Shown in pieces: positions 1-64,000 of a DNA stretch of 64,000 bases. The position numbers and the translations under genes are program-made. The DNA is from Pedobacter schmidteae (GTDB taxonomy: Bacteria > Bacteroidota > Bacteroidia > Sphingobacteriales > Sphingobacteriaceae). Location of the stretch: the NCBI GenBank assembly GCA_945901155.1, contig CAMDKO010000002.1, positions 1 through 64,000 on the forward strand. The letters run 5' to 3'. Numbering within the stretch: the first letter of the stretch is position 1; every line of letters starts with the position of its first letter. The notes under the pieces are model-generated. The model worked only from the letters and a program-made list of their open reading frames with translations. It ran no database searches and was not told the DNA's origin.

Positions 1-1884
1 GACTGGAATTTATCCAGATCACGATACTGGGGCACTCCTTTGCCAATCTGGCGTACCGAAGATGGTGCAGAAGAAAAATGTATCGGATCAGTCAATGAAT
101 TGAGTGCAGAGATCAAGAAATCTGCAGAGGCTGGCTTTATGGATCCTGCGTTTGTGATTAATGATATGCATCGCCCTTTTGTGGATGATGTGGTGCTGCT
201 TTCTTTATCCGGCAAAAAAATGTTTCGTGAACCCGACCTCATTGATGTTTGGTTCGATTCAGGTGCTATGCCTTATGCGCAATGGGGCCTTCCGCCAACA
301 GAACAAGGGAAAAACGGAAACATCAGTGCGAAAGATTTTTTAGATTATTGGAACACACATTCAGGATCTGATTCGGAAACTGGATCAATATATCCTGCCG
401 ATTTCATTGCCGAAGGAGTAGATCAAACTCGCGGATGGTTTTTTACTCTGCATGCCATCGGTGTGATGCTCAATGATAGCGTTTCCTTTAAAAATGTAGT
501 TTCAAACGGACTGGTATTAGACAAAAGCGGCAATAAAATGTCGAAACGTTTGGGCAATGCAGTTGATCCATTTGAAACCATTGAAAAATACGGCGCAGAT
601 CCTACACGTTGGTACATGATCAGCAATGCATCGCCATGGGATAATTTAAAATTCAATATCGAAGGAATTGATGAGGTACGCCGCAAGTTCTTCGGAACAT
701 TGCATAATACCTATGCATTTTTCGTGCTTTATGCAAATATAGACGGCTTTAGTTATCAGGAAGAGAATGTTAAAGACCGCCCAGAGATTGATCGCTGGAT
801 TATTTCATTATTAAATTCATTAAGTCTGGAAGTGGATAAACACTACGCCGACTTTGAACCAACCCGCGCCACTCGTGCTATCCAGAACTTTGTAGATGAG
901 CACCTGAGCAACTGGTATGTTCGCTTATGCCGTCGCCGTTTCTGGAAAGGTGAATATTCTGAAGATAAGATCTCAGCTTACCAGACACTTTACACGTGCT
1001 TGAATACCATTGCAAAACTTATGTCACCGGTTGCGCCATTTTTCAGTGATCGTTTATTCATTGACCTGAACAATGCTACAGGTAAAGAACAAGCACTTTC
1101 TGTACACTTGGCCAATTTTCCGGAATACAATGAAGGCTTGGTAGACAAAGCCCTGGAAGAACGCATGGGGCTTGCTCAGGATATTTCTTCACTGATCCTT
1201 TCGTTGCGAAAAAAAGTTGGTATTAATGTAAGACAGCCATTAGGTAAAGCACTTATACCAGTTTTGGATAAAACTTTTAAAGCAAGGGTTGAAAAAATAA
1301 AAGATCTGATCCTATCAGAAACAAACATTAAAGATATTGAGTACATTACAGATACGTCTGGTATTATCAGCAAAAAAATAAAGCCAAACTTTAAAGCTTT
1401 AGGACCGAAAGTAGGCAAGGATATGAAAATTGTGGCAGAAGCTTTGAACACCTTAACCCAACAGGAAATTAGCCGGTTTGAAAACGAGGGTAAAATAGAG
1501 TTACGCGGCACTGCTTATCAGGTTCTTGTTGAAGATGTAGAAATATTAGCTGAGGATGTTCCAGGATGGCAGGTTGCAAATCTTGGAGCCTTAACTGTAG
1601 CATTGGATATTACTATTACCGAAGATTTAAAGCAGGAGGGTATTTCAAGAGAGCTGGTTAACCGCATCCAGAATATGCGAAAAGATCAGGGTTTTGAGGT
1701 TACTGATAAAATTAGGGTACAGGTTAAAGACCATCCGTATATTTCGGAAGCCCTCAAAAATAATTTATCATATATTTGCGCCGAAATCCTGGCCAACTCT
1801 TTAGAGCTTGTAAATGAGCTGAATGAAGGAGAATTGGTAAGTATTGATGAGCATAATTTAATGATACTAATAATTAAAGGATAG
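1..1884 (+). CDS. ileS: Isoleucine--tRNA ligase, C-terminal part (5' end outside window)
   Basis: Frame is open from base 1 (DWNLSRSRYWGTPLPIW...); KMSKR motif in GNKMSKRLGNAVDPFE; class I IleRS anticodon-binding region. Confidence 0.97.
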   Translation, partial: DWNLSRSRYWGTPLPIWRTEDGAEEKCIGSVNELSAEIKKSAEAGFMDPAFVINDMHRPFVDDVVLLSLSGKKMFREPDLIDVWFDSGAMPYAQWGLPPTEQGKNGNISAKDFLDYWNTHSGSDSETGSIYPADFIAEGVDQTRGWFFTLHAIGVMLNDSVSFKNVVSNGLVLDKSGNKMSKRLGNAVDPFETIEKYGADPTRWYMISNASPWDNLKFNIEGIDEVRRKFFGTLHNTYAFFVLYANIDGFSYQEENVKDRPEIDRWIISLLNSLSLEVDKHYADFEPTRATRAIQNFVDEHLSNWYVRLCRRRFWKGEYSEDKISAYQTLYTCLNTIAKLMSPVAPFFSDRLFIDLNNATGKEQALSVHLANFPEYNEGLVDKALEERMGLAQDISSLILSLRKKVGINVRQPLGKALIPVLDKTFKARVEKIKDLILSETNIKDIEYITDTSGIISKKIKPNFKALGPKVGKDMKIVAEALNTLTQQEISRFENEGKIELRGTAYQVLVEDVEILAEDVPGWQVANLGALTVALDITITEDLKQEGISRELVNRIQNMRKDQGFEVTDKIRVQVKDHPYISEALKNNLSYICAEILANSLELVNELNEGELVSIDEHNLMILIIKG

Positions 1885-1886
1885 AA

Positions 1887-2270
1887 ATGGATAAGAACGT
1901 GAAAACAAGATATTCCGATGCAGAATTGCAGGAATTCAAAAGCCTTATTACCGATAAATTACGTAGTTCAAGAGAAGAATTAGCTGCTTTAAGCCAATCA
2001 TTAAGTAACCCAAATATGAACGGAACTGATGATACCGCAGGCACTTACAAGACTCTTGAGGATGGATCAGCTACCCTTGAAAAGGAATCAATCAATCAGC
2101 TGGCTGCTCGTCAGCGCAAATTCATAGATAACCTAGAGAATGCCTTGGTGCGTATTGAAAATAAGACCTACGGTATCTGCAGAGAAACCGGAAAATTAAT
2201 ACCTAAAGAACGTTTGCGTGCAGTTCCTCATGCAACTCTAAGTATGGAAGCTAAACTGAAGCAGGCCTAA
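1887..2270 (+). CDS. TraR/DksA family protein with degenerate zinc finger
   Basis: DksA-like C-terminus YGICRETGKLIPKERLRAVPHATLS; only one cysteine remains of the C4 motif. Confidence 0.85.
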   Translation: MDKNVKTRYSDAELQEFKSLITDKLRSSREELAALSQSLSNPNMNGTDDTAGTYKTLEDGSATLEKESINQLAARQRKFIDNLENALVRIENKTYGICRETGKLIPKERLRAVPHATLSMEAKLKQA

Positions 2271-2921
2271 ATGAAAGCTTATACTAAGCCCTTTTTTGCG
2301 ATTTTCTTCATATTAGTTGCTGACCAGGTTTTAAAATTCTGGATCAAGCTGAACATGTCTTTAGGGCAGGAGTATAAGATCATTGGCGACTGGGCCATCA
2401 TTCATTTCACTGAAAACAATGGAATGGCATTCGGCATGGAGTTTGGCGGCGAAACCGGCAAACTTGTATTAACCTTATTCCGAATTGTGGCTGTGTTAGG
2501 AATAGGATACGGATTGGTATATATGATTAAACATAAATACCACCGCGGACTGATCATGAATTTATCACTCATCTTTGCTGGAGCAATGGGAAATATCATC
2601 GATTCAACTTTTTATGGAGTACTATTTAGCGAAAGTTCTTATTATGAACCCGCAAAATTATTTCCTGTTGAAGGCGGATATTCCAGTCTGTTCCATGGTA
2701 AAGTAGTTGACATGTTCTATGTTCCAATAATACAAGGGGCATACCCTTCATGGTTTCCATTTTGGGGCGGACAAGAGCTCGTTTTTTTCAGACCCGTATT
2801 TAACCTAGCCGACTCTGCAATATCCATTGGAGTGATTATGATTTTATTGTATCAAAAAAGATATTTCAAAGAAGAGAAAGAAGAGGTAGTATACACTCAT
2901 AGTGAAGTTGTTGAAGAATAG
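2271..2921 (+). CDS. lspA: Lipoprotein signal peptidase (signal peptidase II)
   Basis: Four-TM protein with ADQVLKFW, ENNGMAFG and FNLADSAISIG motifs; directly downstream of the DksA-like gene. Confidence 0.95.
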   Translation: MKAYTKPFFAIFFILVADQVLKFWIKLNMSLGQEYKIIGDWAIIHFTENNGMAFGMEFGGETGKLVLTLFRIVAVLGIGYGLVYMIKHKYHRGLIMNLSLIFAGAMGNIIDSTFYGVLFSESSYYEPAKLFPVEGGYSSLFHGKVVDMFYVPIIQGAYPSWFPFWGGQELVFFRPVFNLADSAISIGVIMILLYQKRYFKEEKEEVVYTHSEVVEE

Positions 2922-2927
2922 AAATTG

Positions 2928-3143
2928 AGGTAGGAGGTATGAGGTAGGAGGACTGAGGTCTGAGGTCTGACTAGCGTACCTGAAATGTGTTGTCTGTTGT
3001 CTGTTGTCTGTTGTCTGTTGTCTGACAAACGAAATCTGTTAACTGTTAACTGAAATATGTTGTCTGTTGTCTGAAAAACGAAATCTGTTAACTGATAACT
3101 GACAACTGATAACTGACAACTGATAACTGACAACAGATAACCG
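2928..3143. repeat. Degenerate heptanucleotide tandem array (6 + 24 words in register)
   Basis: Reads as 7-mers: aggtagg aggtatg aggtagg aggactg aggtctg aggtctg / actagc / gtacctg aaatgtg (ttgtctg)x5 acaaacg aaatctg ttaactg ttaactg aaatatg (ttgtctg)x2 aaaaacg aaatctg ttaactg (ataactg acaactg)x2 ataactg acaacag ataaccg. Confidence 0.95.
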
Positions 3144-3149
3144 AATAAA

Positions 3150-4208
3150 ATGCATTCAAACCAAAAAGAGCCCAGGAATGTTGTTCCCTCCAAAAAGAAG
3201 CAGCATTATACCATAAGACCTGAGCTTCGTGATTATCTTTTAAAATTCGACCGTGAGGTAAAGCTTCCGGTACAGTATTCAGACCTGATGCGTTTTAACC
3301 TGAAAACTCCATTAAGAGATAAAGAAGGTTGCGATACGCTTTGGTATACCGTATATTATGATGAAAGTGAGATGAAGGAACTTTTTCCGAATCTGACTTA
3401 CATCTATGCGCTGATGAATACCGATGGTGATACCGCGGTTATGGAACACCTTTCGGTAGCGCGTATCGACTATTGCACCTTTGCCAATACCAAGCCATTT
3501 CGGGTTCGCATCATCAACCGGCTGAATGATAATTATGATCATTTTTACGTGAAAGTGGCCGATGCTTCGCGGGTTTACGGTCTAGAGCTGGAGCATATTC
3601 TGTCACCCAACAGGATCAGTTATTTAACGGATGGCAATACCCTGATCGAAGAACATATTCCCGGTTTACCTGGTGATGAATTTATCAGCAGACGGTTAGG
3701 CACTAACAAATTTAATCAGATTCGAATTTGTAAGGAGTTTGTGAAGTTCAATGAACGCTGTTTCGTTAGGCTACTTGGAGATATGCGCTCTTATAATTTT
3801 GTTGTAGATATCACTCCAGATATTGAAGGAAATCAATACCGATTTCGGGCCATCGACTTCGATCAGCAATCGTATGAAGGCCGACTGAAAATGTATCTGC
3901 CACATTATTTCAAAGAGAACCTGGCTCTGGTTCAGCTTGGAATGCAGCATATGGACTTAACCACCATGAGGCAGTACCAAGAAGAAGAAAGAAGCCTGAT
4001 CGCAAACCGTTTTCGTACAGGGCATTACCGCATTGAAGAACTTTTTAGAGTAATGGACATTGATACCATTGCACCGGATGAAAAAGTCAGGCAATTAGGT
4101 AAAGAACTTTCTTCTTATCATAAAAATCCGGCATTTAAAACTTGTACCACCATGGGGCAGCTGGTATTTGAATGCCTGAGCCAGATCGTTGGAAAACGAC
4201 AGGGGTAA
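3150..4208 (+). CDS. Conserved hypothetical protein, possible divergent kinase-like fold
   Basis: 352 aa ORF with good coding character; segment RLLGDMRSYNFVVD...YRFRAIDFDQQSYEGR resembles a kinase-type catalytic loop plus metal-binding region. Confidence 0.7.
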   Translation: MHSNQKEPRNVVPSKKKQHYTIRPELRDYLLKFDREVKLPVQYSDLMRFNLKTPLRDKEGCDTLWYTVYYDESEMKELFPNLTYIYALMNTDGDTAVMEHLSVARIDYCTFANTKPFRVRIINRLNDNYDHFYVKVADASRVYGLELEHILSPNRISYLTDGNTLIEEHIPGLPGDEFISRRLGTNKFNQIRICKEFVKFNERCFVRLLGDMRSYNFVVDITPDIEGNQYRFRAIDFDQQSYEGRLKMYLPHYFKENLALVQLGMQHMDLTTMRQYQEEERSLIANRFRTGHYRIEELFRVMDIDTIAPDEKVRQLGKELSSYHKNPAFKTCTTMGQLVFECLSQIVGKRQG

Positions 4209-4233
4209 AAATGTAGGGATTTTAATGTAATAT

Positions 4234-4542
4234 TAAAAACCACCCCCTTTTATTCCCCCGCTCCAATGGAGTCCTTTGGACCTGCGGTGGACACTGGTCG
4301 GCTAAGAAAATTTTGCTATAAACTAACCTGCAATTTCCTTATCCGTCATACAACCGCGTCTCTGCGTCTTTGCGAGAAAATCTTTAAATACAATGACAGA
4401 ATCCCATGAAATTAAAATAGAAGAGCTCGCAAAGACGCCAAGACGCAAAGGGTTATAGATTATAATTATGAGTAACTCCATTATTAATCACATTCTGGCA
4501 AGCGAACCGATATCCTTTAAGCGCTGCGAGGGGTGGTTTTTA
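4234..4542. mobile_element. MITE-like non-coding element with terminal inverted repeats
   Basis: taaaaaccacccc (4234-4246) is the exact reverse complement of ggggtggttttta (4530-4542); can be read as an 11-bp TIR flanked by TA on both sides; no ORF inside. Confidence 0.5.
4355..4450. repeat. Inverted pair of CTCTGCGTCTTTGCGAG-type repeats
   Basis: ccgcgtctctgcgtctttgcgag at 4354-4376 and ctcgcaaagacgccaagacgcaaag at 4426-4450; 12 bp exact inverse match cgtctttgcgag/ctcgcaaagacg. Confidence 0.85.
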
Positions 4543-4562
4543 GCTGCTTTCAAGAGCCCGCT

Positions 4563-4585
4563 AGCGCACGCGTGTCGCGTGTGCT
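4563..4585. repeat. GC-rich hairpin
   Basis: agcgcacgcg tgt cgcgtgtgct, 9/10 paired, downstream of the pyc stop on the minus strand. Confidence 0.6.
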
Positions 4586-4646
4586 GCTTTCTTTAAACAA
4601 ATCATTCAGTCCGATTTCGAATATTTTTTTGAAACTTTTATACTCA

Positions 4647-7600
4647 CTATCTAAACTCCAGTACCAGATCATCTGTATTAACCAATGTTCCCGGAAATAA
4701 TATAATATCACCTACAATACCATCCGCACTCGCAGCAATATTGGTTTCCATTTTCATGGCTTCAACCATAAACAATGGCTGATTTTTTTTCACTTCATCG
4801 CCCTGCTTGACAAAAACCTTTGAAAGCATGCCCTGCAAAGGAGAGCCAATATGATGCGCACTTGCCTTATCGGCCTTACGATTTTCTTGACGGGTTACTT
4901 TGATAGACCTATCCTGAACCTCAATATTACGGGTCTGTCCATTCAGCTTAAAGAAAGCAGTTCGCATACCTTTATCATCAGCAGGCCCCATAGACTGAAG
5001 CCTAACCAGTAATGTTTTACCGGGAGCGATCTCAATGGTGGTTTCCTCACCCTGTTTCATACCAAAAAAGAAATATTTGGTTGGGACCACATCAACATCT
5101 CCATATTTACGGAACATATGCAGATAATCCTCTGTCACCTTTGGATAAAACTTATATGATAAGTAAGTTGTATAAGGAAGATCATCACCGAACTGTTTCT
5201 TAAAATCCTTGAAGTCCTGATCCAGATCAAGCGCTGGCAAACTCTTACCGGCACGTTCAGTCATGGCAGTTTTACCTTTCAATACTATCCGCTGAAGCTC
5301 TTGGGGGAACCCTCCTTCTGGCTGACCTATCTCACCCATAAAATAAGAAACTACCGATTCCGGGAAAGAGATATGATCGCCTTTGGTAAATATATCCTCC
5401 TTGCTTATGTTGTTTGCTACCATATACTGGGCCATATCGCCAACAACTTTTGAACTAGGAGTTACCTTTACGATATCTCCAAACATCTCATTCACATCAG
5501 CATAGCGTTCTTTTATCTCTTCAAACTTATCTCCAAGCCCAAGTGCGATCGCCTGCGGCTTAAGGTTTGAATACTGTCCACCAGGTATTTCATGCTGAAA
5601 AACTTCTGCAGAACTTGATTTCATGCCTGACTCAAAAGGATGATAATAATCACGAACCGTTTCCCAATAATTGCTAAACTGATTAAGTGATTTTACATTA
5701 TATGGATTCTCACGTTCATGAAAACGCATCATCTCCACTATAGAATTAAAATTCGGCTGAGAAGTCATTCCCGACATGGAACCCAGCGCGCAATCAATCA
5801 CATCCACACCAGCTTCAATAGCCATGAGGTAAGTTGCCGACTGAAGGGAGGAAGTATCATGAGTATGAAGATGTATAGGAATCTTTACAGTGTCTTTTAA
5901 TGCTTCAATCAGCAATTTGGCTGCATGGGGTTTTAAAAGTCCTGACATGTCCTTAACGCCTAAAATATGAGATCCTGCATTTTCAAGATCTTTTGCCATG
6001 CGCAAGTAATAATCAAGATTATATTTAGTTCGCTTTGGATCGAGAATATCGCCGGTATAACATAAAGAACCCTCGGCAATTCCTTCGGTTTTACGCACCA
6101 TATCAATACATGGGGCTATATTTTCCATCCAGTTTAATGAGTCAAAAATGCGGAATACGTCCACACCATTCTCCCAGCTCTTTTGAACAAATGACTCAAC
6201 CAGATTATCGGGATAGGCAGAATATCCAACTCCATTACACCCTCTTATCAGCATCTGAATAAGAATATTAGGCATGGCAGCCCTTAATTTCTGTAATCTA
6301 ACCCATGGATCTTCATGCAGAAACCTTAAACAAACGTCAAATGTAGCACCACCCCATGCCTCCATACTGAATGTTTGAGGATGATCTTTGGCATAAGCTT
6401 CAGCAACCTTAAGCATATCATAAGTACGCATGCGTGTAGCCAGCAATGATTGGTGGCCATCCCTAAACGTGGTATCAGTATAATAAATCTTCTTTTCATT
6501 CTTTAACCAGGTACAAAAGGCCTCTGCACCCATATCATTCAGCATATCCTTTGTTCCTCTAGGATAGCTAGATGTATGGTCAAACTCGGGTACAATGGGT
6601 TTCTCAAGTCGAATTTCAGGATCAAAGTTCTTAACATCCGGATTTCCATTCAATGAAATATCACCAAGAAATGATAAAACACGAGTACCACGATCCAAAC
6701 CTTTTGTGATAGCAAATAACTCAGGATACTCCTGTATAAAATTAACTGTAGCTTTTCCTTCAACAAAAACAGGATGATTAATAAGATTCTCCAGAAACTG
6801 AATATTATTTTTTACCCCTCTAATCCTGAACTCACGTAAGGCGCGATTCATCTTACGTGCCGCATCGAGTAAAGTTGCCCCCTGAGTACTAACCTTCACA
6901 AGCATGGAGTCGAAAAACGGGCTGATCTTCATTCCCGGATAAGTACTTCCCTCATCCAGACGCACACCAAATCCGGTAGCATTTCTATAGGTAATTAATG
7001 TGCCATAATCAGGCTTAAAGTCATTGGATGGATCTTCGGTGGTTATTCTGCATTGCATGGCAAAACCATTTTTCATCACCTTCGACTGATCAGAAAGGCC
7101 AATTTCAGGGTCAGAAAGCTTGTACCCATCAGCAATATAGATTTGAGTTTTTATGAGGTCAATTCCAGTTATCATTTCTGTAACCGTATGTTCAACCTGA
7201 ATTCTAGGATTAACTTCTATAAAATAAATGCGCTCATCAGAATCAACCAGGAACTCCACAGTACCAACATTATTATAATTAACAGCTTTTGCAATGCTAA
7301 CCGCATAATGATATAGTTTTTCGCGAGTCTGATCTTTCAAATTAAGAGAAGGTGCAACTTCCACTACCTTTTGAAAACGCCGCTGTACTGAACAATCGCG
7401 TTCATAAAGGTGCATCACCTGCTGATGATTATCCGCTACAATCTGTACCTCAATATGGCGCGGACGCTCAATGAATTTTTCAAGAAATACCGTATCGTCA
7501 CCAAATGCATTTTTAGCCTCACTCTTGGCTTCAGGAAATACTTTTCTAAGCTCTTCATCGGTTCTAACCACGCGCATACCACGACCACCACCACCCGAAG

Positions 7601-8096
7601 CAGCCTTTAATATCATGGGGAAACCAATTCTTTTTGCCTCAGAAAGTGCTATTTCAAGCGTATTAAGATCAGGTACATTGCTTTCTATAATAGGAATCTG
7701 AGCTTGTTTTGCGACTGTTTTTGCTTGAATCTTATCTCCCAACGCAATCATAACGTCAGGTCTGGGACCGATAAATACGATGCCATTCTCGGCACATTGA
7801 CGTGCGAATTCCGGATTTTCAGATAAAAAGCCATATCCAGGATGAATAGCGTCTGCTTTGCAGTATTTAGCCATTTTTATGATGGCATGAATATCAAGAT
7901 ATGGCTTTAAAGGGTTATTATCCTCACCAATCTGATAGGCCTCATCGGCCTTATAACGGTGAAGTGAATAACGATCTTCGTAGGTATAAATTGCTGCTGT
8001 CCGGATATTCAGCTCATTACACGCTCGGCTAATTCTGATCGCAATCTCCCCTCTGTTTGCGATCAGTATTTTCTTAATATTCATAACTCTAAACAA
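4647..8096 (-). CDS. pyc: Pyruvate carboxylase
   Basis: 1149 aa; N-terminal biotin carboxylase (KILIANRGEIAIRI), central carboxyltransferase (TDTTFRDGHQSLLATRMRT), C-terminal biotinyl motif VEAMKMETNI. Confidence 0.97.
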   Translation of the reverse strand: MFRVMNIKKILIANRGEIAIRISRACNELNIRTAAIYTYEDRYSLHRYKADEAYQIGEDNNPLKPYLDIHAIIKMAKYCKADAIHPGYGFLSENPEFARQCAENGIVFIGPRPDVMIALGDKIQAKTVAKQAQIPIIESNVPDLNTLEIALSEAKRIGFPMILKAASGGGGRGMRVVRTDEELRKVFPEAKSEAKNAFGDDTVFLEKFIERPRHIEVQIVADNHQQVMHLYERDCSVQRRFQKVVEVAPSLNLKDQTREKLYHYAVSIAKAVNYNNVGTVEFLVDSDERIYFIEVNPRIQVEHTVTEMITGIDLIKTQIYIADGYKLSDPEIGLSDQSKVMKNGFAMQCRITTEDPSNDFKPDYGTLITYRNATGFGVRLDEGSTYPGMKISPFFDSMLVKVSTQGATLLDAARKMNRALREFRIRGVKNNIQFLENLINHPVFVEGKATVNFIQEYPELFAITKGLDRGTRVLSFLGDISLNGNPDVKNFDPEIRLEKPIVPEFDHTSSYPRGTKDMLNDMGAEAFCTWLKNEKKIYYTDTTFRDGHQSLLATRMRTYDMLKVAEAYAKDHPQTFSMEAWGGATFDVCLRFLHEDPWVRLQKLRAAMPNILIQMLIRGCNGVGYSAYPDNLVESFVQKSWENGVDVFRIFDSLNWMENIAPCIDMVRKTEGIAEGSLCYTGDILDPKRTKYNLDYYLRMAKDLENAGSHILGVKDMSGLLKPHAAKLLIEALKDTVKIPIHLHTHDTSSLQSATYLMAIEAGVDVIDCALGSMSGMTSQPNFNSIVEMMRFHERENPYNVKSLNQFSNYWETVRDYYHPFESGMKSSSAEVFQHEIPGGQYSNLKPQAIALGLGDKFEEIKERYADVNEMFGDIVKVTPSSKVVGDMAQYMVANNISKEDIFTKGDHISFPESVVSYFMGEIGQPEGGFPQELQRIVLKGKTAMTERAGKSLPALDLDQDFKDFKKQFGDDLPYTTYLSYKFYPKVTEDYLHMFRKYGDVDVVPTKYFFFGMKQGEETTIEIAPGKTLLVRLQSMGPADDKGMRTAFFKLNGQTRNIEVQDRSIKVTRQENRKADKASAHHIGSPLQGMLSKVFVKQGDEVKKNQPLFMVEAMKMETNIAASADGIVGDIILFPGTLVNTDDLVLEFR

Positions 8097-8415
8097 TTAA
8101 TTTCTAAGATAGAAAAATATATACCAAAATACGATTCGGTTCAAAATCTATTTAAAATCACTATATAAAGCAATAATCGACCATGAGATTTAGAAAAAAT
8201 AAAGAATTGGAAATAATAATGTGCTGAAATTCAGAAACGCAAAATTAAAATGTGCAGATTATATTATTTACCCAATGGATGAAAATTGTAACTTCTAAAA
8301 TGAAAAAAATATGCAACAACAACCTGACCTAACCAAATATGATAGCAGAAATTGAAAAATCAATTCTCTTTTTATTATTATCCAGACCGTTATTCAGAAG
8401 ACAAACAGGATCAAA

Positions 8416-9687
8416 CTAGTTGATCCATTCAAAACCCGTATAAGGAACCAATGCTGCAGGAATTCTAATCCCATTTTCTGTCTGATTGTTCTCCAGTAGG
8501 GAAGCTACTATCCTGGGTAATGCAAGGGCACTCCCATTTAACGTATGTGCAAACTGAGACTTGCCTTCCTTACTTTTGAAACGTAGTTTCAGGCGGTTAC
8601 TCTGATAGGTTTCAAAATTTGATACGGAGGATACTTCAAGCCAACGAGCCTGTGCGGCACACCATACTTCCATATCATACGTTTTAGCTGAAGTAAATCC
8701 CATATCGCCTCCGCATAAGCTTAATACACGGTAAGGAAGCTCCAAGGCCTGCAGGAGTGACTGAACATACGCACTCATATCTTCAAGAACCTGATAAGAA
8801 TTAGATGGATGAACTACCTGCACGATCTCAACTTTATCAAACTGATGCAATCTATTCAAACCACGAACATGTGCACCATACGAACCGGCTTCTCTGCGGA
8901 AACAAGGAGTATATGCACAGTTTTTTACCGGCAACTCATCTTCCTTCAAGATCACATCACGATATAAATTAGTAATCGGAACCTCTGCAGTTGGAATCAG
9001 ATATAGATTATCAATGCCAATATGGTACATCTGACCTTCCTTATCTGGAAGCTGTCCGGTTCCAAAACCTGAGGCTTCATTTACCACGATAGGTGGCTGC
9101 ATTTCACGGTATCCGGCTTCACCGGCACGATCCAGAAAGAAATTGATAAGCGCACGCTGTAGTTTAGCACCTTTACCTTTATAAACAGGAAATCCGGCAC
9201 CGGCGATCTTGTTTCCAAGTTCAAAATCAATAATGTCATATTTCGTGGCCAGCTCCCAGTGTGGCAGCGCATTTTGCATCAGCTTAGGAATCTTTCCATT
9301 TTCGAGAGCAACCACATTTTCCTCGGGTGTTTTTCCTTTAGGAACAGAATTATGCGGCAAGTTAGGGAGTAATACAAGCTCATTTTGCAATAGAATTTCA
9401 ATGGCACTTAATTTATCACTCAAGATTTTAGTCTGCTCCTTATTGGTGTTTGACTGTGATTTTATGCTTTCTGCTTCATCTTTGAGACCCTGGCGCATCA
9501 GTTCGCCAATTTTTTTTGCAGATGCATTGGCCTCAGCAGCAATAGAGTCTAGCTGAGTTTGTGTTTTTCGGCGGTCATCATCTAATTTAATGATATTATC
9601 GACCAGCTCAGGATGTTTAAAATTCTTTACTGATAAACGATTTAAAACTTCATCCCTATTATCACGGATATAACTAACTTGCAGCAT
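8416..9687 (-). CDS. serS: Serine--tRNA ligase
   Basis: N-terminal coiled-coil arm starting MLQVSYIRDNRDEVLNRL; class II motifs (CFRREAGSYG, NGSALALPRIVASLLENNQ). The ORF-track start at 9813 is too far upstream; ATG at 9687 preferred. Confidence 0.96.
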   Translation of the reverse strand: MLQVSYIRDNRDEVLNRLSVKNFKHPELVDNIIKLDDDRRKTQTQLDSIAAEANASAKKIGELMRQGLKDEAESIKSQSNTNKEQTKILSDKLSAIEILLQNELVLLPNLPHNSVPKGKTPEENVVALENGKIPKLMQNALPHWELATKYDIIDFELGNKIAGAGFPVYKGKGAKLQRALINFFLDRAGEAGYREMQPPIVVNEASGFGTGQLPDKEGQMYHIGIDNLYLIPTAEVPITNLYRDVILKEDELPVKNCAYTPCFRREAGSYGAHVRGLNRLHQFDKVEIVQVVHPSNSYQVLEDMSAYVQSLLQALELPYRVLSLCGGDMGFTSAKTYDMEVWCAAQARWLEVSSVSNFETYQSNRLKLRFKSKEGKSQFAHTLNGSALALPRIVASLLENNQTENGIRIPAALVPYTGFEWIN

Positions 9688-9782
9688 CTTAAATAAATTT
9701 AGACAAAGATATAAACAGTTTGGAGTTTGGGCTTTGGTTTTGTAGTTTTTCCTTAATTTTTGCCCGAATAAAATAATAAACA

Positions 9783-10454
9783 ATGAGTGGCAAACTCTTC
9801 CTTGTACCAACACCGATCGGAAATCTTGAAGACATGAGCTTCAGGGCTATCCGAATTTTAAAGGAGGTGGACCTAATTCTTGCAGAAGATACCCGCACCA
9901 GTGCACCTTTACTGAAACATTTTGGGATTGATAAAAAGCTATTTTCTCATCATCAGCATAATGAGCATAAATCAGTTACCGAGGTTATTCGCTTTCTAAA
10001 AGAAGGTAAACAAATAGCCCTGATCTCTGATGCAGGAACACCAGCAATTTCAGATCCAGGTTTTTTACTTGTGCGTGAAGCCATCCGCAACGAAATTCCA
10101 TTGGAATGCCTTCCCGGAGCTACCGCATTTGTCCCGGCATTGGTCAATTCCGGATTAGCTGCCGACAGATTTACTTTTGAAGGGTTTTTACCGGTTAAAA
10201 AAGGCCGACAAACACGCATGAAAGAGCTTGCAAACGAAACACGCACCATGATTTTTTATGAATCTCCCCATCGATTGCTGAAAACCCTGGAGGAATTAGT
10301 CCATTATCTTGGTGCAGATCGCCAGGCTTCGGTATCAAGAGAACTGACTAAGATGTTTGAAGAAACTGTCAGGGGAACATTAAACGAAATTAAAATACAT
10401 TATGAAACTCATACATTAAAAGGCGAGATTGTTATTTGCGTTGCCGGCAAATAG
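9783..10454 (+). CDS. rsmI: 16S rRNA (cytidine(1402)-2'-O)-methyltransferase
   Basis: MSGKLFLVPTPIGNLEDMSFRAIRILKEVDLILAEDTRTS; SDAGTPAISDPG. Confidence 0.96.
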   Translation: MSGKLFLVPTPIGNLEDMSFRAIRILKEVDLILAEDTRTSAPLLKHFGIDKKLFSHHQHNEHKSVTEVIRFLKEGKQIALISDAGTPAISDPGFLLVREAIRNEIPLECLPGATAFVPALVNSGLAADRFTFEGFLPVKKGRQTRMKELANETRTMIFYESPHRLLKTLEELVHYLGADRQASVSRELTKMFEETVRGTLNEIKIHYETHTLKGEIVICVAGK

Positions 10455-10474
10455 AACCTTTAAAAAAATAAATT

Positions 10475-11083
10475 ATGCTAAGCGAACACTATTTATCTGA
10501 TGATCAGGATCCAAAAACTGCTGAAAAGGTTTTAGGGAAGTTAGGCGATATGCTTACCTCTGGCGAGGCCGTAATTTATCTGGCTATTCAGAAAAAACCA
10601 GCGGTTACTCTCATTCCGGATTGTATTGCGGTAACCAATAAAAGGATCGTATGCTTTATTCCTGAAAACCTTGGACTTACAACCAATTATATCATATTTA
10701 CCTGGGCGGAAGTCAAAGAAGTATTTTTTAAAGAAGCATTTTTTAGCTCAAAAATTGTCATTATCCCTAAAAAAGGTGAAAATACAAGCATTGATTACAT
10801 ACCCAAAGTTCAGGCTAGAAAACTGTTTCAATTCTGCAATGAGCAGATTGAAAAGCATAAATTAATACCTTCAGGACCAAAAACTGCAGCAGAAAATAAG
10901 AATTTGGATGAAGATTATGACTCTTACATTGAAATTAAGGAAGAAAATACCCCATTAATAAGCACAGATATGGAAGATGAACTTACTCAGAAATTGAAAA
11001 AATTGAAAATTCTATTTGAAAAGCAACTCATTAGTCAGGAAGAATACGAACGTAAAAAAGCAGATATTTTATCTCAATTATAA
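10475..11083 (+). CDS. Bacterial PH-like domain protein with C-terminal SHOCT-like motif
   Basis: VTNKRIVCFIPENLG...WAEVKEVFF pattern of bacterial PH domains; C-terminus LKKLKILFEKQLISQEEYERKKADILSQL. Confidence 0.75.
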   Translation: MLSEHYLSDDQDPKTAEKVLGKLGDMLTSGEAVIYLAIQKKPAVTLIPDCIAVTNKRIVCFIPENLGLTTNYIIFTWAEVKEVFFKEAFFSSKIVIIPKKGENTSIDYIPKVQARKLFQFCNEQIEKHKLIPSGPKTAAENKNLDEDYDSYIEIKEENTPLISTDMEDELTQKLKKLKILFEKQLISQEEYERKKADILSQL

Positions 11084-12697
11084 ATGAAAAAGAATTACCA
11101 GCTCGCATTACTCAGTGCATTTCTGCTATGGCTGGCATGGCCACCAATCCCATTCACTGCCATTATTCTAATTGTAGCATTGGTGCCACTACTTCAGGCT
11201 GCAGAAAACATCATTCAATCAGAAGAAAAAAAGAAAGGCCGACTGATCTGGAGAATTGCCATAATTTGCTTTTTTATCTGGAATACTGCCTGTATATATT
11301 GGGTTTTCAACTCCCTAAATGCAGTAATGCCTGCATGGTTGGCAATTATTATTGCACAGATCCCTTTTTGCCTGGGCGCAGTACTCATGACTCTTGCCTT
11401 CTGGCTTTACTACCGCCTGAGACTAATAACAAGCAGGATCTGGAGTTATGCCGGACTGATCTGCTTCTGGATAGGGTATGAATACCTGCATCAAACATGG
11501 GACCTATCTTTCCCATGGATGAATCTTGGTAATGGGTTTGCAGAATCGCATTACCTGATTCAATGGTATGAATATACAGGTGTATATGGTGGCACATTAT
11601 GGATCTTATTATCCAATATTCTTGTTTTTGAAACCATGCTTGCTATAAAAAGCAAGGCACCGAAAGCAAAGCAAATCAAACTTCAGACTTTCACGGCATC
11701 TTTGATATTGATTCCCATATTTAGCTCCGTCCTTATCTATATTAATTATGAGGAGAAGATAAATCCTGCAAATATTGTTGTGGTTCAGCCCAATATTGAT
11801 CCTTATGATAAATTCGGAAAATTAGCCGCTTCAGATCAGGTTGCAAAACTGATCAAGCTGTCAGAATCAATAGGTCAGACCAATACCGAATTTTTTGTAT
11901 GGCCTGAGACTGCCATTTCAAGAGGTACAGAAGAAAGAAGTTTTAGAGGAGATGAGAATTTTATCCAAATACAGGAATTTTTAAAGAATTATAAAAACGG
12001 AAACTTGCTTACAGGAATAGAAAGTTTTGCCGTTTACGATACAGCAATGACAGAAACTGCTAGATATGACAGCAGATCAAATATCTATTATGATGTTTTC
12101 AATGCCGCTGTGTTTATTGAAAATTCTGCAAAACTACAATTCTATCATAAATCGAAACTCGTTCCTGGAGTAGAACAAACTCCATTCTCAAATTCAATGG
12201 CATTTTTAAAGCCTGCATTCGCTGCTTTCGGTGGATCATCGGGAAGCTATGGTAAACAGAGTGAACCATCTGTATTCTATTCACAGAGTGGAATTGGATC
12301 AGCCCCTGTAATTTGTTATGAATCTATCTGGGGAGAATATGTTGCTGATTACATTAAGAAAGATGCACAGTTCATCGCAATTATTACCAATGATGGCTGG
12401 TGGGGTAATACCTCGGGTAAAGACCAGCATTTGCAATATGCCAAACTTAGAGCAATTGAAACAAGAAGGTGGGTAGCGCGCTCTGCCAATACAGGAATAT
12501 CAGCTTTTATTGATCAGCGCGGTACCATTATACAACGCACAAAATGGTGGATGCCAGGAGTTTTAAAGCAAGATATTAATCTGAATGAGCAAATTACATT
12601 CTATGTAAAACATGGTGATTATATCGCAAAAGCCGGAGCTATAGGAAGTGCTCTGTTTGCATTATTTCTTATAATAGGGATTTTTAAGTATAAGTAA
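11084..12697 (+). CDS. lnt: Apolipoprotein N-acyltransferase
   Basis: Multi-TM N-terminus plus nitrilase-type domain (FVWPETAIS, SKLVPGVEQTPF, VICYESIWGEYVADY, NDGWWGNTSGKDQHL). Confidence 0.95.
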   Translation: MKKNYQLALLSAFLLWLAWPPIPFTAIILIVALVPLLQAAENIIQSEEKKKGRLIWRIAIICFFIWNTACIYWVFNSLNAVMPAWLAIIIAQIPFCLGAVLMTLAFWLYYRLRLITSRIWSYAGLICFWIGYEYLHQTWDLSFPWMNLGNGFAESHYLIQWYEYTGVYGGTLWILLSNILVFETMLAIKSKAPKAKQIKLQTFTASLILIPIFSSVLIYINYEEKINPANIVVVQPNIDPYDKFGKLAASDQVAKLIKLSESIGQTNTEFFVWPETAISRGTEERSFRGDENFIQIQEFLKNYKNGNLLTGIESFAVYDTAMTETARYDSRSNIYYDVFNAAVFIENSAKLQFYHKSKLVPGVEQTPFSNSMAFLKPAFAAFGGSSGSYGKQSEPSVFYSQSGIGSAPVICYESIWGEYVADYIKKDAQFIAIITNDGWWGNTSGKDQHLQYAKLRAIETRRWVARSANTGISAFIDQRGTIIQRTKWWMPGVLKQDINLNEQITFYVKHGDYIAKAGAIGSALFALFLIIGIFKYK

Positions 12698-12840
12698 TAA
12701 GTTATAGGTAATAAGTTATAAGGGGAAAGCTGAAAGGGGAAAGCTGAAAGCAAAAAGGTAAAAGCTGAAAGCAAAAAGGTAAAAGCTGAAAGGTAAAAGC
12801 TGAAAGCTGAAAGCTGAAAGTAAAAAGCAAAAAGTAGAGA
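12694..12840. repeat. Degenerate heptanucleotide array, 21 words in exact register
   Basis: gtaataa gttatag gtaataa gttataa ggggaaa gctgaaa ggggaaa gctgaaa gcaaaaa ggtaaaa gctgaaa gcaaaaa ggtaaaa gctgaaa ggtaaaa gctgaaa gctgaaa gctgaaa gtaaaaa gcaaaaa gtagaga. Confidence 0.95.
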
Positions 12841-12883
12841 AGAGCAATCATTAGAAATGAAGTAGTATAAAGCAATTTAAATA

Positions 12884-12925
12884 GTATTGAGTAGAGAGTA
12901 TTGAGTATTGAGATTGGAGATTGGA
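12884..12925. repeat. Heptanucleotide array, 6 words
   Basis: gtattga gtagaga gtattga gtattga gattgga gattgga. Confidence 0.9.
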
Positions 12926-13002
12926 TTAAGCTTCAAATTACTATTTAATAGTAAAATCAGAAAGAGTTTTAATGCAATAAAACTAATATTACAAGTTATG
13001 TG

Positions 13003-13073
13003 TTAACAGATAACCCGATAGCTATCGGGTGACCACAGACAACTGACAACTGACAACAGATACCTGCTAACTC
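13003..13073. repeat. Heptanucleotide words interrupted by an 18-bp perfect palindrome
   Basis: ttaacag ataaccc, then acccgatagctatcgggt at 13013-13030, then accacag acaactg acaactg acaacag atacctg ctaactc. Confidence 0.85.
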
Positions 13074-14707
13074 AAATATTTCCCCACAATAGGCATCCTT
13101 CTGCCAATTCCGAAGGCCTTTGGAGATACCCTTAAAATTGGCGGTGCTTGATTTCGTTTGAATTCGGCAACATTAACCATACGCAAAATCCGTTTTACTA
13201 AAGCTTCTTCATATCCCATTGCAATTAGTTCTGCAGAGCTCTTTTTAAGTTCAATGTACTGATACAATACCCCATCAAGAATATCATATTCTGGCAAGGA
13301 ATCAGAATCTTTCTGTCCTGGGCGAAGCTCTGCAGAGGGAGGTTTAACAATGCTGTTCTCGGGAATAATTTTCCTCTCCCGGTTAAGGTAATGAGCAAGT
13401 TTGTAAACCTGTGTTTTATATACATCGCCAAGCACGGCAATGGCACCCGCCATATCACCGTATAAGGTGCCATATCCAACAGCACACTCACTTTTATTAG
13501 ATGTATTGAGAAGTATATAACCAAACTTATTTGACATCGCCATCACAATAATCGCTCTGCTCCTAGACTGAATATTCTCCTCTGCCACATTAAAAGGAAG
13601 ATTCTTAAAGGCAGGTTTCATCATATTACCGAACGCGGCGGCGGCCTCTTTGATTGGTATTATTTCATGTTTACATCCCAAATTATTTACCAGATCCAAT
13701 GCATCCTGAATGGAATGATCACTTGAGTATTCTGAAGGCATCAATACTGCCATCACATTATCAGGACCCAGTGCTTCGGCAGCAAGTGCACAAACGAGTG
13801 CAGAGTCAATGCCTCCTGATAGCCCTAGAATGGCCTTGCTGAATCCTGATTTTTTAAAATAATCCCTAATCCCAAGAATCAATGCATCATGTATTTGCTG
13901 AATGTCGTTTTGAGGATCATGAACTATTGGTTTATGGCCAATGATTTTTCCGTTTTCAAACGAATAAATTTTAAGGCTTTCAGAGAAATAAGGAAACTCA
14001 TCAAGCAAAGAACCATCCTGATCAAAGACCAACGAACCCCCATCAAAAATAATTTCGGTTTGAGCTCCAACCTGATTAACATATAAGAGTGGTAGCCGAT
14101 AGTTTCTGCAATTATCTCCCAATATCTGTACCCTTTCTTCATCATGATTATACGCAAAAGGAGATGCTGCAATATTGATCATCAGATCGGGATTCTCATT
14201 GATTAGCATATCCATTGGCGAAATAACATACATCGGATTATCATTGATATTCCACATATCCTCGCAGATGGTTAGTGCTATCCGATGACCCATAAACTCA
14301 ATACAAGCAAAATTTACTGCCGGCTCAAAATAGCGATACTCATCAAAAACATCATAATTAGGAAGTAATGCTTTATTGACAGTAGATTTTATTTGAGTAT
14401 CCTCAATAAAATAAGCCGAGTTATAGAGATCCTTACCCTTAATAGTTGGATTCTTTGTTGGTAGACCAATAATACAGGCAATACCTTTACATGCGGCCGC
14501 AATCTTTTGTGCGGATGCTTCACACCGATCGATAAACTCAGAAAATTCCAGAAAATCACGTGGCGAATAGCCGCAAACAGACAATTCGGCAAACACAACC
14601 AGATCGGCACCCTGCAGTTTTGCAGACTGAATAGCATCAATTATCTTGTTTGTATTGTAATCAAAATCACCAATAATGTAATTTAGTTGCGCAAGGGCTA
14701 TTTTCAT
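13067..14707 (-). CDS. nadE: NAD+ synthase (glutamine-hydrolysing)
   Basis: N-terminal nitrilase/glutaminase domain and C-terminal synthetase domain with LGLSGGIDSALVCALAAEALG. Confidence 0.96.
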   Translation of the reverse strand: MKIALAQLNYIIGDFDYNTNKIIDAIQSAKLQGADLVVFAELSVCGYSPRDFLEFSEFIDRCEASAQKIAAACKGIACIIGLPTKNPTIKGKDLYNSAYFIEDTQIKSTVNKALLPNYDVFDEYRYFEPAVNFACIEFMGHRIALTICEDMWNINDNPMYVISPMDMLINENPDLMINIAASPFAYNHDEERVQILGDNCRNYRLPLLYVNQVGAQTEIIFDGGSLVFDQDGSLLDEFPYFSESLKIYSFENGKIIGHKPIVHDPQNDIQQIHDALILGIRDYFKKSGFSKAILGLSGGIDSALVCALAAEALGPDNVMAVLMPSEYSSDHSIQDALDLVNNLGCKHEIIPIKEAAAAFGNMMKPAFKNLPFNVAEENIQSRSRAIIVMAMSNKFGYILLNTSNKSECAVGYGTLYGDMAGAIAVLGDVYKTQVYKLAHYLNRERKIIPENSIVKPPSAELRPGQKDSDSLPEYDILDGVLYQYIELKKSSAELIAMGYEEALVKRILRMVNVAEFKRNQAPPILRVSPKAFGIGRRMPIVGKYLS

Positions 14708-14804
14708 TCTCTAATTCTTTATCATCAAAGGCTCAATTACCTATTTAGAAGCTTAATACATAATTTACTAAGCATTTTCATAATTTAGCAGCTAATACTG
14801 TAAT

Positions 14805-15833
14805 ATGAGACCCAAGCAAATTTACCTGTTTTTTTTGATATGCCTGATCTTCCTTTCTTGTAATGACAAAAAGGCTCCAGATATCAGCAATATCAAGCTG
14901 AATATGAAGATTGAACGATTTGATCAGGAACTTGGCAGCCTTAAACCTGATGAAATTTCAGAAAAAATTCCTGCTCTGAGAAAAAAATATAGCTGGTTCT
15001 TTGATGACTACATGGAAAAAATAATCAGTGCAGGTCAGGTAACTGACACTGTTTATTACACTAATCTAAGGTCAATATTTCAAAATAAAGACTACTTGGA
15101 ACTTAAATCGACTGTCGATAAAACCTTTCCTAACCTCAAACAGCAGGAAGAAGAAATCAATAGGGCATTTAAATACATTCGATACTATTATCCAAAGCAA
15201 AAATTACCGCGATTGATCAGTTTCTTATCTGGATTTGCGGTACAAACTCCAATTGGCAACGACTATATTGGAATAGGGCTTGACATGTTTCTGGGAGAAA
15301 GCGGATCACGCTTCTACCCTGCATTGAGGCAAAGTATACCTGCTTATATTGCCAGAAGATTCAACCCTCAGAATATTAGTCCGAGGGTCATTGAATCTTT
15401 TATCCGTGAAGAGATGTTTCCGGATCAGGACAGCGACCGAAATCTATTATCTAAAATGATCTATAATGGCAAAATCCTTTATCTGATGGATGCATTAATG
15501 CCTGAAACGAATGACTCCCTGAAGATCGGATATACCAAGGAACAGTTGGATTGGTGCAGCGATAATGAAGCTAGCATTTGGGCATATTTGCTACAGAACG
15601 AACTTTTGTTTGAATCAGATTACATGAAGATTCAGAAATATCTAGCTGAAGCCCCTTTCACACCTGGAGTAGGCGAAAATTCGTCATCTGCTCCTAAATT
15701 AGGCATTTGGACCGGGTGGCAGATCGTCAGGAAATACATGGATAAAAATCCAGAAGTTAGTCTTCAAGAATTGATGCTTGAAAAAGACTCGCAAAAAATA
15801 TTGACAGATTCCAAATATAAACCAAGGAATTAA
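14805..15833 (+). CDS. gldB: Gliding motility lipoprotein GldB
   Basis: Lipobox FLSC at N-terminus, GldB-like body (IKLNMKIERFDQEL..., YIGIGLDMFLG, PAYIARRF), adjacent to nadE. Confidence 0.9.
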   Translation: MRPKQIYLFFLICLIFLSCNDKKAPDISNIKLNMKIERFDQELGSLKPDEISEKIPALRKKYSWFFDDYMEKIISAGQVTDTVYYTNLRSIFQNKDYLELKSTVDKTFPNLKQQEEEINRAFKYIRYYYPKQKLPRLISFLSGFAVQTPIGNDYIGIGLDMFLGESGSRFYPALRQSIPAYIARRFNPQNISPRVIESFIREEMFPDQDSDRNLLSKMIYNGKILYLMDALMPETNDSLKIGYTKEQLDWCSDNEASIWAYLLQNELLFESDYMKIQKYLAEAPFTPGVGENSSSAPKLGIWTGWQIVRKYMDKNPEVSLQELMLEKDSQKILTDSKYKPRN

Positions 15834-15866
15834 TCTTATTATCACACAAGCCTGTAATCAATACGT

Positions 15867-16640
15867 ATGAAAATCGGACTAGTATTATCTGGCGGAGGTA
15901 TCCGTGGAATTGCCCATTTAGGTGTTTTACAGGCTCTATCTGAGGCCGGAATCAAATTCAACAGAATTAGCGGAACGAGCGCTGGTTCAATAGTGGGTGC
16001 ATTATTTGCACAAGGAATTGAACCTGCCGAAATTCTTAAGGTTTTTATGAAGACCCACCTTTATAAGTATATCAGACCAGCTTTCAGAGCTAAAGGGCTC
16101 ATGTCATTAGATAAAATCAGGACTCTTCTTCTGGAATATATCCCTCATAATTCATTTGAGGGCCTAAAAATACCCATGATTATTACCGCTACCAATTTCA
16201 ATGAATGTAAAGTGAAGTACTTCAGTTCTGGCGAACTAATTAATCCCATTTTAGCTTCTAGTGCCATACCTGTGTTTTTTAAACCGATTGAAATTGAAGG
16301 GAAAATTTATATCGATGGGGGTATCTTAAATAATTTTCCAATAGAACCACTCAGGTCGGATTGCGACTTTATTATCGGATCATCTTGTAACCATCTTCCT
16401 GATACTGATAACATTGAAAGCTATCGTAGCCTCATTGAACGATCGATAATTATGTCTATCAATTCAGATATGGCCGTAAAAGCAGAATATTGCGATGTAA
16501 TAATTGAACCTCATGGCATGGGTGCAACTAGTGTGTTTGATGTGTCAAAAACTGAGGAAATCTATTGGCTAGCTTACGAAGCCGCATTAAGGAAATTGCA
16601 GACAGATCAAAAGCTTCAAAAACTTATCGAAAAAAAATGA
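15867..16640 (+). CDS. Patatin-like phospholipase
   Basis: LSGGGIRGIAHLGVL, GTSAGS nucleophile elbow, DGG motif (YIDGGILNNFP). Confidence 0.93.
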   Translation: MKIGLVLSGGGIRGIAHLGVLQALSEAGIKFNRISGTSAGSIVGALFAQGIEPAEILKVFMKTHLYKYIRPAFRAKGLMSLDKIRTLLLEYIPHNSFEGLKIPMIITATNFNECKVKYFSSGELINPILASSAIPVFFKPIEIEGKIYIDGGILNNFPIEPLRSDCDFIIGSSCNHLPDTDNIESYRSLIERSIIMSINSDMAVKAEYCDVIIEPHGMGATSVFDVSKTEEIYWLAYEAALRKLQTDQKLQKLIEKK

Positions 16641-16651
16641 AATTCTAAAAA

Positions 16652-16682
16652 AAGGCCCATAACCATTATGGATATGAGCCTT
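16652..16682. terminator. Bidirectional terminator hairpin between convergent genes
   Basis: aaggcccataaccat t atggatatgagcctt (13/15 complementary). Confidence 0.6.
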
Positions 16683-16701
16683 CATTCATATACTAAATTA
16701 C

Positions 16702-16911
16702 TTATTTCAATATTCTAACCACTGCTCTGAGGCAGATTACTGCTCCTAATACCCATAAAACATTGGATACAATACTGATCATAGGCCATGAACCTGTGAA
16801 ACGTAGGAATATACCAATCAAACCAATTACTATTCCTACAATAATAGTACCGTAATGAGCCGGATTATTAGCTTCAGCAGTTGCGTTATTTTTATTTAAT
16901 GAATCTTCCAT
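16702..16911 (-). CDS. Small membrane protein, hypothetical
   Basis: 69 aa with two predicted TM segments; hairpin after the stop. Confidence 0.6.
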   Translation of the reverse strand: MEDSLNKNNATAEANNPAHYGTIIVGIVIGLIGIFLRFTGSWPMISIVSNVLWVLGAVICLRAVVRILK

Positions 16912-16966
16912 TTCCGTTTATTGAGAAGGTATAAATTTACAAATCTAATTTTCAGTTCAAAATTAA

Positions 16967-17848
16967 TTATCCGTTAGACAATGCTGCCGCACCACTCACA
17001 ATCTCAGTAAGCTCGGTTGTAATTGCAGCCTGTCTTGCCTGGTTGTATGAAAGTTTAAGAGCTTTCAACAGATCACCTGCATTTTCAGTTGCTTTATCCA
17101 TAGCAGTCATACGAGCGCCATGCTCTGAAGCATGTGAGTCTAAAACTGCCTTAAATACCTGAGTTTTGATAGATTTAGGGATCAGTTGTTCAACGATCTC
17201 CTCCTGTGACGGCTCCAAAATATAATCAGTTTGCGTATTGCTCACATTCAAATTATCTGACTTTGGCACTGGCAATAGTTGTTCTGTAGTGAGGATCTGA
17301 ACAGCAGCATTTCTAAATTGATTATATACCAGTTCAACCCTGTCATACTCACCCTTAGCAAAACCAGCCATAACAGTTTCGGTAATTTTCGAAGTATTTT
17401 CGAAGCTCAGATTGGCGTATAGTTCATTGTTATTCCCTATCACATTGTATTTACGCTTCTCATAAAAATCCTGAACCTTCTTACCAATAGCTACAATCTG
17501 AACATCCCCTTTACGGTATTGTTCAGAGTACTTCTCGGCGATCAGATTATTTGTAGTCTTAATCACATTCATGTTGAATGCGCCTGCAAGACCCCGATTT
17601 GAAGAAACGGCAATGATCAATACTTTATTTGGCTCGCGTTCCTGAGTAAAAGGAGAGTTAGATCCATCCATACTTGCAGATAAATTCGACAAGATATCTC
17701 TCATCTTATTCGCATAAGGACGTAACTGAACAATTGCACTGGTAGCTCTTTTCAACTTTGCGGCAGAAACCATTTTCATGGCCTTGGTAATCTGCTGAGT
17801 TGAACTGACTGATGCTATACGATTTCTTACTTCTTTTAAATTAGCCAT
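16967..17848 (-). CDS. atpG: ATP synthase F1 gamma subunit
   Basis: MANLKEVRNRIASVSSTQQITKAMKMVSAAKLKRA; start set at internal Met at 17848. Confidence 0.96.
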   Translation of the reverse strand: MANLKEVRNRIASVSSTQQITKAMKMVSAAKLKRATSAIVQLRPYANKMRDILSNLSASMDGSNSPFTQEREPNKVLIIAVSSNRGLAGAFNMNVIKTTNNLIAEKYSEQYRKGDVQIVAIGKKVQDFYEKRKYNVIGNNNELYANLSFENTSKITETVMAGFAKGEYDRVELVYNQFRNAAVQILTTEQLLPVPKSDNLNVSNTQTDYILEPSQEEIVEQLIPKSIKTQVFKAVLDSHASEHGARMTAMDKATENAGDLLKALKLSYNQARQAAITTELTEIVSGAAALSNG

Positions 17849-17851
17849 TGT

Positions 17852-17928
17852 TATTAGATGCAAGATGTGAGGTATGAGATATAAGACCAATGTCTTATCT
17901 CAATTCTCAAATCTAATGTCTGATATCT
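17852..17928. repeat. Heptanucleotide array, 11 words, bipartite inverted
   Basis: tattaga tgcaaga tgtgagg tatgaga tataaga / ccaatgt / cttatct caattct caaatct aatgtct gatatct: NNNNAGA-type words, then NNNNTCT-type words. Confidence 0.93.
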
Positions 17929-17931
17929 CAA

Positions 17932-19506
17932 TTAATATTTATCACCCAACTCCTTAGCTACTGTTTCCAGAGCTGTTGTAATGGTATCATCCAATTTACC
18001 CGCTTTTAGCCCCTGTAGTACTTCAGGATAACGCTGATCTAATTGCTGGATAAACTCAAATTCAAATGCTTTAACCTTGTTTACAGGTACATTTCTCATT
18101 AGGTTTTTAGTTCCAACGTATAGAATTGCAACCTGCTTTTCAACTGTCTCAGGCGAAAACTGTGCTTGCTTTAACAATTCAACGTTACGGGCACCTTTAT
18201 CAAGTACAGATTTTGTTGCTGCGTCAAGATCAGATCCAAATTTAGAGAAAGCCTCCAATTCACGATACTGAGCCTGGTCAAGCTTCAAGGTACCTGCAAC
18301 TTTTTTCATCGACTTGATTTGTGCGTTACCACCTACACGAGATACCGAAATACCTACGTTAATAGCCGGACGAACACCTGCGTTGAATAAATTAGACTCC
18401 AGGAAGATCTGACCGTCAGTGATCGAGATCACGTTGGTAGGAATATATGCTGAAACATCACCAGCCTGAGTTTCAATAATTGGCAATGCTGTTAAAGAAC
18501 CGCCACCTTTTACTATATGTCTGATAGATTCAGGAAGATCGTTCATTGACTGCGCAATGGAATCATTCTGATTAATCTTTGCAGCACGTTCTAATAAACG
18601 ACTGTGAAGGTAAAATACATCACCTGGATAAGCCTCACGACCTGGAGGACGACGTAACAATAAAGACACCTCACGATAAGAAACTGCCTGCTTAGAAAGA
18701 TCATCATAAACAATCAATGCCGGTCTACCCGTATCACGGAAGAACTCACCAATTGCAGCGCCAGCAAATGGAGCATAAAACTGCATTGGAGCAGGATCAG
18801 CAGCAGATGCCGCAACGATCACTGTGTAAGGAAGAGCACCATTCTCTTCTAATACTTTTAATATTTGTGCAACAGTAGAGTTTTTCTGACCAATAGCAAC
18901 ATATATACAGAATACAGGCTTACCTGCTTCATAAAATTCTTTTTGGTTGATGATGGTATCAATACAAACCGCAGTTTTTCCGGTTTGACGATCACCAATC
19001 ACAAGCTCACGTTGCCCGCGACCAATAGGGATCATTGCATCAATTGCCTTGATACCTGTTTGTAATGGCTCTGTAACTGGCTGGCGATAGATAACACCCG
19101 GCGCCTTACGCTCCAATGGCATTTCATAAGTTTCACCGGCAATAGGACCTTTACCATCAATCGGCTGACCTAATGTATTAACTACACGGCCTAGCATACC
19201 TTCACCAACTTTGATGGAAGCGATCTTATTGGTACGTTTTACTGTAGCACCTTCTTTGATCTCATCAAAAGCACCTAATAACACGACACCCACGTTGTCT
19301 TCTTCAAGGTTCAATACGATACCTTGCAAACCGTTTTCAAATTCAACCAGCTCACCTGATTGAACTTTTGTTAAACCGTATACGCGGGCAATACCATCAC
19401 CCACTTGTAACACAGTACCAACCTCTTCGAGCTCGGCCTCAGATTTAAAGCCTGACAGTTGTTGTCTTAAAATCGCCGAAACTTCATCTGGTCTTACCTC
19501 TACCAT
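17932..19506 (-). CDS. atpA: ATP synthase F1 alpha subunit
   Basis: [20 protein letters not shown]; Walker [10 protein letters not shown]. Confidence 0.98.
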
Positions 19507-19592
19507 AGTAGTATTTTTTGAGTTTTATATTGTAAATCTTACGCCTCCACCCCTATTGGAAGCAATCAATTCCTTTTCAGGTTTTGGGGTCA

Positions 19593-20132
19593 TTAATTTT
19601 GTTGAAATTCTTTTTTAAGTTTATTCAGCTTGCTAGATAAACTTGTATCAAACTGTTTATCGCCAACCTTCAGGATAAACCCACCGATCAGATCAGGATC
19701 AACCTGGGCAGTTAAAATAACCTCACCCTTAGTTGCTTGTTTAACTACTTCTTCGATCTGGGCAATATTATCCGGACTTAAAGGAGAAGCAGATGTTACT
19801 GTTGCCTTTACAACGTTCTTTAAAATATTATACTGATTGATAAATTCCTTTCCTGTAGCATATAAAACTTGGGATCGTCCTTTCCTAACCACAATTTTAA
19901 AGAATGATAGGATCATTTTATTTAGTTTATCACCAAATAAACCATCCAAGATATTCGCCTTTTTATCAAGACTAATGATCGGATTCTTAAGAATTGCCTG
20001 TAACTGTGTATTAACCCTGCAGGTATCGAGAAACAGCTCAATATCTTTCTTAACTGGCTCAACACTATTTTGTTCAGCCGCGAGATCAATTAAAGCTTTT
20101 GCGTAACGCGATGCAACTTGTATTTCTGACAT
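19593..20132 (-). CDS. atpH: ATP synthase F1 delta subunit
   Basis: OSCP/delta family: SRYAKALIDLA..., C-terminal DPDLIGGFILKVGDKQFDTSLSSKLNKLKKEF. Confidence 0.95.
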   Translation of the reverse strand: MSEIQVASRYAKALIDLAAEQNSVEPVKKDIELFLDTCRVNTQLQAILKNPIISLDKKANILDGLFGDKLNKMILSFFKIVVRKGRSQVLYATGKEFINQYNILKNVVKATVTSASPLSPDNIAQIEEVVKQATKGEVILTAQVDPDLIGGFILKVGDKQFDTSLSSKLNKLKKEFQQN

Positions 20133-20138
20133 ATTTTT

Positions 20139-20208
20139 GTTGGTTGTTAGTTGTTAGTTGCTAGTTATTTGAATTTCTTCCTTCAAACTGTCAACTGTCA
20201 ACTGTCAA
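20139..20208. repeat. Heptanucleotide array, 10 words, bipartite inverted
   Basis: gttggtt gttagtt gttagtt gctagtt atttgaa tttcttc cttcaaa ctgtcaa ctgtcaa ctgtcaa fills the atpF-atpH gap. Confidence 0.93.
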
Positions 20209-20209
20209 C

Positions 20210-20722
20210 TTAATTAAGTTTTACTTCTTTTAACAGGTCATTAACAAGCGCCTGCTGTTTTCCCTGATCTTCGAATTGCTTACGCAAAACTTTTTCAGCG
20301 ATCTCAATAGATAAGCTGGAAACCTGATTTTTAATTTCTGCCATTGCAGCAAGCTTTTGATTAGTGATCTCAATTTTTGCTTTTTCGATCAGCTTAGCTC
20401 CTTCAGATTTAGCCAAATCTTTTGCATCATTAACGATCTGATCTTTGATCTCTTTTGCTTCCTTTAAAATGCTGTCGCGCTCTAAACGGGCTTCCTTTAA
20501 AAGATCTTCATTCTCGCTGATCAGCTTAGCCATCTCTGCTTTTGCCATTTCTGCCTTTGATAAAGCATCTTCGATTGAACGCTCACGCTCATCAAGAGCT
20601 TTAACTATTGGCTTCCAGGCAAACTTGCTTAACAGGAAAAACAGGATTAAAAAAGTAACTGTTGACCAGATGAACAAGCCCGGATCCGGAGAAACTAATG
20701 GATTTAATGCCAGTAATATCAT
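20210..20722 (-). CDS. atpF: ATP synthase F0 b subunit
   Basis: N-terminal TM then long charged helix (LSKFAWKPIVKALDERERSIEDALSKAEMAKAEM). Confidence 0.95.
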   Translation of the reverse strand: MILLALNPLVSPDPGLFIWSTVTFLILFFLLSKFAWKPIVKALDERERSIEDALSKAEMAKAEMAKLISENEDLLKEARLERDSILKEAKEIKDQIVNDAKDLAKSEGAKLIEKAKIEITNQKLAAMAEIKNQVSSLSIEIAEKVLRKQFEDQGKQQALVNDLLKEVKLN

Positions 20723-20756
20723 TTGTTATATTATTTAATAAATCATTCAAAATAAT

Positions 20757-20793
20757 AAAATAAGGCCGGTGCCAATCGCACAAGCCTTATTTT
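20757..20793 (-). terminator. Intra-operon hairpin between atpE and atpF
   Basis: Minus strand: aaaataaggcttgtgc gattg gcaccggccttatttt followed by attattttg; 14/16 paired and T-rich downstream, starting 1 nt after the atpE stop. Confidence 0.7.
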
Positions 20794-20794
20794 T

Positions 20795-22206
<1,412 letters not shown>

Positions 22207-22220
22207 TTATTATAAGGAAT

Positions 22221-22610
22221 TTACTTAAATTTTGGGTTGTGCAAGTTACACAACAAACAATATATTTCAAACACTGTATGAAAGAAATATAAATAAAAAA
22301 AATTGATGATAAATTTTGTTGGATCTACCGTGTTTTCGCTGATGTAAAGAAAAGCTATGAGCGTGCAAATGAGCAACTTAATAGTAATACTACCAAGCAG
22401 AGCCTGGCCCGAAGCATGAATGCTGATGCTCATTCTCCAAAAAGTAACTAAATAGATGCTTAACGTTAGGATAGAAAATACCCAGAACAAAAGCCAGAAT
22501 CTTGGAATAATTAGTCCTTGAATCGGAAAATAATATTGGGCCACCAAGGGAGGAATAGCTAAAAAAAATATAAAAAGAATGAAATAAATTATAAAGCGAA
22601 GAATGCTCAT
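22221..22610 (-). CDS. Small multi-TM protein between AtpZ-like and atpB, possibly AtpI-like
   Basis: 129 aa, strongly hydrophobic, overlaps the AtpZ-like gene by 4 nt. Confidence 0.55.
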   Translation of the reverse strand: MSILRFIIYFILFIFFLAIPPLVAQYYFPIQGLIIPRFWLLFWVFSILTLSIYLVTFWRMSISIHASGQALLGSITIKLLICTLIAFLYISENTVDPTKFIINFFYLYFFHTVFEIYCLLCNLHNPKFK

Positions 22611-22873
22611 GCCTTAAGTTGTTTAATGATTTGGTAAATTGAAAGGCAAACCCCAAAAACACAGGTAATTGCAGTTACCCATTGAACTTTATGGTCAAAC
22701 CATTGATCTATATTATATCCAATAAATGCAGATCCTCCGATAATAGCCATCATTTGAAATGCCATACCTGTGTACTTAGCATAAGTACCATATGCCTGCC
22801 CTCCAGAGTCTTTATCATCGTTAAAATTTGACTTATTATCTTCAATCCCCATTTTTGAATATTCTTTGTACAA
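22607..22873 (-). CDS. AtpZ/AtpI family protein
   Basis: 88 aa, two TM hairpin (AKYTGMAFQMMAIIGGSAFIGYNIDQWF...) at the head of the atp operon. Confidence 0.8.
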   Translation of the reverse strand: MYKEYSKMGIEDNKSNFNDDKDSGGQAYGTYAKYTGMAFQMMAIIGGSAFIGYNIDQWFDHKVQWVTAITCVFGVCLSIYQIIKQLKA

Positions 22874-22915
22874 AATTATAAAATTTAAGCCTTAAATGGT
22901 TTAATTAAATATATG

Positions 22916-22935
22916 TACAGGAATATTGTCCTGTA
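22916..22935. promoter_or_regulatory. Inverted repeat in divergent atp/sprE intergenic region
   Basis: tacagga atattg tcctgta, 7-bp perfect arms. Confidence 0.35.
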
Positions 22936-22996
22936 TTTTGCAATTTTTTGTATTTAAATACTTCTAGCTTTTAATAATTAGGTGCCAAAATGAAGC

Positions 22997-25849
22997 ATGT
23001 TTTTATACGGAAAGAGTTTATATTTATCCCAACAAATCCATTCTGATAAAATATCTTTGCAAGGATTCTGTTATACTAATTCAAGCCTGATTAATTTGAG
23101 ATCAACTAGTCAAGTTATCGTTCGTTATTTATTTTTAAGCTGCACTTTTTGGCTCTGCTTATCCTCCTGTAATTCACAAAAAGAAACTGTGGCCAGTCGC
23201 GGTATGCAGAACCTAACCGCTCATTATAATATTTTGTACAACGCTAAAGAACTAATCAATGAAAGCGAACGAAATATACAACTAGCTTATTCAGACAACT
23301 ACGACCGTGTAATACCAGTCTATAAGGAGCCGAATGAAAGTATTTCTCAATCTGAATTTAAAAAACTGGATGATGCAATACTAAAGGCTAATACCATCGC
23401 AAATCAGAAATCATTAAGCAAATATGTAGATAATGCTTATTTTTTAATTGGGAAAGCCAATCATCTGAAATCCAACTTTTACAATGCCGTTGAATACTTT
23501 AATTATGTTTACTTAAACTATCCTAAAGAAAAAGAGATCAAACAGGCATCACTTGCATGGAAAACAAGATCTCTTATAGCATCCAACAGGTTAGAAGAAG
23601 CTGAAGCATCGATTGATTCAGCTCTTAGATATATTCGCTCAGAAAAAAAATCAGTATCAGATATTTATGCAAGCAGGGCACAGCTTCATATTTATGCAAA
23701 AGAGGATGCTCAAGCTATCACTCTACTTGAAAAGGCCATAAAATCAGCAGTAAACAAACAGCGTAAAATACGCTGGACCTACCTAATTGCCCAGCTTCAG
23801 GAAATTAATGGCCTGCAAAACGATTCCTATTTAAATTATACCAGGGTTTTAAAAAGCAATGCCCCTTTCGACATGGCCTTTAATGCAAAACTCAGTTCAA
23901 TCAATCTGAAAAATAAGTTAATTGGTGATGCTAGCGGCCTCACCAGGCAGATAGCTGCAATGCTTAAAGATGATAAAAACCGAGATTTTACTGATCAGAT
24001 CTTTTTCCAGATTGCTAATAGTTATGCCGATGCCAACAATATTGACAAAGCAATTGAAAATTACAATAAGTCAATATCAAAAAGTACTAAAAATGTCACC
24101 CAAAAAGGGCTGGCCTACCTTAAGCTAGCAGAGCTCTATTTTAATCAAACCGATTATGTTAAATCAAAAGCTTATTACGATAGCACACTGATAGCACTTC
24201 CGCCCATTTACCCGGACTATGCATTGATAAAAAAGAAAGCAGATAACCTTGAAATTCTTGCCGATCGTTTATCTATTATTGCCCGTGAAGACACCTTGCA
24301 AATGCTTGCTGCATTGCCTGAATCTGACAGAACTATCAAAGTTAATTCTCTAGTCAAGCTTGAAGCGCTGAAAATGCAGACAAGAATAGCGAACAAACAA
24401 TCAGGTGGATCTTCTAACAATCAAATTAGTAGTACAAGTGGAGACAGTAAATTTTATTTCAATAATTCTATTGCCTTAAATCAGGGCCTTTCAGATTTTA
24501 AAAAGAGATGGGGTACTCGAAAATTAGAAGATAATTGGAGAAGAAGTCAGAAAACTGCGAATGATATCTCTAATGGGGCAAGCCCGCTTCAAACGCCAGA
24601 TAAAGATCCTTTTCAACAATCAAAAATTGCAGAAAATGCAGTGAATCTAGACTCATTGAAAAAAACATTAACTGAATCTATACCGCTTAATAAAGAGATG
24701 AAATTAGCATCCGATCAAAAAATCTCTTCTGCGATGTATGATATCGCCAACTATTATCGTGAAGTATCTACAGATACTGCAGAAGCAGTAAAAACATATG
24801 AGCAATTGCTTAAACGATTCCCAGAAAATTCAAATCAATTAGCTGTATATTATAATTTGTACAGACTATATCGCTATGTAAATCCAAAACGATCTGATGA
24901 ATACAAAAATATACTTCTGAATAAATATCCTGAATCTCCATTTGCAAAAATTATTCTTGATCCTGAATATAGTCAGAAAGCTGACGAACAGGAGCTCACT
25001 TTCAATCGCTTTTATAATGAAGTATATAATCTATATATAAGCAAGAATTATGATGATGTATTGAAAAGGGTTGAACAGCAAAAAGTGCAGGCAGGTGTTA
25101 AAAAACTATCCACTCAGTTAGCTTATTTAGAATCACTTGCACTCGGCCACTTACAAAAACTTGATCGGCTTGAAATTGCATTTAAAAATATAGTAGAGTC
25201 CAACCCTGATGATCAGCTTATCGTACCCCTAGTAAAGCTGCATCTGGCATTTATTGATTCGAATAGAACTAGCATGTCAAACCGTGTTTTTGCTTTACTT
25301 GATAATGATTCAAAGGGAAATTCGTTTATTGAAGAACCGGTTGCAGATCAAGTTATAGTTGGAAAGCAAGATACGGAACAGAAATCTGCACCAAGCACAA
25401 CTAATATACCAGCTCTGCCTGAAAAAACAGTAGGCTCTGAGGCAAAAAAGGAAGGAATAAAGCCTGAGGTTCCAGAAGTAATTGAGTTTTTTGACCTTGA
25501 AAAATCTGCCGACTACTATTTTGTTGTCAATGTTTCTGATCCCTCGGTTAATTTAAGTTCATCACGTTTTGGTATCGGGCAATTTAATAGGGTGAATTTA
25601 CCCGGCACGGTTATTAAACATCAATTAAAATCTATTGTTAACCGAAATCAACTGATATTTGTTGGCCCGCTTACAGGTTTGGAGGCTACAAAAAATTACT
25701 TTAATCAAATCAATTACCTGATTAGGGATATTATGAAAATACCTGCTACTAAATACAGTACCTTTTTTATAAACAAACAGAATTTAGATAAGATCAGTGA
25801 TGTACAAACACTTGACCGTTATGTTGAATTTTATAAAAAGAACTATTAA
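22997..25849 (+). CDS. sprE: SprE/PorW-like TPR lipoprotein (type IX secretion)
   Basis: Lipobox-like LSSC, NLTAHYNILYNAKELI...DNYDRVIPVY, multiple TPRs; resembles SprE/PorW. Exact start uncertain. Confidence 0.75.
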   Translation: MFLYGKSLYLSQQIHSDKISLQGFCYTNSSLINLRSTSQVIVRYLFLSCTFWLCLSSCNSQKETVASRGMQNLTAHYNILYNAKELINESERNIQLAYSDNYDRVIPVYKEPNESISQSEFKKLDDAILKANTIANQKSLSKYVDNAYFLIGKANHLKSNFYNAVEYFNYVYLNYPKEKEIKQASLAWKTRSLIASNRLEEAEASIDSALRYIRSEKKSVSDIYASRAQLHIYAKEDAQAITLLEKAIKSAVNKQRKIRWTYLIAQLQEINGLQNDSYLNYTRVLKSNAPFDMAFNAKLSSINLKNKLIGDASGLTRQIAAMLKDDKNRDFTDQIFFQIANSYADANNIDKAIENYNKSISKSTKNVTQKGLAYLKLAELYFNQTDYVKSKAYYDSTLIALPPIYPDYALIKKKADNLEILADRLSIIAREDTLQMLAALPESDRTIKVNSLVKLEALKMQTRIANKQSGGSSNNQISSTSGDSKFYFNNSIALNQGLSDFKKRWGTRKLEDNWRRSQKTANDISNGASPLQTPDKDPFQQSKIAENAVNLDSLKKTLTESIPLNKEMKLASDQKISSAMYDIANYYREVSTDTAEAVKTYEQLLKRFPENSNQLAVYYNLYRLYRYVNPKRSDEYKNILLNKYPESPFAKIILDPEYSQKADEQELTFNRFYNEVYNLYISKNYDDVLKRVEQQKVQAGVKKLSTQLAYLESLALGHLQKLDRLEIAFKNIVESNPDDQLIVPLVKLHLAFIDSNRTSMSNRVFALLDNDSKGNSFIEEPVADQVIVGKQDTEQKSAPSTTNIPALPEKTVGSEAKKEGIKPEVPEVIEFFDLEKSADYYFVVNVSDPSVNLSSSRFGIGQFNRVNLPGTVIKHQLKSIVNRNQLIFVGPLTGLEATKNYFNQINYLIRDIMKIPATKYSTFFINKQNLDKISDVQTLDRYVEFYKKNY

Positions 25850-25861
25850 CAATAAAAATTT

Positions 25862-28099
25862 ATGAGTACGCAATTAACGCAGCTTGAATTAAATCAATAT
25901 ACCATCCGGTTTTGGAAGTGGATCATTGGAGTTATTGCGTTTGGAGCAATCCTGATCTTCAGCATCGGACTTGGTCTTTTTGGTAGGCTACCTGACCTGA
26001 GGGCATTGGAAAATCCCAAAAGCAATCAGGCATCAGAGGTAATTTCAGATGACAATGTCGTATTAGGGACTTATTATGTACAAAACCGTTCCAATGTACG
26101 TTATGATGAAATTTCACCCAATGTTATAAATGCGTTAATTGCAACAGAAGACATCCGTTTTTACAACCATTCAGGAATTGATTTTAAACGAACCTTCACT
26201 GTCATATTCTATAACCTGTTAGGAAAAAGGCAAGGGGCAAGCACCATTACACAGCAACTTGCCTTAAATCTATTTTCTAAAGAAGGTCGTTCAAAAAATT
26301 TCATCAAACGGCTTGTTCAAAAATCTCAGGAACTTATAGTTGCGGTTAAACTTGAGCGTCAGTATACTAAGGAAGAAATTATTACAATGTATCTTAATAC
26401 TGTAGATTTTGGGTCATACAATACATTTGGAATCAAATCTGCCGCTAGAACATATTTCAGTACTACTCCCGACAAGCTTGAGCCTGAACAGGCAGCAATT
26501 TTGATCGGAATGCTAAAAGGGCCTTCACTGTATAACCCATATCGCAACCCTGAAAGAGCATTTCTACGAAGAAATACAGTGATAGAAAATATGAGTAAGG
26601 CAAATTACATAAGTGATACTGAAGAAGAACGCCTGAAAACAATACCCTTAAAACTTGTATTTAATCCTTCAGATCATAACGAAGGTTCAGCACCTTACTT
26701 CAGGGCTGTATTAAAGAAAGATATTCAGCTAACCCTCGAAGAAAATTCTATTTACAAAGCTGATGGTACACCATATGATCTTGATAGAGACGGTTTAAAG
26801 ATTTACACCACCTTGAATTCACATATGCAGAATTATGCTGAACAAGCGCAGCAGGAATATCTTAAAATACTACAGGTACAGTTCAACAACTCATGGAATG
26901 GTCGCGACCCCTTTAATTTCAAAGAGGCCAAGAGTCTTATCGATCAGGGAATGCGCCGCTCAGACAGATATCAGCAATTAAAAGCAGAAGGAAAAACGGA
27001 AGAGGAAATCCTGCAAAATTTCAGGATACCAACTCGCATGAGTGTTTTCAGCTGGCGAGGAGAAATAGACACCCTCATGCGGCCACTCGATTCTATCAAA
27101 TACTATAAACTGATGCTCCGAAATGCCGTTATGTCAATGGAGCCTCAAACCGGCTATATTCGGGCTTGGGTAGGGGGAACTAACTTCACCCATTTCAAGT
27201 ATGATCAGGTAAAAATGGGGACGAGGCAAGTTGGTTCTACTGCAAAGCCTTTTACCTATGCCGTTGCAATTGGTAATGGAGGTTTTTCGCCTTGCTATAC
27301 CGTAGCAAATGAACCTGTAAGTATAGATGCAGGCGATGGCACCTCCTGGACTCCAAAAGCATACAATCCAATACCTGGCAACCTCACTCTGAAAAAGGCA
27401 CTGGCAAATTCTCAAAACTATGTAACGGCCTACATGATGAAACAAGTAGGGCAAACTGCAGTTGCAACTCTTACAAAGAACATGGGAATAACAAGCGATG
27501 TTCCGGCAGTCCCATCAATTTGTCTGGGTTCATTTGATGCTTCGGTATATGACATGGTTGGAGCCTACTCTGTGTTCGTAAACCACGGAGTTTGGACAGA
27601 GCCAATCTATCTTTTGCGAATTGAGGACAAGAACGGAAACCTTATTTACGAACGTAGACCAAAGGTTAAAGTTGTACTAGATGAACAAACCGCCTATGTA
27701 ATGACGGATATGCTTCAAGCTGTTGTTAAAGAAGGAACTGGAGTAAGACTAGGATGGAAATACAAACTAACAAACCCAATTGGTGGAAAAACTGGAACTA
27801 CACAAAATAATTCAGATGGCTGGTTTATGGGAATTACTCCTGAACTTGTAACCGGAGTATGGACAGGTGCAGAAGATAGAGCGATCCATTTTAGTTCAAC
27901 AAATTTTGGAGAAGGCGCAAATACTGCACTTCCAATATTTGCGCTCTACATGCAAAAGGTTTATGCAGATCCTAAGTTAAAATATACCAAAGGTGATTTT
28001 CCGCTACCCAAGGGAGGCATCGCAACTACCATCGACTGTGGCGCCTACACACAGCAACAAGCCGGAGAATCTGAGCTGGATAAAAAACTTGGCTTTTAA
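25862..28099 (+). CDS. Penicillin-binding protein 1A (transglycosylase/transpeptidase)
   Basis: GT51 motif ATEDIRFYNHSGID and GASTITQQLALNLF; transpeptidase GSTAKPFTYA, SQNYV, GKTGTTQNNSDGWF. Confidence 0.94.
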   Translation: MSTQLTQLELNQYTIRFWKWIIGVIAFGAILIFSIGLGLFGRLPDLRALENPKSNQASEVISDDNVVLGTYYVQNRSNVRYDEISPNVINALIATEDIRFYNHSGIDFKRTFTVIFYNLLGKRQGASTITQQLALNLFSKEGRSKNFIKRLVQKSQELIVAVKLERQYTKEEIITMYLNTVDFGSYNTFGIKSAARTYFSTTPDKLEPEQAAILIGMLKGPSLYNPYRNPERAFLRRNTVIENMSKANYISDTEEERLKTIPLKLVFNPSDHNEGSAPYFRAVLKKDIQLTLEENSIYKADGTPYDLDRDGLKIYTTLNSHMQNYAEQAQQEYLKILQVQFNNSWNGRDPFNFKEAKSLIDQGMRRSDRYQQLKAEGKTEEEILQNFRIPTRMSVFSWRGEIDTLMRPLDSIKYYKLMLRNAVMSMEPQTGYIRAWVGGTNFTHFKYDQVKMGTRQVGSTAKPFTYAVAIGNGGFSPCYTVANEPVSIDAGDGTSWTPKAYNPIPGNLTLKKALANSQNYVTAYMMKQVGQTAVATLTKNMGITSDVPAVPSICLGSFDASVYDMVGAYSVFVNHGVWTEPIYLLRIEDKNGNLIYERRPKVKVVLDEQTAYVMTDMLQAVVKEGTGVRLGWKYKLTNPIGGKTGTTQNNSDGWFMGITPELVTGVWTGAEDRAIHFSSTNFGEGANTALPIFALYMQKVYADPKLKYTKGDFPLPKGGIATTIDCGAYTQQQAGESELDKKLGF

Positions 28100-28135
28100 G
28101 AAACAAGCCCGGCACTTATCTGATCATAGCCCCTA

Positions 28136-29935
28136 ATGAAAAAATTTGATTACCGATCTGACTTAAAAAATATACCCCAAAAACCTGGGGTATATCAGTT
28201 TTGGTCTGAATCTGAAGAATTGATCTACATTGGGAAGGCAAAAAATCTGAAGAACAGGGTTTCTTCCTATTTCAATAAAGATAATTTTCGGATCAATGCA
28301 AAGACAAGAGTACTGGTAAGTAAAGTTAAAAAAGTCACTTTTACTATTGTTGATACAGAAATCGATGCCTGGTTATTGGAAAATAGCCTGATAAAGAAAC
28401 ATCAGCCAAGGTATAATATCTTATTGAAGGATGATAAAACCTATCCCTGGATCATCATAAAAAATGAAAAATTCCCACGTATATTCTGGACCAGAAAAAT
28501 CATAAGAGACGGATCAACCTATTTTGGCCCCTATGCTTCTGTTGGCATGATGCATACCATACTTGGGATGATCAAAGAGATATATCCTTTAAGAACATGT
28601 AGTTTGCCTCTTTCACTTGCAAATATAAATGCGGGTAAATTCAGGGTATGCCTTGAATATCAGATAGGTAATTGCAAGGGCCCTTGCCAGGCTTTTCAAA
28701 AAGAGGAGGACTATGATCAAAGTATTTCAGAAATAAAAGATATCCTAAATGGAAAGACTGGTGCAGTAATCAAAAGACTAAGAAAACAACTTGATGATTC
28801 AGTTGCAGAGCTAAATTTTGAGCTGTCACACAGACTTAAGTCTAAGTATGATCTTCTGGCCCATTACCAGAGTAAATCAACCATTGTTAATTCATCCATT
28901 ACCGATGTTGATGTATTTAGCATCGCAACAGATGAAAAACATGCATTTGTCAACTTTCTGAAAGTAATGAATGGTACCGTTATTCAAACCCAAACCCTGG
29001 AGATGAAAAAACGATTGGATGAAACCGACCAAGAACTTTTAAGCATTGCCATTACCGAATTTAGAACTAGATTTGATAGCCATTCAAAAGAGATCATCGT
29101 ACCCTTTGAAATGGATTTTCCCGATTCTGGAATCAAATTTATAGTGCCGAAATTGGGTGAGAAGAAAAAATTGCTGGAACTATCTCAGAAGAATGTACTA
29201 TTCTTTAAACGCGAAAAACTAGATCAGTACGAAAAGTTAAATCCGGAATTAAGAACCGACCGTTTACTGGAGCAGATGAAGAAAGACCTGCGCCTCAATC
29301 AGTTACCCAGACATATCGAATGTTTTGACAATTCAAATTTCCAGGGAAAATTTCCCGTATCAGCCATAGTAGTTTTTAAGGATGCCAAACCTTCTAAGAA
29401 AGATTACCGGCACTTTAATGTTCAAACAGTTGAAGGGCCTGATGATTTTGCAACGATGGAGGAAGCTGTATTCAGAAGATACCGTAGAATACTGGATGAA
29501 AAAGAAACACTTCCGCAATTAATTATTATTGATGGTGGAAAAGGACAACTTTCATCTGCAATAAAAAGTCTGAAAAAATTGGGGATAGAGAAAGAGGTTT
29601 CCATCATTGGAATTGCTAAACGACTAGAGGAGCTGTATTATCCTGGAGACCAATACCCATTGTATTTGGATAAAAAATCAGAAACCTTAAAGATCATTCA
29701 ACAACTTAGGGATGAAGCACACCGCTTTGGTATTACGTTTCACAGAAAAATACGAAATAAGGCAACTTTAGGGACCGAACTAGAACGCGTGCCCGGTATT
29801 GGAAGAACCACTGCAGAGAAGCTATTAAGGCATTTCAAATCTGTAAAAAAAATACGGGAATCTACAGAAGCAGAATTACTTGAAATATTAAACAAGACTC
29901 AGGCAGTTTCGCTTATAAACTACTTCAAACAATAA
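28136..29935 (+). CDS. uvrC: UvrABC system protein C
   Basis: GIY-YIG domain (PGVYQFWSESEELIYIGKAKNLKNRV), UvrC homology and C-terminal HhH. Confidence 0.97.
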   Translation: MKKFDYRSDLKNIPQKPGVYQFWSESEELIYIGKAKNLKNRVSSYFNKDNFRINAKTRVLVSKVKKVTFTIVDTEIDAWLLENSLIKKHQPRYNILLKDDKTYPWIIIKNEKFPRIFWTRKIIRDGSTYFGPYASVGMMHTILGMIKEIYPLRTCSLPLSLANINAGKFRVCLEYQIGNCKGPCQAFQKEEDYDQSISEIKDILNGKTGAVIKRLRKQLDDSVAELNFELSHRLKSKYDLLAHYQSKSTIVNSSITDVDVFSIATDEKHAFVNFLKVMNGTVIQTQTLEMKKRLDETDQELLSIAITEFRTRFDSHSKEIIVPFEMDFPDSGIKFIVPKLGEKKKLLELSQKNVLFFKREKLDQYEKLNPELRTDRLLEQMKKDLRLNQLPRHIECFDNSNFQGKFPVSAIVVFKDAKPSKKDYRHFNVQTVEGPDDFATMEEAVFRRYRRILDEKETLPQLIIIDGGKGQLSSAIKSLKKLGIEKEVSIIGIAKRLEELYYPGDQYPLYLDKKSETLKIIQQLRDEAHRFGITFHRKIRNKATLGTELERVPGIGRTTAEKLLRHFKSVKKIRESTEAELLEILNKTQAVSLINYFKQ

Positions 29936-29964
29936 AGCCAGCAAAAAATAAATTCTGCCGGCTT
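29935..29964. terminator. Bidirectional terminator hairpin between convergent uvrC and gldN
   Basis: aagccagca aaaaataaattc tgccggctt, 8/9 paired. Confidence 0.6.
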
Positions 29965-29987
29965 CTTTAACATTTTTCATGGTATGA

Positions 29988-30854
29988 TTAGAACGACCAA
30001 AGGTCATGTTCAAAGTCCATCAATGCTTTTTTAATCCTTTCCGATTCATAAAGTCGTTCAATTCCTATAGCGTAATCTTTAATCCGAAGATCTTGAGGAT
30101 TAGATTCTTTAACTATATAACTTGAAAATATACGCTTAATAAATACATCGTCATAGCTCAGACCAGTTGCATCATTATTTCGATTAACAACCTCTTTGGT
30201 AACTAAAAGATTACGGGCTTCTGGGAAATAGATCCAGAAAGCAGGCTGCTCATCAAATGCTTGACCTGCTGCAGAAATTCTAACCATGGGTGCAATTCCT
30301 ACAATTCTTGGCTCAAATACGGATCGCTGCTTATCAAAGATCCAATCTTCTTTAATACGAAATTTAATAATACTATCCGGATTGAATTCTCCAGCTGTAA
30401 CTACTGTACCGGTCTGATTTCCATTTTTATCAAAAATAGGAACCAATACGCTATCGGCAAATCTTGCCATTGCTTCCTCTGGTTTCAAAGCAAGAGAAAA
30501 CTCATCGCCATTTACATCATTTTTTGTACTGCTTGCATCATATGCGGTAAGCTCACCCGCCTGAATCGCATCAGTAAGAATAGTAATTAACCTAGATTTA
30601 GGAGATGCAAAGCTCATATTCACCTTATCACGAAGATCAATTTCCCTCCAAACACGTTTACTAAACATCACATCAGATGCTCTTAAACCCGCATAGGGAG
30701 ATACTCTGGCATTCAGGACATTGGTCTTCTGATAAAAGCCATCAACCGGCTTTTCAGCTGGTTTAGGCTTAGTTTTATTAGTTAAATTCGGAGCTTGTGC
30801 ACTCAGACGCAAAGTACAGGCTATAAGAATCAAGGCAAAAATTATCTTTTTCAT
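29988..30854 (-). CDS. gldN: Type IX secretion/gliding motility protein GldN
   Basis: Signal peptide, VWREIDLRDKVN..., last gene of gldKLMN. Confidence 0.93.
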   Translation of the reverse strand: MKKIIFALILIACTLRLSAQAPNLTNKTKPKPAEKPVDGFYQKTNVLNARVSPYAGLRASDVMFSKRVWREIDLRDKVNMSFASPKSRLITILTDAIQAGELTAYDASSTKNDVNGDEFSLALKPEEAMARFADSVLVPIFDKNGNQTGTVVTAGEFNPDSIIKFRIKEDWIFDKQRSVFEPRIVGIAPMVRISAAGQAFDEQPAFWIYFPEARNLLVTKEVVNRNNDATGLSYDDVFIKRIFSSYIVKESNPQDLRIKDYAIGIERLYESERIKKALMDFEHDLWSF

Positions 30855-30859
30855 GCCAA

Positions 30860-32395
30860 TTAATTTGCTTTAAAGGCCATTGGATCAAGCTGCCTTTGAG
30901 TTCCATCAGGACCCACAGCAACAATATCATCAAAAATTACACGGGTTCCGGGAGTCACTGCGGCAATAGCAGCACGCATTTGCGGGCTAAAGGTATTACC
31001 TGTGGCTTGCAGCACTACAACGTCTGCACGTGGCCTGGCAATGACCAAACTAAATCTGGTCACATCAAATTTTGCATCAAAATCAAATTGATCGAGGATA
31101 GCAAAAATAGATGCTTGACCTTTTATTATAACAGAACTAATGCTTCCACCTGTTTTACCAGCAAATTTCGCTTTCGGATCAGGGATACGCTTAACACGAA
31201 AATCACTTGAACCAATATTTTGAACTTTACCATCAATATTTGCAGATACATTTACTTTAGCAACAGATCCTGCTGAAGTAACATTAACTGTATACTTACC
31301 ATTAGAACCAGAAATAGAGCCACCGTTTATTGTAATAGATAAATTCTCTTTGGGTATACCAGGTGCAGAAATAGAAACAGGGTTCGGTACTCCTACATAA
31401 AATACGTTCATTTTATCTGGCGAAACCACCACTGAAGGACGAGATACTTGATATTTTTGTTCTGGAGTAGTATAAGATTTTATAGTACCATCAGTTTGCT
31501 TCACGCGAACAATACCAGACCAGCTAAAAATACCTTCCTTGTTTGTGCTAACAGTGTAAGTACCCTTTCCATCTTTTATCTGAAGCCTAGAGCCTCCAAC
31601 TGTAATGTCTGGACTAGATTTTGAATCTGATGCGGTCAAGAATACTTCAGCTGTATAAGGCTGGCCCATAATCAAATAAGATGTAGGCGCAACAGCCACG
31701 GCAGAGAATTGATCCAAATTAACAATTGCAATATCCATTTTGCCAAGAAGTCGTTTCACCATTTCAGACTCTGCGTTCTTTATATCAGCCTGAATTTTAG
31801 CTAATGCTGTTATTGCTGCAGTAAGAGGAATACCATCACCAAAATTTGCTTGCTCCCAGCTTTTGCTAACCCCTCCAGAAGTTTTTATAGGATCTTTAGC
31901 TTCTAACGAAAAATTAACACTTTCACGTTCCTTTGGGTCAAGAAGACCAAGTAACTTCGCTCGAGTATCATTAATTTTTTTCTTTAGAATTGAAGCGCGA
32001 TTATCATTAATCATTAATCGCGGTGATATGTCCAGATTATCTCTTTTAGAGATATCTCCAGTCTCCTTATTATAACCACCACCTTCTTTTTCAAAAAGGT
32101 TTTTCAGTTCAACTACATATCCCTCAAGATCTTTGCTATAAGAACTAGCTAATTTAGCTTTATCATAAATAGGCCGTGCTCTAACAGGCTCGTTTTTAAG
32201 CTTAGTGGCTTCAAATGAAGCATAGGTGCCATCAACGCCGCTTTGAACATTTTCTGTTGAAGCATTCAAGCTATTCGTTAAATTTTTAAAGGCATCTAAT
32301 ATGGAGTCGCTGACATTCAGCGCTACTAAACCTAGTAAAACAAGGTAAAGTATTCCAATCATTTTCTGCCTTGGGGTTTCTTTACCTCCAGCCAT
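30860..32395 (-). CDS. gldM: Type IX secretion motor protein GldM
   Basis: MAGGKETPRQKMIGILYLVLLGLVALNVSDSILDAF; single TM and large periplasmic part. Confidence 0.96.
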   Translation of the reverse strand: MAGGKETPRQKMIGILYLVLLGLVALNVSDSILDAFKNLTNSLNASTENVQSGVDGTYASFEATKLKNEPVRARPIYDKAKLASSYSKDLEGYVVELKNLFEKEGGGYNKETGDISKRDNLDISPRLMINDNRASILKKKINDTRAKLLGLLDPKERESVNFSLEAKDPIKTSGGVSKSWEQANFGDGIPLTAAITALAKIQADIKNAESEMVKRLLGKMDIAIVNLDQFSAVAVAPTSYLIMGQPYTAEVFLTASDSKSSPDITVGGSRLQIKDGKGTYTVSTNKEGIFSWSGIVRVKQTDGTIKSYTTPEQKYQVSRPSVVVSPDKMNVFYVGVPNPVSISAPGIPKENLSITINGGSISGSNGKYTVNVTSAGSVAKVNVSANIDGKVQNIGSSDFRVKRIPDPKAKFAGKTGGSISSVIIKGQASIFAILDQFDFDAKFDVTRFSLVIARPRADVVVLQATGNTFSPQMRAAIAAVTPGTRVIFDDIVAVGPDGTQRQLDPMAFKAN

Positions 32396-32441
32396 GTAAT
32401 TTTATTTAAAATTTTTAAACTTATATTATTTACACAAACAA

Positions 32442-33236
32442 TTATGATTTGACAGGCTGATTCATTGCTGACAACATATTTCCATAAACTGAATTTAGGG
32501 AAGATAAGTTCTTAGCAAGTTTGCCAACTTCATCTTTAAACTGTTTAGAATCCTCCATTGAGTCATTGAAATTTTGCATAGTCATTGAAAGATTTTGATA
32601 GAATTTATTCATTGATTTTAAATGGGCACTTGAATCTTGTAACTCCAATTCATACACTGCATTCAAAGCGGATATGTTTTTAGCAAGTGCATTTACTTGC
32701 TCATGATACGATTTTGAATCAATATTAGTTTCTGAAATTTCCTTAAGACTTACAGTTGCTTTTTCAAATGCCTGATTAAGAGAATCAAAACTTCCGGATG
32801 CTGTTTTAACTTTTGCAGCAAGCTCAGTTGTAGCACTTGCTGTATCGGCAATACCTGATATTGCTGAAACTTTATCTCCGAACGTGCGCAAACCTGTCCC
32901 AAGACTTTCAATAAGTTCAGGACCAATTTTAGCATCATTCAACATTTTATCCAATGCCGCTGTTGAAGAGGCTGAACCAACAGATGATGAGCGCGATACT
33001 TCACCTTTAAATTCTTCATTAAGCTCTGGATATACCTTTGTCCAGTCTGGTTCTTTAGCATCTGGTAGAAAACCCAAACCAAAAAACAAAAGAGCCTCTG
33101 TAATTAAACCTACGGCAATCATATATTCACCACCCTTCCAATGTAGAATCTTGAACATCAAACCAACGATTACAATGGAGGCACCCCATGAGATTAAGGA
33201 ATTGATACCTAGTTTAAATTTTTTCTTTTGAGCCAT
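32442..33236 (-). CDS. gldL: Type IX secretion motor protein GldL
   Basis: Two N-terminal TMs with acidic residue in TM2 (GLITEALLFFGLGF), between gldK and gldM. Confidence 0.95.
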   Translation of the reverse strand: MAQKKKFKLGINSLISWGASIVIVGLMFKILHWKGGEYMIAVGLITEALLFFGLGFLPDAKEPDWTKVYPELNEEFKGEVSRSSSVGSASSTAALDKMLNDAKIGPELIESLGTGLRTFGDKVSAISGIADTASATTELAAKVKTASGSFDSLNQAFEKATVSLKEISETNIDSKSYHEQVNALAKNISALNAVYELELQDSSAHLKSMNKFYQNLSMTMQNFNDSMEDSKQFKDEVGKLAKNLSSLNSVYGNMLSAMNQPVKS

Positions 33237-33274
33237 AACTTTATTTTCTAATTTTAAATTGGATAATTTTAGGT

Positions 33275-34600
33275 TTATAGTTTGTCTTTTATATCACGAC
33301 CTTGGAATTTTGTAATACAACGGAACCCGATATAAGATTTTGAAGTATCTTGGTATTCAAAGCTACTTGCTGAATTTTGAAGGAAGTAGCCTATATCTTT
33401 CCATGAACCACCACGAACAACTTTACGTTTCAAAACTTCAGGATCATTTGATTTAGCTTCATAGCTAAATGATGGATTCAAATCATGTGTAAATGTTGAT
33501 GCTGACTCGTCAAATGCAGATGAAGTCCATTCTGCAACATTTCCCGCCATATTATATAAACCAAAATCATTTGGATAATAGGCCTTTACATTCACAGTGG
33601 TTGGTCCGCCATCATCAATATAATTACCACGTCCGGGCTTAAAATTAGCCATTAAGCACCCTTTTGCATTTCTTATATATGGTCCTCCCCATGGGAAAGT
33701 TGTACCTATCCTACCGCCACGTGCAGCATATTCAAACTCTGCCTCAGTAGGGAGTTCATAATCGGCTCTCTTTGGAAGGCGACGACTATCTTTATAGGCA
33801 TCATTCAAACGAGTTCTCCAAACTGTAAAAGCACGTGCCTGACGCCAATTTACACCAACTACAGGATAATTAGCATAAGCAGGATGCGAGAAATACCCCT
33901 TAACCATTGGCTCATTCTGTGCATAAGCAAAGTCAGATAACCATACTAACGTATCCGGATAAACTCCTACTGTATCTCTGAGAATGAAATCAGAACGTTT
34001 TGAAGTTAGATTATTTCTATTATTCGCCGCATCCCTTAACTTCATAATGGCGAAATTATATTTGATCATTCTTACATCAACTTCATTCCTATCGAAGACT
34101 TTATCATCTCCTTGATAATACATAGCCTGCAATTTGGCACCGTTTGCTGATGCCCCTTTCCCTTTCTTTCCACCCCAAATAGCACTTCCATTTCCAACTT
34201 TTTTCCAGTTGATATATTTTTTACCTGCAGCATTAGGATCTGCCTGTCCCTTTGGTTTAATATAATATTGATCATCCTGAAGATAATTGGAAATAGCAAT
34301 TGAATCGCGAACCCAGTTCACAAACTGACGGTATTCTTTATTGCTAATCTCGGTTTCATCCATATAAAAAGCCTGAACTGTAACCTGCTTTTTCTGTGAA
34401 ATCTGCGCAAAAGTTATATCCTGATCAGTCTGACCCATAATAAAAGTTCCAGCTGGAATATAAACCATCCCAAATGGAACCTCCTTGTTCTTAAACTTCT
34501 TAATTGCAACACCAACCAATTCACCATTTGTCCCACCTTTACCACAGCTAGAGGCTAAAATGACCAGAGCCGCAAGTGCGATATAGTATATTTTTTTCAT
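33275..34600 (-). CDS. gldK: Type IX secretion lipoprotein GldK (FGE/SUMF1-like)
   Basis: Lipobox LASSC; IPAGTFIMGQTDQD, GYFSHPAYANYPVVGVNW, ELPTEAEFEYAARGG, VVRGGSW; start taken at MKKIYY. Confidence 0.95.
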   Translation of the reverse strand: MKKIYYIALAALVILASSCGKGGTNGELVGVAIKKFKNKEVPFGMVYIPAGTFIMGQTDQDITFAQISQKKQVTVQAFYMDETEISNKEYRQFVNWVRDSIAISNYLQDDQYYIKPKGQADPNAAGKKYINWKKVGNGSAIWGGKKGKGASANGAKLQAMYYQGDDKVFDRNEVDVRMIKYNFAIMKLRDAANNRNNLTSKRSDFILRDTVGVYPDTLVWLSDFAYAQNEPMVKGYFSHPAYANYPVVGVNWRQARAFTVWRTRLNDAYKDSRRLPKRADYELPTEAEFEYAARGGRIGTTFPWGGPYIRNAKGCLMANFKPGRGNYIDDGGPTTVNVKAYYPNDFGLYNMAGNVAEWTSSAFDESASTFTHDLNPSFSYEAKSNDPEVLKRKVVRGGSWKDIGYFLQNSASSFEYQDTSKSYIGFRCITKFQGRDIKDKL

Positions 34601-34872
34601 TTCAAACAATTCCAGTTTAGCTTTTTTTCAATAAAACAATTTCAAAGATAATAAAATTTATAAAACTATATACGATTAAAACTAATCCATCTGCTTAAAA
34701 TGACAGCATTAGATATAATATCAATCTTAAAACTAAATAAAATAATTATTAAAAGGGCAAAATAAAGCATCTGTTTTGAATGCGGCAAAGTATTTTGATA
34801 ATACTTTCACATTCATCTAAAGGTTGCTAAAATTTCAAATAAATTTTTCTGGACAATTCATAGGTGAGATTT

Positions 34873-35652
34873 TTACTTATTAACCTGTTTAATATATTGC
34901 TCCAAAGCCATCGTCATACTAGGTGCTTCAGGAGTTGGTGCGGGTATATTCATAACTAATTCATGCTCAAGAACTGCTTTATGCGTGCTAGCTCCAAAGG
35001 CAGCAATACGGGTGAAATTTTGTTTAAAATCAGGGAAGTTGATAAATAAAGAATGAATGCTGCTTGGACTAAAGAATGCAATCACATCATAAAACACCTC
35101 TGCCAGATCTGAAAGATCACTGCAAACAGTATGAAATAGCACGGCAGTTTTAAAATCATACCCGTTATCATTCAGAAATTTTTGAGTTTCTTCAGCTGCA
35201 ACATCCGAGCATGGATATAAAAACTTCTCGGTAGTATGCTTTTTAAGAACCTCTGCAAGGTCGGCAGCAGTTTGTTTCCCAAAAAATATCTTCCTCTTCC
35301 TATATTGAATATATTTTTGAAGGTAAAGCGCAATCGTTTCTGAAATACAAAAGTATTTCATATCGGCAGGGACATCAAAGCGCAGCTCTTCACAAATTCT
35401 AAAAAAATGATCTGCTGAATTTTTGCTGGTAAAAATAACAGCTGTGAAATCTGCCAAATTGATCTTTTCTTTCCTGAATTCTTTTCCAGGAACACCCTCA
35501 ACATGAATAAAGGACCTAAAGTCAATTTTCAGATTATATTTTTTTGCCAAATCAAAATATGGCGATTTGTCGGAATCCGGCTTTGGTAACGTAACCAGGA
35601 TGCTTTTTACTTTCCTTGGTTTCTCAGTTGAAGATATTTGCATATTTTTCAT
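34873..35652 (-). CDS. hemD: Uroporphyrinogen-III synthase family protein
   Basis: HemD-like pattern ILVTLPKP...VIFTSKNSADHFF...AFGASTHKAVLE. Confidence 0.85.
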   Translation of the reverse strand: MKNMQISSTEKPRKVKSILVTLPKPDSDKSPYFDLAKKYNLKIDFRSFIHVEGVPGKEFRKEKINLADFTAVIFTSKNSADHFFRICEELRFDVPADMKYFCISETIALYLQKYIQYRKRKIFFGKQTAADLAEVLKKHTTEKFLYPCSDVAAEETQKFLNDNGYDFKTAVLFHTVCSDLSDLAEVFYDVIAFFSPSSIHSLFINFPDFKQNFTRIAAFGASTHKAVLEHELVMNIPAPTPEAPSMTMALEQYIKQVNK

Positions 35653-35657
35653 GGGGC

Positions 35658-36644
35658 TTAATACCCAAGTGCTTTAAATAGGATAATTAAAGGACAGAAT
35701 TCGAGGGCACAAAGATAAATAATTAAATAAACTTTAGGAAACTTGTAATTAGATAAAATATTAGCCCCCGCCCGAAGAAACTGGAGAAGGAAAATTATAA
35801 TGATCATTGCAATCCCAATATAGCTGTAAATAACTGCAAATCGATAGCTTGTTAAGCTAAAAGCAATTACTACAGGTAGAGATAGTATAGCGGCATTGAA
35901 ATAACTTAGGTATAAAACAGATACGTACTCTCTAACCAAACGTTGCACATCGAATAGAAATCCCAATATTCGCAAGGCAATAATTTTCATCGTAAACAAG
36001 CCAACAACTACAGCCGATAAGTAAATAAATAATTTAAATCCTTCAGCCGGGTAAGATATTTCCAGATACTTTCCAGATAAATAAAGGTAAAGCCCTGAGT
36101 TTAAACCAAATAAAAGGTAAAGAAATATAAATGGCCAGGAACTAAATAAAGTATCTTCCTTATTTACCTTACTTAAAGCCTGATTACTATAAAATGCATA
36201 TATGATAGTATTTAGCTCTGAGGGGAAGAAGAACCTGATTACCGCAAAAAATAAAACAAGAAATAAAACTACTGCAATGACCCATGTTTCTCTGTAGGAT
36301 CTTAGACTACCTGCATCATACCGGACAGATTTCTTCTGAAATTTACTTGCCCAGGAATGGAAGTCAAGATTTTCAACTTTGTAGAGTGAAATAAGGCTAT
36401 CTAAAAAAAGATTAGGTCTATTAGGATCAGGCGCCTTTATCCAAACAGTAGAAAGGGAATCTTTTATAGCGTTTGCTGAATCTATAAAATTTTGCCTCTG
36501 CACCAAAGTAACTGAATCTAACCGCCTGCTAGACTCAGAAAAATTCAGTTGCCTGAAATTTGATTTGCTGCTGTCAACCTGCGCAAAAACAAGGGGATTA
36601 ATTAAGAATAATATCAGTATTAAACCGAAAAACCGTTTGATCAT
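35658..36644 (-). CDS. DUF4271 membrane protein
   Basis: Multi-TM protein immediately upstream of hemD-like gene, an arrangement typical of Bacteroidota. Confidence 0.75.
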   Translation of the reverse strand: MIKRFFGLILILFLINPLVFAQVDSSKSNFRQLNFSESSRRLDSVTLVQRQNFIDSANAIKDSLSTVWIKAPDPNRPNLFLDSLISLYKVENLDFHSWASKFQKKSVRYDAGSLRSYRETWVIAVVLFLVLFFAVIRFFFPSELNTIIYAFYSNQALSKVNKEDTLFSSWPFIFLYLLFGLNSGLYLYLSGKYLEISYPAEGFKLFIYLSAVVVGLFTMKIIALRILGFLFDVQRLVREYVSVLYLSYFNAAILSLPVVIAFSLTSYRFAVIYSYIGIAMIIIIFLLQFLRAGANILSNYKFPKVYLIIYLCALEFCPLIILFKALGY

Positions 36645-36818
36645 CCTTAGCTAAAATCCATAAAACCAGATAACTCCATTTTTTCAAATTTCCACTTTTT
36701 TATTTTTGTTTCCTAAATATCTTTTTGACTTGAAAATTTGAATATGATCGCTGATATCAAATAAATTGTTTTTTTAAATAATGGCAATGAAAAATCAATT
36801 AAAATTTATTAAAAAAAA

Positions 36819-36861
36819 GAATATTATTCTTTAAATACAATATAAATTTGAATATTATTCT
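36819..36861 (+). promoter_or_regulatory. Promoter/operator of the Lrp-type regulator
   Basis: Two identical gaatattattct sites (36819-36830, 36850-36861) 31 bp apart, with a Bacteroidota -7 element taaatttg (36843-36850) between and overlapping the second. Confidence 0.55.
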
Positions 36862-36884
36862 ATTTTTATTATTTTTAACGAACA

Positions 36885-37361
36885 ATGAATCATAAAGAGC
36901 ACTTATCTGATAAAATAGATCTCGAAATTCTAAGCCTAATGCAGGAAAATTCGAGAATATCCAATGCGGACATTGCGCGGGTATTAAAAATGGCTCCTTC
37001 TGCAGTTTTCGAGAGGGTCAAAAAATTGGAACAAAAGAAAATTATATTACAATATACAACCCGGATAAATCCAGCAGCATTAAATCAAAACCTTATTGCT
37101 TTTGTTTACATTCAAGCATACAAAGGAATAGGGAATAGTAATACTGGCATTGAACTTGCAAAAATTGCAGGGGTACAAGAAGTTCATCAGATTGCAGGCG
37201 ATCATTGTTTTCTTGTAAAAATACGCACTTCCGATTCAGCATCACTTTTAGAAATGATGCGAAATAGCATGAGTAAAATTGCTGATATAACTATCACTAA
37301 AACCAGCATTGTTCTTGAAACCACTAAAGAACAACAACAACTATTAATACCAAAAGAATAA
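36885..37361 (+). CDS. Lrp/AsnC family transcriptional regulator
   Basis: HTH (DLEILSLMQENSRISNADIARVLKMAPSAVFERVKKLEQKKII) and RAM-like C-terminus. Confidence 0.93.
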   Translation: MNHKEHLSDKIDLEILSLMQENSRISNADIARVLKMAPSAVFERVKKLEQKKIILQYTTRINPAALNQNLIAFVYIQAYKGIGNSNTGIELAKIAGVQEVHQIAGDHCFLVKIRTSDSASLLEMMRNSMSKIADITITKTSIVLETTKEQQQLLIPKE

Positions 37362-38321
37362 ATGTCTGCCTCAGAAACCAAATCCGCATCACCAATAATG
37401 GTAATTCTTGCATTTGCAATTATTTATCTTGTTTGGGGTTCAACCTATTTCTTTATTCAGATTGCCGTAAAGGGATTTCCACCATTTATTTTGGGCGCCT
37501 TTCGTTTTATTATAGCAGGCTTGATCATGGCAATATGGTGTATTATAAAAGGTGAAAAACTATTTGGTATCAAGGGTATCAAACACGCAGCTATCAGTGG
37601 GATATTACTTCTTTTTTTTGGAACTGGAATTGTGATTTGGGTGGAACAAAGCATGCCAAGTGCTATGGTTGCCATTACTGTTTCATCTGCACCTTTATGG
37701 TTTGTATTACTGGACAAGCCTAAATGGTCTGAAAATTTCAGAAGTAAATCGATCATTGCTGGAATGCTTATTGGACTAGCAGGAGTGATTTTACTCTTTA
37801 GTGAACAAATTTCACAGATCTTTGCAATACCAGAAAGTACTCCTGTAAAAATGAGCAGTATGATATTATTGTTATTTGCAGCGGTTACCTGGGCAGGGGG
37901 ATCCCTCTATTCAAAGTATAAATCTGCAGAAGGGCCGATTATTGTTTCAACAACCTGGCAAATTATGGCTGCAGGAATTGCCTTTATTCCAGGCATTTTC
38001 ATTCGCGATGAATTCAGCACATTTCAATGGAGTGAAGTGCCATCCGATTCATGGTTTGCCCTTACCTATCTGGTAAGTATGGGTTCTATCGCTGGATTTA
38101 GTGCATACGTATGGCTGCTCCAGGTACGAACTGCCATGCAGGTAAGTACACACTCGTATGTAAACCCAGTTGTAGCGGTGCTTCTTGGAGTATTTTTTGC
38201 GAATGAAAAAATTACTGGTATCCAAGTCGCTGGACTAATAATCATTCTGGGAAGTGTGTTCCTGATCAATATGGCTAAGTATCGGAAAGAAAAATTAGCC
38301 GAAAGAGTTAAAAATTTCTAG
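37362..38321 (+). CDS. EamA/DMT family transporter
   Basis: Ten-TM duplicated EamA architecture (YLVWGSTYFFIQIAVKGFPPF...). Confidence 0.93.
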   Translation: MSASETKSASPIMVILAFAIIYLVWGSTYFFIQIAVKGFPPFILGAFRFIIAGLIMAIWCIIKGEKLFGIKGIKHAAISGILLLFFGTGIVIWVEQSMPSAMVAITVSSAPLWFVLLDKPKWSENFRSKSIIAGMLIGLAGVILLFSEQISQIFAIPESTPVKMSSMILLLFAAVTWAGGSLYSKYKSAEGPIIVSTTWQIMAAGIAFIPGIFIRDEFSTFQWSEVPSDSWFALTYLVSMGSIAGFSAYVWLLQVRTAMQVSTHSYVNPVVAVLLGVFFANEKITGIQVAGLIIILGSVFLINMAKYRKEKLAERVKNF

Positions 38322-38334
38322 CTATTGCAATTAA

Positions 38335-38364
38335 TTGGCTCTGCCGGTATTTGTTGTAGATTTG
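38335..38364 (+). promoter_or_regulatory. Bacteroidota-type promoter of hemW
   Basis: TTG at 38335-38337, 19 nt spacer, TAGATTTG at 38357-38364 (TAnnTTTG); ATG at 38369. Confidence 0.6.
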
Positions 38365-38368
38365 TACC

Positions 38369-39499
38369 ATGGCCGGAATTTATCTCCACATCCCTTTCTG
38401 TAAAAAAGCCTGTCACTATTGCGATTTCCATTTCAGCACATCGCCACAGTACAAAGACCAAATGCTCCAGGCACTAAGTCAAGAAATTGATTTAAGAAAG
38501 AATTATTTAGCCGGAGAAACGATAGAAACGATCTATTTTGGTGGAGGTACCCCATCATTACTCAGCGCCGATGACTTGCAAATCCTGATTGGAGCAATAA
38601 CTGACCTGTATGAAGTTTCTCCAACAGCTGAGATCACCCTGGAAGCAAATCCTGATGATCTGAATCCTCAAAAAGTAAGAGAATTTCGGCAAACTCTGGT
38701 CAATCGTTTCAGCATTGGTATACAATCATTTTTTGAAGAAGACCTGAAATGGATGAACAGAGCACATTCCGCTAGTGAAGCCCAAAGCTCAATCAAAAGA
38801 GTTCAGGATGCAGGTTTTGAAAATATAACAGCCGATCTAATCTATGGATATCCCCTGCTTAGCACACCTAAATGGGAGCATAATATTCAGCAGCTCATTG
38901 AATTACATATACCTCATATTTCTTCTTATTCCATGACGGTAGAACCTGCAACAGCCTTGTCATCGTTTATTAAAAAAGGAGAGCAAAAACCAATGGATGA
39001 AGGCCAGAGCAGTGCTCAGTTCCTTATTTTAATGGAACAACTTACAGAGGTAGGATTCGAACATTACGAAATATCAAACTTCGCAAAGCCGGGTTTGTAT
39101 TCCAAGCATAATTCAAACTATTGGGAAGGGGTGTCTTATCTGGGAATAGGGCCTTCAGCTCATTCATTTAATGGTGAAAGCCGGCAATGGAATGTTTCAA
39201 ATAATTCCAAATACATTGACCAGATACAGCTAAAAAAAATTCCTGCAGAAATAGAAGTCCTGACTACCGAAAACCGTATCAATGAATATATAATGACTTC
39301 TCTGCGCACAAGTAAGGGAATTAGTTTGCAAAAAATTACTGAACGCTTTGGCTCAGACTATTCAAATGAAGTAAGAGATGGTCTGGAACCTTTTGCCGAT
39401 AAAAACTGGATTAATTTAAATGATCAGATCGTTACATTGACAACAGATGGGAAACTCTTCGCTGACCATATTGCCTCAGAACTATTTATAAATACCTAA
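38369..39499 (+). CDS. hemW: Radical SAM heme chaperone HemW
   Basis: MAGIYLHIPFCKKACHYCDFHF (CxxxCxxC), FGGGTPSLL. Confidence 0.95.
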   Translation: MAGIYLHIPFCKKACHYCDFHFSTSPQYKDQMLQALSQEIDLRKNYLAGETIETIYFGGGTPSLLSADDLQILIGAITDLYEVSPTAEITLEANPDDLNPQKVREFRQTLVNRFSIGIQSFFEEDLKWMNRAHSASEAQSSIKRVQDAGFENITADLIYGYPLLSTPKWEHNIQQLIELHIPHISSYSMTVEPATALSSFIKKGEQKPMDEGQSSAQFLILMEQLTEVGFEHYEISNFAKPGLYSKHNSNYWEGVSYLGIGPSAHSFNGESRQWNVSNNSKYIDQIQLKKIPAEIEVLTTENRINEYIMTSLRTSKGISLQKITERFGSDYSNEVRDGLEPFADKNWINLNDQIVTLTTDGKLFADHIASELFINT

Positions 39500-39504
39500 A
39501 TTCT

Positions 39505-40296
39505 ATGGATATCAGGAACAAAGTTATTTGGATAACAGGCGCATCAAGCGGAATAGGTGAAGCACTCACTTATAAACTAAATGAATTGGGTGCCAAACTC
39601 ATCCTCTCATCCAGAAACAGAGAATCCTTATATGTGGTAAAAAGTAAATGCAAGATCAACCCTCTTGATATACATGTACTTCCACTCGATCTTGAAAACA
39701 CCGATTCCTTAAAAGAAGTGACAGCTTCAGCAATCAAAATATATAATAGAATAGATATGATTATCCATTCTGGAGGGGTTAGCCAGCGTTCACTGGCGCT
39801 CGAAACTAATCTAGACGTGGCACAAAGAATCATGAACATCAATTTTTGGGGAACTGTAGCACTTACTCAAAGCATTTTACCCTCCATGATATCCCACAAC
39901 ACCGGTCATATTGTTATAATCAGTAGTCTGGTTGGAAAATTCGGAACAAAATTTCGTTCGGCTTACTCAGCATCTAAGCATGCGCTGCATGGATATTTTG
40001 ATTCATTAAGAACAGAAATAGACCCTAAAATAAAAATTAGTATTATTTGCCCAGGTTTCATTAAAACAAATGTCACTATTAATGCATTAACTGCAGATGG
40101 AACCAAACAAAATAGCATGGATGATGCCCAGGCCAATGGTATGCCAGCAAATAAATGTGCCTTAGAAATAATTAAGGCCATTCAATCAGAAAAAGAAGAA
40201 GTCTATATAGGCGGAAAGGAAAAATACGCTGTACTACTAAAAAGATTTTTGCCAGGCCTATTCTCTAAAATTGTACGTAAAGCCAAAGTTACCTAA
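39505..40296 (+). CDS. SDR family oxidoreductase
   Basis: VIWITGASSGIGEAL; YSASKHALHGY active site. Confidence 0.94.
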   Translation: MDIRNKVIWITGASSGIGEALTYKLNELGAKLILSSRNRESLYVVKSKCKINPLDIHVLPLDLENTDSLKEVTASAIKIYNRIDMIIHSGGVSQRSLALETNLDVAQRIMNINFWGTVALTQSILPSMISHNTGHIVIISSLVGKFGTKFRSAYSASKHALHGYFDSLRTEIDPKIKISIICPGFIKTNVTINALTADGTKQNSMDDAQANGMPANKCALEIIKAIQSEKEEVYIGGKEKYAVLLKRFLPGLFSKIVRKAKVT

Positions 40297-40300
40297 TCCA

Positions 40301-40726
40301 TTAACTTGAATGATCGGCAATTACCTTCCATTGGCCCTTGATTTTTTTTACAAGTAAGGTGAAATATCCCTTGGGTTCATCGTTTTCTCTCTTTAAATGC
40401 CATGCGCCAAGTACAAATGCATGATCTGCAGCTATCATTTTTATTTCTTTAATATCAAAGCTTAAATAACCCATCGCTGATTTGTTGGGGTAACTCTTTT
40501 TATAATTTTTAAGGGTATTATTCCAGCCATATTGAGGACCGCTTTTTCCAACAAAAAGTAATGAATCTGACTGATTATAGCCTTGCATATATTCATTTAG
40601 GTCTCCTCTGTTCCATGCCTGTCTTTGGTCTTCAAGCAGTTTAAGAATTAAGTCGCTTTGGCTCCTTTGAGCAAACAAATTGATAGCAAACACAAAGAAT
40701 AACGAAGAGATAACTAATCTTTTCAT
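40301..40726 (-). CDS. Exported DUF4440/SnoaL-like (NTF2-fold) protein
   Basis: Signal peptide MKRLVISSLFFVFAINLFAQ then LLEDQRQAWNRGDLNEYMQGY; start at internal Met at 40726. Confidence 0.8.
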   Translation of the reverse strand: MKRLVISSLFFVFAINLFAQRSQSDLILKLLEDQRQAWNRGDLNEYMQGYNQSDSLLFVGKSGPQYGWNNTLKNYKKSYPNKSAMGYLSFDIKEIKMIAADHAFVLGAWHLKRENDEPKGYFTLLVKKIKGQWKVIADHSS

Positions 40727-40882
40727 GTCTAAAAATAAAGTTTTAAGAGAACATTTATAAAGTATCTGAAAATAGAGCACTCAAGCAGAATCTGCTCAAC
40801 CCTTTATTTGACACATCCTTAACATTAATAGCCGTTTAAACCTTTAACTTTAACCTTTCAAAAATCAAAGAAATCAGACCAG

Positions 40883-41983
40883 ATGCGGGGACATGCATTT
40901 TCAAAATTTATTCCGAATGAGCTTCCAAAAGGAGGCTTTGATGAATTATTGAAGCTATTTCTCGAGCTGCTGAATTACACAGCAGGTGATGCGAATGAGG
41001 CTATTGCCTGGCTAAACGAACTAGACAAACAGTACAAACTCACTACCGATGAGTATGGAATGGGCGATTTCATTGATGACCTAAAGAAGAAAGGCTATTT
41101 GGGTGATGACGACAAAAACCCCGGAGGTTTAAAAATAACTTCAAAAACTGAACAAAGTATCAGAAAATCTGCACTCGAAGAAATTTTTGGACAGCTGAAA
41201 AAATCTGGAAAAGGAGGCCATAACACTAATATTTCAGGGATCGGTGAGGAGAAAAATGCAGACAGAAGAGAGTATCAATTTGGCGATAGCGTTGACCAAA
41301 TCGACATGACCGCATCTATTCACAATGCACAGATCAATCATGGTATTGGTGATTTTTCAATGACCGAAAAAGATCTTGAAGTTGAAGAAAAAGACTATAA
41401 AACCATTACTTCTACAGTACTGATGATTGACATTTCTCATTCCATGATTTTGTACGGAGAAGATAGGATTACCCCTGCAAAAAAAGTAGCGATGGCACTC
41501 GCAGAACTAATCAGAACTAAATATCCAAAAGATACCCTAGACATTGTTGTATTCGGCAATGATGCCTGGACCATTACCATAAAAGAACTGCCTTATTTAC
41601 AGGTAGGGCCATATTATACTAATACTTATGCAGGTCTGGAACTTGCCGTCGATTTATTAAGGAGAAGAAAAACTCATAATAAACAAATATTCATGATCAC
41701 CGATGGTAAACCTACCTGTTTAAAGGAAGGCAACAAATACTATAAGAACAGTGTAGGATTAGACCGCAAGGTGGTTAATAAAACCTTGAATATGGCTGCC
41801 CAATGCAAACGTCTTAGTATACCTATAACTACTTTCATGATTGCACAAGATCCTTATTTACAGCAGTTTGTAAGGCAGTTCACTGAAATAAACGGAGGAA
41901 GAGCATTTTACAGTTCACTTAAAGGACTGGGAGAATATATTTTTGAAGATTACATTAAGAACAGAAGAAGAACCATTAGATAG
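40883..41983 (+). CDS. VWA domain protein, partner of a MoxR-like ATPase
   Basis: MIDAS-like MIDISHSM; FMITDGKPT; 11-nt gap to AAA+ gene. Confidence 0.88.
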   Translation: MRGHAFSKFIPNELPKGGFDELLKLFLELLNYTAGDANEAIAWLNELDKQYKLTTDEYGMGDFIDDLKKKGYLGDDDKNPGGLKITSKTEQSIRKSALEEIFGQLKKSGKGGHNTNISGIGEEKNADRREYQFGDSVDQIDMTASIHNAQINHGIGDFSMTEKDLEVEEKDYKTITSTVLMIDISHSMILYGEDRITPAKKVAMALAELIRTKYPKDTLDIVVFGNDAWTITIKELPYLQVGPYYTNTYAGLELAVDLLRRRKTHNKQIFMITDGKPTCLKEGNKYYKNSVGLDRKVVNKTLNMAAQCKRLSIPITTFMIAQDPYLQQFVRQFTEINGGRAFYSSLKGLGEYIFEDYIKNRRRTIR

Positions 41984-41994
41984 AATTTCAATTT

Positions 41995-43506
41995 ATGAAT
42001 TTGCTGAAGATAAATACACTTAAAGAGCTCCGTGAATCTGGATATATTTCCCGTTCAGTTAAAGAAGAACTGCGCGAAAACCTAATTAGGGAGCTGAAAA
42101 ATAAAAACACCGTTTTAGAAGGCATCATTGGCTATGAGGATACCGTTATTCCTGATCTTCAAACCGCCATTTTATCTCAGCATAATATTTTGCTTCTGGG
42201 CTTACGAGGTCAGGCAAAAACACGTATTGCACGATTGATGATCAATTTATTAGATGAATATGTTCCCTATATTGAAGGTTCCGAACTATTTGAAGATCCT
42301 TTAAATCCTATTTCCTGGTTCGGACATCATATTTTAGAAATTAAAGGAGAAGATACTCCAGTAGCATGGCTTCATCGTTCTGAACGTTACACAGAAAAAC
42401 TAGCGACCCCAGATGTTACTGTGGCCGATCTTATTGGCGATGTTGACCCGATCAAGGCAGCAACATTAAAACTAACGTATTCAGATGAGCGTGTGATCCA
42501 TTTCGGACTGATTCCTCGCGCTCATAGGGGAATTTTTGTGATCAATGAACTTCCTGATCTTCAGGCTCGTATTCAAGTTGCTCTGTTTAACATTCTGCAG
42601 GAAAAAGACATACAGATCAGAGGGTTTAAACTTCGCCTGCCTTTAGATATTCAGTTCGTTTTTACTGCGAATCCGGAAGATTATACGAATAGAGGATCTA
42701 TTGTGACGCCTTTAAAAGACAGGATAGAAAGCCAAATATTAACGCATTACCCCCGCAGCATAGATATTTCGAGGAAAATTACGCAACAGGAAGCCAAAAT
42801 CACTGCTTCACAGCGTACAAGTATTGAAGCTGACGGATTGGTTAAAGATTTGGTTGAACAAATTGCATTTGAAGCCCGTGATTCTGAATATATCGACAAA
42901 AAATCAGGTGTTTCGGCAAGGCTTACCATTTCTGCCTATGAGAATCTGATCAGCAATGCAGAAAGAAGAATGCTGCTGAATGGTGAAAAAAGTACTTTTG
43001 TCAGAATATCAGATTTCCTGGGAGTGATTCCAGCAATAACCGGAAAAATCGAACTTGTTTATGAAGGTGAACTGGAAGGTCCGAGCAAGGTTGCCAATAT
43101 TCTATTAGGTAAAGCAATAAAAACGCTTATGATCACCTATTTCCCTGATCCGGAAAAGTTAAAAAAGGCAAAATCGATCAATCCTTATGCTGACATTATT
43201 AGCTGGTTTGCTGCAGGCAATACGATCAGCCTTATTGATGATCTATCATTAGGAGAGTATAAAAAATCATTAGAATCTGTTCCTGGCCTAAAAAATGTAA
43301 TAAAACAATTCCATCCGCGTCTAAGTGATAACCAGAAGGTATTACTGATGGAATTCCTACTTCATGGGCTAGCTGAATTCTCCTTGATCAATAAATCTTT
43401 TCTGGATAAAGGGTTCAGCTTTGCAGACATGTTTAACAGCCTGTTTAGTCAGGAGTTTGAAAATGATGAAGATGAGGATTATAATGATGATAAGGGACGA
43501 TATTAA
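41995..43506 (+). CDS. MoxR/magnesium-chelatase-like AAA+ ATPase
   Basis: Walker A LLGLRGQAKTR; Walker B-like GIFVINELPDL; FTANPEDYTNRG; PLKDRIESQI. Confidence 0.9.
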   Translation: MNLLKINTLKELRESGYISRSVKEELRENLIRELKNKNTVLEGIIGYEDTVIPDLQTAILSQHNILLLGLRGQAKTRIARLMINLLDEYVPYIEGSELFEDPLNPISWFGHHILEIKGEDTPVAWLHRSERYTEKLATPDVTVADLIGDVDPIKAATLKLTYSDERVIHFGLIPRAHRGIFVINELPDLQARIQVALFNILQEKDIQIRGFKLRLPLDIQFVFTANPEDYTNRGSIVTPLKDRIESQILTHYPRSIDISRKITQQEAKITASQRTSIEADGLVKDLVEQIAFEARDSEYIDKKSGVSARLTISAYENLISNAERRMLLNGEKSTFVRISDFLGVIPAITGKIELVYEGELEGPSKVANILLGKAIKTLMITYFPDPEKLKKAKSINPYADIISWFAAGNTISLIDDLSLGEYKKSLESVPGLKNVIKQFHPRLSDNQKVLLMEFLLHGLAEFSLINKSFLDKGFSFADMFNSLFSQEFENDEDEDYNDDKGRY

Positions 43507-43541
43507 TACCCCCTGCTCACAGAATAAAAAATTACTAATTA

Positions 43542-44807
43542 ATGGGAAATCGGATTTTAGGATTAATAGTGATCAGCATTCTGCTGATCATTATTGATAT
43601 TTATATTTACAGAGCTGTTCAATCAGTAAGCTGGAAATGGAAGAATAACAAATACTTATCATTCACTTATATTTGGTGGGGTTATACCTTGTTACTGATA
43701 ATAGGAGTATTTATCAGTATATTTTTTAATATAAAATTCCTCCTCCGATCTATCATTTTGGTTATTTTCTTTCTGACCTTTGTATCTAAGATATTCATTC
43801 TTCCATTTTTAATTACCGACGACCTGCGCAGGGGCTTTATCTGGATCAAAAGGAAGCTTAAAAGCAAAGCTAGAGATGAAAAAAGTGTGGATAGTAACAA
43901 TCAGGGAAACATTCCAAGATCAGAATTTATAATCAAGGCAGGAACGCTTGTTGCCGCATTACCATTAGCATCCTTAACCTATGGTGTTGTTTCTAGTGCC
44001 TACGATTATCGTATAAAACGAAAAACAATTTTTTTACCAAACCTTCCAAAAGCTTTTGATGGAATTACTTTAGGCCAGCTCTCTGACATTCACTCAGGAA
44101 GCTTTTACGATAAAAAAGCCGTATTGGGTGGTGTAGAAATGTTACTTAAAGAGAAACCTGAACTTATTTTTTTTACTGGTGATCTGGTGAATAATTTGGC
44201 ATCAGAGATGAGAGATTATCAGGATATTTTCTCAAAAGTAAAAGCCCCCCTCGGAGTATATTCAATTCTTGGGAATCATGATTATGGAGATTACTTTTTT
44301 GGAAAGGGAGGCTCAACTGCCAAATCTAAAAACCTAGCTGATGTTAAGATAACTCATAAAAACATGGGATGGGATCTTCTACTAAACGAAAACAGGAGAA
44401 TAAAAATAGAAGGCGAAGAAATTGCAATTCTGGGTATTGAAAACTGGGGGGTTGGCAGATTCGCAAAATACGGGCAGATGGATAAGGCGATTATAAACAC
44501 AGATGATGTTCCGGTTAAACTACTTTTATCGCACGATCCATCGCATTGGAGGGCACAGGTACTCCCTGAATATCCACAGATTGATGCCATGTTCAGCGGA
44601 CACACTCATGGAATGCAATTCGGGATTGTTACCGAAAAATTTCAGTGGAGCCCTGCAAAATATGTCTATAAAGAATGGGCTGGACTTTATCAAGAAGGTG
44701 CTCAGCAATTATATGTAAATGTTGGATACGGCTTCTTGGGCTATCCTGGCCGCGTAGGAATGTTACCTGAAATTACGATATTTGAATTGCGGCGGAGCAA
44801 TTCATGA
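43542..44807 (+). CDS. Membrane-anchored metallophosphoesterase
   Basis: N-terminal TMs, then LGQLSDIHSGSF, FFTGDLVNN, GNHDYGD, SGHTHGMQ. Confidence 0.94.
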   Translation: MGNRILGLIVISILLIIIDIYIYRAVQSVSWKWKNNKYLSFTYIWWGYTLLLIIGVFISIFFNIKFLLRSIILVIFFLTFVSKIFILPFLITDDLRRGFIWIKRKLKSKARDEKSVDSNNQGNIPRSEFIIKAGTLVAALPLASLTYGVVSSAYDYRIKRKTIFLPNLPKAFDGITLGQLSDIHSGSFYDKKAVLGGVEMLLKEKPELIFFTGDLVNNLASEMRDYQDIFSKVKAPLGVYSILGNHDYGDYFFGKGGSTAKSKNLADVKITHKNMGWDLLLNENRRIKIEGEEIAILGIENWGVGRFAKYGQMDKAIINTDDVPVKLLLSHDPSHWRAQVLPEYPQIDAMFSGHTHGMQFGIVTEKFQWSPAKYVYKEWAGLYQEGAQQLYVNVGYGFLGYPGRVGMLPEITIFELRRSNS

Positions 44808-44824
44808 TCTGATTCCGGGTTCAA

Positions 44825-45706
44825 TTGATGAACAAATACCTCTGGCAAACACTAGATTTTCTATTGTATAGCAATATTTTTATTGCTTTATGTGCAGTAT
44901 CTCAGGGTTTGGTAACTTACTGGCTCATACAGGCCAAACCTGAACCGTATGTATTAGGTCTCTTATTCTGCTCTACCCTGGCTCTCTACAATTTTAGTAT
45001 ACTGCTTTCAAAACCTGAAAAACCAGAGATTTCGAGATTCCAAAGAGTTAGATGGATATTTTCACATTATCGGCTAATGATTACCCTAACAATCATTTCA
45101 GCGATCGCAATAATCCCATTGAGCTTTTTTTTGAATAATTCTTCTAACATACTTCTAATTGGATTGGGTCTTATATCTATTGCCTATAACCTGCCCATTT
45201 TTTCTATTGATGATAAACGATTTAGCCTTCGCAATATTCCCGGAATAAAGCTTTTTATTATCGCTATGGTTTGGGCAGCAAGTTGTGTGCTCCTCCCGAT
45301 CCTTACAATAGAGGGGACTAATTCTGTGACAATTACGCTAAATGAAACGATACTATTATTTTCAATGCATTTTTTTTTCATTGCCGCTATTACAGTTCCA
45401 TTTGATATACGAGATATTTTTCAAGATAAAAGCAACCAGTTGAAAACCATTCCCGTAATTTTCGGTGAAAAAAAATCATTACTGATTTGCCAGGTATTAC
45501 TGGCATCCTACCTGTTACTTTTGTTTAACTTTACTGAAAAGATTGACGGAAATTTTTTTGCACTCAGTTTGACCATATTTGTATCTGGCTGGCTTATTTT
45601 GAAATCGAAATGGAAGAAAAATGAATATTATTACTTTCTTTTTCTAGATGGAACAATGATTCTCCAATTAATTATGCTACTCATATTTAGTACTATTCCA
45701 TTATGA
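44825..45706 (+). CDS. Divergent UbiA-like membrane protein
   Basis: Multi-TM; second UbiA-like motif PFDIRDIFQDKSNQLKTIPVIFG; first Asp motif not evident. Confidence 0.6.
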   Translation: MMNKYLWQTLDFLLYSNIFIALCAVSQGLVTYWLIQAKPEPYVLGLLFCSTLALYNFSILLSKPEKPEISRFQRVRWIFSHYRLMITLTIISAIAIIPLSFFLNNSSNILLIGLGLISIAYNLPIFSIDDKRFSLRNIPGIKLFIIAMVWAASCVLLPILTIEGTNSVTITLNETILLFSMHFFFIAAITVPFDIRDIFQDKSNQLKTIPVIFGEKKSLLICQVLLASYLLLLFNFTEKIDGNFFALSLTIFVSGWLILKSKWKKNEYYYFLFLDGTMILQLIMLLIFSTIPL

Positions 45707-46362
45707 AGAACATTGATATTATTTCCATAAACATTCTTGGCAAAGCTGAGCTTTTGGTATCAGATCATCAAAAAGCGATGACAGCATTTAGAAAAATAGC
45801 CATACAAGCTGAAGGAATTAAATTAGAACATACAGGTTTTTTGGGTGATATGGTCAAGAATACTAAACACCACGGCGGAAATGATAAGGCAATATGCTGC
45901 TATAATGCCGACCATTTTGAGAAATGGAAAAATGAGCTGGGATTCGACCTTACACAAGGAGCATTTGGCGAAAACCTGACTTTGCAAGGAGAAAATGCAC
46001 ATGAGCGCCATGTTTATATCGGCGACCGCTATCAATTAGGCGAGGCAATAGTGGAAGTATCAGAACCCCGCGGACCATGCTATATGATTGGCATCAGGTA
46101 TAACTATAAGGAATTTCCAGTGCATCTTCAAACATCAGGGCTTACCGGCTATTACCTAAGAACAATACAACCTGGCTTTGTTAAAAAAACTGACCAGCTG
46201 GTCCACTTGAGTTCACACCCCGAAAAAATATCTGTCATGGATGTGAATTATGTACGCTATCACGATCAAGAAAATAAGGAATGGATAGAGCGCTTAGTTA
46301 ACCTGAATGAACTAACTGAGGAATGGCGGATGATGTTTGAAAAGAGACTCGTCAAATTATAG
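45703..46362 (+). CDS. MOSC domain protein (YiiM-like)
   Basis: KHHGGNDKAICCYNADHFEKW, GAFGENLTLQG, EPRGPCYMI. Confidence 0.92.
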   Translation: MKNIDIISINILGKAELLVSDHQKAMTAFRKIAIQAEGIKLEHTGFLGDMVKNTKHHGGNDKAICCYNADHFEKWKNELGFDLTQGAFGENLTLQGENAHERHVYIGDRYQLGEAIVEVSEPRGPCYMIGIRYNYKEFPVHLQTSGLTGYYLRTIQPGFVKKTDQLVHLSSHPEKISVMDVNYVRYHDQENKEWIERLVNLNELTEEWRMMFEKRLVKL

Positions 46363-46422
46363 TATAAGCCAATTATTAATAAGAGTACCAGGTCTTGACC
46401 TCCTGTATTCTGATAGAGTTGT

Positions 46423-47112
46423 TTACTCAATCACAAACTTATAGCCTACTCCACGCACAGTTTGCATAAAATGAGGTCTATCAGGATTACTTTCAATTTT
46501 TTTCCGTAAGCGCACAATATGCATGTCTAGCGTTCGAGTATTCACATCAGAGTTATAGCCCCAAACAACCATCATTAACTCATCACGATTGATAACTTGA
46601 TTGGCATTTTTTAAAAAATAAAGGAGAATCCTATTTTCCAGAATGGTAAGCTCAATCTTTTTATTTTCACGCAACAATGAATGCTTGTTCGGATGATGTT
46701 CCATATTGCCGAACTTATAGACTTCAGATTTTTCGTTATTGATTACGAATTTAACTTTGTTGTCAATTAAAGCTACCAGAACATCCATGTTAAATGGTTT
46801 GGTCACATAATCTGAAACTCCAAAACTGTAGGCATCAATTTTATCAATATCCTGCGACTTGGCAGTAACCATAATGATCAAATTATCAAAACCTAGCTTT
46901 CTAACATTCTGACAAATCTCAGAACCTTGTTTGGTAGGCAACATCCAGTCAAGCAGTACAATATCCGGCTGTTCTATCATAATCAACTCCTCTGCAATCT
47001 GCCCGTCTGAAGCTTCTACTACTTTATAACCCTCGGCCTGCAAACGATGTACTACCAGGAATCTTAAATTTTCATCATCCTCAATAACGGCAATCTTAAT
47101 TTCTTTTTGCAT
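46423..47112 (-). CDS. OmpR-family response regulator
   Basis: Receiver domain (VIEDDENLRFLV, PDIVLLDWMLP, VTKPFN) and winged-helix C-terminus (RTLDMHIVRLRKKIE). Confidence 0.95.
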   Translation of the reverse strand: MQKEIKIAVIEDDENLRFLVVHRLQAEGYKVVEASDGQIAEELIMIEQPDIVLLDWMLPTKQGSEICQNVRKLGFDNLIIMVTAKSQDIDKIDAYSFGVSDYVTKPFNMDVLVALIDNKVKFVINNEKSEVYKFGNMEHHPNKHSLLRENKKIELTILENRILLYFLKNANQVINRDELMMVVWGYNSDVNTRTLDMHIVRLRKKIESNPDRPHFMQTVRGVGYKFVIE

Positions 47113-47114
47113 AA

Positions 47115-48788
47115 TTATATATCGTAAGGCAATTCTATTGTAAATTCAGATCCCTTTCCAAAAACACTCACCACCGCTATTGATCCGCTCATAAATTTAA
47201 CCAGTTCTTTACAGAATGCCAAACCTAGGCCCACACTACCCTGCTGGTTATATTCATTTTGAACTCTGAAAAATTTTTTAAATATGTTATTTATATCCTT
47301 AGCTGGAATACCGATTCCATGATCTGAAAATTTCAAAACAAGCTGCTTTTTAACTTTAACAATACTGATCTTTAAAATTTTATTTTCGGGTCTTGAGTAT
47401 TTATAGGCATTGTCAATCAGGTTTTGAAAAATACTACCCAATAATACCGGATCAGATTTAAAATATTCAACACCTTCAATATCACAGCTAATATCAAAGA
47501 TAGGATACTTCAATTGGTAACTGTCAATTAAATTCTGGCAAAACACCTCCAGGTTAATGTTTTCTAGGTTAATTTTGATTGCTTTATTCTCTATTTGGGT
47601 GAACGAAAGCAACTTATTCATCAGGTCATTAAGCTTATCGGCCTCTTCATCTAATATCTTTCCATAATGCAGCCTTTCTTTGTCTGAGAGTGTTGAAGCA
47701 CTCCTGATATTATTGCCTGCTATCTTGATCACACTAACAGGAGTTTTAAACTCATGGGTCAGATTGTTTATGAAATCATATTGAAGCTTAAATAGCTTAC
47801 TGTTTATATTCAGATTTCTAAATATTAAATAGGCAATTAAAACCAGTATGAAATAGGAAACAAATAATCCACCGGCAATTGGCATGAACCTGGTATTAAT
47901 CTCCTTCTGCAAAAAACTTTTACTTGAACTGTAATACAATTTATAATCAGAAAAAGGCCCCGATAAAGGAAGGTCATTACTGATGATATCTGAATTATTT
48001 TCAAGTGACTCATAAACCAGTTGTTTAATAGTTATAGATTGATATAATTCAGGTCTCGTATTCTTTATTTTTAGCTTGAGCGGATCTAGATAGAAGGAAA
48101 ACATGTCTAATTCGTAAACCGGTGAGAACTTCTGTTGAGTTTTCATCAGGTCTTTGTAGATTTTTAACTCCTCCCGTCTTGGGATATTCAGGTAGGTGAT
48201 TCTTTGAGACATTATGCTGTAAAAGACATTAAATCGATCAGAATCGCTGAGAGCACGGGTCGTGTCTGCCGACTCAATAAAACCGCTGAATTTAATCGCC
48301 ATTTTATTGAATTCATCATTTGTTTTTAAAGAAAAAGTATTGCTTGGCTGGCCCCTTTTAAACAATACTATTGAATCTTGATCAAGATTCCTGGCAAATT
48401 GATAAACCGCTTTAGAGCCTAAAGAAAAATTATTAACCCGTATTCCATCTGGAATAGTATGATTACTAATTGCTGCATCATAAAAAACAACACGATCAAC
48501 AAAGTTGAATTTGGTAAAAATTTTGTCAATATACTTTGCTGCCTGTGCCGAATCCAAAAACCCCTGATAGAATGAAATTTCAGGAATCTTATTTTGAAAA
48601 AAATCATCATAAGGTTTAATAGTCTCTTCCAGAACCTCAATTTTCTGAGAAGCAAATTCATTCTCAACATACTTGCTAGTGAGTTTATAGGCCAGGAATA
48701 ATGCTCCACCAAGCGCAGCTGTAATTAGAATTAGGAAAATTATAACCAGAGAAAAATTTTTACGATAAGTTTGCTGATATTCCTTCAT
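47115..48788 (-). CDS. Membrane sensor histidine kinase
   Basis: Two TMs, H-box LTHEFKTPVSVIK, N box NLIDNAYKYS, G boxes FSDHGIGIP and GSVGLGLAFCK. Confidence 0.95.
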   Translation of the reverse strand: MKEYQQTYRKNFSLVIIFLILITAALGGALFLAYKLTSKYVENEFASQKIEVLEETIKPYDDFFQNKIPEISFYQGFLDSAQAAKYIDKIFTKFNFVDRVVFYDAAISNHTIPDGIRVNNFSLGSKAVYQFARNLDQDSIVLFKRGQPSNTFSLKTNDEFNKMAIKFSGFIESADTTRALSDSDRFNVFYSIMSQRITYLNIPRREELKIYKDLMKTQQKFSPVYELDMFSFYLDPLKLKIKNTRPELYQSITIKQLVYESLENNSDIISNDLPLSGPFSDYKLYYSSSKSFLQKEINTRFMPIAGGLFVSYFILVLIAYLIFRNLNINSKLFKLQYDFINNLTHEFKTPVSVIKIAGNNIRSASTLSDKERLHYGKILDEEADKLNDLMNKLLSFTQIENKAIKINLENINLEVFCQNLIDSYQLKYPIFDISCDIEGVEYFKSDPVLLGSIFQNLIDNAYKYSRPENKILKISIVKVKKQLVLKFSDHGIGIPAKDINNIFKKFFRVQNEYNQQGSVGLGLAFCKELVKFMSGSIAVVSVFGKGSEFTIELPYDI

Positions 48789-48792
48789 CCCG

Positions 48793-50679
48793 TTACTTAC
48801 GGCTTAGATTTTTATCAAGAAATAGTTCAAGTTCTTTATAAAACTCAAGTCTGTTATCAATGTTTCTAAAAAAATGACCTTCGTCCTCTTTTAAAATATA
48901 AGTAACAGGAACATTTTTCTTCTTGAGTTCCTTTACAAACTGATTAGTTTCGTTCATATTCACTCTTGGATCTTTGGCACCCTGGGCGATTAAAACAGGA
49001 ACTTTTATCTTATCGGTGTGAAAAACAGGAGATACTTCCCTAAAGTAGTCTGCATCTGTTTCAGGATTCCCAACGGTTTCATAAAACATTTGTTGATAAG
49101 GCCTGAAGTAGGGTGGTATATCTTTGAGGTACGTAAATAAATTGGTAAACCCTGAATGTGATGCTCCGCAGCGATATAGTTCAGGTTGTGTAATCAGACC
49201 ATGAAGGGCTGAGAAACCTCCAAAACTTGAACCATAAATGGCGATGCGAGAAGGATCAGCTATCTTTTCTGAGATAAGCCAGCCAACTCCATCGGTGATA
49301 TCATCCTGCATCTTTCCACCCCATTCTTTAAAACCAGCAGTCCAAAATTTCTTACCATAACCTTTAGAGCCTCTGAAATTAACCTGGAACACAGCATATC
49401 CCCTATTTGCAAGAAATTGCACTTCAGAATTATAGCCCCAGCTACTTCTTGAATCAGGACCTCCATGAGGCATCACAACCACTGGAAGGTTTTTCTTTGT
49501 TCTACCTTTTGGAAGCGTTAAATAGCCATTTACGAGAAGGGAATCCCGTGTCATGAAGCTTATAGGCTTCATTTCGGCCATATCATTCACCACTAATGAA
49601 GGGTTAACATCACTTAATTTAACCAGTTTATTTTCTTTAATGGTGTATTGATAAAATGATCCTGGATTATGATCAGTGTAGGTACGAACTATGAATTTCT
49701 TTTCTGCTGAGTCAGAGCTACTCACTCGAATTTCTGTATTTGGAAAAAGCTTTTCAAGCCTATTGAAAATGCTTTTTACAGATTCATCTAAATAATGACG
49801 TTCCTTTTTCCAGGTTTCATAACCCACATAAGTTAATTTACCTTTATTGACTGAATAAATTGCTTCAGAAACATCTACATCAGGGTTACTGTAAATAGTT
49901 CGATGCTCCTTTCCCGTTTTACAATCCAATTCAACCAATGCCATCTTATCCCGATTCTTGTTTGACAAAGCATAAATAAAACTATTGTTAGCGCTAAATG
50001 CTACAGGCAAAATGCTGGTTTTGAAATTATTAGTCAAAACCGGACTGAATATTTTATTTTCACTATCACGATAGAGCAAGGTTTCATTAACTCCATCACT
50101 TGCTATTGCCATACGCAATTTACCGGAAGGATCAGAATACCACTTAGTTATATTTCCCGGATTCTCAAGTAGTAAGGATAATTTACCGGATTGAATATTT
50201 AACCTGTAGGCGTCAAATACAGTAGAATCACGCCTGTTAAGCGCAACTAATACCTGATTATCAAAAGTACGCCCTGTAGTTATTAACCTGATTTTAGCAT
50301 AGTTAAAAGGCAGCAGCTCCCTTTTATTTGTTCCATCAATTTTTACTGCAAATAATCCGGCATCTTTATCTTCGGCACCACTTTTTAAATACAGTATCTC
50401 ATTATTACTTGCCCAAAAATAATTCGAAATACTACGGTTGCTATCACATGTTAACTGGATGGTATTTTTCCCATCCCAAGTTTCTACATAAATGTGAATG
50501 CGATTATTGTCCGGCTTCAGATAGGAAATAAACTTCCCATCAGGTGATACCAGAAAAGATGTTTTAATAGGCGCACTGAAAAAATTTTCAATTGGAATTC
50601 GCTCAACTGTTCCTTCAAATGAGCAGGACACCAGAGTCAGCAATACAAATAAGAAAAAGTAATTTCTAAATACCTGCAT
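48793..50679 (-). CDS. S9 family peptidase (prolyl oligopeptidase type), probable lipoprotein
   Basis: Lipobox-like LVSC; YGSSFGGFSAL nucleophile motif; VMPHGGPDSRSSWGYN; DEGHFF. Confidence 0.93.
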   Translation of the reverse strand: MQVFRNYFFLFVLLTLVSCSFEGTVERIPIENFFSAPIKTSFLVSPDGKFISYLKPDNNRIHIYVETWDGKNTIQLTCDSNRSISNYFWASNNEILYLKSGAEDKDAGLFAVKIDGTNKRELLPFNYAKIRLITTGRTFDNQVLVALNRRDSTVFDAYRLNIQSGKLSLLLENPGNITKWYSDPSGKLRMAIASDGVNETLLYRDSENKIFSPVLTNNFKTSILPVAFSANNSFIYALSNKNRDKMALVELDCKTGKEHRTIYSNPDVDVSEAIYSVNKGKLTYVGYETWKKERHYLDESVKSIFNRLEKLFPNTEIRVSSSDSAEKKFIVRTYTDHNPGSFYQYTIKENKLVKLSDVNPSLVVNDMAEMKPISFMTRDSLLVNGYLTLPKGRTKKNLPVVVMPHGGPDSRSSWGYNSEVQFLANRGYAVFQVNFRGSKGYGKKFWTAGFKEWGGKMQDDITDGVGWLISEKIADPSRIAIYGSSFGGFSALHGLITQPELYRCGASHSGFTNLFTYLKDIPPYFRPYQQMFYETVGNPETDADYFREVSPVFHTDKIKVPVLIAQGAKDPRVNMNETNQFVKELKKKNVPVTYILKEDEGHFFRNIDNRLEFYKELELFLDKNLSRK

Positions 50680-50974
50680 TATCCAATAAATTTATTCAAA
50701 TTTCGTTCAAAAAAAATTAGTCACCTATTCGTTGCAGAAAATACTGATAAATGTTACAACGAAAAATTACTTGCGATACGTTTTGTAACTAATCTCTCAA
50801 TGTAATGATTTCCATTATAATCATAAAAAACCCATCGTAACATTTAAACTACATGACCTATTTATTGCAATATCATGAGCTAAGTGTTCTGAACTTTAAT
50901 TCAGACTTTCAGTCAAATTTAATTCCAATACCCTTAACTTTAAGGATTCAGAAATTAAGTACCCCAATTAAATC

Positions 50975-52780
50975 ATGAAGAAAATCATCTTTTTTCTTAT
51001 TCTGATAATTTCCTCTTTAGGGCTAAAAGCTCAGCTAAGTTCGGAGGAGGCTCTGGCCATACAATATTTTCAATCAGGAGACTTCGAGAAGGCGGCTATG
51101 CTGTATGAAAAGCTTTTCAACCGAACAAAAAACACAAGTTTTTATGACCCGTATTTCAACAGTTTGTTAAAACTCAAACAATTTAATGAGGCTGAAAAAC
51201 TATCTCGAAGCTTATTTAAAAGCAATCCAGAAAATTTCACCTATTCTGTTGATATTGGCCGTATTTATCAAGAAAAGGGTGATCAGGAAAAAGCATTAGA
51301 ATGGTTTAATACGTTGATTAGGACTATGCCCGCCAATGAGTTTGCAATCAAAGATCTCGCAATAACCCTCTATCGTGCTGAAGCTTATGATTTTTCAATT
51401 AGAGCTTTTATTACCGGCAGAAAGCTACTCAATAATGAGAATGCTTTTAATTACGACCTACTCAGTCTGTACCGGTTCCGTAAAGACAAACCAAATCTCA
51501 TTCAGGAATATATAAATCTTCTGAGCACAAATCCTGAAGCATTGCCACAGGCGCAAAGTGTACTTGGAAATATTCTGGAGGGTAGCGAGGATTTTAATCA
51601 GTTAAGAACATCGATCTTACGCAGGCTTCAAAAGGAGCCTCAAAGCATAGTCATGACAGAATTTTTAACCTGGCAATATATCCAGCAAAAAGATTTTGAT
51701 ATGGCTTTAAGGCAGACATTTGCTTTAGATCGCCGACTTAAAGAAGATGGAAACAGGGTCTTTGACCTTTCTCGTTTACTGATATCCAACCAAGCATTCG
51801 ATCAAGCCATTGAATCATTAAACTATCTGGTTTCAAAAGGTGCTAACAATAAATATTATATCCCTGCTAAAATTGAGCTTCTTAATGTAAAAACTAGGCA
51901 ATTAACTTCCATCAAGTTCAGCAAAGAAAATCTGATCCATTTAGAAAATGATTTCAACGCGCTTTTAAACGAATTTGGAAGAAGCTCAGGAACAGTATTT
52001 GCAATACGTCAATTAGCTAATTTACAGGCATATTATCTCGAGAAACCAGCTGTTGCTGCACAGCAACTCGAAAAATTATTGGAAATAAATGGCTTGCCGT
52101 CACAAATTATCGGACAAATAAAGTCGGATCTTGGCGATATTTATATTCTTACAGGCGAGGTATGGGAAGCAGCTCTTTTATATGGCCAACTTGAAAAAGC
52201 TTATGCAAATGAGCCATTAGGCCAGGAGGCAAGATACAAGAATGCAAAATTAGCTTATTATCAGGCAGATTTTATATGGGCAAAGGCACAACTCAATGTG
52301 CTGAAAAGTTCAACTTCCCAGTTAATTGCAAATGATGCACTAAATCTCAACCTGCTTATTTCAGATAATCTGCAAAACGAAGCAGATACTGCAGCACTCA
52401 GAAAATATGCATATGCAGATTTTATGATTTTTAAAAATCAATCCGATAAAGCATTAACTATACTGGATAGTATATCTGTTCTTTTCCCGGGGAATTCACT
52501 TGCTGATGATATTTTCATGGCAAAATCAAAAATTTTCATTAAAAACAATGATTTCAACCAGGCAATTGAGCAGCTAATGGGAATAATTGAAAATTATCCG
52601 ACAGAACTTTGGGGTGATGATGCGGTATTCATTCTGGCCGATATTTATGAAACAAAATTAAACCAACCGGCTAAAGCACTTGAATTATTTCAAAAGATAA
52701 TTACTGATTTTCCGGGTAGCTTATATGTGATAGAGGCAAGAAAACGTTTCCGTAAACTAAGGGGCGATAAGCTCGGATAA
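50975..52780 (+). CDS. Exported tetratricopeptide repeat protein
   Basis: Signal peptide and multiple TPRs (FQSGDFEKAAMLYEKLF..., AKALELFQKIITDFPGSLY). Confidence 0.88.
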   Translation: MKKIIFFLILIISSLGLKAQLSSEEALAIQYFQSGDFEKAAMLYEKLFNRTKNTSFYDPYFNSLLKLKQFNEAEKLSRSLFKSNPENFTYSVDIGRIYQEKGDQEKALEWFNTLIRTMPANEFAIKDLAITLYRAEAYDFSIRAFITGRKLLNNENAFNYDLLSLYRFRKDKPNLIQEYINLLSTNPEALPQAQSVLGNILEGSEDFNQLRTSILRRLQKEPQSIVMTEFLTWQYIQQKDFDMALRQTFALDRRLKEDGNRVFDLSRLLISNQAFDQAIESLNYLVSKGANNKYYIPAKIELLNVKTRQLTSIKFSKENLIHLENDFNALLNEFGRSSGTVFAIRQLANLQAYYLEKPAVAAQQLEKLLEINGLPSQIIGQIKSDLGDIYILTGEVWEAALLYGQLEKAYANEPLGQEARYKNAKLAYYQADFIWAKAQLNVLKSSTSQLIANDALNLNLLISDNLQNEADTAALRKYAYADFMIFKNQSDKALTILDSISVLFPGNSLADDIFMAKSKIFIKNNDFNQAIEQLMGIIENYPTELWGDDAVFILADIYETKLNQPAKALELFQKIITDFPGSLYVIEARKRFRKLRGDKLG

Positions 52781-52826
52781 AGGCATAAAGACTTAATTTA
52801 TAAATCCCTATTCCTATATTCGCAAC

Positions 52827-53135
52827 ATGATATTATTTAATATAACCATAATTTTGGATGATGAGATTCATAATGAATGGTTGCACTGGATGAAGACAAG
52901 ACAGATTCCAGATGTAATGAATACAGGATGTTTTGTTTCTAACCGCCTGCTTAATGTATTAGATTCTCCAAATGAAGGAGTTACCTACTGTGTTCAATAC
53001 ATTTCTGATTCTTTAGAAAACCTGAATGAGTTTAAACAAAAACATGAGCATATGATTCAGGCCAATATGCCTGAGCAATTCAATAATAAACTTGTACTAT
53101 TCCCAACGGTAATGGAATTTATCGACAATCAATGA
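52827..53135 (+). CDS. DUF4286 family protein
   Basis: 102 aa; ITIILDDEIHNEWLHWMKTRQIPDVMNTGCFVSNRLL. Confidence 0.8.
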   Translation: MILFNITIILDDEIHNEWLHWMKTRQIPDVMNTGCFVSNRLLNVLDSPNEGVTYCVQYISDSLENLNEFKQKHEHMIQANMPEQFNNKLVLFPTVMEFIDNQ

Positions 53136-53674
53136 ACATACTAACAACAAAAATAAAAGGACTTTTTTTAATTGAGCCAAAGATCTGGAAAGATGACCGA
53201 GGCTATTTTTTTGAAAGCTATAATAAAAAACGCTTTGAAGAAGCTGGTATATATGTAGATTTCGTACAGGATAATCAGTCACTTTCCCAAAAAGGAACCT
53301 TAAGGGGCTTGCATGCACAGGCTGATCCTCATGCTCAAGGAAAACTTGTTCGTGTAATTCAGGGAAGAGTCATTGATGTTGTGGTTGATATAAGAAAGAA
53401 TTCGGAAACCTATGGAGAACATTTGACCGTTGAGCTTAGCGGAGAAACGAATCAGATGTTTTGGGTACCCCCTGGATTTTTACATGGCTTTGTCACTCTG
53501 GAAGATAATACCATTTTTAGTTACAAAGTTTCAGAACTTTATAATAAATCAGCTGAGTTTGGGATATTATGGAATGATCCTGAATTGAACATAGACTGGG
53601 GAATTTCACCAGATGAAGTAATCTTATCAGAAAAAGACCAAAATCTACCCTTATTTAAAGATCTTTCTTTATAA
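53132..53674 (+). CDS. rfbC: dTDP-4-dehydrorhamnose 3,5-epimerase
   Basis: GLFLIEPKIWKDDRGYFFESYN, LRGLHAQADPHAQGKLVRV, VPPGFLHGFVTL. Confidence 0.93.
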   Translation: MNILTTKIKGLFLIEPKIWKDDRGYFFESYNKKRFEEAGIYVDFVQDNQSLSQKGTLRGLHAQADPHAQGKLVRVIQGRVIDVVVDIRKNSETYGEHLTVELSGETNQMFWVPPGFLHGFVTLEDNTIFSYKVSELYNKSAEFGILWNDPELNIDWGISPDEVILSEKDQNLPLFKDLSL

Positions 53675-53682
53675 CAAAAAAA

Positions 53683-53701
53683 GCCGGAGCAATGCTCCGG
53701 C
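53683..53701. terminator. Bidirectional terminator between convergent genes
   Basis: gccggagc aat gctccggc, 8-bp perfect stem preceded by A-tract. Confidence 0.8.
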
Positions 53702-53725
53702 AATAAACAAAGAGTTTATTCAACT

Positions 53726-54586
53726 CTACTTAATAAGATTGTAAAGTTCGTCTAGTTTAGGAGATAATACAATCTCTATCCGTCTGTTACGACTTCTGAT
53801 ATCTGCATCATTACCCACTTCTATCGGCTGATACTCCCCCTTACCAGTAGCTGTTATTCTATTACTTTCTATCTTTTCAGTTTCTGTCAAGAATCTAACA
53901 ACTGAGGTTGCTCTAAGTACGCTTAGGTCCCAGTTATCTTTAATCTGTCCAAGATTGACCACACGCTGACTGTCAGTATGACCCTCAACTGAGATATTAA
54001 TTTCTGGCTGAGTTTTTAAGACCTTAGCAAGTTCTTGCAAGGCAAGCTTTCCCTTTTCATCAATAATGATGCTGCCACTACTAAACAAAAGCTTATCTGT
54101 AAGAGAAACGTATACTTTTCCATTTCTGATATCTACGCTTAAACCACTTTGTTGAAATCCTAGCAATGCCTTCTGTAACTTATTCTTAAGTGCATTTGTT
54201 GCTTCATCTCTTTTGCGTAAAATATCTTCAACTTCCTTTAAACGCGCTTCACGCTTATTTAAATCATCCGAAAGCTTCCGAATTTCAGAAGATGAATTAG
54301 AACGTAATGAAGTGTAACTGTCATCAAGTCCTTTTAGCTTTTTTTCAAGATTAGAAATCTTTGCTCCGAGTTCTGTGATCTTTGCCTGAAGTATAGCAGT
54401 ATCAGATCTCAAACTAACAATCTCGCCCTCTAAAGAGTTTATCTTTAATCTTGCTGCTTCCCAGCCCAACGACAAGGAGTCTTTCTGTGCTAATAATGTA
54501 TTCAACTTCTTTGGCGACATAACAACACAAGAAGTTATTAAGCTAATAAAAAACAAAGCAAAGGCAGGGATGAATAATTTTCTCAT
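53726..54586 (-). CDS. OmpA family protein
   Basis: Coiled coil then OmpA C-terminal domain (ISVEGHTDSQRV, LSVLRATSVVRFL, RSRNRRIEIVL); start taken at MRKLFIP. Confidence 0.92.
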   Translation of the reverse strand: MRKLFIPAFALFFISLITSCVVMSPKKLNTLLAQKDSLSLGWEAARLKINSLEGEIVSLRSDTAILQAKITELGAKISNLEKKLKGLDDSYTSLRSNSSSEIRKLSDDLNKREARLKEVEDILRKRDEATNALKNKLQKALLGFQQSGLSVDIRNGKVYVSLTDKLLFSSGSIIIDEKGKLALQELAKVLKTQPEINISVEGHTDSQRVVNLGQIKDNWDLSVLRATSVVRFLTETEKIESNRITATGKGEYQPIEVGNDADIRSRNRRIEIVLSPKLDELYNLIK

Positions 54587-54596
54587 ATCAATAGAT

Positions 54597-55259
54597 TTAT
54601 GAAATAGCATTTCTCAAAAATGCAATAAAAGGGTTCAATTTTACAAATCCATTTACTACTTGATCAACAGAACCCGAATTTATAAGTTCTGAATTATTAA
54701 GCTTGTGACTAAATGTAAAACTCTTAAGTTTTAGGAATTCGATTTCTGGATGATCTTGCTCATAGCCTTTTGGGCATGTTTTAAGTATATATTCGGACTC
54801 GAGGTTCCCATAGTACTTCATGAATGAGGGGTCTTCAATGATTAACCGAAAGTCACTTCCATTATAATCAATCTCTTGCCGGATTGCTTTTAATAGATCA
54901 GCCTCGGGCATCCAGCAGCCTCCTGCAATGAAAGATGCTTCCGGTTGAATATGAAGATAGTATCCTGCTCCACTAAATTTCTTGCCATTTTGTGAAAATC
55001 CGGCACCGAAATTAGTTTTGTAAGGAGTTTTTACCTTGCTGAAACGAACATCTCTGTATATTCTCATCACACATTCCTTTGGATCTAACGTGGAGGGTAT
55101 GGTATGGTCAAATTTGGATAGGCCACTTATAACCTTACCCGCAAATTCGAGCACATTTAAGCGTGCATCATCATGCCTACTCTTATTAAGTTGAAACCAA
55201 TCGCGATTGTTATTGGCCGCAAGATCAGTTAAAAACTTAAACGTGTCCGATTTTATCAT
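54597..55259 (-). CDS. DUF2461 (TIGR02453) family protein
   Basis: FLTDLAANNNRDWFQLNKSRHDDA; VMRIYRDVRFSKVKTPYKTNFGAGF. Confidence 0.9.
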   Translation of the reverse strand: MIKSDTFKFLTDLAANNNRDWFQLNKSRHDDARLNVLEFAGKVISGLSKFDHTIPSTLDPKECVMRIYRDVRFSKVKTPYKTNFGAGFSQNGKKFSGAGYYLHIQPEASFIAGGCWMPEADLLKAIRQEIDYNGSDFRLIIEDPSFMKYYGNLESEYILKTCPKGYEQDHPEIEFLKLKSFTFSHKLNNSELINSGSVDQVVNGFVKLNPFIAFLRNAIS

Positions 55260-55644
55260 CCGTGTCGTATTCAGGGTAATACTTAATTTTAGGTGTTAGT
55301 AAATGAAGGAGAAGAACCCTTGAATAGCGGTAATTAATTGGAGTAAGTGCTAAAATAGTGAGTAATATGGTTGTAATATATAACCAGGGAGATTTATCAT
55401 TGCCTGTAATCAGGTAAGTAATTAGGCCTACATTTAACATTTCAGCTACAACAAAGGTATAGCTAACATACATGGCACCATAAAAAAAACCGGGTTCAAC
55501 TTCAAACCGCATACCGCAATGAGAGCAATTCTCATTTGTATTCTGAAGATTCAAACCATATAATGATCCGGCAAATATATTGCCCCTTCTGCATCGCGGA
55601 CATTTTGCCTTCACTATAGCTTCTAATTGTGATGTTTTTACCAT
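55237..55644 (-). CDS. DUF983 family protein
   Basis: KCPRCRRGNIF and NCSHCGMRFEVEPGFFYGAMYVSY followed by TMs. Confidence 0.9.
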   Translation of the reverse strand: MVKTSQLEAIVKAKCPRCRRGNIFAGSLYGLNLQNTNENCSHCGMRFEVEPGFFYGAMYVSYTFVVAEMLNVGLITYLITGNDKSPWLYITTILLTILALTPINYRYSRVLLLHLLTPKIKYYPEYDTDDKIGHV

Positions 55645-55690
55645 AGAAGATTGAAATTGGGAAAGTCTTGAAAACTAAAGAAGAGTAATT

Positions 55691-55969
55691 TTAATTTAAA
55701 TTAATTTTACTGTCCTTAATATTCATACTAATATTTTTGCGCCTGTATTTTTTATACCAAAGAAATCCTACTCCAGCAATAGCCAAATAGGGTGCAGCCA
55801 GAAGATAAAGAATGCCTTTGTTTAGACCCTTCCCTTCTGAATTTCCATTTTGTACAGAATTTTCTGCATTAAGCGTGCACATTGAACATTGTGCAAACGA
55901 ATTATTTGAGCTCAAAGAAGCAACTATTAAAATAAAGCCAACAAGAATTATTCTCAAATTTCTCATATT
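55691..55969 (-). CDS. Small exported/membrane protein with CSMC motif
   Basis: Signal peptide ending SFAQ, then CSMCTLNAENSVQNG, one TM; start at MRNLRII. Confidence 0.75.
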   Translation of the reverse strand, partial: NMRNLRIILVGFILIVASLSSNNSFAQCSMCTLNAENSVQNGNSEGKGLNKGILYLLAAPYLAIAGVGFLWYKKYRRKNISMNIKDSKINLN

Positions 55970-56058
55970 ACAAAGATATGGTAAATCGAATAGTAAACAC
56001 ATTTATGAGAGAGATTGATCAGTTTTAGATTAATCTCTGACGTTATTCAGACAATTAT

Positions 56059-56598
56059 TTAAAACGTATAATAAGGCGATATCATCAGATAAACAATTAC
56101 CCCTGTAACAGTAACATATAACCAAATAGGGTAGGTAAAGCGAACTAGTTTTTTATGCGCTTCAACCTGCATTTGAAGTCCTTTTTGAAAACTAAATAAT
56201 ACAAGAGGTAAAACTACAGCTGCAAGAATGATATGGGTGATTAGAATAAAATAATAAACAGATCTGATAATTCCCTCACCTCCATAAGTTGTTTTAATGC
56301 CGGTAGCATGAAATATGATATAAGAGACTAAAAAAAGCGAGGAAAAAATAAAAGTTAAAATGTTCAGTTTCTTATGTGTTGCTATATCTTTTCTTTTAAT
56401 AAAATACAGGGACAGAAGAAGAAGGATACTACATGTACCATTAATTATCGCGTTAAATTTAGGAAGAAAAAGTACCCAGGAAGGAATTAGAGATTTATCA
56501 GGAAAAATATTGAGCACATTACTCTGTAATATGACTACAACAATTAAAACAAAAATAGAAATGCCTGTAATGAGCTTGGAAATAAATTTATTATTCAT
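56059..56598 (-). CDS. DUF420 family membrane protein
   Basis: Multi-TM with conserved His (FHATGIKTTYGGEG, THIILAA), in cox cluster. Confidence 0.85.
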   Translation of the reverse strand: MNNKFISKLITGISIFVLIVVVILQSNVLNIFPDKSLIPSWVLFLPKFNAIINGTCSILLLLSLYFIKRKDIATHKKLNILTFIFSSLFLVSYIIFHATGIKTTYGGEGIIRSVYYFILITHIILAAVVLPLVLFSFQKGLQMQVEAHKKLVRFTYPIWLYVTVTGVIVYLMISPYYTF

Positions 56599-56620
56599 TC
56601 TGATTTATTTTATATAGAAT

Positions 56621-57328
56621 TTATCGATCCTTGATATTTCGTAATTCTTCAGTAATTAGCACTTTAATTTCATCAATCAACAAGTTAACTTGATCCTGAC
56701 CACGACTGGAATCATAATAGCCTCTGATTCGTTTTTGCGGATCTAGAAGGATTAACATTGGGCTATGAATTATGTTGAGCTTATTAGAATTATCCTGAAT
56801 TACATCTACCAAGAAATCTTGCTTGGCAATAGCATATATTAAGGTTTTATCACCTGTCAGGAAATCCCACTTTTTATTTTCGGCAACAAATGGCTTGCTA
56901 TATTCTGCAAGTACAGATGGGCTATCATTTTCAGGATCTACGCTAATCGAAATAAAACGCATCAACCTATTGTTATTAAAAGTTTTTGCAACCCGAGCCA
57001 TTTCCTTGTTCATCCCCAAACAAAAAACAGGACAACGGGTATAGAAGAAATTAACAACCGTTATCTGGTTACTGTCAGCAGGAAAACTAATGGAGTCAGC
57101 ATGTTGGTTTAGAAATTTAAAGTCGCGTACTACATGATAAATAGTATCTGGAATCTGTTTACGACGTTTAATGTGGAAAGTTTTTGCTACCTGCTTGGTA
57201 CCATAAATAGGAAGAGGACGATATCGATTCTGGCCTTTTTCCTTTAGTAAATAATATAGAGTACCCGGAACTGCCAATAGAATTAGCAGAACCAGGATTT
57301 TTTTAATTGGGAAAGAGGGTAAACTCAT
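56621..57328 (-). CDS. SCO1/SenC family copper chaperone
   Basis: FFYTRCPVFCLGMNKEM (CxxxC), downstream His (IHSPMLILLDP). Confidence 0.93.
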   Translation of the reverse strand: MSLPSFPIKKILVLLILLAVPGTLYYLLKEKGQNRYRPLPIYGTKQVAKTFHIKRRKQIPDTIYHVVRDFKFLNQHADSISFPADSNQITVVNFFYTRCPVFCLGMNKEMARVAKTFNNNRLMRFISISVDPENDSPSVLAEYSKPFVAENKKWDFLTGDKTLIYAIAKQDFLVDVIQDNSNKLNIIHSPMLILLDPQKRIRGYYDSSRGQDQVNLLIDEIKVLITEELRNIKDR

Positions 57329-57669
57329 TAATTCCTTTGAAGAAACTGGTAAGAACCTTCAATTAACATCAAAACAATAAAGTAAATAATGAATGTTAAC
57401 GAAACTGTAATTCCAGTTTTCAATGCAAATTTTTCAAATTTAAGGTGCATAAAGTATGCAACGATATAGAATGCTTTTACAAGAGTAAGAACTATATAAG
57501 CAAAATTACCAATTCCGTGTCCTATCAAACCCTTAGGTATCATGTAAAGAGCTATGAAGAATTCAACAGCTGTTATTCCTAAAAGATAAAAGAATACTTG
57601 CCAGATCTTTTTCTTGGTCATTCCCTCATGCTCTGTGGCATGCTCATCGTGTGTGTGTTCTGCTGACAT
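57328..57669 (-). CDS. Cytochrome c oxidase subunit IV family protein
   Basis: MSAEHTHDEHATEHEG..., three TMs; start at internal Met at 57669. Confidence 0.85.
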   Translation of the reverse strand: MSAEHTHDEHATEHEGMTKKKIWQVFFYLLGITAVEFFIALYMIPKGLIGHGIGNFAYIVLTLVKAFYIVAYFMHLKFEKFALKTGITVSLTFIIYFIVLMLIEGSYQFLQRN

Positions 57670-57689
57670 TTTATATGGATTATCAGAAT

Positions 57690-58379
57690 TTAAACTAAAT
57701 AGAAGAAAGTAAATACAAATACCCAAACAAGGTCTACAAAGTGCCAGTACAAACCTACTTTTTCAACCATCAGGTAGCTTCCGCTTTTCTGGAAGACATT
57801 GAAGATTACCATCAAAAGAATAATAACATTAATTACGACTCCGGTAAATACGTGGAAACCATGAAAGCCCGTTATGGTAAAGAATAGATTGGCAAATTGT
57901 AGTGCGCCAATCGTGTCAACACCAACATAAGAAGCTGGAAAACTTCCCCACCAATACCCTTCATGATGCAAGTGCGACCATTCTAAAGCCTGACAACCCA
58001 AGAACATCAACCCACCTATGATAGTTCCTACCATCCACCAAACAACCTCTTTCTTAGAATTACGATGTCCTGCTTCTACAGCAAGAACCATAGTTACAGA
58101 GCTCATAATCAGGATAAATGTCATGAGACCCACAAAAATAAGGGGGAATCCATGGTCAGCAATACCCGGGATAGATTGAAACACTACATCAGGATCAGGC
58201 CAGCTAATTTTACTAAAGCGTTGAGCTCCATAATAAATTAGAAAGGCAGAAAATGTAAAAGCATCTGACAAGAGGAAAAACCACATCATCAGTTTTCCAT
58301 ATTCTACATCAAAAGGGGACTTTCCGCCACTCCAGGCGTCAGTTTTTAATTCATCTAGTTTTGATACAGTAGCACTCAT
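57690..58379 (-). CDS. Cytochrome c oxidase subunit III
   Basis: GFHGFHVFTGVVINV, GLYWHFVDLVWVFVFTFFYL. Confidence 0.93.
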   Translation of the reverse strand: MSATVSKLDELKTDAWSGGKSPFDVEYGKLMMWFFLLSDAFTFSAFLIYYGAQRFSKISWPDPDVVFQSIPGIADHGFPLIFVGLMTFILIMSSVTMVLAVEAGHRNSKKEVVWWMVGTIIGGLMFLGCQALEWSHLHHEGYWWGSFPASYVGVDTIGALQFANLFFTITGFHGFHVFTGVVINVIILLMVIFNVFQKSGSYLMVEKVGLYWHFVDLVWVFVFTFFYLV

Positions 58380-58402
58380 TTAGACTATGGTATATTGATT
58401 TA

Positions 58403-58984
58403 TTATTGATTCAAAAGTAAGAAAACATATAGATAAATCCATAGGATATCTATAAAATGCCAAAAAATGGATGTCACTTCCATACGAAATATATTACGTA
58501 CCTGAGGAATGTTGCGAATTTTGCCTATTAGCGCATAAATCAACATACATATACCCGCAACAATGTGTAGTAAGTGTGCGCCAGAAAACACATAAATAAA
58601 CGATTGGGAGGCATTATAGTTGACAAAATACGCTCCTGATTCATATAATACCTGCCATGCTGAATACTGACTGTAAAAGAAACCAAGTGCAAGCACAATG
58701 GTAAGTCCAATAAAAAGTTTTTGCCTGTCAAATTGTAAATTTTTGGCACAGAGATAGGCCATATGCATAGTCAGACTACTCAAAACTATGATGACAGAAC
58801 TATACATAAATGCTTTAGGAAGTAAAACTTTAATTCCACGCTCCACGTTACCTTCGGTGTAAACAATAAATCCGCTGGTTAAAGCAGCAAACATCATAAA
58901 TGAAGAGATAATAAACAGCCACATTAAAAATTTTCTTGCTTTAAAATTCTGCCTATCTTCTACTTGTACATTTTTAATTTCCAT
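58403..58984 (-). CDS. Cytochrome c oxidase subunit III-like (second copy)
   Basis: GAHLLHIVAGICML, SIFWHFIDILWIYLYVFLLL. Confidence 0.92.
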   Translation of the reverse strand: MEIKNVQVEDRQNFKARKFLMWLFIISSFMMFAALTSGFIVYTEGNVERGIKVLLPKAFMYSSVIIVLSSLTMHMAYLCAKNLQFDRQKLFIGLTIVLALGFFYSQYSAWQVLYESGAYFVNYNASQSFIYVFSGAHLLHIVAGICMLIYALIGKIRNIPQVRNIFRMEVTSIFWHFIDILWIYLYVFLLLNQ

Positions 58985-58990
58985 AGTATT

Positions 58991-59878
58991 TTATTTTGCT
59001 ATAAAGTCAAACAATAAAGTCAGCTGCAACAAAGGCAGGTAAATAAAAGAAGTATACATCAAATTTTTTGCTGATAAAACATCTTTGTTTTTATACAATA
59101 AAATGGCCTTCCAAATAAAGTAAAAGCCTGCAAGCAGAGCTATTACCAAATAAATATTGCCAGCAAATGCCTGACCATCTGGCATCAGGTATACCGTTGG
59201 CATCAAACTAACCGGAACCAGAATAATGGTTGTAAGCAGCGTAATAATGGCACTGGTTGTATCTTGTTTAGTTGTAGGTAATAATCTAAATCCAGCCCTT
59301 TTATAATCTTCATCAAGTACCCAGGCAATAGCCCAAAAATGTGGAAACTGCCATACAAATTGAATGAGGAAAAGTATTACAGGTATCCATGAAATACTTG
59401 GTTCATTAAATGATGCAAAATAACCGATTAAAGGAGGAAAAGCACCAGGAAAAGCACCAATAAAAACAGCAATTGGCGATTTCCTCTTCATAGGTGTATA
59501 TACAAAAGCGTATAAAAATATGGACAATACCGATAATACACCTGTTATAAAATTAAGGTTAACCAACATTAATGTACCTGTAATACCCATAACAAGACTA
59601 AGAACCAAGGCTTGACCGGTTGTCATTTTCCCCGAAGGTATGGGGCGATCCATCGTTCGTTTCATCAACTTATCCAGATCCTTTTCAATAATTTCATTGA
59701 AACCATTGGCGGCACCTGTTACAAGAAAACCTCCAATCGTCAGAATCATCCAATTAAACCAGTTAATATCTCCTTGAAACTTGCTTCCCATAAGAAAGCA
59801 GATTGACGCAGAGAACACGACTGTCATCGTAAGTCTTAATTTTATTAACTTATTGAAATCGGATATGAAATTCCTCAC
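58991..59878 (-). CDS. cyoE: Heme o synthase (protoheme IX farnesyltransferase)
   Basis: NGFNEIIEKDLDKLMKRTMDRPIPSG; HFWAIAWVLDEDYKRAGFRLLP. Confidence 0.95.
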   Translation of the reverse strand: MRNFISDFNKLIKLRLTMTVVFSASICFLMGSKFQGDINWFNWMILTIGGFLVTGAANGFNEIIEKDLDKLMKRTMDRPIPSGKMTTGQALVLSLVMGITGTLMLVNLNFITGVLSVLSIFLYAFVYTPMKRKSPIAVFIGAFPGAFPPLIGYFASFNEPSISWIPVILFLIQFVWQFPHFWAIAWVLDEDYKRAGFRLLPTTKQDTTSAIITLLTTIILVPVSLMPTVYLMPDGQAFAGNIYLVIALLAGFYFIWKAILLYKNKDVLSAKNLMYTSFIYLPLLQLTLLFDFIAK

Positions 59879-60124
59879 TCTATGTTCTATTTCACAAAAT
59901 TTAATTGCCTGATTTGCAAAACTGAAAAAAATAGCTCTGTCAGATTGGCTGTAAAAGTACTAAGGAAATATATTTTAAATGGTATTTCCCAAGGTTATAT
60001 CATCTACCCTAAAGAATAATGATATTGAATTAACAATACATTTTGAGAGGCAAAAAGCTAAGCTGATTATAGAAAAGCGCTATAGTTTTTTCTTCAAAAT
60101 GCAAACAAGAAACATCCTTTAATT

Positions 60125-60153
60125 AAACAGGCAGTAATAAATACTGCCTGTTT
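60125..60153. terminator. Hairpin downstream of cytochrome oxidase subunit I gene
   Basis: aaacaggcagta ataaa tactgcctgttt, 12-bp perfect stem. Confidence 0.7.
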
Positions 60154-60175
60154 ATATTATTGATATGTCTATTAT

Positions 60176-62083
60176 TTAAACTTGCTCCTTAGCTTTTGGC
60201 TTTTTCGCATTATTTCTTTCCCATTCCTCCTGTATACGTTCAGCTTCAGGATTATCTTCAAAATCATGTGGAAGATTGGAGCTCATTGTCTCAGAGAAAG
60301 GTGTAGTTTGAGGGATAAAGTCTGTATGATGGCCAGGCTTGCTATAATCATATGGCCAACGGTAAACTGAAGGAATTTCTCCAGGCCAGTTTCCATGTAA
60401 ATGTTCTACCGGAGCTGTCCATTCCAAAGTGGTTGAATCCCATGGATTTTGTGGTGATTTCTTACCATAAAACATAGAGTAAAAGAAATTCCATAAGAAA
60501 GCAACCTGTGCAAGTGCCGAAATAATTGCAGCCCAGGTAATGAAAACATTGACGGTTAACCATTCCTGCATAAATGCAAATTCAGTAAATGCATAGTAAC
60601 GACGAGGAACACCATCAAGGCCCATAAAGTGCATCGGGAAGAATACCAGGTAGGCACCAATAAAAGTTAACCAGAAATGCAGGAATCCTAAACGCTCATC
60701 CATCATACGTCCGAACATTTTTGGATACCAGTGGTAAACACCGCAAAGCATTCCGAAAATTGCAGCACAACCCATTACCAGGTGAAAGTGAGCTACAACA
60801 AAATAGGTATCGTGAAGATTTATATCAAGAGCTGCGTTTCCTAGAAATATACCGGTAAGACCTCCTGAAATAAAGAACGATACTAAACCAATTGCAAATA
60901 ACATAGCAGGAGTAAATCTCAGGTTACCTCTCCAAATAGTAGCCAAGTAATTGAATGTCTTTACTGCTGAAGGGACTGCAATGATTAGGGTTGTGATCAT
61001 GAATACTCCTCCAAGGAATGGATTCATCCCTGTAATAAACATATGGTGACCCCATACAATGAAGGAAAGAACTGCAATTCCTATCAAAGAATAAACCATG
61101 GCATGGTAACCAAAGATAGGTTTCCTTGAATTTGTAGCAATTACCTCTGAGGTGAGTCCTAATGCTGGCATAATCACAATATAAACCTCAGGGTGACCAA
61201 GGAACCAAAATAAGTGTTGCCATAATACAGGACTACCCCCTTGATTAGGGAGTATCTGGCCAGCTACAACAATATCAGAAAGATAAAAACTTGTACCAAA
61301 GCTGCGGTCAAATATTAACAAGACTACAGCTGATACTAATACAGGGAAAGATAATACCCCCACAATTGCAGTTAAGAAGAATGCCCATATGGTTAAAGGC
61401 ATTTTCCACATATCCATACCTTTGGTACGCATATTCAAAATTGTTGAAATATAGTTCAGTGCTCCAATTAGGGCTGATGCAACAAATGAAACCATACTTA
61501 TAAGCCACAAAGTCATTCCAGTACCAGAACCACTGATGGCTTTAGGTAAAGCAGACAATGGAGGATATACCGTCCAACCAGCACTAGCAGGTCCGCTTTC
61601 AACAAAGAATGAAGCCATCATAATGACACAAGCTAAAAAGAAAAACCAGTATGAAAGCATGTTAATGAATGGTGAAGCCATATCTCTGGCGCCCAACTGC
61701 AATGGAATTAAAAGGTTACTAAACGTTCCGCTAAGTCCGGCAGTTAACACAAAGAATACCATAATTGTACCATGAATGGTAACTAAAGCCAGGTAGAAAT
61801 CTGGTTTTATTCGGCCCCCTTCAGCCCATTTTTCTCCAAGAAATGTTTCTAACAATGGGAAGCTTTTATCTGGCCAAGCTAATTGTAGTCTGAACAGAAT
61901 TGATAATCCCATTGCTACTACAGCCATAATAATTCCTGTTATCAGAAATTGCTTGGCAATCATTTTATGATCTTGACTAAAGATATATTTTGTTATAAAT
62001 GTTTCTTTATGATGTCCATGATCATGACTGTGATCATCATGTTGGTGAAGTACAGCTGAATTGTGCGTGGTAGTGCTTGCCAT
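60176..62083 (-). CDS. ctaD: Cytochrome c oxidase subunit I
   Basis: WQHLFWFLGHPEVYIVIMPALG; HHMFITGMNP; LHDTYFVVAHFHLVMG. Confidence 0.97.
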   Translation of the reverse strand: MASTTTHNSAVLHQHDDHSHDHGHHKETFITKYIFSQDHKMIAKQFLITGIIMAVVAMGLSILFRLQLAWPDKSFPLLETFLGEKWAEGGRIKPDFYLALVTIHGTIMVFFVLTAGLSGTFSNLLIPLQLGARDMASPFINMLSYWFFFLACVIMMASFFVESGPASAGWTVYPPLSALPKAISGSGTGMTLWLISMVSFVASALIGALNYISTILNMRTKGMDMWKMPLTIWAFFLTAIVGVLSFPVLVSAVVLLIFDRSFGTSFYLSDIVVAGQILPNQGGSPVLWQHLFWFLGHPEVYIVIMPALGLTSEVIATNSRKPIFGYHAMVYSLIGIAVLSFIVWGHHMFITGMNPFLGGVFMITTLIIAVPSAVKTFNYLATIWRGNLRFTPAMLFAIGLVSFFISGGLTGIFLGNAALDINLHDTYFVVAHFHLVMGCAAIFGMLCGVYHWYPKMFGRMMDERLGFLHFWLTFIGAYLVFFPMHFMGLDGVPRRYYAFTEFAFMQEWLTVNVFITWAAIISALAQVAFLWNFFYSMFYGKKSPQNPWDSTTLEWTAPVEHLHGNWPGEIPSVYRWPYDYSKPGHHTDFIPQTTPFSETMSSNLPHDFEDNPEAERIQEEWERNNAKKPKAKEQV

Positions 62084-62085
62084 AA

Positions 62086-63414
62086 TTATTTTGTAATAGA
62101 ATTAGTATTTAAAGCAATTTTATTGTTTTGATCAGTAGTTCTTTTATTAACCATCTGAAGCTCTTTTTTAGCATCGTCATTGTAGTAAAGAGCCTGCTTA
62201 GCTAACCATGTAGCGTACTCAGCTTCAGAAACCACAGTAACTTTTGCTTGCATGTTATAATGTCCTGCACCGCAATTTTTAGCGCAAAGTAAGACGTAAT
62301 TATATTCTGGATTATTTCGTTGCACTCTCACCTCTGCAGTTGTCAAACGAGGAGTAAACTGAAAGTAGGTAGGCATACCCGGAACAGCGTTAATTTGAGC
62401 TCTAAAGTCGGGAAGATAAAAACTATGTAGTACATCTTTAGAGCCAACTGTGAAACGGACAGGCTTATTCACAGGAATAACTATCTCGCCAACAAGCTTA
62501 TCATCCCAGCTTTTCTGATCTTTAAAATCAATTCCTAGTCCATTGGTAGGTGTAGTTAGTTTATAATTACGCGTACCAATTTGATTATCAGCTCCAGCAT
62601 ATCTTAAACTCCATTTAAACTGTTCACCAGTAACCTCAATATTGATTGCTTTCTTCTGATCTTCAGGAGAAACATTAGTAATACCTCTCCAGGTAAAGAA
62701 TCCTAATAATACAAGCACTGTTAAAACAATAGCTGGTATAATTGTCCAAATTCTTTCTAATGAATTATTGTGAGGATAGAAGTAGGCCTTTCTGTTTTCA
62801 GACCCTCTGTATTGAAATGAAAATCCAAATAGAGCAATGTGAGTTAGAATAAATACGATTGTAGTTAATATCAAGGTTATATTGAACATATAATCAATAT
62901 CCAAACCATGAACAGATGCAGACTCATGCATACTCATAGGGCCCTGAACCGAATAAGACCAGTAAACACCGTAAATTCCTGCAATCAAAGCTATGCCAAG
63001 TAAGACACCATTTATTCTTCTGCTATCAAATTTGGATTTCTGTCCCTGCATCTCACGGCTTATTTCATAAACCTTAAGAATTTTTCCTACAATCGCTATA
63101 AAAATGCAAAGGAGTAAAAACATCATTAAGTAATAAGAGCCTGAACGATAAGCTTCTGAATAATCTTTAGCTACTTCTAGTGGTTGCATGTTTTTATAAC
63201 GAGCAACAGTATCAACAACAGTGCTGATCAATGGCACATTAGATGGCGACAATTCTGAGACGACCGACTTAGCAGCAGTATCAATTGCGGCTGTTGTTGA
63301 ACTAACTGTAGAGTCCTGCACTTGGGCAAATGATGTATTAGCCATTAGGGTAATAGTGCATATGACCAGCAATGCAGCTACAGTTCTGATATTAAAAATT
63401 TCTCTTAACCTCAT
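62086..63414 (-). CDS. coxB: Cytochrome c oxidase subunit II
   Basis: TM hairpin, cupredoxin domain with CuA site (DVLHSFYLPDFRAQINAVPGMP...CAKNCGAGHYNM). Confidence 0.93.
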   Translation of the reverse strand: MRLREIFNIRTVAALLVICTITLMANTSFAQVQDSTVSSTTAAIDTAAKSVVSELSPSNVPLISTVVDTVARYKNMQPLEVAKDYSEAYRSGSYYLMMFLLLCIFIAIVGKILKVYEISREMQGQKSKFDSRRINGVLLGIALIAGIYGVYWSYSVQGPMSMHESASVHGLDIDYMFNITLILTTIVFILTHIALFGFSFQYRGSENRKAYFYPHNNSLERIWTIIPAIVLTVLVLLGFFTWRGITNVSPEDQKKAINIEVTGEQFKWSLRYAGADNQIGTRNYKLTTPTNGLGIDFKDQKSWDDKLVGEIVIPVNKPVRFTVGSKDVLHSFYLPDFRAQINAVPGMPTYFQFTPRLTTAEVRVQRNNPEYNYVLLCAKNCGAGHYNMQAKVTVVSEAEYATWLAKQALYYNDDAKKELQMVNKRTTDQNNKIALNTNSITK

Positions 63415-63454
63415 TTTATTCGTAGTATTTTCTTTTTGCTATTAAGAACTGTGT

Positions 63455-64000
63455 TTAAATCTGGTGGTTAATACTCTCCTCTAAGAAAGGATGATTAGTT
63501 GACACCAGTGATCTTTTAGTTAATTGACTTAGCATAAGGAATGTGAAGAAACCAACAAAACCTATTGCAATTCCAATCTCAATTATTCCAAATGCTCTAT
63601 GCGATTCTACTGTTCCAGGCATGATCATCATATAATAATCCAGCCAATGACCGCACAACAGCATGATACAAACGAACATTAGTCTATTCATTTGACGCTT
63701 GGAATCTCTGGCCATCAAAATTAAAATTGGAGCCACGAAGTTAATTATGATATTCAACCAGAACCATGGAAGGTATTCAGGTTCCCAACGCTTATAAAAA
63801 TAAACTGTTTCTTCTGGTATGTTAGCATAGTAAATAAGAAGGAACTGTGAAAACCAGATGTAGGTCCAGAAAATAGAGAATGCGAAAATGAATTTACCAA
63901 GGTCATGTAAATGATTCTCATTAACCCATGATAAGTATCCGGCCTTTTTCATGAAGATTACAATCAGTGTGATTACACATAAACCACTAACCCACATGGC
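63455..64000 (-). CDS. Alternative Complex III quinol oxidoreductase membrane subunit ActF-like (N-terminus outside window)
   Basis: FWTYIWFSQFLLIYYANIPEETVYFYKRW; position next to cox genes; open to window end. Confidence 0.88.
   Translation of the reverse strand, partial: AMWVSGLCVITLIVIFMKKAGYLSWVNENHLHDLGKFIFAFSIFWTYIWFSQFLLIYYANIPEETVYFYKRWEPEYLPWFWLNIIINFVAPILILMARDSKRQMNRLMFVCIMLLCGHWLDYYMMIMPGTVESHRAFGIIEIGIAIGFVGFFTFLMLSQLTKRSLVSTNHPFLEESINHQI

Follow-up and report, generated by a model that had tools for sequence, protein, structure and literature searches.

The window analysed here, a stretch of 64,000 nucleotides, belongs to a Daejeonella-type genome (Sphingobacteriaceae) and carries the ATP synthase genes atpB, atpE, atpF, atpH, atpA and atpG in this order, all on the minus strand; based on gene order and strand they were taken as an operon. 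Between the stop codon of atpA (17932-17934) and the ATG of atpG, the minus strand has a gap of 83 nt (17849-17931), 77 nt of which (17852-17928) are made up of 11 consecutive 7-nt words. The array therefore nearly fills the gap and ends 3 nt from each coding sequence, as stated in the preliminary description. Read on the plus strand, the left words are TATTAGA, TGCAAGA, TGTGAGG, TATGAGA and TATAAGA, the centre word is CCAATGT, and the right words are CTTATCT, CAATTCT, CAAATCT, AATGTCT and GATATCT. All five left words had been described as NNNNAGA; four of them end in AGA and one in AGG. The heptad array with halves complementary in type is real, the lag-7 self-match being 0.68 per arm, a value equalled in none of 20,000 mononucleotide shuffles. 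In the transcript the order is atpA stop codon, AG-type words, CT-type words and atpG start codon. A hairpin had also been claimed, and the core of the array, TGAGATATAAGAC-CAAT-GTCTTATCTCA, does give an 11-bp stem with a 2-nt bulge; the transcript strand of the gap folds at -21.9 kcal/mol, with a modest z of -2.2 relative to dinucleotide shuffles. The coordinates of the features are collected in Table 1.

Table 1. Genes and putative RNA elements at the atpA-atpG gap and at two neighbouring junctions (positions in the window)
Feature	Positions	Strand	Remarks
atpG	16967..17848	-	gamma subunit, 1 copy; downstream cistron; ATG at 17846-17848
3' arm of hairpin in transcript	17852..17886	-	CT-type heptads (sense strand); adjoins atpG start codon
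Centre word CCAATGT	17887..17893	-	loop of core hairpin
5' arm of hairpin in transcript	17894..17928	-	AG-type heptads (sense strand); adjoins atpA stop codon
atpA	17932..19506	-	alpha subunit, 3 copies per complex; upstream cistron; ORF and tblastn synteny
Second inverted heptad array	20133..20209	-	atpF-atpH gap; unrelated words GTTGACA ... CAACTAA
Conserved non-heptad stem-loop	20757..20792	-	atpE-atpF gap; loop CGATTGG

Comparison of the gap across species, which had been proposed as a check, strengthens the hairpin reading, since the architecture is kept and the words are not. Among the Sphingobacteriaceae a lag-7 array was found in 41 of 54 atpA-atpG gaps and a fold with z<=-2 in 45 of 52, although these genomes, like all those counted below, share ancestry and the counts are not independent events. 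The words are wholly different between species (TGAGATA, GAGTATT, AAGTATC, TACGTTA, GTTGAAA, TTAGGAG), and in L088, L107, L114 and likewise L150 the same architecture is built from 8-nt instead of 7-nt words. The idea of a special word such as AGA/TCT finds no support in this collection. Both halves of the window array do lie in one register, as had been pointed out, but the phase between the arms takes all seven values in the orthologous gaps (8, 8, 3, 6, 3, 6 and 3 cases), and the shared register is consequently regarded as chance.

The arms nevertheless match each other. Based on species with divergent arms, pairing in the atpA-atpG gap reached -27.0 kcal/mol with the own right arm vs -12.1 kcal/mol with a foreign one, and the own arm was better in 96.4% of 1,440 comparisons; at atpF-atpH, where other species also have other words, it was better in 87.7% of 902. 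An earlier null drew its foreign arms from other gaps within one genome and gave z -2.8 for the window gap; as such arms often have words in common, it is weak for heptad arrays and was replaced by the cross-species version. It is the contrast between word families that provides the evidence that pairing is kept, because arms of a single family are nearly invariant: when seven TGAGATA-type gaps were run through RNAalifold, covariation was slight, both partners having changed in 2 of 22 pairs.

The array is not essential, since some relatives are entirely without it; the gap is short and has no array in several Pedobacter, Parapedobacter and Albibacterium and in G013 and G024. In the Cytophagales the gap is mostly short or occupied by a hairpin of any make: heptads in Hymenobacter L139 and Arcicella L140 and L147, plain stem-loops in Pontibacter, Rufibacter and Algoriphagus, and a REP-like palindrome in Hymenobacter L166. 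REP and MITE palindromes resemble the arrays in being dispersed in intergenic gaps, but the array copies have no conserved sequence and no sign of delivery by a mobile element, and the orthologous gaps are without common words across lineages. A mobile element spreading one sequence was rejected, as the window array has only three weak matches elsewhere in its own genome, the best of them in the atpD-atpC gap (G000:C8 13263-13335). The kept feature at this junction is a hairpin, and heptads are one way to build it. Relatives as a rule have a hairpin both here and at the equivalent atpD-atpC gap, but in entirely different words, which suggests that shape and place are conserved, not sequence.

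ATP synthase contains its subunits in the proportions a1, c~10, b2, delta1, alpha3 and gamma1. In the Sphingobacteriaceae, folds with z<=-2 were present at atpB-atpE in 0/52, atpE-atpF in 51/52, atpF-atpH in 23/51, atpH-atpA in 7/53 and atpA-atpG in 45/52 junctions. Hairpins thus follow subunits needed in excess (c10 to b2, alpha3 to gamma1 and about half of the b2 to delta1 junctions), and as a rule none is present where the downstream subunit is the one in excess (a1 to c10, delta1 to alpha3). Outside the family the corresponding numbers were 1/16, 17/17, 2/17, 2/18 and 17/29, which replicates the pattern for atpE-atpF, atpA-atpG, atpB-atpE and atpH-atpA; it was not replicated for atpF-atpH. 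From this step-down pattern a hairpin was expected, before looking, at atpD-atpC (beta3 to epsilon1), a junction of a separate operon. All 14 resolvable Daejeonella have an inverted heptad array there, as do G020 and G021, and 14 of these 16 arrays fold with z<=-2; the folds of G011 and G006 are weak (z -1.2 and -1.4). The words are often unlike the atpA-atpG words of the same genome.

The rplL product is likewise needed in excess, being present in 4 copies, and a strong non-heptad hairpin follows the gene in 15/15 loci with none before it. As a universal rule the step-down was rejected, because heptad hairpins also occur at sdhA-sdhB (about 1:1) and groES-groEL (1:2), where no upstream excess is needed; ilvC-leuC has heptad hairpins as well. 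In the groES-groEL gap of Daejeonella (L205-L219), a heptad hairpin after groES is followed by a more conserved stem-loop before groEL.

The stem-loop in the atpE-atpF gap is of a different kind. Its loop, CGRTTGG, is conserved and its stems change in nearly all Sphingobacteriaceae, and the other Bacteroidota loci examined have atpE-atpF stem-loops too, some with the same loop. No Rfam match was obtained for it, and no covariance model gave a match above any gathering score in window 16900-22300. It seems to be a conserved RNA element in its own right.

Based on these observations, the reading favoured here is that the array is the template of an intercistronic RNA stem-loop, maintained in self-homogenising DNA, that would lower the output of atpG (1 copy) relative to atpA (3 copies). 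The stem-loop might shield the 3' end that processing or decay leaves on the upstream mRNA segment, or it might impede entry into atpG or initiation there, and it would be one of a set placed after ATP synthase genes whose products are needed in excess. The preliminary description had placed the array over the atpG ribosome-binding region. The geometry is true, although unspecific, as the hairpin equally starts right after the upstream stop codon; along the ATP synthase genes, where hairpins come after c, b, alpha and beta but do not precede c or alpha, the pattern agrees at least as well with control of the upstream to downstream ratio as with masking of the ribosome-binding site. Both the formation of the RNA hairpin and its setting of the expression ratio are proposed here from sequence comparison. 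We give this regulatory reading about an even chance, mainly because the heptad hairpins have no G-U excess (see below).

Intercistronic stem-loops of the SRPS type set the subunit ratios of operons in Clostridium, namely cip-cel and, by prediction, ATP synthase operons (PMC8219983, PMC4423207); puf and other hairpins of this kind are cited in PMC5927463. The SRPS operons, ATP synthase included, are the closest published mechanism (PMC8219983). Like them, the atpA-atpG gap holds a stable stem-loop between cistrons, with no U-tract of an intrinsic terminator. A position after the gene needed in excess, which is typical of SRPS stem-loops, is seen in ATP synthase and at rplL and is not seen at sdhA-sdhB and groES-groEL. 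Unlike them, its arms are 7-nt direct repeats whose words are replaced wholesale between species, and they have no G-U signature. The hairpin may work like an SRPS stem-loop, as an analogue and not as an established member of the class.

A hairpin in an operon gap could also be a transcription terminator, or the gap could contain an internal promoter for atpG, and one weak sigma-70-like match was indeed seen. However, the combination of GC-rich stem and U-tract is absent from the atpA-atpG gap, as is any terminator-like site. Promoter-like matches were below the chance mean, and no signal above chance was obtained for a promoter that would make atpG independent. A TANNTTTG-like string noticed by eye in the G000 gap does not recur in relatives whose gaps are built of other words. 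Terminator and promoter are largely refuted by the sequence and are regarded as very improbable.

The turnover of the arrays has left several footprints. Between close relatives the atpD-atpC gap differs in steps of 7 nt (73 vs 52 in G000/G016, 95 vs 81 in G009/G011, 65 vs 58 in G007/G017), and the atpA-atpG gap by one such step (78 vs 71 in G007/G008). The right arm of G002 has become an exact complement of the left one through three substitutions clustered within 5 nt; at this site the older state is retained in G000, G010 and G011, and outgroups agree with G000. This is the footprint expected of template switching, a process by which hairpins are known to arise and to be maintained (PMC8794818). 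Such quasipalindrome upkeep also consists of clustered substitutions, after which one arm is exactly complementary to the other; here 7-nt tandem slippage and word replacement over a bacterial family come in addition. A third process is seen at sdhA-sdhB (L175 vs L176/L177). The flanking coding ends of G000 are 93-98% identical to those of G016 and G002, whereas the gap, together with the final stop-codon base, belongs to the type seen in the more distant G011. This indicates replacement of the gap only, the breakpoints lying on the coding borders or very close to them. Fast turnover by 7-nt slippage, template switching between arms and whole-gap replacement would explain how such arms can lose all resemblance in sequence and yet keep their inverted architecture.

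Selection on individual pairs of the transcript should leave more G-U than A-C mispairs; this criterion is our own. The ordinary stem-loops served as positive controls and gave G-U:A-C ratios of 24:10 (atpE-atpF) and 13:1 (rplL-rpoB), the former counted around the loop because a split at half the gap does not fit an off-centre hairpin. No G-U excess was present in the heptad hairpins (66:64 at atpA-atpG, 19:43 at atpF-atpH and 10:22 at atpD-atpC), and base-by-base selection on RNA pairing was thus not detected in the heptad arms by this test. The matching of the arms is for this reason attributed to DNA processes: their complementarity is probably upheld by slippage and template switching and not by base-by-base RNA selection, and selection, if any, probably acts on the presence of a hairpin at that place.

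The same mispair result favours the alternative that the arrays are a by-product of DNA metabolism, born by slippage, homogenised between arms by template switching and tolerated in spacers with no selected RNA role. This would also account for the 7-nt length steps, the template-switch footprint and the many word families scattered over other gaps, convergent ones included, and both processes have been published (hairpin upkeep by template switching in PMC8794818; 7-nt slippage by Mrazek 2007, as cited in PMC4679880). It leaves unexplained why arrays at atpA-atpG and atpD-atpC are kept in nearly all Daejeonella and those at the adjacent atpH-atpA and atpB-atpE are not, why G015 with few arrays elsewhere has one at atpA-atpG, and why non-heptad hairpins occupy the same gap in Cytophagales. 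We consider this alternative quite conceivable, though less likely than the regulatory reading.

Heptad frequencies were taken from 800 kb of the own genome, 400 kb of G007 and 400 kb of G015, the gaps being delimited by a simple ORF caller. Of the 197 same-direction gaps measuring 45-250 nt in the own genome, 19 contained lag-7 arrays; at lags 5, 6, 8, 9 and 10 these gaps contained 1-3 arrays each, so that period 7 is specific. G007 had lag-7 arrays in 7/113 same-direction gaps and G015 in only 1-2/99, the atpA-atpG gap among them. Many word families exist side by side in the own genome (TGAGATA, TAAGTTA, AAAGCTG, GTTATCA and others). Among classifiable arrays in same-direction gaps, those after a stop codon were AG-type in 9/9 cases and those before a start codon CT-type in 7/7; near gene ends in all gap classes, AG:CT was 15:6 after stops and 2:11 before starts. 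Because the orientation is polar, inverted arrays arise where an AG array behind a stop codon meets a CT array ahead of a start codon.

This orientation rule, free of exceptions in same-direction gaps, would also be expected if each heptad (NNAG-type, on one strand) were the site of a DNA- or RNA-binding protein and the rule reflected the polarity of that protein; the same polarity has been published for other heptads (PMC4692102) and for TAACTGA before starts (PMC4679880). But the words vary completely from species to species, and within one genome from junction to junction, sharing little beyond an AG/CT dinucleotide; there are also words with CG and words of 8 nt, and the arms match each other and not a fixed motif. 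Repeated binding sites therefore appear unlikely.

The published heptads differ from the arrays in other respects too. TAACTGA direct repeats occur in Beggiatoaceae, Cyanobacteria and some Bacteroidetes (MacGregor 2015, PMC4679880), mainly as single-direction arrays without a predicted structure of their own, with one indirect repeat (PMC4679880). Like the window array they are tandem intergenic 7-nt units beside a start codon, carry the CT-bearing strand before starts and vary in 7-nt length steps; unlike them, the window array has freely varying words, TAACTGA not being one of those at atpA-atpG, and its two opposed arrays form a hairpin. The GGGNATC heptads of Xanthomonas and Nostoc have a fixed word and form G-quadruplexes (Rehm 2015, PMC4692102). 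They too lie between same-direction genes, with the sense strand near stops and the antisense near starts, but the window array is without G-tracts and thus lacks the four that mark this type.

Somewhat more tentatively than for the atpA-atpG hairpin itself, we suggest a class of self-renewing RNA hairpins whose place and fold would be selected as ratio-setters of operons, whose sequence would be rewritten by slippage, template switching and gap replacement, and whose orthologues, alike in structure and place but not in sequence, would be invisible to homology and covariance searches. Such a class would link the intergenic heptad repeats of Bacteroidota, described earlier with no proven role, to the unequal output of ATP synthase subunits from one message, and it would be a warning that a conserved regulatory structure with full sequence turnover can escape every sequence-based search.

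Heptads of other kinds were seen elsewhere in the window. The gap after an lspA-like gene (2923-3147) contains three different heptad arrays, including AACTGATAACTGAC units which resemble the published TAACTGA, the TAACTGA-like units being located at 3085-3141. Heptad arrays are also present in convergent gaps, one of which (12698-13066) is full of long arrays of different words (AAAGCTG, AGTATTG, TGACAAC).
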